DNA of 23,900 bases from positions 1-23,900 of the IMG/VR virus record IMGVR_UViG_3300029448_004109. One strand, written 5' to 3'. The position numbers were made by a program, and so were the translations under genes. Below the pieces are notes generated by a model that was given only the letters and a program-made list of their open reading frames with translations, was not told where the DNA came from and made no database searches. The stretch comes from a virus. Shown piece by piece: positions 1-23,900 of this stretch. Every line of letters begins with the position of its first letter. Positions within the stretch are counted from its first letter, which is position 1.

Positions 1-2
1 TT

Positions 3-374
3 AACGCTCCACTTGACTTAGTTAACCACTCCCGAGCAGCGTGTGATTGTGCAAAAGACATAGTTAAAAACATGGAGGCCTTAAATACAGAACTGCAAGC
101 TGAAGGACTACCTCCGATTGCAATTGGTATTGGGGTAAACACAGGTGAAGCTGTGATAGGAAACATGGGCAGCGAGTCACGGTTCGATTACACAGCTATA
201 GGAGATGCAGTTAATTGCGGTGCAAGACTTGAATCTGCAACTAAAGAAGCTGGTGTAGACATACTTATAGGTGAAAAAACTGAATCTTTATGCGGATATT
301 ACTTACAAGAACTAGATCCGATGCCTGTAAAAGGTAAGGCAAAACCTTTGAGAGTGTTTACATTTATGGAATAA
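3..374 (+). CDS. Class III adenylate/guanylate cyclase, C-terminal part (5' end outside window)
   Basis: The frame is open to the left edge, so only the last 123 residues are visible. Residues 1-5 (NAPLD) and the block GIGVNTGEAVIGNMGS (about 42-57), followed by YTAIGDAVNCGARLE (63-77), match the catalytic domain of bacterial class III nucleotide cyclases, especially the type often fused to CHASE2 sensors. The visible catalytic half looks intact. Asp68 lies at the position that favours ATP over GTP, and Asn71 and Arg75 match the conserved transition-state residues. The two metal-binding aspartates would lie in the unseen part. If complete, the enzyme would make cAMP from ATP. A phage-type membrane gene and an HNH-like gene follow on the same strand, so it appears to belong to the phage and not to flanking host DNA. 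Any sensor or membrane domain cannot be judged. The family call is strong; activity and use by the phage are inference. Confidence 0.85.
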   Translation, partial: NAPLDLVNHSRAACDCAKDIVKNMEALNTELQAEGLPPIAIGIGVNTGEAVIGNMGSESRFDYTAIGDAVNCGARLESATKEAGVDILIGEKTESLCGYYLQELDPMPVKGKAKPLRVFTFME

Positions 375-397
375 TGTAGGTAAGGAGGTAAAAACTT

Positions 398-559
398 ATG
401 CTATATATTAATATATTTATGTGGATAACATCTATTATTGCTATTGCGTCTTTGATTGCAGCAATTACACCAACTCCACAAGGAGATAAACTCTTAGCTA
501 AACTATACAAAGTCATAGATTTTCTGGCTTTAAATATAGGGAAAGCAAAGGAAAAGTAA
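398..559 (+). CDS. Small single-span membrane protein, 53 aa
   Basis: The start ATG follows a strong AGGAGG site (about 8 nt spacing). Residues 4-23 are hydrophobic and form one probable membrane segment. The tail has TPTPQGDKLLAKLYKVID followed by ALNIGKAK, a pattern I associate with small conserved phage membrane proteins of unknown or holin-like role. The stop codon directly abuts the GTG of the next gene, so the two are probably translated together. No lysis function can be assigned: a holin would usually sit beside an endolysin, and none is visible here. Confidence 0.7.
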   Translation: MLYINIFMWITSIIAIASLIAAITPTPQGDKLLAKLYKVIDFLALNIGKAKEK

Positions 560-811
560 GTGGCTAGAAATTACCGTAACGAGTACGATAAATATCAAGG
601 TAGTCCAGCTCAAAAAAAGAGACGGGCTATGCGTAACAAAGCCAGGCGGGCTGCGTTACGTGCTGGTACTGTTAAAAAAGGTGATGATAAAGACATACAT
701 CACAAAGATGGTAACCCGTTTAATAATGCAAAAAAGAATATTGCAGTACGACATAAGAGTCATAATAGATCTTTTGCACGTACAAAAACTGCTAGGAAGA
801 AACGGTCGTAG
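560..811 (+). CDS. Small basic HNH-like protein, 83 aa
   Basis: The gene starts at GTG immediately after the upstream stop, with AAGGA 7 nt before it. The first 45 residues are rich in Arg and Lys. Residues about 45-70 read DIHHKDGNPFNNAKKNIAVR and then HKSHNRS, which resembles the core of HNH endonucleases (His-His, Asp-Gly-Asn-Pro, Asn, His-Asn-Arg). It lacks the longer flanking regions of free-standing homing endonucleases, and similar short basic proteins are common in tailed phages. It may be a nuclease or only a DNA-binding protein. Its last 20 bp overlap, tail to tail, the end of the nuclease gene on the other strand. Confidence 0.65.
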   Translation: MARNYRNEYDKYQGSPAQKKRRAMRNKARRAALRAGTVKKGDDKDIHHKDGNPFNNAKKNIAVRHKSHNRSFARTKTARKKRS

Positions 812-1220
812 GGTCGAACTGACCTAATTCAATAAGTTTAGTTCTATTATTTAGATGTGCAGCTTCTACTGCAGCTTTGTTTTGTCCAAAATAAGGAACA
901 GCTAAGAACTTGTCGCACATAGCCTGGTTAATATCAACGCCGTCAACCACTACTGTGCCTAACACCCGCCCATACTTACCTTTAGAATCTTTAAGTTCAG
1001 TCCTTATAACGACAGAACCACTGCTAACAGCATCTGAAAGAAATTTGCCAGCCATTTTTCCACGAACTTTTTCGTCTTTGTCACGAGTACGTGACTCGGG
1101 AGTATCAATAGCATATAAACGCACCCTAGACTTATAAAGAATAGAAAAACCAAGATCGAGAACAACATCAATAGTGTCGCCGTCAACAACCCGTTCAACT
1201 GTGCAATTATATTCGTACAT
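792..1220 (-). CDS. Staphylococcal nuclease-like (thermonuclease) endonuclease, 142 aa
   Basis: The protein has the SNase fold signature. VVDGDTIDV (11-19) holds metal-binding Asp15, VRLYAIDTPE (33-42) holds Arg34, Asp39 and Glu42, and KYGRVLG (82-88) holds Arg85. These correspond to the catalytic Asp21, Arg35, Asp40, Glu43 and Arg87 of the Staphylococcus enzyme, so it should be an active calcium-dependent phosphodiesterase on DNA or RNA. There is no signal peptide, unlike the secreted bacterial enzymes, so it would act in the cytoplasm, perhaps in host DNA breakdown or nucleotide salvage. It is the last gene of the minus-strand replication operon. Its ATG directly follows the stop of the DUF3310 gene, with GGA as a weak ribosome site. 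Confidence 0.9.
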   Translation of the reverse strand: MYEYNCTVERVVDGDTIDVVLDLGFSILYKSRVRLYAIDTPESRTRDKDEKVRGKMAGKFLSDAVSSGSVVIRTELKDSKGKYGRVLGTVVVDGVDINQAMCDKFLAVPYFGQNKAAVEAAHLNNRTKLIELGQFDPTTVSS

Positions 1221-1439
1221 TTATTTTTCCAAGAAGGACTCTCTAAGCTTTGTAAGATACCAATTTGCTTTATCAAGATCCTCTTTTCCTCCTTTATGTT
1301 CGTATCTCCAAAGATACTTTAACATATTTCCTTTTAAATAGCCTCTAAAGGCCTCTTCTGACATAGATGCTTCTATTGCTTCTATACATTCTATTCCGCC
1401 ATCATTGTAATGTGGTGGACTGTTTACCATATCAACCAT
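1221..1439 (-). CDS. DUF3310 family phage protein, 72 aa
   Basis: The sequence runs VNSPPHYNDGGIECIEAIEA, then GYLKGNMLKYLWRYEHKGG and EDLDKANWYLTKL, the hallmark of DUF3310. These short phage proteins are sometimes annotated as nucleotide kinases, but I know of no firm biochemical role. The ATG at 1439 follows AGGAGG by 5 nt and lies 8 nt inside the end of the upstream nuclease gene, so translation is probably coupled. The HY-N motif and the helical KGNMLKYLWRY stretch are intact. Confidence 0.85.
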   Translation of the reverse strand: MVDMVNSPPHYNDGGIECIEAIEASMSEEAFRGYLKGNMLKYLWRYEHKGGKEDLDKANWYLTKLRESFLEK

Positions 1440-1902
1440 CAGTTCCTCCTAAACGTGCGTTTAATAAAAAGACTGCTTGTTTAAAATCCATAGCGTCTTC
1501 TAAAAATGTTTGTTTGGTATATTCGTTTACTTTGCCAAAGTTATAGCCCACTTGAACTACTTTATCTTCGCAACCTGCTAATACATACACGGACACCTGG
1601 TGATCTCGACGGTCTGTAAGCCAAATTTCTTGTTGTTTAGATAAGCCAAAGTTTATTTTAGACGTGTCTCTTGCCGGCAGCTTGGGTTTGTATTTGTATT
1701 CTACAAAGCACATTCCAGCAGGACCACTGTAGTAAACGTCAGGCACGCCCCCGTGATAAGGGTCGTTAATCTTCCACTTATAAATATTAGTAGAGAGCGC
1801 TTTGTTTACTTTATTAATAAAGCCTGTTTCATTCACAGGCTCAGCATAGCATAAAAAATACATACACGCCGCGACAGTATATGTCGCAGCATGTACGCAC
1901 AC
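1432..1902 (-). CDS. PD-(D/E)XK nuclease (VRR-NUC or Holliday-resolvase-like), 156 aa
   Basis: The core GGVPDVYY (51-58) followed by CFVEYKY (65-71) matches the catalytic Asp...Glu-x-Lys of the restriction-endonuclease fold (Asp55, Glu68, Lys70). Glu25 and Gln90 (LSKQQEIW) fit the helix Glu and later Gln of VRR-NUC-type phage nucleases. The likely role is cutting branched or damaged DNA during replication or recombination. The start is GTG at 1902, chosen because AGGAG lies 11 nt upstream; an in-frame GTG at residue 23 would begin nearer the conserved fold but has no ribosome site. A small inverted repeat (GCGACA/TGTCGC, 1871-1887) lies in codons 6-11. Confidence 0.7.
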   Translation of the reverse strand: MCVHAATYTVAACMYFLCYAEPVNETGFINKVNKALSTNIYKWKINDPYHGGVPDVYYSGPAGMCFVEYKYKPKLPARDTSKINFGLSKQQEIWLTDRRDHQVSVYVLAGCEDKVVQVGYNFGKVNEYTKQTFLEDAMDFKQAVFLLNARLGGTDG

Positions 1903-1908
1903 AGTTAT

Positions 1909-2595
1909 TTAGGCTCCTGTGTTACCTGATACACCCTTGTAGACTTTTTTAGCTATTTCGTAGTCATCATCTGTAACCCAACCTTCTTTCATAACACTGA
2001 GGTTTTGAAATGGTTGTCCAGCTCTATTCTGGGTTTTTACAGAAGAGACTTTCCACAACGTAGAAAATCTGTCGCCGCCAAGCTGAGCAATCTGCGTGTT
2101 CCATTCACGAGATACTCTCAACTTAGAAGATGCAAAGTCCATTAAAAATGGTGTTGATTCCATTTCTCCTGTTGTTGCATCTTTGCGAATCAATAAGTGA
2201 GACTGAGTTTGGATTATTTCGTAATCATTGGGGCTACCATCTTGGTTCCCAATCATTTCATCCGCATCAGCTCTTGACGCACAACTAGCTACAAGGCCAC
2301 CACCTTTTTCACGTTTTCTCCAAACGACAAAGTCTTCAGTAAAATGTACGTTAATAACGTATATTTCTGTACCGTAGATTTCGTTGGTCACCGTGTTTAA
2401 CAAATCACCAGGCTTAGCTCCTTCAACGTATGCATCGTGACTTTCGTCAACTTCGCTATTCATTTGTTGAAGTAGTTTTACCCTGGGGGTTTGTAGGTGT
2501 TGGGTGGAAACATTTTCGTTTCCAAGGCCCGCAGACTCTTTAACATGCGCAGGCACGTTAGCAGAGACTAGGGATACAGCTTTTGATTCAGCCAT
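1909..2595 (-). CDS. Conserved phage replication-operon protein, possibly ssDNA-binding, 228 aa
   Basis: No catalytic motif is visible. The middle (about 35-75) has TPRVKLLQQMNSEVDE followed by GAKPGDLLNTVTNEIYG, a pattern I recall from phage proteins beside polymerases and nucleases, some annotated as ssDNA-binding. Later parts look beta-rich with aromatic residues (VVWRKREKGGG, STLWKVSS), which would suit an OB-like fold, but the acidic C-terminal tail typical of gp2.5-type SSBs is absent: it ends SGNTGA. The gene sits among helicase, primase and nuclease genes and has a GGAAGG site before the ATG. The SSB role is a guess from position; the open reading frame is secure. Confidence 0.6.
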   Translation of the reverse strand: MAESKAVSLVSANVPAHVKESAGLGNENVSTQHLQTPRVKLLQQMNSEVDESHDAYVEGAKPGDLLNTVTNEIYGTEIYVINVHFTEDFVVWRKREKGGGLVASCASRADADEMIGNQDGSPNDYEIIQTQSHLLIRKDATTGEMESTPFLMDFASSKLRVSREWNTQIAQLGGDRFSTLWKVSSVKTQNRAGQPFQNLSVMKEGWVTDDDYEIAKKVYKGVSGNTGA

Positions 2596-2625
2596 CGTTC
2601 ACCTTCCTTCTTTCATGGTTAATGT

Positions 2626-3003
2626 TTACTTACTGCGATAGTTAATCTTAGTAAGCTCCGTAGACTTAACTCCTGGGACAGAACCGTCCAGTTGTAAAGC
2701 CTCTCTAAATGAAGTAGCCGACATACGTTTTTGCAATAACTCAAACCGACCAGTGTCGATTATGTGTTTATGCAACACGTCCCAGTCTTCTACAGTAGGT
2801 ACAACATCTATTTTCTTAGAAATTGTACATACATCACTCGCAATCTGGTCGAGACCTTGCTCTTCCATTTTGTAAATGATTTCACTATCGAGATCGTTTT
2901 GACGTAACTTAAGGACCTTTTCCTGTTCTTGTAAAGATTTAATATCTTTACGTACAGAGGACAGCTCATCCATAAGTTGGTTCAAATTCTTTTTTTCTTC
3001 CAT
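2626..3003 (-). CDS. Coiled-coil phage protein of unknown function, 125 aa
   Basis: Residues 1-50 form a strong heptad-like coiled coil (LNQLMDELSSVRKDIKSLQ and onward). A short globular part follows and ends VPGVKSTELTKINYRSK. This architecture, an N-terminal coiled coil and a C-terminal G-V-[KE] motif with a basic end, is common in small proteins of phage replication regions, but I know no function. The ribosome site AGGAG lies 7 nt before the ATG, and the gene follows the helicase by 10 bp. A role as partner or regulator of the neighbouring helicase or nuclease is possible but unsupported. Confidence 0.6.
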   Translation of the reverse strand: MEEKKNLNQLMDELSSVRKDIKSLQEQEKVLKLRQNDLDSEIIYKMEEQGLDQIASDVCTISKKIDVVPTVEDWDVLHKHIIDTGRFELLQKRMSATSFREALQLDGSVPGVKSTELTKINYRSK

Positions 3004-3013
3004 AACAATTCTC

Positions 3014-4360
3014 CTAATTGTTTAATTTATTTAAAATGTGGAGAAGATTCTCCATCTTGCCTAATTTCCCATTAAGCTTTTCATACACTGTTTCTTCCCA
3101 GGTATTACGTGCTGCAATAAGAATAGTTTCAGTTTTACTAGTTTGACCTGACCTATGTATACGTCGGTTAAACTGCTGAAAATGTTCTGCATTGTAAGTG
3201 GGACTACACCAAATGCAGGTTGTAGCTTTAGTTAGTGTAAGACCATGACTCGCAGATTGAGGATGAGCAAACAATACTTTTATCTGCCCGGCCTGAAATC
3301 TTTGTACGATATCAACACGTTTTTGTGGGTTAGTTTCACCATCAATAATTTCGTACGTATAGCCACGTTTGTCAGCTAATGCAGTCAAAGCATTACGTTC
3401 ATGTCGCCAATTGAATGCAACAAGACTGTGTTTGCGTACTTCTAATAGATCCATAATCATGTCGTAGCGTTGCTGGTGGATGTATTTAGCATCACCTTGC
3501 TCGTCATACACAGCTCCAGAAACTAATTGCAGTAACTTTTTAACACGAGCGCCGGCGTTAACTGCGTTAATAGTTCCTTGTTTTGTGTACAAGACAGACT
3601 CTTCAGAGAGCGTTTTGTACATTTTTTGCACAGCAGGTGTTAGATCTGTATGCATTACACGAGTTACGTTATCTGGTAAATCAATGCAATCTTCTAAAGC
3701 ATAACGAACATTAATATCGTTTAGTTGGTGTGCTACTGTTTCTTCAATACCTGGTTTGTCTATCCATTCATTAGCAAAGCCATTGAACTTAGGAGTACAT
3801 ACTTGGTTACGAAAACTGTAGTAGCGAGTGCCTAAACGTTGCCCGTCATCTACACAAAGTGTTGGATGCCAGACATCTATAATGCTATTAGTATTAGGAG
3901 TACCAGACATAAACACCCTGGTATCAAACTGTGACACAATCTTTCTAAGGTTTTTGGATCGTTTAGAATCTTTGTTCTTAAAGGCTGTGAATTCATCAAC
4001 CACCAACGTATTGAATCGGTCAAGTAACGATGGATCTTTTGATAGGTAGTTAACAGCTTCGAAATTAGTAATGACCATGTCAAGTTCTTGGTCAGCGAAT
4101 ATTTTCTGGCGGTTCTTAGCATAAGCTACTCCATAAGTAAGGTTGGGTTGAAACTTTTTAATATCATCTACCCAAGCAGCTTCTAAAATAGATAGCGGTG
4201 CTATGACTAAGGTCACACTTTTAGTTTGCACTAAAGCGTCTAACACAGAACGTGTTTTACCTGTGCCAGGGTCCGATGTAATAAGACATCGAGGGTTGTT
4301 TAGAATAAAGTTTGTGGTGTCAGTTTGATGCGCATAGGCGGGCGGTGAATCTAATTTCAT
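3014..4360 (-). CDS. SNF2-like superfamily 2 helicase/ATPase, 448 aa
   Basis: The motifs occur in order: Walker A SDPGTGKT (29-36), motif Ia IAPLSILEAAW (53-63), motif II DEFT (122-125) in place of DEAH, motif III SGTP (152-155), and motif VI QFNRRIHRSGQ (396-406), preceded by SHGLTLTKA (371-379). The HRSGQ ending is typical of the SNF2/RapA branch. Members use ATP to translocate on double-stranded DNA or remodel replication intermediates. In phages a compact SNF2 helicase beside a RecB-like nuclease and primase is a common arrangement. The start has AGGA 6 nt upstream, supplied by the last copy of a small tandem repeat between this gene and the nuclease gene. Confidence 0.9.
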   Translation of the reverse strand: MKLDSPPAYAHQTDTTNFILNNPRCLITSDPGTGKTRSVLDALVQTKSVTLVIAPLSILEAAWVDDIKKFQPNLTYGVAYAKNRQKIFADQELDMVITNFEAVNYLSKDPSLLDRFNTLVVDEFTAFKNKDSKRSKNLRKIVSQFDTRVFMSGTPNTNSIIDVWHPTLCVDDGQRLGTRYYSFRNQVCTPKFNGFANEWIDKPGIEETVAHQLNDINVRYALEDCIDLPDNVTRVMHTDLTPAVQKMYKTLSEESVLYTKQGTINAVNAGARVKKLLQLVSGAVYDEQGDAKYIHQQRYDMIMDLLEVRKHSLVAFNWRHERNALTALADKRGYTYEIIDGETNPQKRVDIVQRFQAGQIKVLFAHPQSASHGLTLTKATTCIWCSPTYNAEHFQQFNRRIHRSGQTSKTETILIAARNTWEETVYEKLNGKLGKMENLLHILNKLNN

Positions 4361-4361
4361 A

Positions 4362-4407
4362 TTTAATCCTGTATTTATTATTTAATTCTGTATTTAATTC
4401 TGTATTT
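4362..4407 (-). repeat. Three 15-bp repeats upstream of the helicase gene
   Basis: In the 63-bp gap between the RecB-like nuclease and helicase genes, the plus-strand unit TTTAATTCTGTATTT occurs at 4381-4395 and 4393-4407 (overlapping by 3 bp), and as TTTAATCCTGTATTT at 4362-4376. Read on the transcribed minus strand, the units are AAATACAG(A/G)ATTAAA. Only the copy nearest the start carries the GGA that serves as ribosome-binding site. It may be a regulatory leader or slippage-prone AT-rich DNA. Confidence 0.7.
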
Positions 4408-4423
4408 ATCATTTAATTATACT

Positions 4424-5179
4424 TTATTTAATAGCGTGCTGACAAGCTGGGTCATCTCCTTCTTTATAAGAACACCACTTACAATTGTAATTGGAGGGGT
4501 TAGGAGGAAACTTAGTAGCAGTAGTCATAGCTACAGCTCGCTGATGGAGTTTAGGCATAAACAACATCGCTTCATCTCTAGTATAAGCTTGCACTGTAGT
4601 TTCGTTTTGATCTAAATACCACAACTCTGTTTGTACGTGTTGTAGATCTGGGTATCTAAAAAAACTACCGATTGCATAAGTTAATGCTTGCTGTGCGTGT
4701 GCTATCTCATTACCAAACTTTTTACCTGTTTTGTAATCAATAACGCGTGCTGATGTATCAGTTTCATGGACCATAGCATCTAATTTAATACGTGCCCAGG
4801 TCTCTGGTACTAACCAACCACAAGGTTCCCAATCAACTGTAAATCCCCAGTCGCCTTCAAGTTCTACTTTAGCTTCTATATACAGCTCTCGTAGTATTTT
4901 AAATTGACTCTCGAATTTTTTTAACTCTAAAGGAAACTCACCTAACGTACCGTTAACATAGTCTTCTGCTTTTTGGTGTATTTCACTACCACGTGCTGCA
5001 GCAGGGCCAAAGTTTTCTTGTATGCGTTTAACTTTAGAGATGTAACTACGATAAGCGCAGCTCTCAAATGTTTTTAAAGTCGAGTGTGACCAGGCTGGTA
5101 TGAGTCCCAACTCTTTTGGGGCGTCCGTTGCTATTACGTTCTCTAGATCTGGACGCTTGTCTTGTACAAGCTTTGACAT
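4424..5179 (-). CDS. RecB/Cas4-like PD-(D/E)XK exonuclease with iron-sulfur cysteines, 251 aa
   Basis: The motifs of the PDDEXK_1 family are present: RGSEIH (63-68, motif I His68), KLDAMV with Asp134, VIDYKTGKK with Asp148 and Lys150, and QQALTYA (163-169, the QxxxY motif). Four cysteines (Cys41, then Cys233, Cys236 and Cys246) are placed as in Cas4/AddB-type nucleases that bind a 4Fe-4S cluster. The enzyme probably degrades DNA ends during recombination or replication and would act with the adjacent helicase. The 251-residue length is typical for free-standing phage members. It sits 3 bp after the primase gene. Nuclease class is secure; polarity and partner are inferred. Confidence 0.88.
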   Translation of the reverse strand: MSKLVQDKRPDLENVIATDAPKELGLIPAWSHSTLKTFESCAYRSYISKVKRIQENFGPAAARGSEIHQKAEDYVNGTLGEFPLELKKFESQFKILRELYIEAKVELEGDWGFTVDWEPCGWLVPETWARIKLDAMVHETDTSARVIDYKTGKKFGNEIAHAQQALTYAIGSFFRYPDLQHVQTELWYLDQNETTVQAYTRDEAMLFMPKLHQRAVAMTTATKFPPNPSNYNCKWCSYKEGDDPACQHAIK

Positions 5180-5182
5180 AGT

Positions 5183-7663
5183 TTAATGTGTAGCCATATT
5201 CCTAGTAAGTTCCATGTCTTTCTTGTCAAAATGTTCGTCAAGTAAAGACTCTTTTACCTCTTTATCTAAGACCCAAGTGATTAATATACCTCTTGGAGCT
5301 GACTTGTTTTCACCTTCACCCATTCTTTTACGGGTTGTTGTGATACTTAATCGGCTCATAGCCTTAGTAAAGTCTCTTGTAGATAACACTTTTTTGTTAT
5401 CTGTTAATACATCATACACGACTTTCATGTGTTGCATAGGGATTATAAGTTCTTGACCTGACGCTGCAATCCAATTTTTTATGTAGCGTTGTGCTGTACT
5501 TATTCCCCCGGCGTCAAATGTGTTTGTAAGCGGTATATCTAAAATCTCTACAAAGTATTCTAAGTTGTTGAGTTTTATAGCGTTTGCAAATTCTTCTAGT
5601 ACTGACATGCTGACTAACTTCATGTCTCGTTTAGCATCATTATCTAATGCTGTGTGAGCCATACGTTCATCAACTTGGAACTTTTCTAGTAAACCAGAAA
5701 ACATGTACAGTTCTTTATCCAGATCTTCCAGACGTGTAAGTAACTCAGGGAATGTTTTATCTAACTTACGTTCTTGCCTGGGGGCTACGTTGTAACGTCT
5801 GTCGCCATCTTCTATTTTGACAGCGTCAGCTCTGTTAGTAAGAAATAAGAAATTACAAAAGCTAGGCAACTCTACTTGGTTAGCACGCATAGCACGCACT
5901 GTTAATGTTGGTTCTGTAATTTGATGCTTTAGCTTGTCTGCCATACGTCCTATGTTACCTGAGTCTCCCATTCGGAATTCATCAACTACTAGGAACAAGG
6001 CCATACGCATGTATAAATTAAATTGTTCTTCTATATTTTCTAACGAACGCATAGGAACTTGTGCATCACCAAACAAAGGTTTTAGTATTTTATGTACAAA
6101 CAAACCTTTACCCGTGCCCGGTACACCTGTAAGTATCCATGCAGTCATAGTCTTTTGTTTTTTCTGATAGATGTATGCAAGCCAGTTAACAAAGTGTTCT
6201 GTTTCTGTTACACCACCACCGAGAATCTGTTGAATAAGCTTGTACGTTAGAGGTACATACTTTTTAAAATTCTCTGACTCTCCATACTTTACTTCTGGTA
6301 AATCTTGTTCTGCAGCTAACATGTATTGTGTTTTTCTAAACAAGTTTACATAGTACGGAGCTTTCTCCATCTCTATACCTTTACCTGATGCTGGATCGAA
6401 CACTACTTGTGCGTCCGGAACAAAGTCTGGCATAGGACGATTGTGAGTACGCATAAACCCTTCAAGAGATCCTTTTTGTGTAGGTGTAAGTGGAAAGTCA
6501 TCAGTAAACTGTTGCTTACCCTTATCAAATACGCCGTTGTAAAAAGTATCTGTGTAGTAATCTCTAAGAACTACTGGTCTTGCGTCTTTTCCGCCTTCCA
6601 TTGCTTCAGCAAACGTATCGAATACGCTTTTGTAGAAGTCTGGATCTGCTTTCTGTATTTCAAATACAGGCTCACCTTTAAAATTGTACATATAGTGAGG
6701 GTTGGATAAAATAAAATAATAGGCACCGCTATCTCCTCCGTTTATATTGCAGTTAACATAAGGTTCACTAACCCTGCAAACTTCAATAGTCATTCTGTCA
6801 GGGTTCTGTAGAACTTCTTGAGACTCGCCTCCTATATTAACTGTAGTAACACGTTCGGCTTTCTTAGTAAGTCCTGCTTTTTTTCGTAAACCATCTTTTA
6901 TTTGTACACCTAAATTGTGTACTTTCTCAGGATTAACATCCTTAAGTAATGGAACTATGTCCACGGTCGGTTGACCACGAGTGATACATACAAACCTGTC
7001 TCCCGAGATTGGGTCTTGTAAACCCACAAACTTAGGTGGCGCTATGTAAATTAACTTTGAGTTATCAGCAAGACTGACATCTAAAGGAAATGCTAAACTC
7101 TGACCGTTGGCTGAAAGATTTAATTGATTAGCAAGAAAATCTATTTCGTAATTTAAAGTTCTAAACCACTCTTTTAATACTTTTGGATACACAGGGTATT
7201 TAAGTAAAAAGAACAGATGCATAGAAACTTTGTTACCTTTTAAGCCCAGGGACGCAGATGCTTGTGCAATGTAACTTACATCCTGAAACTCCGGGGGCAA
7301 ATATGTAACGAACTGCTCAGCAATAGTTTGTATATCAAACTCGCTAAGTGTTGATTTAGTAGATGATATTGGGAATTCAATACCATCTAAATCTAATACT
7401 AACAGGTCTGTTTGAGCAGCTCTGTCTGTGAGCATTGCTCTTGATTCGTTTTTTAACTTACGTTTAAGAAGCCCTTTGTGTAACGCGGCCCCTTGTTTTG
7501 AATATTGTTTTAATAAATCAAAGAACTCTTGAAATCCTTCTTCTGTTTTATCAAACTTGTGGTGATGTGATGTAAACTTTTTTACCAGTGGGTAAGGTTT
7601 TTTACCTTCTAACGATATCTCTTTGACTAATCGTTGTTTAGCCTTAAGAAAAACAACTTCCAT
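5183..7663 (-). CDS. Primase-helicase (AEP-like primase plus SF3 helicase, DUF5906/P4 type), 826 aa
   Basis: The C-terminal half is a superfamily 3 helicase: Walker A GVPGTGKG (513-520), Walker B FLVVDE (557-562), sensor FLTN (607-610) and probable arginine finger DGDRRY (619-624). The N-terminal third looks like an archaeo-eukaryotic primase: LVLDLDG (88-94, acidic pair), SMHLFFLL (147-154, His149) and a later Asp195/Asp200 before KLIYIAP. Fusing primase to SF3 helicase is characteristic of P4-like and many marine phage replication proteins. It would unwind the fork and prime synthesis for the DNA polymerase encoded upstream. The ATG follows GGGAG by about 8 nt, 15 bp after csrA. The primase call rests on few motifs; the helicase is firm. 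Confidence 0.88.
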   Translation of the reverse strand: MEVVFLKAKQRLVKEISLEGKKPYPLVKKFTSHHHKFDKTEEGFQEFFDLLKQYSKQGAALHKGLLKRKLKNESRAMLTDRAAQTDLLVLDLDGIEFPISSTKSTLSEFDIQTIAEQFVTYLPPEFQDVSYIAQASASLGLKGNKVSMHLFFLLKYPVYPKVLKEWFRTLNYEIDFLANQLNLSANGQSLAFPLDVSLADNSKLIYIAPPKFVGLQDPISGDRFVCITRGQPTVDIVPLLKDVNPEKVHNLGVQIKDGLRKKAGLTKKAERVTTVNIGGESQEVLQNPDRMTIEVCRVSEPYVNCNINGGDSGAYYFILSNPHYMYNFKGEPVFEIQKADPDFYKSVFDTFAEAMEGGKDARPVVLRDYYTDTFYNGVFDKGKQQFTDDFPLTPTQKGSLEGFMRTHNRPMPDFVPDAQVVFDPASGKGIEMEKAPYYVNLFRKTQYMLAAEQDLPEVKYGESENFKKYVPLTYKLIQQILGGGVTETEHFVNWLAYIYQKKQKTMTAWILTGVPGTGKGLFVHKILKPLFGDAQVPMRSLENIEEQFNLYMRMALFLVVDEFRMGDSGNIGRMADKLKHQITEPTLTVRAMRANQVELPSFCNFLFLTNRADAVKIEDGDRRYNVAPRQERKLDKTFPELLTRLEDLDKELYMFSGLLEKFQVDERMAHTALDNDAKRDMKLVSMSVLEEFANAIKLNNLEYFVEILDIPLTNTFDAGGISTAQRYIKNWIAASGQELIIPMQHMKVVYDVLTDNKKVLSTRDFTKAMSRLSITTTRKRMGEGENKSAPRGILITWVLDKEVKESLLDEHFDKKDMELTRNMATH

Positions 7664-7678
7664 AATTTAACTCCCTCT

Positions 7679-7864
7679 TCATTTATTCTTTTCATAAACT
7701 TCCTTTCGGTCGATTCTAATATTAGTGTCAGCTTCAAAAGCTAACTTAACCTGTTTAATGCCAAGAGAGGTAACAACAATCTCACACAAGATAACGTCTG
7801 GTGCGTCTTTATCATAAATAACTATGCACTCCTGTTTCTTTCTCGTTAGTATAAGATTGCTCAT
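7679..7864 (-). CDS. csrA: CsrA-like RNA-binding global regulator, 61 aa
   Basis: The protein begins SNLILTRKKQECIVIYDKD and ends with IRIDRKEVYEKNK, matching CsrA/RsmA at both RNA-contact strands: the N-terminal LILTR and the C-terminal arginine of IDRKEVY (Arg53, equivalent to E. coli Arg44). The centre (VVTSLGIKQVKLAFEAD) follows the usual beta strands, with an insertion of a few residues after the first strand (about 18-26). CsrA dimers bind GGA in hairpin loops of messenger RNAs and change translation or stability. The ATG directly follows the polymerase stop (TAAATG) without a clear ribosome site, so translation probably depends on reinitiation. Two GGA-loop hairpins occur elsewhere in the window (17259-17279 and 18359-18379). 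Confidence 0.85.
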   Translation of the reverse strand: MSNLILTRKKQECIVIYDKDAPDVILCEIVVTSLGIKQVKLAFEADTNIRIDRKEVYEKNK

Positions 7865-9673
7865 TTATTTGTCATAGACTTCGCTATAACCTCCTTCAGC
7901 ATCTAACGGTAACTTCTCACACCATTCTGGTGGACTTTTCATTATAGCCATAATTTTGTCTAACGTCACTTCTGCGTCTTGCTTAGACCCTGAGCATATA
8001 ATTTCGTCATGAACTGTAAGTACAACATCCAGTTCTGGTAATTCTTTTTTGATTGTAAGCATTTGATTTGTAATAACTATACGAGCTAAAGCCTGAATAA
8101 TGTTCTCACAAAGTCTAGGACCGTGAGTACGTATAGGGGCTTTGTTAAAACTTGAGTGGTACAAAAACTCTCCAGCTGCGTACTGTAAGTGCGGATATTT
8201 TAAGAACATTTTGTTTGGCAGCTGAATGGCGTTGTTTGATACAGTCAAAGGGCCGTACGTATTACCGTACTGAGCACGATCAATCATGCCGTATAGAAAA
8301 CTTTTACATACATTCCATAGCCTGGGGATGCTTGGATACATACCTCGGTACTGAGAAACAATACCTTGAGCTGTAGCTAACGTTACATCTACAGATGGTG
8401 ATCCTTGAGTAAGTGTTGCTTGATATCGTTCTGCACCCATACCATAACCTAAACCTAAGATAGCTGTTTTACCTACATATCTTTCTAGTTTGTTAGCTTT
8501 GGTAATAGGTCTACCATATATTTCAGAAGCAAAAATACTGTACACATCTTCGCCTGCTGCGAAAGCTTCTAGTAATGGTTCTTCGTTGGCTAACCACGCA
8601 AGCATTCTTGCTTCGATGTTTGATAAGTCAGCTACATACAAATAGTTACCGTCGGGAGCTGTAAGTGCACTACGTAACTTAGATCCGCGTGGCAGGTTTT
8701 GTAAGTTTATTTTTTCTGAACCACCAAACCTACCAGTGTGGGCTGCGTAATAACGTAATGGAACTGAGAAAGTACCGTCTGGATTAACTGCAGACAAAAA
8801 TCGTTCAGCTCTAGTTTCTTCTATACGAGACTTAACAGCCTCACGTGCATCCCAGATGTGTTTGTACTCAGGATACATAGCCTGCATTTGAATGTACGCA
8901 GCATCAGATTTACTGAACGCTGGTATCATTTCACCTGTGCGTGGACTTTTCTTAGTTGGCACAGTTATACCCAGGGACTCTATGTGTGCGGCAAACTTTG
9001 GTTGAGAAGCGAGTGTTTCACGTGTTGTGCCACTGTCTTCTATGTGTTGTGCTGTTTCAGCAGCTATTTGTTCTTTGTGCTGTATTACAAGTTCACGGTC
9101 GAGTGTAATTTTAGGCTCTACAAACATACGAACTGTTAGATCAATCAGGTCAAGTTCACTTTGTGGATACTCAACGACCATCTTCTCAAAGATTTCGTAT
9201 GTTAGATCTACGTCTTGTATGCAATAACCCGCAATTGTAGTTTCTAATTGAGGGTCAAGGTCACGTATACCTTTGGCGTTAACAAGTTCTTCTCCTTTAC
9301 GCATTGACTTATCGTCTGGAAACAAACGTTCTGCTACATTTTTAAGAGCTGCAGATTCGTTTGGGTACAACCCACGGCTCATTGCAGCTGTATCGTAGTA
9401 GTACTTTGGGTAAACTTGGTAAATTTGTGTAAGTATATAAGCATCGAATAGCGTGTTGTGACATACAACCGCGAGATCTTCCCAATTGTATTGTGCAAAT
9501 AACTCTGGTATTTCGTCTTCGTTATACCATTCAGTTTCGCCATCCTCGTTCCATTTAACGCCTACACCCCACACCTTAAACTCCGGGGAGTGTACATACT
9601 CTGCTGTGGTCATCTTTGTAAGCGAATAGCCTACGTCATAAAATGTTTCAAAATCTAAATATAATTTGTTCAT
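7865..9673 (-). CDS. polA: Family A DNA polymerase with 3'-5' exonuclease, 602 aa
   Basis: The exonuclease domain (1-165) shows LDFETF (Asp7, Glu9), CHNTLFDA (71-78, Asp77) and YCIQDVD (150-156, Tyr150 and Asp154), the DEDDy set. The polymerase domain has TGRFGG (313-318), NLQNLPRG (323-330), motif A VADLSNIEARMLAW (347-360, Asp349), motif B from Arg398 through Lys402 and Tyr410, and motif C TVHDE (553-557). No 5'-3' nuclease domain is present, as usual for phage enzymes. The residue equivalent to E. coli Phe762 is Leu406. The gene overlaps the upstream small gene by 4 nt (ATGA) and heads the main replication operon. Confidence 0.95.
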   Translation of the reverse strand: MNKLYLDFETFYDVGYSLTKMTTAEYVHSPEFKVWGVGVKWNEDGETEWYNEDEIPELFAQYNWEDLAVVCHNTLFDAYILTQIYQVYPKYYYDTAAMSRGLYPNESAALKNVAERLFPDDKSMRKGEELVNAKGIRDLDPQLETTIAGYCIQDVDLTYEIFEKMVVEYPQSELDLIDLTVRMFVEPKITLDRELVIQHKEQIAAETAQHIEDSGTTRETLASQPKFAAHIESLGITVPTKKSPRTGEMIPAFSKSDAAYIQMQAMYPEYKHIWDAREAVKSRIEETRAERFLSAVNPDGTFSVPLRYYAAHTGRFGGSEKINLQNLPRGSKLRSALTAPDGNYLYVADLSNIEARMLAWLANEEPLLEAFAAGEDVYSIFASEIYGRPITKANKLERYVGKTAILGLGYGMGAERYQATLTQGSPSVDVTLATAQGIVSQYRGMYPSIPRLWNVCKSFLYGMIDRAQYGNTYGPLTVSNNAIQLPNKMFLKYPHLQYAAGEFLYHSSFNKAPIRTHGPRLCENIIQALARIVITNQMLTIKKELPELDVVLTVHDEIICSGSKQDAEVTLDKIMAIMKSPPEWCEKLPLDAEGGYSEVYDK

Positions 9674-9870
9674 GTTTTTTTCTTCTTGGTTAGTTTACAC
9701 CAGTGTTCATAGTCTCCTTTTTTAGCTCGCTCCCAACCGATTCGCTTACTGTGAATCATGTTGAAAGCTGTACCCATAGGTACATACTTGAATTCTATAT
9801 GGGGGGCATCTACGTCGTGGTACGTATACGGGTGCTTGTTGTTACGCTTAACGTAAACATAGGTCGCCAT
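9670..9870 (-). CDS. Small basic protein of unknown function, first gene of the replication operon, 66 aa
   Basis: I do not recognise this protein. It is basic, with aromatic and His residues (MATYVYVKRNNKHPYTYHD), and ends in a lysine run. The ATG at 9870 was preferred over a TTG one codon upstream because AGGAG stands 5 nt before the ATG. Its TGA overlaps the polymerase ATG by 4 nt, so the two are translationally coupled. It is the promoter-proximal gene facing the divergent gene at 9977. Confidence 0.7.
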   Translation of the reverse strand: MATYVYVKRNNKHPYTYHDVDAPHIEFKYVPMGTAFNMIHSKRIGWERAKKGDYEHWCKLTKKKKT

Positions 9871-9889
9871 CAATACTCCTTATCTTGGC

Positions 9890-9917
9890 TTGACTTTTCG
9901 GAAAAACCGCTTATGTT
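9890..9917 (+). promoter_or_regulatory. Sigma70-like promoter for the plus-strand gene at 9977
   Basis: TTGACT at 9890-9895 and TATGTT at 9912-9917 are separated by 16 bp, close to the bacterial consensus. Transcription would start near 9924, giving a leader of about 50 nt that contains a small hairpin. The region is also the leader of the divergent replication operon. A second -10-like stretch (TATGGT) lies just downstream. Confidence 0.5.
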
Positions 9918-9927
9918 CAAATATGGT

Positions 9928-9943
9928 AGCACAAAAAAGTGCT
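9928..9943 (+). other. Leader hairpin AGCAC-A6-GTGCT
   Basis: A perfect 5-bp inverted repeat around six A residues, located 33 bp upstream of the ATG at 9977 and just after the predicted transcription start. It could stabilise the 5' end of the messenger RNA or be a protein-binding operator. It is too short to be certain. Confidence 0.4.
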
Positions 9944-9976
9944 GAACTTTAAACTTAAACTAAATAGGTGGTAATT

Positions 9977-10384
9977 ATGGCAACATATAAATCAGGTCCT
10001 GTAGAAGGAAATCAATCTTTTAAACCTTTCCCAGACGGAAATCTTGGCGTTAGATACGCTAAATTTACAGCTACAACTGCAATTGCATTAAACGATGTAA
10101 TTCAAATGGTAGACGTGTTTGCTGGTGAAACGGTTCATAACATTGTAATCAAAACTGGCGACTTAGACACAGGTACTGCACTTGTGCTTGACGTTGGCGA
10201 TGGTTCAGATGCTGACTACTACATTGACGGATCAACAATCGGTCAAGCTGGTGGTACAGATACACTAGATGCTAACACCGCACCAAAAACTTACACAGCT
10301 GATGACACAATTGATGTCTTAGCTCAAGTTGCTCCTGGTGGCGGCGGTACTGGTGACATTGAATTATGGGTAACAGTATCGTAA
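9977..10384 (+). CDS. Probable virion structural or decoration protein, 135 aa
   Basis: The ATG at 9977 has AGGTGG 5 nt before it; a GTG three codons earlier overlaps this site and was rejected. The protein has no Cys, is rich in Gly, Thr, Asp and Ala, and looks all-beta (DTGTALVLDVGDGSDADYYI, then IDVLAQVAPGGGGTGDIELW), resembling small head-decoration or tail proteins of marine phages. An enzyme motif is absent. It stands alone on the plus strand between two minus-strand operons, with its own promoter and strong terminator, suggesting separate and possibly high expression. The structural role is inferred from composition and faint resemblance only. Confidence 0.6.
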   Translation: MATYKSGPVEGNQSFKPFPDGNLGVRYAKFTATTAIALNDVIQMVDVFAGETVHNIVIKTGDLDTGTALVLDVGDGSDADYYIDGSTIGQAGGTDTLDANTAPKTYTADDTIDVLAQVAPGGGGTGDIELWVTVS

Positions 10385-10437
10385 AATACTGACTTCCATG
10401 ATTTTCCTTTAAGCCCTCTTCAGCATTTAGGAAACCT

Positions 10438-10478
10438 AAAAGGGGTTATCGTTTCTCGAACGGTAGCTCCTTTTTTTT
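10438..10478 (+). terminator. Rho-independent terminator after the 9977 gene
   Basis: The arms 10438-10453 and 10459-10474 pair over 16 bp with three G-T wobbles around the loop TCTCG, followed by eight T (10471-10478). It ends the plus-strand gene and lies at the 3' end of the converging minus-strand gene (stop at 10477). A smaller hairpin, TTTAGG-AAA-CCTAAA, directly precedes it. Confidence 0.88.
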
Positions 10479-10656
10479 AATCTCTATCTTTCTTAAGACA
10501 AACTTTACCTTCAGTGTCTTCATACAAGATAAACTTATCACCTTGTTTAAAGTCGTGTTGTTCTAAAGTTTTCATAGTTAGTCTGTCGTCTTCATCAGAA
10601 AACTGTATTGCATACGGACTTATAGATAACTTGTAACCTACGTAAGTAATAATCAT
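10477..10656 (-). CDS. Small protein of unknown function, 59 aa
   Basis: Starts at ATG 10656, beginning MIITYVGYKLSISPYAIQFS. A GTG 16 codons upstream would lie inside the preceding gene and was not chosen. The sequence looks beta-rich, with charged stretches SDEDDRLTMK and YEDTEGKVCLKKDRD. No family is recognised. It is the last gene of the minus-strand cluster and ends in the shared terminator region. The ribosome site is weak (AAGAGAAAA), consistent with coupling to the gene 5 bp upstream. Confidence 0.55.
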   Translation of the reverse strand: MIITYVGYKLSISPYAIQFSDEDDRLTMKTLEQHDFKQGDKFILYEDTEGKVCLKKDRD

Positions 10657-10661
10657 ATATT

Positions 10662-10940
10662 TTATTTTCTCTTTTCTAACCAGACGTGTATACCTTCGTC
10701 CCACTCTTCTTTAGTTACACGTACATCGTTGAAGCGGTAAGTAAAACCTTCTTCAGCAATAGGTGTAGTAACTTCTTTAAAATTACCAACGTCCTGGTCT
10801 AACAGGTCATTGATCATTAGTGTGACTAAATCATTTAGCTCTTTACGAGTCAATAATTTAGAAGATTTTTTGTTGTGGTAAATATTACTAAGATGATCTC
10901 GCTCTTCATCATTTAGCTCAATTGATACGTTTGATTTCAT
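10662..10940 (-). CDS. Small protein, possibly a ribbon-helix-helix-like DNA-binding protein, 92 aa
   Basis: The N-terminus, MKSNVSIELNDEERDHLSNI, has the form of the beta strand and first helix of ribbon-helix-helix proteins, and a second helix follows (LTRKELNDLVTLMINDLLDQ). The remainder (VRVTKEEWDEGIHVWLEKRK) is unrecognised. AGGAG lies 6 nt before the ATG. A long structured leader (10941-11149) precedes it. The DNA-binding idea is tentative. Confidence 0.6.
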   Translation of the reverse strand: MKSNVSIELNDEERDHLSNIYHNKKSSKLLTRKELNDLVTLMINDLLDQDVGNFKEVTTPIAEEGFTYRFNDVRVTKEEWDEGIHVWLEKRK

Positions 10941-10965
10941 ATAACTCTCCTAGTTATTAATAAAA

Positions 10966-11058
10966 GCGGGGGATATTGTACATTGAGGGAATCAAACCCT
11001 TATGACTATATAATTACAACACGCTAGCCAGTCCTTTCTGGTGCAACCCCTATCCCGC
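10966..11058 (-). ncRNA. Candidate structured RNA with three-arm, tRNA-like fold
   Basis: In the 209-bp gap upstream of the gene at 10940, the minus strand can fold with an outer stem (GCGGGATA at 11051-11058 against TATCCCCCGC at 10966-10975, two bulged C) enclosing two perfect hairpins. These are CCAG-AAAGGA-CTGG (11028-11041) and AGGG-TTTGATT-CCCT (10986-11000). The second resembles a tRNA T-arm and the first a D-arm. No anticodon stem or adjacent acceptor pairing fits a real tRNA. It could be a leader RNA, a small RNA or a degraded tRNA. The AAAGGA loop carries a GGA that a CsrA protein could bind. Confidence 0.4.
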
Positions 11059-11149
11059 GAGGAATTAGGTTACCAAAACAACCGGGTGTCAGGAAGGCAG
11101 TAGGCGGCAAGTTTTAAACTGCTTCTGCGAACGCACGCCTCTTCGGTCG

Positions 11150-11293
11150 TTACTGGTTGTCTTGGTCTCCCCCGGAATCATCTTCGTCGTCATCAACACT
11201 GCCGTTATTGACTCGATCGAAGAGATCCCGGAGAAGCTCGATTAATTCGTCAGCGTCATCATCGCTGAATTCTATGATTATTTTCTTAGGCAT
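11150..11293 (-). CDS. Small acidic protein, 47 aa
   Basis: Begins MPKKIIIEFSDDDADELIEL and ends in a run of Asp, Gly, Ser and Gln (DDDEDDSGGDQDNQ). The ATG at 11293 is preferred over upstream in-frame codons, which run through a strong hairpin; AGGGG lies 11 nt before it. One amphipathic helix is likely in the middle. It is unrecognised; highly acidic small phage proteins can mimic DNA or inhibit host enzymes, but nothing specific supports that here. Confidence 0.5.
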   Translation of the reverse strand: MPKKIIIEFSDDDADELIELLRDLFDRVNNGSVDDDEDDSGGDQDNQ

Positions 11294-11316
11294 ACTATAG
11301 TGTACCCCTAATAAAC

Positions 11317-11353
11317 GGGGGAGCAACCAAAGCGTAAACTTTGGCTGTCCCCC
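11317..11353 (-). promoter_or_regulatory. Strong hairpin in the leader of the 47-aa gene
   Basis: On the minus strand GGGGGACAGCCAAAG pairs with CTTTGGTTGCTCCCCC around the loop TTTACG, about 15 bp with a single bulged C and one G-T wobble. It ends 23 bp before the ATG at 11293. No T run follows on either strand, so it is more likely a leader structure than a terminator. Confidence 0.6.
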
Positions 11354-11358
11354 AAGGG

Positions 11359-11408
11359 TCAATGTTATAGGTGGTAATATGTGGAGGCAACACCCCTAGT
11401 AACATTGA
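11359..11408. repeat. 9-bp perfect inverted repeat TCAATGTTA / TAACATTGA
   Basis: The arms at 11359-11367 and 11400-11408 are perfect, with TAGG and CCTA extending the pairing past one bulged G. The 32-bp spacer is G-rich on the plus strand. It lies in the same 125-bp gap as the strong hairpin and between two small genes, so it may be an operator or part of one long folded leader. Confidence 0.55.
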
Positions 11409-11418
11409 ACTGGAGAGT

Positions 11419-11622
11419 CTACGGTGTCTTCGTAGTATACGAAAACTCAAACCTAATGTTCAAGCTAGACTCATAATTTTCTTTGATACGTACGGCATCA
11501 GCTAAATCTTCTACCATATGATCAGCAATCTTTGTTCCGTTTGTGTATACAAACATACGCATTTTGCCTTCTTCACCATTCTCCTTATAAGTTTTATGAA
11601 TAGCGATTTCGTTACTGGACAT
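11419..11622 (-). CDS. Small protein of unknown function, 67 aa
   Basis: The sequence MSSNEIAIHKTYKENGEEGK is followed by a beta-rich middle (MRMFVYTNGTKIADHMVEDL) and a predicted helix (ADAVRIKENYESS). No family is recognised. The ATG has AGGT 4 nt upstream and lies 1 bp after the preceding gene, so it is read as part of the same operon. Confidence 0.55.
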   Translation of the reverse strand: MSSNEIAIHKTYKENGEEGKMRMFVYTNGTKIADHMVEDLADAVRIKENYESSLNIRFEFSYTTKTP

Positions 11623-11623
11623 A

Positions 11624-11824
11624 TTACCTTTTCCAACACTTGTAACCAGTGCACTCTTCTAAATGAGCGCCGCAATGTTCGCAGTAATCTTCGTCATTGT
11701 CCATGGTCATGTCGGTGTCTATAACTAGATGGTCTTGCATCCACGCTTCAGATACACCGTTAGCTTTAAGTTTATCTTTAATAAGACCTTGAAGCTGTTT
11801 GTTTTTTTCTTTTATTCCACTCAT
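11624..11824 (-). CDS. Small zinc-ribbon-like protein, 66 aa
   Basis: The C-terminal third, YCEHCGAHLEECTGYKCWKR, holds Cys-x2-Cys, a His and two more Cys, suggesting one small zinc site. The N-terminal part is a charged helix (KEKNKQLQGLIKDKLKANG). The ATG overlaps the upstream TGA (ATGA), so it is coupled to the zinc-knuckle protein before it. The function is unknown; it could be an adaptor for the host replication or transcription machinery. Confidence 0.6.
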   Translation of the reverse strand: MSGIKEKNKQLQGLIKDKLKANGVSEAWMQDHLVIDTDMTMDNDEDYCEHCGAHLEECTGYKCWKR

Positions 11825-12375
11825 CCTATTTCAAATCCTCCAGATGCTTTACAGAATTTACCAAATTCTATGACATTGTCTATATCAAATGGATAACTTT
11901 TAGCGAAGCTGTCTTTCATACCATCTTCACAAGCATTACATTTACCTTTGACATACTGGTCATTACGTACGCCAGAGCCATCGCAAATGTCACATTTTTC
12001 TTTAGGTAAGTTGTCTTGACTAACTTTATACCAGTCAGCAAACTTTTGTAGCTCACCGCTGGCATGTTTGTCAGCTATTTTTTCAGCAATGTAATTAGCT
12101 TTAATAGCAGTAATGTGATGGTGGTCATTGTATTCGCCTCCTTTTTTATCTTCATCTGATAATATATCTGGAGCTATGTAATCACATACATATGACCACA
12201 AAGGTCTCCAGTACCAAACATTATTACGAAAATAATAACCAGGGTTATCTTCTTCGAATTTATTTAAATCCTCAAAGAACTTATCGCGTTCTTCATCACT
12301 TGGGTTTGTATCCCAATCTATGTCAGGTTTTGTACCGACAAGCTGTGGGTTTTTACCATATACATCAAATCCCAT
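11821..12375 (-). CDS. Conserved phage protein with DnaJ-type zinc knuckles, 184 aa
   Basis: Begins MGFDVYGKNPQ and continues with YYFRNNVWYWRPLW and YVCDYI, a signature I recall from a widespread but uncharacterised phage family. Near residues 128-152, CDICDGSG and CNACEDG form two Cys-x2-Cys-x-Gly units as in the DnaJ zinc-binding domain. There is no J-domain. AGGT precedes the ATG, and the upstream membrane-protein gene ends 2 bp before it. The family resemblance is fairly clear; no function is known to me. Confidence 0.7.
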   Translation of the reverse strand: MGFDVYGKNPQLVGTKPDIDWDTNPSDEERDKFFEDLNKFEEDNPGYYFRNNVWYWRPLWSYVCDYIAPDILSDEDKKGGEYNDHHHITAIKANYIAEKIADKHASGELQKFADWYKVSQDNLPKEKCDICDGSGVRNDQYVKGKCNACEDGMKDSFAKSYPFDIDNVIEFGKFCKASGGFEIG

Positions 12376-12377
12376 AA

Positions 12378-12695
12378 CTACCTCCAGTCCGGGTCATGTT
12401 GTTTCCATTTAACTGTTGGACCCGTAAAATCAACAGTAAATATTTTGTATTTCTTTTTAGTCATAGCAAGTTTTTCGTGCGCCATTGTTTTCTTCATAAC
12501 GAATAAAACAACTGATGCACATAAACCACCTACCATGGCTGCGGCCATACCGCTGAAAGTTCCATAAAAACAGACCATTAGAGTCACAGTGATCATGACA
12601 TCAACGAAGATGTCATGACCGATTGCTTTGCGTCCGCCAGCTTTAAGCGCTAGCAAAAGCAGACCTAATGCGCTGAATATTCCGATTAGCAACAT
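12378..12695 (-). CDS. Small multi-span membrane protein, 105 aa
   Basis: The start at 12695 was chosen over an upstream ATG at 12734 because GGAGG stands 10 nt before it. The first 70 residues hold two to three membrane segments (LLIGIFSALGLLLLALKAGG; MITVTLMVCFYGTFSGMAAA; GGLCASVVLFVMKK), followed by a soluble basic tail. Similar proteins occur in other marine phages as far as I recall. It overlaps the end of a 49-aa membrane gene in another frame. A lysis or superinfection-exclusion role is conceivable but not shown. Confidence 0.7.
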   Translation of the reverse strand: MLLIGIFSALGLLLLALKAGGRKAIGHDIFVDVMITVTLMVCFYGTFSGMAAAMVGGLCASVVLFVMKKTMAHEKLAMTKKKYKIFTVDFTGPTVKWKQHDPDWR

Positions 12696-12792
12696 TATTT
12701 CTTTCCCTCCACATAAGGTAAGCCATATAAGCAAATTGTATGGCTTCGATTAATATCCACAAAATTGTGGTAACTGATGACACTACGTTCAT
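12643..12792 (-). CDS. Tiny membrane protein overlapping its neighbour, 49 aa
   Basis: The reading frame starts at ATG 12792 with AGGAG 6 nt upstream, and its ATG overlaps the stop of the previous gene as ATGA. The protein starts MNVVSSVTTILWILIEAIQF and continues AYMAYLMWRERNN; residues about 5-28 form one membrane helix. The last 53 bp are shared, in a different frame, with the beginning of the 105-aa membrane gene. The excellent ribosome site and coupling make it likely real despite its size. Confidence 0.6.
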   Translation of the reverse strand: MNVVSSVTTILWILIEAIQFAYMAYLMWRERNNVANRNIQRIRSAFASA

Positions 12793-12971
12793 TGTTTACT
12801 CCTATATAGTAGATACATACACACACCTACAAGAAACAATACAGATGTCAATGTAATGACATGATGTAATGTTGATGCAAGTGCAACTAAACCTAATAAA
12901 ATACTAGCTCCGATTAATACAGAGTTTTTGTAATCTATTAGGAATTCTTTAAATTTTGATAACTTCACCAT
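12789..12971 (-). CDS. Small two-span membrane protein, 60 aa
   Basis: The ATG at 12971 follows GAGGAGG by 6 nt, inside the last 23 bp of the VWA gene. The protein has a basic N-terminus (MVKLSKFKEFLIDYKN) and two adjacent hydrophobic segments (SVLIGASILLGLVALAS and VITLTSVLFLVGVCMYLLY), ending RSKQ. The form is compatible with a small holin or a membrane anchor. It is the first of three consecutive small membrane genes placed directly after the MoxR/VWA genes. Confidence 0.65.
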   Translation of the reverse strand: MVKLSKFKEFLIDYKNSVLIGASILLGLVALASTLHHVITLTSVLFLVGVCMYLLYRSKQ

Positions 12972-14067
12972 AAGGTGCCTCCTCACTAGCTGTTGTAACC
13001 CATAAAACTGGGTATGGTGGTTGATCTCCGAAGTCGTTTGACTCCAAGTCGGTAAGATACACAAGAGCAGATACTGCTGGATGTCGTTCATTGATGTAAT
13101 CAATTACTGGACTAAAGCAAGTACCACCTCTACCTTCGTAAGTAACCTTAAGTGGTAGATTTTCTCTAGTGTATTCTTCATCGGCACGTACTTCGGTATC
13201 ACATTGTAAGAAATGGATACGTTCAGGATTTGTGTCATGAAGTATTGAAGTGATCTCGCCTGTAAACTGTTCTAGCTCTGCATTACTGATTGAGCCAGAA
13301 GTATCTACAGCAACTGCGATCTCTTCTAAACATGGAGTATGCAATGACGGTAAGTACATACCTTGTGCAATAAACCTACGATTAGGTCGTATCCATGTAA
13401 AGTCTGATTTGTTGTTGGAACGTAAGAACCTAGCTAACGTCATTTTCCAATCAACTTTAGGTGCTAGTGCTTTTTCTATAAGTTCTTGTAAATGACCAGG
13501 TAACTTACCCATTGACTTAGCAGCTTCTGCTGCTTGTTGAATAGCAATTTCTATATCAGCTTCAAATTTACCTGACGCTGAACCATCACCGATAGATGGG
13601 TGGTCCATAACTCCACCACACCCACCGGGATCGTCTCCGTCTAGAAGTATTACTCCAAACGGACTATTGCCGTCTCCTAAATCGTCAGGCAGCAAATTGT
13701 ATACTTCTTCTGTAGACATACCGTCGTACTTGTCATCTAAGAGTTCGGTGTGTGGAAGTATGAAATTACTTTTCTTGAGAGCAAGATTGATTACATAATC
13801 AGCAGCGATATTCCACTTATGTGGGTCACGATGATCACGACGTAACATGTGCATAAGAGCTACATGCATAACTTCGTGTGCAATAAGACCAATGCGTTCT
13901 TCGTCACGTAATTTTAGAAACCACTTTGGGTTGTACTTAATGCACTCACCATCGGTTGCTGCTGTACCTACGCTTTCATCTTCGATAGGTTTTAAGCGTA
14001 GAGCTAGCGTCCCGAAAAATGGGCTACTAAGAATTAGCTGGGATCTAGCTTTTGTATACTCTTGCAT
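12949..14067 (-). CDS. VWA-like metallopeptidase-related protein (DUF2201 type), 372 aa
   Basis: The N-terminal domain has AHEVMH (the HExxH zinc motif, near residues 63-68), within LIAHEVMHVALMHMLRRD, as in the putative metallopeptidase domain of DUF2201. The C-terminal domain contains VAVDTSGSIS (253-262), the DxSxS metal-ion site of von Willebrand A folds, and TDLESND near the end. The start was set at ATG 14067 because AGGAG is 9 nt before it; the ATG at 14076 touches that site. Together with the MoxR ATPase two genes upstream it forms the classic MoxR-VWA pair, which acts as a chaperone or remodelling machine in bacteria. The target in this phage is unknown, and peptidase activity is unproven for the family. 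Confidence 0.85.
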   Translation of the reverse strand: MQEYTKARSQLILSSPFFGTLALRLKPIEDESVGTAATDGECIKYNPKWFLKLRDEERIGLIAHEVMHVALMHMLRRDHRDPHKWNIAADYVINLALKKSNFILPHTELLDDKYDGMSTEEVYNLLPDDLGDGNSPFGVILLDGDDPGGCGGVMDHPSIGDGSASGKFEADIEIAIQQAAEAAKSMGKLPGHLQELIEKALAPKVDWKMTLARFLRSNNKSDFTWIRPNRRFIAQGMYLPSLHTPCLEEIAVAVDTSGSISNAELEQFTGEITSILHDTNPERIHFLQCDTEVRADEEYTRENLPLKVTYEGRGGTCFSPVIDYINERHPAVSALVYLTDLESNDFGDQPPYPVLWVTTASEEAPYGEVIKI

Positions 14068-14068
14068 A

Positions 14069-14791
14069 TTACTCATCTCCTATGAGTGATGCAGTCAGAA
14101 TGGTTTTGTTTAAGTCGTTGTCTACAACAACCTGGTCAGCCATTTCTTTCTGCTGTTCTTGTTTACGCTTGCGCTGTTGTTTCTCATGAACTTTAGCAAG
14201 CTTTTCTGGTTCTACTAATTTAGATAACGCAGGCCAAGCTTTCATAGCTTGGTTTAACGTAGTAAATTTAAGCAACAACATATTTACTTTGTGACCTGCT
14301 ATGTCACGTTGTGCTTTTACTTTGCTGTTGTACTCTACGCATTCACATAAGTAATTAAGATCTGCGTCTTCGTATCTATTGAAAGTATATTGAAGATGCT
14401 CCATAGACGAACTGTAACTACTAGTAGAAACACCCATAGGCACAGCACGTTCTGTAGATAATGGTATTGATATACGATAATCTTCCTCTAGCTCTGTTTC
14501 AGATGTCATATCTTCATCTTCGTACGCACTAGACGTACTTGTATAATTGATAGGAACTAGACAAGTAAGATTACTGGTCTTACTGAACATAGCGTCGGGA
14601 TCTATAATGTCACCCAAATGCTCACGCATAGCTTCTTTAGCAGCTTCTACTTTGGGGCCGATGTACCTGTTGTAGATAGCATCGCCACGTGTAGCATCTA
14701 GCTCCAGTTTTGGATTAGACTTTTGATGTGAGTCTTCGAATTTGTTGACGATGTCACGTCGCAAATAGTCAGACATTCTTACTGTACTCAT
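14069..14791 (-). CDS. Nmad5-like phage protein between MoxR and VWA genes, 240 aa
   Basis: The N-terminus (MSDYLRRDIVNKFEDSH, then GDAIYNRYIGPKVEAAKEAM) and the later LLLKFTTLNQAMKAWPALSK resemble Nmad5, a domain proposed to associate with phage nucleotide modification. The last 50 residues are charged and helical (KVHEKQQRKRKQEQQKEM). No enzyme motif can be named. GGAGG lies 5 nt before the ATG, and its stop overlaps the region of the VWA gene start. Its place between the two partners of a MoxR-VWA module suggests it is a substrate or adaptor. The assignment is from memory of the family pattern. Confidence 0.5.
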   Translation of the reverse strand: MSTVRMSDYLRRDIVNKFEDSHQKSNPKLELDATRGDAIYNRYIGPKVEAAKEAMREHLGDIIDPDAMFSKTSNLTCLVPINYTSTSSAYEDEDMTSETELEEDYRISIPLSTERAVPMGVSTSSYSSSMEHLQYTFNRYEDADLNYLCECVEYNSKVKAQRDIAGHKVNMLLLKFTTLNQAMKAWPALSKLVEPEKLAKVHEKQQRKRKQEQQKEMADQVVVDNDLNKTILTASLIGDE

Positions 14792-14800
14792 ATATACCTC

Positions 14801-15817
14801 CTATAAAATTACAGTTGAGTTATGAGACAACCACTTATCTACAGCGTCGTGCGTGATAATTGATTTGTCTTTAATAACAGATTGTTTAATTGAAATAACC
14901 TGGAACTCTGTAGGTAACTTCTTGATTACCTTGACAATGTTCTCTATTTTCTCTGGACAAGCACGAGCTGCCAGAGCACCTGATAGAGCATACAAAACAG
15001 CCGGACTGTCGTCTGACTTGTAAGATGCTGGATTGTCTATGAGATGATCTATATCAGGCAAAGCTGAATAGATTTCTCTAAACGCTACGTATTCACCCGC
15101 TGGACCGTCACCGACAAGAGAAGATACACCGTAGAACAGTGTTTCTTCGTCCACGGCCGGTAACTTTAGTCGTTTGTCAACGAACGACCAGCTCCGAGGA
15201 GTCGGAAAAGCGTAGTTTTCAGCATTGAAATCAAACAGCAAGTTGGGTCTGTATCGTAAGAACGATACGAGAGACGTATCCACTCCATTGGATACTGCCC
15301 ACTCACACCAATCATCCAGATCGGCTGAAAGCTCGTAGTGCGCCAATCTGTTTCTAACAGGTGATGGCATTTGATAGACAGCTGCAGCATCAGTAAGTCT
15401 GTTACCAGCAGCAATGATTGACCAGCCGTCGGGTAATTTGTAATTACCGACTTCCCTGGTTATCAACAACTGTAGGAACGCGTTCTGAGTTGCAGGCGGT
15501 GCAGTTGGTAATTCGTCAATAAGAAAAATACCTTCTGTACCGTCTCTGTCTGCTATTGGAAACACATCAGGCACAGCCCAACGTGTAAATCTTTTTGCAG
15601 ATTCTTTGAGTTGTGCTACGTATGGCACACCTCTTACATCTACCGGGTCAAACAGGTTAGCCCTGAAGTCCAGTAGTTTCTTGTTGGTTTCATCAGCGAT
15701 CTGTTGTGGGATCTCTGACTTACCTATGCCGGGTCCACCCCATATCATGGTGTTGATGCCCGCTTGCATGTTTTGTTTTATCTCAGACTTTAAATGAGAT
15801 GGTTTGATTGAATGCAT
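14801..15817 (-). CDS. MoxR-family AAA+ ATPase, 338 aa
   Basis: Walker A GGPGIGKS (27-34), Walker B IFLIDE (97-102), sensor 1 AAGNR (136-140) and arginine-finger region PSPVRNR (151-157) are all intact. The spacing and the FDPVDVRGVP segment fit the MoxR branch. Such ATPases work with a VWA-domain partner to remodel proteins; the partner is encoded two genes downstream (12949-14067). AGGAG stands 6 nt before the ATG. In phages these pairs are found near structural or replication genes, and what they remodel is unclear. Confidence 0.9.
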   Translation of the reverse strand: MHSIKPSHLKSEIKQNMQAGINTMIWGGPGIGKSEIPQQIADETNKKLLDFRANLFDPVDVRGVPYVAQLKESAKRFTRWAVPDVFPIADRDGTEGIFLIDELPTAPPATQNAFLQLLITREVGNYKLPDGWSIIAAGNRLTDAAAVYQMPSPVRNRLAHYELSADLDDWCEWAVSNGVDTSLVSFLRYRPNLLFDFNAENYAFPTPRSWSFVDKRLKLPAVDEETLFYGVSSLVGDGPAGEYVAFREIYSALPDIDHLIDNPASYKSDDSPAVLYALSGALAARACPEKIENIVKVIKKLPTEFQVISIKQSVIKDKSIITHDAVDKWLSHNSTVIL

Positions 15818-15838
15818 AATTTACTCCTCGTTCATGAT

Positions 15839-16057
15839 TCATGTTTCTATTGGTTCAATATCGCGAATCTTTATGTGACCCGCAGACACTTGTTCTAAAA
15901 AAGAACGCAAAGCTAACTGGCTATACTCAATTGACTCATTCCTAGGGAACGGCGCTTCGAACTCAACAGTTATTTGCATGTCTACACAAGCTGCATCTAC
16001 AAACGTAGCTCGGTAATAGCGTTTCTTAGGCTCTTTTATATCTATTTGCTCACTCAT
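15839..16057 (-). CDS. Small protein of unknown function, 72 aa
   Basis: The ATG at 16057 was chosen because GGAGGAG stands 6 nt before it; a GTG five codons upstream lies within that site. The protein is MSEQIDIKEPKKRYYRATFV followed by beta-type segments (CVDMQITVEFEAPF) and a helix (YSQLALRSFLEQVSAG). No family is recognised. It is the first gene of the MoxR-VWA operon and is preceded by a 311-bp non-coding region with an inverted repeat at 16096-16116. Confidence 0.6.
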   Translation of the reverse strand: MSEQIDIKEPKKRYYRATFVDAACVDMQITVEFEAPFPRNESIEYSQLALRSFLEQVSAGHIKIRDIEPIET

Positions 16058-16095
16058 ATTTAACTCCTCCACACATAGTGCGATTACTAAAAAAA

Positions 16096-16116
16096 GTGCA
16101 ATAACTTAACTTGCAC
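16096..16116. promoter_or_regulatory. Possible operator GTGCAA-N9-TTGCAC
   Basis: A perfect 6-bp inverted repeat with a 9-bp centre, about 40-60 bp upstream of the ATG at 16057. On the minus strand the TTGCAC half lies 18 bp before TATGTG, so it could coincide with the -35 box of a weak promoter for the MoxR operon. A regulator dimer could bind here. The evidence is only symmetry and position. Confidence 0.4.
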
Positions 16117-16165
16117 ATAAACTAGTGTACTCCACGTAGCGTCATTTACTGTCGCAGGGACATAA

Positions 16166-16179
16166 GTTCCACGTGGAAC
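16166..16179. other. parS-like ParB-binding palindrome
   Basis: GTTCCACGTGGAAC is a perfect 14-bp palindrome and exactly fits the bacterial chromosomal parS core GTTYCACGTGRAAC. With flanks it reads AGTTCCACGTGGAACA, one base from the 16-bp form known in Pseudomonas and relatives. It lies in non-coding DNA. No ParA or ParB gene is visible here, so either the host ParB or a phage protein encoded outside the window would be the reader. It is the only full match I could find in the window. Confidence 0.65.
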
Positions 16180-16192
16180 ATGGCGAGCGTAG

Positions 16193-16206
16193 TCACGCTA
16201 GCGTGA
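16193..16206. other. Second 14-bp perfect palindrome, TCACGCTAGCGTGA
   Basis: It lies 13 bp from the parS-like site and is perfectly symmetrical, but it does not match a site I recognise. Its arms are echoed once more by GCGTGA at 16295-16300. It could be an operator, part of a folded RNA or a second binding site in a partition or replication locus. Confidence 0.55.
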
Positions 16207-16238
16207 GATCCGGGCCAGCTTGTCAGCCGAAGGTTAGA

Positions 16239-16271
16239 GCGGACAGAGAGAACTGTGTTCTTCCTGTCCGC
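16239..16271. other. 33-nt hairpin in structured region
   Basis: On the minus strand the arms GCGGACAGGAAGAAC and GTTCTCTCTGTCCGC pair over 15 positions with one imperfect pair or wobble around a 3-nt loop (ACA). It is bracketed by the 6-bp inverted repeat CTTGTC/GACAAG. No T run follows, so it is not a terminator. It may be the core of a small RNA or a protein-binding cruciform. Confidence 0.55.
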
Positions 16272-16319
16272 GACAAGAAGGCGGGGTGCAGACCGCGTGA
16301 TAGCGAGCCGACTAGACAT

Positions 16320-16355
16320 AAAAAAAGGGAGAACTACCGAAGTAGAACTCCCTTT
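16320..16355 (-). terminator. Rho-independent terminator after the 249-aa gene
   Basis: On the minus strand AAAGGGAG and CTCCCTTT pair (arms 16348-16355 and 16324-16331), with an inner CTAC/GTAG stem around the tetraloop TTCG, followed by seven T (16326-16320). It stands 14 bp after the stop at 16369, so it separates this gene from the MoxR operon and implies that the latter has its own promoter. Confidence 0.88.
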
Positions 16356-16368
16356 AGTGCTATTGCCA

Positions 16369-17118
16369 CTAAGCGTTAGCAAAGACCGACTCACAATGCT
16401 GTATTGACGCATTGTTGTAAGTGTTTGCAACTTTACCTGACGAATCGGCGTGTTGTCTGAAATTCCATTCAGATAACCTTTGTAGTCTTCGCTCAACTTC
16501 GTTCTGCACACGGTCACGGTCTAGTGAAGTGCTTTTCAGTCCGAACTTGTCGTCTATAGCGGCTATTGCATCGCGCAACATCCGAGCTTTTCTACCTAGC
16601 TGCATCATCTTATCTTCTCGTTGGATGAGCCAATCAGGTATCTCGTCATTTGCATTGATGCTGGACAAAGAGTCACTGTATTCATAAGCAATACTGCTGA
16701 ACTCTGCCCACGTTCTGGTGTTCAACGATAGCACGTTGATACCAGTTGATTGAGGGTCAACCTCCAACAACTGACTAATACCTTCTACGATGGTATTGAC
16801 CTGGTTGTCGTAATATATCTCCTCGTCAGCGGCTTTGTCGCCGTTGAATGTAAGAGCTGTTGTAGCTTTCTGGTCGAACACGGCCATGATGCTACCAACT
16901 ACAGACTCGTTGAACGTCGGGTTACCTTCGTTATCGAGCTTGTATCTCTTGAAGAAGAAATCAGGGAGCGCAATTGCTGGTTTCTCAGCACGTGCTTCCG
17001 AGCCTTCTGGGTCACCGTTGGTGTCAGGTCGAAACGCTGCTTCTTCGGTGAATTGTGGTTGAACCAATTCTGGTCCTATTTCTTGATCGTCTGGATCAAA
17101 GTAATCGTCATTAGACAT
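16369..17118 (-). CDS. Phage protein of unknown function, 249 aa
   Basis: The ATG at 17118 follows GGAGG by 6 nt; an in-frame ATG six codons upstream has none. Residues 1-50 are acidic and probably disordered (MSNDDYFDPDDQEIGPEL). The middle has FFFKRYKLDNEGNPTF and a helical region, and about 150-215 form long helices (REDKMMQLGRKARMLRDAIA; VQNEVERRLQRLSEWNFRQH). It has no enzyme motif and is not recognised. It is a single-gene unit with its own terminator, between the parS-like region and the GGTACA array. A DNA-binding role for these sites is possible but unsupported. Confidence 0.7.
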   Translation of the reverse strand: MSNDDYFDPDDQEIGPELVQPQFTEEAAFRPDTNGDPEGSEARAEKPAIALPDFFFKRYKLDNEGNPTFNESVVGSIMAVFDQKATTALTFNGDKAADEEIYYDNQVNTIVEGISQLLEVDPQSTGINVLSLNTRTWAEFSSIAYEYSDSLSSINANDEIPDWLIQREDKMMQLGRKARMLRDAIAAIDDKFGLKSTSLDRDRVQNEVERRLQRLSEWNFRQHADSSGKVANTYNNASIQHCESVFANA

Positions 17119-17137
17119 ATGTGCCTCCTTTGGCATT

Positions 17138-17151
17138 TATTATTAATAATA
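17138..17151. repeat. 14-bp AT palindrome TATTATTAATAATA
   Basis: A perfect palindrome 20 bp upstream of the ATG at 17118. It may overlap the -10 region of the minus-strand promoter or be an easily melted element next to the GGTACA array. AT-only palindromes are common by chance, so this is weak. Confidence 0.4.
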
Positions 17152-17258
17152 TGTACATGGGGTATTGGTGGTTTGCGTCAACACTCTTGGATAATAGTTG
17201 TTACGATTAGTGGCCTTGCTACTAGACCAACACCCAACGTACACAATAACCATGTATT

Positions 17259-17279
17259 AATGACGACGGAGGAGTCATT
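17259..17279 (+). promoter_or_regulatory. Hairpin with GACGGAGGA loop, copy 1 (candidate CsrA site)
   Basis: AATGAC and GTCATT form a perfect 6-bp stem around the loop GACGGAGGA. The box ATGTATTAA (17252-17260) leads into it. A second copy at 18359-18379 has the same box and loop but a different, also perfect stem. Such covariation indicates selection for the paired structure. The loop holds ACGGA, which fits the A-N-GGA core bound by CsrA, and the phage encodes a CsrA-like protein. Only the plus-strand RNA would carry GGA. Confidence 0.6.
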
Positions 17280-17281
17280 CC

Positions 17282-17617
17282 TGTACCGGATGTCTGAAAG
17301 TAGCGGTACAGGGCTAAGTGCTTGATATAACGAGAGTTTATGGAAAACTGTACCAGAACGATATTAGTAGTGGTACAGGACAGAAGCCTCTCGGCGTAAG
17401 GCTTAGAGGCGTATCTGTACCAGATGTACCATTAGTTATGAATATTAAACCTAAAATCTATAACTATGGTCCACGGTCGATTACTGTTATCTCCTAGAAA
17501 GTACTGGTACATTCGGTACAAAGACGTAGTTTTAGCCGGCATCGTAGATCTGCTGTGCGTCTCAGCTGTACCAGCAAGACGTGATGTAAGTGGTACACAC
17601 GTGGTACAGGCGGTACA
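17282..17617. repeat. Iteron-like array of twelve GGTACA hexamers
   Basis: GGTACA or its complement TGTACC starts at 17282, 17305, 17349, 17372, 17416, 17425, 17506, 17515, 17567, 17592, 17603 and 17612. Most fit CTGTACC(A/G) or its complement. Two inverted pairs share the same 15-bp spacer (CCTGTACCG to CGGTACAGG; CTGTACCA to TGGTACAG). Three tandem pairs have a 9-bp period (17416/17425, 17506/17515, 17603/17612). The hexamer also occurs singly in genes elsewhere, but not clustered. This layout is typical of protein-binding iterons at origins, centromeres or multi-site operators. Confidence 0.8.
17386..17410. other. Hairpin GCCTCT / AGAGGC
   Basis: A 6-bp perfect stem with a 13-nt loop lies inside the GGTACA array. 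AAGCC and GGCTT in the same stretch offer an alternative pairing. Whether it acts as DNA or RNA is unclear. Confidence 0.4.
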
Positions 17618-17668
17618 GTCGAGACTGCACACCAGCCTAGAGGCAGGCAACCACGTTCCTTGACGATG

Positions 17669-17684
17669 CATCAGCAAGCTGATG
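17669..17684. other. Hairpin CATCAGC-AA-GCTGATG
   Basis: A perfect 7-bp inverted repeat with a 2-bp centre, just past the last GGTACA element. As DNA it is a near-palindromic 16-bp site suitable for a dimeric regulator. As RNA the loop would open to at least four bases. Confidence 0.5.
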
Positions 17685-17718
17685 ATAGTAGTACGGCACA
17701 CTGGGATGGTCTGTACAT

Positions 17719-17751
17719 AAAAAAAGGTGAAGGACATAAGCCCCTCACCTT
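17719..17751 (-). terminator. Rho-independent terminator after the 107-aa gene
   Basis: On the minus strand AAGGTGAGGG pairs with CCTTCACCTT (one G-T wobble) around an 8-nt loop, followed by seven T (17725-17719). It lies 10 bp after the stop at 17762 and closes the two-gene minus-strand unit. Confidence 0.85.
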
Positions 17752-17761
17752 ATTGTTAACG

Positions 17762-18085
17762 TTAACTGTTACGATGCTGCTCGAAGTCGAACTCCATCTG
17801 TTGTGGTTCACGTTTAGTAGCCATTGGTTTTGGCTCTTGGTCTTCGGTTGTTAGTAACTCATCAGTCTTATGATAACCTTTCTTGGTTTCATCATATGCT
17901 TGTTTACCTACTGAACCGAGTACACGTACTGACTTGTCTGCTACATAGACTGTTGCGCCTATAGCTTTGAAGCCTAAGCTAATGGTGTTACCCACTAGCC
18001 TAGTTGTACCTTTGACCATGTCTGTCATTGACATGTTGGTTGCTTGTTGTACATGACCTTTTACTTTATTAGATAGGTTGTCCAT
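17762..18085 (-). CDS. Small phage protein of unknown function, 107 aa
   Basis: GGAGG stands 6 nt before the ATG at 18085. The protein has an amphipathic, weakly hydrophobic middle (TTRLVGNTISLGFKAIGATV, VYVADKSVRVLGSVGKQAY) and an acidic, probably disordered tail (TTEDQEPKPMATKREPQQME). The middle could attach to a membrane but is not a clear membrane span. The C-terminal QQMEFDFEQ is reminiscent of a sliding-clamp-binding peptide (Q-x-x-[hydrophobic]-x-x-F-F-like), though not exact. No family is recognised. It overlaps the preceding gene by 17 bp. Confidence 0.6.
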   Translation of the reverse strand: MDNLSNKVKGHVQQATNMSMTDMVKGTTRLVGNTISLGFKAIGATVYVADKSVRVLGSVGKQAYDETKKGYHKTDELLTTEDQEPKPMATKREPQQMEFDFEQHRNS

Positions 18086-18287
18086 TGCTGGCCTCCTTCT
18101 TCTCGATAGGGAATAGAAAGATTGGTTCGACCTTTCCGTCTATTACTAATGGTTGAAAGTTAGGGTAGAGCGTGATGCCTTTCCCACCGTTGTTGGCTAT
18201 ACCTATGTCAGTCCATCCTGGATTGTCTTTGGTTGTGCCGTTCTCATCCTTAGATGTGTAAGGACGTTTTACTTTAGCTACGTACAT
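18069..18287 (-). CDS. Small phage protein of unknown function, 72 aa
   Basis: ATG at 18287 with GGAGG 7 nt upstream; an in-frame ATG at 18344 lacks a ribosome site. The sequence MYVAKVKRPYTSKDENGTTK is followed by NPGWTDIGIANNGGKGITLY and VEPIFLFPIEKK. It looks like a compact beta-rich domain, in the style of small phage replication or ssDNA-binding accessory proteins, but no family is recognised. Together with the 107-aa gene it forms a short operon between the two structured islands. Confidence 0.6.
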   Translation of the reverse strand: MYVAKVKRPYTSKDENGTTKDNPGWTDIGIANNGGKGITLYPNFQPLVIDGKVEPIFLFPIEKKEASNGQPI

Positions 18288-18358
18288 TGTGTTACCTCCA
18301 CGTTGTGTAGTTGTTATGTCTACGTCTGATTGACCTAGATTCATATGACCTATGTATT

Positions 18359-18379
18359 AACATCGACGGAGGAGATGTT
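18359..18379 (+). promoter_or_regulatory. Hairpin with GACGGAGGA loop, copy 2 (candidate CsrA site)
   Basis: AACATC and GATGTT form a perfect 6-bp stem around the same GACGGAGGA loop as at 17259-17279, exactly 1100 bp away, and the same box ATGTATTAA (18352-18360) precedes it. GTACCGGA follows both copies within about 15 bp. Here an ATG in the 3' arm (18375) lies just after the GGAGGA, so a short 39-codon frame to 18494 could be translated from it. It stands about 190 bp upstream of the small terminase gene and would lie in its leader if transcription began near 18350. Confidence 0.6.
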
Positions 18380-18392
18380 GGAGGGGTACCGG

Positions 18393-18432
18393 ACAAGGTT
18401 CCAAGGCGAAAAAATTAGAAACAAGGTTCCAA
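18393..18432. repeat. 12-bp direct repeat ACAAGGTTCCAA, spaced 28 bp
   Basis: Perfect copies at 18393-18404 and 18421-18432, each followed shortly by GCGAA. GGGTACCGG (18384-18392) and GGGTACTGG (18449-18457) form a second, looser pair around them. Their place just upstream of the small terminase gene suggests terminase-binding (pac or cos) sites, since these often lie next to that gene. That role is inference. Confidence 0.6.
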
Positions 18433-18442
18433 AAAGCGAATC

Positions 18443-18478
18443 GGGGAAGGGTACTGGCTCTGGGGCGGAGAGGGGGGG
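18443..18478 (+). other. G-rich tract upstream of the small terminase gene
   Basis: Four runs of three or more G occur within 36 bp (18443-18446, 18449-18451, 18462-18465, 18472-18478), striking in this AT-rich genome. They could form a loose G-quadruplex, or simply reflect a packaging or control site. One loop is 10 nt, so a stable quadruplex is doubtful. Confidence 0.4.
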
Positions 18479-18521
18479 CCTGAGTGAGCGATAGTCTTTA
18501 CTTTTTCTAATATACATTTTT

Positions 18522-18551
18522 TTGGTAAAAATTTTTAAAATCACGTATATT
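18522..18551 (+). promoter_or_regulatory. Possible promoter of the packaging operon
   Basis: TTGGTA (18522-18527) and TATATT (18546-18551) are 18 bp apart and would start transcription near 18558, leaving a short leader with AGGAA before the ATG at 18572. A nearby TTGACA and a perfect TATAAT are separated by only 1 bp, so they cannot act together. The AT-rich tract is suggestive but ambiguous. Confidence 0.35.
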
Positions 18552-18571
18552 GACACTATAATGTTAGGAAC

Positions 18572-19096
18572 ATGTCAAAAGTGCTTGAGAAAATAGAACT
18601 ATCCGATACAGACCGAGCTGAGCTTCAGTCTCACTATCCGTACATGGACGTGAAACTTAACGAGCTATCTGTACAAGAAGAACGCCTGATTTTATTCCAT
18701 CTACGTGGAATGACAAAAGCTGCCGCCGGCCGTGCAGCGGGGTACGCTGACGCAGAACATGTGTACAAGATCTTTAAAAAACCTGTAGTGCAAAAAGCCC
18801 TAGGTCATTTGCGTAATGAATTTAAAGAAGACATAAAGTTTGATAAGCACCAAGCAACTTCTATGTACTTAGAAGCGCACCGTAAGTCAGCAACATCTAC
18901 CGAAGAAAAAAACGTAGTAGATTCTTTATGCAAGCTTCACGGTCTATTTACCCCAGAAAACGCAACCCAGATTAATATCAATGTTGATTCTATAGAACAA
19001 CTTGAAAAGCTACCCGACTCCGAGCTTTTAAAAATAGCAGGAGTTGATAACCAGTATTTAATACCCAATAGCGGTAAGAGAGGTAAAGATGACTAA
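18572..19096 (+). CDS. terS: Terminase small subunit, 174 aa
   Basis: Residues about 32-75 form helix-turn-helix-like segments (QEERLILFHLRGMTKAAAGR, then AAGYADAEHVYKIFKKPVV), typical of small terminases that recognise the packaging site. A central helical region (DKHQATSMYLEAHRK) may mediate ring assembly, and the C-terminal part (SIEQLEKLPDSELLKIAG) would contact the large subunit. AGGAA precedes the ATG. The large terminase, portal and a possible scaffold follow on the same strand, supporting the call. The specific binding site is not proven; the repeats at 18393-18432 are candidates. Confidence 0.8.
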   Translation: MSKVLEKIELSDTDRAELQSHYPYMDVKLNELSVQEERLILFHLRGMTKAAAGRAAGYADAEHVYKIFKKPVVQKALGHLRNEFKEDIKFDKHQATSMYLEAHRKSATSTEEKNVVDSLCKLHGLFTPENATQININVDSIEQLEKLPDSELLKIAGVDNQYLIPNSGKRGKDD

Positions 19097-19220
19097 ATAC
19101 CATCAACAAGCGCAAGCCACTAAGAACAAAAGGAAGGTTTGGAACGCGGACATTAAACAGAATGATAAAGGCACGTTTACTTTGACCCCAGTAAACACAC
19201 CCAAGAAAAAGAGTAAGTAA
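19089..19220 (+). CDS. Tiny basic protein, 43 aa
   Basis: Starts 8 nt inside the end of the small terminase gene, with AGGT/AAAG upstream (GAGAGGTAAAG). The protein, MTKYHQQAQATKNKRKVWNA and onward, ends KKKSK and is strongly basic. Its stop overlaps the start of the next gene. No family is recognised. It is first of five consecutive tiny basic genes and too short to be judged alone, but overlaps on both sides make it credible. Confidence 0.55.
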   Translation: MTKYHQQAQATKNKRKVWNADIKQNDKGTFTLTPVNTPKKKSK

Positions 19221-19390
19221 TGGCTAAAGGCATGAAGCATTACAAACGAGATGGTACCGAGTACAAAGGTAACACTCACAAAATGCCCAATGGCCATTTG
19301 CACTCAAACAAGACCCATACTAAAACAAGCGTAAGACTTTTTCATTTTAAAGATCTTTCAAAGACCGCTAAAAAGAAGGCTAAAGCATAA
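19220..19390 (+). CDS. Tiny basic His-rich protein, 56 aa
   Basis: Its ATG overlaps the previous stop by one base (TAATG), and its stop overlaps the next ATG the same way. The sequence MAKGMKHYKRDGTEYKGNTH is followed by KMPNGHLHSNKTHTKTSVRL and ends KKKAKA. It resembles short phage peptides with a G-T-x-Y-K-G-x-x-H-K-M-x-x-G motif, found near terminase genes. Function unknown; nucleic-acid binding is likely from charge alone. Confidence 0.6.
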   Translation: MAKGMKHYKRDGTEYKGNTHKMPNGHLHSNKTHTKTSVRLFHFKDLSKTAKKKAKA

Positions 19391-19689
19391 TGGCCGAGCG
19401 AAAGAGGAAGAAAGCGATACGAAGAACTACCGGCAAAGGTGGCAATTATCGTAAGACTAAATCTGGCGCAGGGATGACTAAGAAAGGAGTTCGTGCTTAT
19501 AGAAAGGCGAACCCCGGTTCAAAATTAAAAACAGCAGTAACAGGGAAAGTTAAGAAAGGCAGTAAAGCAGCTAAAAGACGTAAGTCATATTGCGCTCGTT
19601 CTGCAGGACAGCTTAAACGAAGTTCTGCTAAAACTAGAAACGATCCTAATTCTAGGATACGTCAAGCTAGAAGGAGATGGAAGTGTTAA
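19390..19689 (+). CDS. Small highly basic DUF6321-like phage protein, 99 aa
   Basis: The pattern GAGMTKKGVRAYRKANPGSK, then LKTAVTGKVKKGSKAAKRRK and SYCARSAG, ending ARRRWKC, recalls a phage family (DUF6321-like) seen beside terminase genes of cyanophages and other marine phages. Over a third of the residues are Lys or Arg. It probably binds DNA, perhaps helping packaging or condensing the genome, but no function is established. Its ATG overlaps the upstream stop by one base. Confidence 0.7.
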   Translation: MAERKRKKAIRRTTGKGGNYRKTKSGAGMTKKGVRAYRKANPGSKLKTAVTGKVKKGSKAAKRRKSYCARSAGQLKRSSAKTRNDPNSRIRQARRRWKC

Positions 19690-19690
19690 C

Positions 19691-19831
19691 ATGAGCTTAG
19701 TAAGAAATATAAATAAAAGAAAAAAAGCGGGTAAAAGCCGCTCTAAAAAGAATTCTACAATTTCTAAGAAAGCATACGATGCTATGAAAAGAGGTTGGAA
19801 GAAGAAACCTAAAAAGAAAGGGAGGAAATAA
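19691..19831 (+). CDS. Tiny basic protein, 46 aa
   Basis: Starts 1 bp after the preceding stop; GGAGATGG lies about 10 nt upstream. MSLVRNINKRKKAGKSRSKK is followed by NSTISKKAYDAMKRGW and a lysine-rich end. The SKKAYDAMKRGWKKK segment is a recurring motif in small phage basic proteins. The stop overlaps the next ATG by one base. Function unknown. Confidence 0.6.
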   Translation: MSLVRNINKRKKAGKSRSKKNSTISKKAYDAMKRGWKKKPKKKGRK

Positions 19832-19923
19832 TGGGATATGGAAAAATGAGTTACCCAAAAGGGTCAACTAAAAAGAAAAAGAAGTCGACTAAGAAAAAGT
19901 CTAAGAAAAAAGGTAAATGCTAA
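19831..19923 (+). CDS. Tiny lysine-rich peptide, 30 aa
   Basis: Begins MGYGKMSYPKGSTKKKKK and ends KKKGKC. The ATG overlaps the previous stop (TAATG) and GGGAGG lies about 6 nt before it. Nearly half of the residues are Lys. MGYGKM-type starts are familiar from tiny phage proteins near head genes. It ends 3 bp before the large terminase ATG. It is likely translated because of the tight packing, but it is very short. Confidence 0.55.
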   Translation: MGYGKMSYPKGSTKKKKKSTKKKSKKKGKC

Positions 19924-19926
19924 CGC

Positions 19927-21573
19927 ATGCAAATAGACAAACAAGAATGCGAGGTTTGTAAAGCCTTACATCCTGACACACTATTCCCGTCCGACGACGG
20001 CGTATGTGTATATTGTAAAGCCGAGGAAGCGGAACGGCTAGAACCCCCTGAGCCAAAACTTACCAAAGCAGAAGCTAAGAAAATTTCTCAGGAAGAAGCT
20101 GCTCATAGGGAACTTGCTTTACGCGCACTTTCACGTAAACACATGTTGCCGTTTGTAGAGCGGTTTGATCCTAACTACCAAGCGGGTTGGGTACATAAAG
20201 ATATCTGTAGAAGGCTAGAACAATTTAGCCAGGACGTAGCAGATAGAAAATCACCAAGACTAATGTTGTTCATGCCCCCTAGACATGGCAAATCGACCTT
20301 GGCTAGTGTTGCGTTTCCCGCTTGGCATCTAGGAAGAAATCCAGAACACGAGTTTATTAGTTGTTCATACTCAGGCTCTTTGGCCATGTCCTTTTCTAGA
20401 AAAGTCCGACATCAATTAAGAGAGCCAAATTATAAAAATATATTTAACGGCGCAATACTAGATCCAACATCTCAGTCTGTAGAGTCCTGGTTAACTACTA
20501 AAGGTGGTGGTTATGTAGCTGCCGGTGTTGGTGGTGGTATTACAGGTAAAGGTGCGCACGTACTAGTAATTGATGACCCAGTTAAAAACAGAGACGATGC
20601 CGAATCCGAATATAGCCGTGATTCAGTTTGGGATTGGTATACATCAACGGCCTACACACGTCTTGCTCCTGGAGGCGGAATACTTGTTATTTTAACAAGG
20701 TGGCACGATGACGACTTAGCAGGAAGATTATTACAAGCAGCTAATAACGGCGCTGATGAATGGGAAGTAGTTAAATATCCTGCGTTAGCAGAACAAGACG
20801 AAGAATATAGAGATCAAGGCGAAGCTCTACATCCAGAAAGATATGACGTGCCTTCTCTAGAAAAAATACAACGAGCTATTGGACCCAGAGATTGGTCAGC
20901 TCTATATCAACAGAATCCAGTTGCGGATGAAGGTGATTACTTTAATAGAGAGATGATTAACTATTATGATGAACCTGATTTAGATTATGACAGGTTAAAG
21001 TACTATTGCGCGTGGGACTTAGCTATTGGACAAAGAGAACGGAACGACTACTCTGTAGGTTTAGTTGTAGGCGTAGATGAGTATGACAAATTATTTGTGG
21101 TAGACTGCGTAAGAGGACGATGGGACGGGTTCGAGTTAGTAGAACAAATACTGGACTTGTACGAGACCTGGAGACCTGGAGTTGTAGGTATAGAAAAGAG
21201 TCATATAGAAATGGCGATTGGTCCGTTCCTACAAAAAAGAGTTAGAGAGAGAAAGTTACACGAGGCGTATTTTCGTGATCTAAAAACAGGAAGGAGAGAC
21301 AAAGAAGCTAGAGCAAGAGCAATTCAAGGTAGAATGCAACAAGGCATGGTATACTTTCCAAGAGACCCTGTTTGGGTTGGCCCATTAGTTGCAGAACTAT
21401 TGCGTTTTCCAAACGGTGTACATGATGACCAAGTGGATGCTTTAGCATGGATAGGTTTAATGATGACGGAGTTTGCTACGTATTTTGAACCTATAGAACA
21501 TGTCCCTTCTTGGAAGGATAGGTTACGCGATATAGCAAAAGGTGACAATAAGAAAACGGCAATGAACGCATAA
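19927..21573 (+). CDS. terL: Terminase large subunit with N-terminal zinc ribbon, 548 aa
   Basis: The ATPase domain has Walker A PPRHGKST (117-124), Walker B VLVIDD (212-217) and coupling motif ILTRWHDDDLAGRL (255-268). The C-terminal nuclease shows Asp364 (CAWDLAIG), Glu423 (VVGIEKSH) and the HDDQVDA cluster (499-505), the RNase H-like acidic set. It translocates DNA into the prohead and cuts it. Residues 8-30 hold Cys8, Cys11, Cys27 and Cys30, two C-x2-C pairs forming a probable zinc ribbon, which is not part of the standard large terminase. A linker of about 30 charged residues joins it to the motor. Its stop overlaps the portal ATG by one base. Confidence 0.95.
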   Translation: MQIDKQECEVCKALHPDTLFPSDDGVCVYCKAEEAERLEPPEPKLTKAEAKKISQEEAAHRELALRALSRKHMLPFVERFDPNYQAGWVHKDICRRLEQFSQDVADRKSPRLMLFMPPRHGKSTLASVAFPAWHLGRNPEHEFISCSYSGSLAMSFSRKVRHQLREPNYKNIFNGAILDPTSQSVESWLTTKGGGYVAAGVGGGITGKGAHVLVIDDPVKNRDDAESEYSRDSVWDWYTSTAYTRLAPGGGILVILTRWHDDDLAGRLLQAANNGADEWEVVKYPALAEQDEEYRDQGEALHPERYDVPSLEKIQRAIGPRDWSALYQQNPVADEGDYFNREMINYYDEPDLDYDRLKYYCAWDLAIGQRERNDYSVGLVVGVDEYDKLFVVDCVRGRWDGFELVEQILDLYETWRPGVVGIEKSHIEMAIGPFLQKRVRERKLHEAYFRDLKTGRRDKEARARAIQGRMQQGMVYFPRDPVWVGPLVAELLRFPNGVHDDQVDALAWIGLMMTEFATYFEPIEHVPSWKDRLRDIAKGDNKKTAMNA

Positions 21574-23687
21574 TGGCATACGGTAAAAAAGATAAAAGGC
21601 TCTCTAAGGCAGAGCAACACGAGTTGGCAAAAAGCCAATGGAACTGTTACACACGTGCCCGCGATAATGGTCACGATGATTATATTGATATTGCTCAACA
21701 ATGTGATGCGTTTTACCGTGGACACCAATGGGATGCTGCAGATATGGCAGCACTAGATGACCAAGGTCGACCTGCTTTAACAATCAACACAATTTTACCT
21801 ACTATTAATGCTGTTCTTGGAGAGCAAACTACCCGAAGAATGGATATTAGTTTTAAACCCAGGGGTAGAGGGGTACAACCAGTCGCGGATGTACTTACAA
21901 AATTATTTTTACAGATATCAGATAACAATAAACTTGAATGGATAGAGTCCCAAGTGTTTGCTGATGGCCTTATACAAGATCGCGGATGGTTCGATGTCCG
22001 CGTAGACTTCGATGATCATATTCAAGGGGAAGTTAGAGTCACCCCTAAAGACCCCTTGGATATACTTATTGACCCAGACGCTAAAGAATATGATCCAAGA
22101 ACGTGGAATGAGATTTTTGAAACCAAATGGATGACTTTAGACGAGATAGAAGAGCAATATGGGCAAGATAAAGCTGATAAATTGCGTATTACAGTCGAAC
22201 AAGGCTCTACTTTAGGTACAGATTCAGTCGAATATGAAGAAAATAGGTATGGAGACACCGCTGCAAGCGTTGAATACAACCAAAACAGCAGTACAAACCC
22301 TGAAGAAAACAGAACTTTACGTTCAATACGCGTTATTGAGCGTCAATACTACCAATTAAAGGAGTGTATGTTCTATGTAGACTCTGTAACAGGAGATATG
22401 CGCGAAATTCCTTATAATTGGACTAAAAAGAAGCGAGAAAACTTTGCAGACCAGTTTGGATTAGAGATTTTAACAAAACAACAGAAAAAAGTACGTTGGA
22501 CAGTAACTGCAGACCTAGTTGTACTGTTTGATGACTGGTCTCCGTATGACACTTTCACTCTAGTACCCTATTTTCCTTACTGGAGAAGGGGACGCCCGTT
22601 CGGTATGGTGCGAAATCTTATCTCGCCACAAGAACAGCTCAACAAAATATCTTCTCAAGAGTTACATATAGTAAACACCACAGCCAATAGTGGTTGGATA
22701 GTAGAAACTGGCTCTTTAAACGGGATGACTGCAGATGATCTCGAAGAACACGGTGCCGAAACGGGTCTTGTACTAGAGTTTAATAGAGGATCTAGTCCCC
22801 CCGCTAAGATTCCTCCTAATCAGATACCTACTGGATTAGACAGAATTAGCCAAAAAGCTGCTATTAACATTAAAACTATTAGTGGTATTAGTGATGCAAT
22901 GCTAGGAACTGATAGTCCAGAAGTATCTGGTGTGGCTATTCAAGCTAAACAAAACCGTGGCGCTATGATGATTCAAGTGCCATTAGATAATTTAACTAAA
23001 ACTAGACAGTATTTAGCAGAAAAAATACTAAACTTAGTACAGTCTTACTATACAGAAGAGCGTTTAATACAGATAACTGATGAATCAGACCCTATGAAAG
23101 AAAGAGTACCTATGAAAGTTAATGAAATAACTCCAGAAGGTATAATTATTAATGATCTAACTTTAGGAGAGTATGACGTAATAGTTGGTACAGCTCCTGC
23201 AAGAGATACATTTGAAGAAATACAATTTGCTGAAGCTATACAATTACGCCAAGTAGGCGTTCCTATACCAGACGATCTAATTGTTGAGTATTCACATTTA
23301 TCACGTAAAGGCGAGATAGCTCAAAGAATTCGTATGATGCAAGGTACCGAACCACCATCAGAAGCTGAAGCAGCACTACAACAGTTCCAGGCTGAAGCAC
23401 AAATTAAACAAACTCAGCTTGAAATTGCTAAACTTGAAGCTGAAGTACAGAACCTACAATCTCTATCAGAACTTAATATGGCTAAAGCCCAAGGTACTGC
23501 GGAGATTGATCCACAACTGCAAGTTGCAGAAATGGAAGGCAAGCTTCAAATGAAGCGAGAAGAACTGGCGTTACGTGAAAGGTTATCTCAGATGACTAAT
23601 CAAGTTAGGTCAGGTCAGAGTGAAACACAAGCAGCATCAAAAATAGCCGTTGCTGCAATGAAACCTACAGGAGGTAAAAATGGCTGA
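21573..23687 (+). CDS. Portal protein, P22-like, 704 aa
   Basis: The N-terminal half has DEAFYRGxQW-like CDAFYRGHQWDAADMAALDD and LTINTILPTINAVLGEQT, followed by PKDPLDILIDPDAKEYD, typical of P22-type (podophage) portals. Later PYFPYWRRGRPFGMVRNLIS and GISDAMLGTDSPEVSG belong to the same fold. The length is close to the P22 portal. The last 100 residues are Gln- and Glu-rich and form a coiled coil (about 605-690). The portal is the dodecameric ring at the capsid vertex to which the terminase docks. Its gene overlaps the terminase stop by one base and the next gene by 8 bp. Confidence 0.92.
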   Translation: MAYGKKDKRLSKAEQHELAKSQWNCYTRARDNGHDDYIDIAQQCDAFYRGHQWDAADMAALDDQGRPALTINTILPTINAVLGEQTTRRMDISFKPRGRGVQPVADVLTKLFLQISDNNKLEWIESQVFADGLIQDRGWFDVRVDFDDHIQGEVRVTPKDPLDILIDPDAKEYDPRTWNEIFETKWMTLDEIEEQYGQDKADKLRITVEQGSTLGTDSVEYEENRYGDTAASVEYNQNSSTNPEENRTLRSIRVIERQYYQLKECMFYVDSVTGDMREIPYNWTKKKRENFADQFGLEILTKQQKKVRWTVTADLVVLFDDWSPYDTFTLVPYFPYWRRGRPFGMVRNLISPQEQLNKISSQELHIVNTTANSGWIVETGSLNGMTADDLEEHGAETGLVLEFNRGSSPPAKIPPNQIPTGLDRISQKAAINIKTISGISDAMLGTDSPEVSGVAIQAKQNRGAMMIQVPLDNLTKTRQYLAEKILNLVQSYYTEERLIQITDESDPMKERVPMKVNEITPEGIIINDLTLGEYDVIVGTAPARDTFEEIQFAEAIQLRQVGVPIPDDLIVEYSHLSRKGEIAQRIRMMQGTEPPSEAEAALQQFQAEAQIKQTQLEIAKLEAEVQNLQSLSELNMAKAQGTAEIDPQLQVAEMEGKLQMKREELALRERLSQMTNQVRSGQSETQAASKIAVAAMKPTGGKNG

Positions 23688-23900
23688 GGACAAAAACGAT
23701 ATAGTACTAGATAGTATGCCAGGAGCAGATGTAAAAACTGAGGAAGAAACAAAACCTTTCGAAGTAGATCTTAATTTTGAAGATGAAACTCCTGCAGAAG
23801 ATGCTGTAGAAGAAACACCTGAAGAAGAGGAAGAAGTAGAATTTCCTTCTGAAGAAGTAGTAGAGGAAGAAGAAATAACTTCTGAATTAGAGGAGGAAGA
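23680..23900 (+). CDS. Very acidic protein, possible scaffold (3' end outside window)
   Basis: GGAGG lies 6 nt before the ATG at 23680, inside the end of the portal gene. The visible 73 residues are extremely rich in Glu (MAEDKNDIVLDSMPGADV, then repeated E-E and P-E-E units) and probably disordered. In P22-like gene order the scaffold follows the portal and precedes the coat protein, and scaffolds often have acidic N-terminal regions. The window ends before any diagnostic part, so the call is from position and composition. Confidence 0.6.
   Translation, partial: MAEDKNDIVLDSMPGADVKTEEETKPFEVDLNFEDETPAEDAVEETPEEEEEVEFPSEEVVEEEEITSELEEE

Follow-up and report, generated by a model that had tools for sequence, protein, structure and literature searches.

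The question raised by this locus is what two similar hairpins are doing in a phage that encodes a CsrA homologue. The stretch of DNA that we analysed (23,900 nt of an IMG/VR virus record, hereafter the window) contains two plus-strand hairpins that have a common GACGGAGGA segment, differing paired stems and a preceding ATGTATTAA box. The original prediction had taken the stem covariation to imply a folded RNA, or a cruciform, under selection, and had proposed that the hairpins are targets of the phage CsrA, decoys for host CsrA, or leader switches ahead of the packaging operon. Both hairpins, their stems, the common segment and the boxes are all present where they had been placed (please see Table 1 for the positions of these and other features).

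Table 1 Features of the window, with positions, strand and details
Feature	Position	Strand	Details
CsrA homologue	7679..7864	-	PF02599, E 5.6e-11
First gene of the long leftward operon	16369..17136	-	255 aa; likely start 17118 after GGAGG
Hairpin 1 and box	17252..17279	+	ATGTATTAA then AATGAC-GACGGAGGA-GTCATT (letters ATGTATTAATGAC-GACGGAGGA-GTCATT)
Conserved non-coding element, ~420 bp	17280..17701		12 TGTACC/GGTACA sites; adjoins hairpin 1
Small inverted repeat CATCAG-CAAG-CTGATG	17669..17684		right end of the element, then ATAGTAGT
Intrinsic terminator ending the two-gene leftward operon	17724..17751	-	
Two-gene leftward operon	17762..18344	-	ORFs 18069-18344 and 17762-18085; 107 aa and 91 aa
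Hairpin 2 and box	18352..18379	+	ATGTATTAA then AACATC-GACGGAGGA-GATGTT (letters ATGTATTAACATC-GACGGAGGA-GATGTT)
Two ACAAGGTTCCAA direct repeats, 28 bp apart	18393..18432 (18393-18404, 18421-18432)		adjoin site 2

The hairpin pair and its counterparts in related phages

In the window, GACGGAGGA occurs twice while 0.06 occurrences are expected, a count of two being reached in no shuffle, and each 21-mer folds better than its own shuffles (z ~ -2.5). The ATGTATTAA box by itself is a weak signal, with three occurrences in the window versus 0.54 expected. The exact pattern ATGTATTAANNNNGACGGAGGA was found in three other IMG/VR contigs, with two copies in each and ~1.1 kb between the copies. Contigs L001 and L002 are near-identical to the window, and L003 is ~82% identical to it. 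Compensatory stem changes recur in relatives, in agreement with the selection for folding that had been claimed from the window; copy 1 of L003, for instance, has a compensatory change from A-T to G-C (AATGGC/GCCATT). We regard the element at the two related sites as folded, maintained by selection and possibly extruded as a DNA hairpin.

The nine nucleotides of GACGGAGGA had been described as a loop. They are invariant in the window as claimed, but they can fold further, into tandem G-A pairs and a C(GGA)G triloop. The alternative fold is C-GA-C-GGA-G-GA-G, and a nearest-neighbour calculation with RNA parameters pairs the C and G of the triloop. Copy 2 of L003 (AACGACGACGGAGGAGGAGTT) breaks the plain 6-bp stem. 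We rejected the reading of this copy as a broken hairpin, as it can be read instead with tandem G-A as AAC-GA-C-GA-C-GGA-G-GA-G-GA-GTT. The GAC-NNN-GGA pattern recurs with other letters, as GACTTCGGA in L082 and GACAAGGGA in L080. Intrinsic terminators were also considered as the identity of either hairpin and were ruled out, since a T run follows neither of the two in the window. Rfam covariance models gave no relevant match for the region up to E 5.

The carriers are a widespread family of uncultured phages, apparently marine. Across this family, site 1 denotes the position directly left of the conserved ~420-bp element, and site 2 the position directly left of the ACAAGGTTCCAA repeats, which precede TerS or an inserted HNH gene. 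Most of the dozens of related phages have a hairpin at both orthologous sites, each just upstream of a leftward operon, and the hairpins are still in place in relatives having 3-5 kb between site 1 and site 2; some relatives have no recognisable hairpin at one or both sites. The hairpin and box sequences are wholly different between phages, yet they are matched inside one phage, where the loop or the loop-proximal letters and the adjacent box are common to both hairpins and the stems differ. The mean local-alignment score of site 1 to site 2 was 34.3 within phages compared to 19.9 between phages, and the within-phage mean was reached in none of 20,000 permutations. Perfect hairpins beating 95% of shuffles were found at 48% of site 1 and 40% of site 2 compared to 14% of control windows, in a strict test that misses hairpins containing G-A or G-T.

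Individual phages illustrate the matching. L103 has ATC-TCT-GAT at both sites with different stems, L029 has a TTTA loop at both sites, and L141 has CGAC-GAA-GTCG at one site and CGAC-AAC-GTCG at the other. Besides GNA, the loops among relatives are TAT, TTTA, TCT, CTT, AAG and GGTA, and the stems reach 12 bp; several relatives have C-GAA-G loops adjoining ATAA. Close relatives with TerS 93-99% identical carry an unrelated hairpin, type B, of sequence CACGAGC-TAY-GCTCGTG, at the same two positions, the window itself having type A. In L141, a third copy of the hairpin and box lies elsewhere in the same contig (AATATCGACTTCGTCGATATT TGTTCATGG on the minus strand).

Direct repeats that are rapidly replaced wholesale, and that flank a 1.1-kb segment in the window, might also be read as products of mobility or recombination (transposon-like ends or gene-conversion tracts) that have no part in regulation. 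We consider this very improbable. There is no transposase between the repeats, and the interior segment is homologous across hairpin types. Type A has exactly two copies in the 32-kb contig G001, and in the near-complete 60-kb relative G003 the type B hairpin is confined to these two sites, the copies being at operon starts in both cases.

CsrA, the leftward operons and the folding strand

The CsrA homologue of the window is genuine by its match to PF02599, and it is conserved in relatives with identities to the window of 97% (L090/L007), 90% (L148; contig of L010) and 71% (L153; G005). The proposal that the hairpins are its targets, or decoys for host CsrA, fails on the same comparison, in which CsrA is conserved while both hairpins are replaced wholesale. 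L007 has the 97% identical CsrA, yet a different hairpin, CACGAGC-TAT-GCTCGTG, at both positions. On the plus strand at site 1, no more than 13 of 52 loci have the A-N-GGA motif; about a third of the loci lack it altogether, on either strand and at either site, and across the phage family its occurrence at the two sites is sporadic on both strands. In relatives, it is not kept wherever CsrA is kept. Because the target vanishes while the regulator stays unchanged, the function that is conserved is not that of a CsrA site. At the hairpins the plus strand is non-coding, and the genes that directly follow each hairpin are leftward genes of the minus strand, so that a plus-strand RNA target would be on the wrong strand to control them. 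What speaks for CsrA is that the phage encodes the homologue and that the type A loop has A-C-GGA on the plus strand, type A phages thus having the A-N-GGA letters of CsrA/RsmA binding sites in a hairpin. Unlike such sites, the hairpins are on the wrong strand relative to the adjacent genes and the letters are lost in phages that keep CsrA. Moreover, the GGA in GACGGAGGA is accounted for by the recurrent GAC-NNN-GGA fold. A role as CsrA targets or decoys seems to us extremely unlikely, and GGA letters in a hairpin may be a poor ground for calling CsrA sites.

Hairpin 1 is just upstream of the long leftward operon (which starts at ~17118), and hairpin 2 is just upstream of the leftward two-gene operon, whose second gene has a likely start at ~18287 after GGAGG. 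The description of the pair as lying ahead of the packaging operon applies, by position only, to hairpin 2 and does not apply to hairpin 1; both hairpins are matched to leftward operons. Since the terminator at 17724-17751 closes the two-gene operon, the long leftward operon needs its own start inside 17137-17720. On the minus strand past the hairpin, the sequence is A+T-rich, followed often by ATGG or ATGA and then by a ribosome-binding site and start codon. Scoring both leftward operons across the family with a sigma-70 -35/-10 matrix, which is that of E. coli and may not be that of the host, gave nothing beyond shuffles (mean z -0.54 and -0.32). The ACAAGGTTCCAA repeats are conserved upstream of TerS in relatives and are a possible packaging site or operator. 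In many relatives (L065, L069, L039, L022), an HNH-type gene directly before TerS splits TerS from the ACAAGGTTCCAA region.

To see which strand folds, we compared 47 hairpins, picked by eye from related phages that are not independent of one another, to their complements. RNA parameters gave the plus strand the higher stability in 25 cases and the minus strand in 3; with DNA parameters, the counts were 22 and 0. An earlier hairpin finder had accepted G-T on the plus strand only; a scan with equal penalty for G-T and A-C showed the plus strand to have many G-T and G-A in the stem interior, and most of its A-C cases were outer extensions or alternative folds off the conserved position, as sorted by eye. 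L138 is a strong single case, in which the inner stem is swapped from GCC/GGC to GGC/GCC between the copies, with the flanking G-A mismatches kept in both. The plus strand, which is the template for the leftward operons, folds better than its complement because of these G·T and tandem G·A mismatches.

This strand result disfavours a leader RNA on the leftward transcript. Such hairpins in the leader of the leftward mRNAs (for nut/put-like antitermination, mRNA protection or translational control) would agree with their placement 30-130 nt ahead of the gene that opens each leftward operon, and with the GAA of the plus strand being UUCG on the minus strand in several phages. Two copies with phage-specific loops also resemble what is generally known of lambda nutL/nutR boxB, with two sites per genome, one per early operon, and a free stem. 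Unlike boxB, which forms in the transcribed (mRNA) strand, the fold here is favoured on the template strand; the minus strand folds worse by 25:3 and 22:0, and the interior G-T and G-A of the plus strand become A-C and C-T on it. We find leader RNA quite unlikely.

Plus-strand RNA is a different matter because RNA would give the same strand bias. Rightward transcripts would then cross both sites, and the folded RNA would be bound by a phage-specific protein or would act as an antisense or leader element. The better-folding strand is indeed the plus strand, and hairpin 2, ~190 nt upstream of TerS, could sit in a late leader. However, both sites are placed relative to leftward genes, there is no rightward gene at site 1, a TATAAT candidate for TerS lies downstream of hairpin 2, and Rfam has no match. 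On balance, we think plus-strand RNA hairpins unlikely, with some weight left to them by the strand bias.

Comparison with the early promoters of phage N4

Phage N4, of the Schitoviridae, has three early promoters served by its virion RNA polymerase, with a template-strand hairpin and a transcription start a few nucleotides after it. To our knowledge, detailed knowledge of hairpin promoters comes from N4 and its close relatives only. In the N4 early promoters, the stem may vary, but the hairpin must form and its loop must be contacted (PMC4496689). The sequence of the P1 promoter has been given (PMC12633501), and analogous hairpins have been described in N4-like Pseudomonas phages (PMC3715699). 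As a positive control, a C-GNA-G hairpin scan of N4 recovered the template-strand hairpins GAAGC-GGA-GCTTC and GTTGC-GAA-GCAAC, adjoining AAAA/ATAA.

The elements described here resemble the N4 early promoters in having a template-strand hairpin just upstream of early genes, an A/T spacer and few copies per genome, in combining stems that are free to vary with a single loop class per phage, and, in several relatives, in having the C-GNA-G triloop. As in N4, template-strand hairpins lie upstream of early operons in several copies per genome, where the early timing is presumed. The three-nucleotide G-R-A loop of N4, with G at -8 in the stem, is not general: GAA/GGA triloops are seen in some relatives only, and type A fits the N4 loop only if the tandem G-A fold is accepted. 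Unlike N4, there are two sites rather than three, the loops and stems are far more diverse between phages, the stems reach 12 bp with tandem G-A, an extra matched box of ~20 nt is present, and no virion RNA polymerase was found.

The N4 architecture places a hairpin of the template strand, a short A/T spacer and then a purine start before early genes, and we therefore propose phage-specific hairpin promoters. The sequence comparison shows two sites per phage, their position at operon starts, the match within phages and divergence between phages, a fold that favours the plus strand, and no sigma-70 promoter beyond chance. From a matched hairpin at an operon start we infer a promoter, in which the hairpin would be formed by DNA rather than plus-strand RNA and the recognition factor would be encoded by the phage. 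Our preferred reading, held tentatively and with somewhat less than even confidence, is that the two elements are DNA-hairpin promoters of the template strand, built like the early promoters of phage N4. The hairpin would form in the plus strand, the template for leftward transcription, adjoining an A+T-rich box and a putative start rich in purines. The hairpin and box would be read by a recognition factor, different from one related phage to another, and leftward RNA would start just beyond the hairpin, in the manner of the N4 early promoters.

In the near-complete relative G003, no single-subunit RNA polymerase was detected. The PF00940 profile gave no match, although its control genomes gave none either, and tblastn with the N4 mini-vRNAP gave no meaningful match. 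A motif-pattern search returned the DNA polymerase's own motif B as the sole convincing one. The 2547-aa virion protein has no conserved motif B, and PDB, Pfam and PHROGs returned no polymerase for it. An N4-like virion RNA polymerase was thus not found by these searches, which a very divergent enzyme might escape, and the elements are therefore not filed as members of the N4 promoter family.

The 2547-aa virion protein (L154:10741-18384, minus strand) has an N-terminal lysozyme domain, an HExxH motif and a C-terminal match to virion structural families, and is similar to the T7 gp16 ejection protein.

A broader claim would be that the elements form a new DNA-hairpin promoter class in a widespread phage family without recognisable N4-type polymerase. 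Hairpin/box specificity would turn over phage by phage with the two copies evolving in concert, so that an unrecognised RNA polymerase, or a phage factor making the host polymerase read extruded hairpins, would have to exist. We hold this claim to be doubtful. If it is true, the N4 architecture, with matched specificity that changes fast, would also exist in a separate phage family in which no N4 polymerase is seen; extruded DNA hairpins would then be a more general way of starting phage transcription, with a further factor to look for.

The conserved element beside hairpin 1 and other genes

Hairpin 1 adjoins the conserved ~420-bp element, whose sites in the window are spaced by 23, 44, 23, 44, 9, 81, 9, 52, 25, 11 and 9. 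A model built on the sequence to the right of hairpin 1 detected the element in dozens of contigs from related phages, always in the same orientation and preceding TerS, and a conserved 18-mer added further copies. The core spacings 9, 81, 9, 52 and then 25, 11, 9 are kept in all 53 of the 53 distinct copies; in a few copies, a spacing is interrupted by one additional site, or the outer spacings are shifted by 1-9 bp. Lineages differ in the outer base of the sites, which changes concertedly (CTGTACC/GGTACAG versus GTGTACC/GGTACAC), and the stem of the inverted repeat at the right end has compensated changes between phages.

A large structured RNA was at first favoured for 17280-17701 and later appeared less likely, as unbiased covariation in 41 sequences was dominated by lineage differences and gave no helices. 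Since all half-sites change in concert and the spacing is near-invariant, the element fits DNA binding better than RNA. It is probably a site at which a nucleoprotein complex with a fixed geometry assembles, perhaps a replication origin or a control region for the long leftward operon. Rfam had no match to the element. It was not found in isolated phages, where one search gave chance-level matches only, and bacterial genomes had nine exact 18-mer matches to the element core, none with the array. The 12-site element with near-invariant spacing is a lead independent of the hairpins.

The array also bears on a replication reading of the hairpins, in which the phage primase, or another replication protein, would use them for single-strand initiation and the 12-site element would be the origin. 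RSF1010 ssi sites are a precedent for single-strand initiation. Like these and the Frpo single-stranded promoters of the F plasmid, as generally known, a one-strand DNA hairpin would be the start site here, although the plasmid elements work on single strands that are being transferred or replicated. A primase is encoded by the phage itself, the hairpin is one-stranded with an adjacent box, and site 1 adjoins the iteron-like array. Priming sites would leave unexplained that site 2 stays with the operon start even 3-5 kb from the array, and both sites have the same orientation. We regard initiation of replication as improbable and retain hairpin promoters as the preferred reading.

Several other genes were noticed. 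Positions 72-374 of the window encode a fragment that by eye resembles a class III nucleotide cyclase in its C-terminal domain, which is unusual for a phage; the 592-aa relative (L148 16109-17887) is, also by eye, like a CHASE2-type receptor cyclase. A protein cluster at L148 17884-20000 and L149 1-1486 is, again by eye, like FecR, a curli-type subunit and CsgG. On the minus strand of the window, 12949-15817 encodes a MoxR-type ATPase (PHROG ATPase) adjoining a DUF2201 metallopeptidase/VWA protein, the latter having homologues in many other phages. Finally, a lone rightward ORF of 138 aa (9968-10384, plus strand), which G003 and G005 also have in conserved form, lies among the leftward genes of the block.
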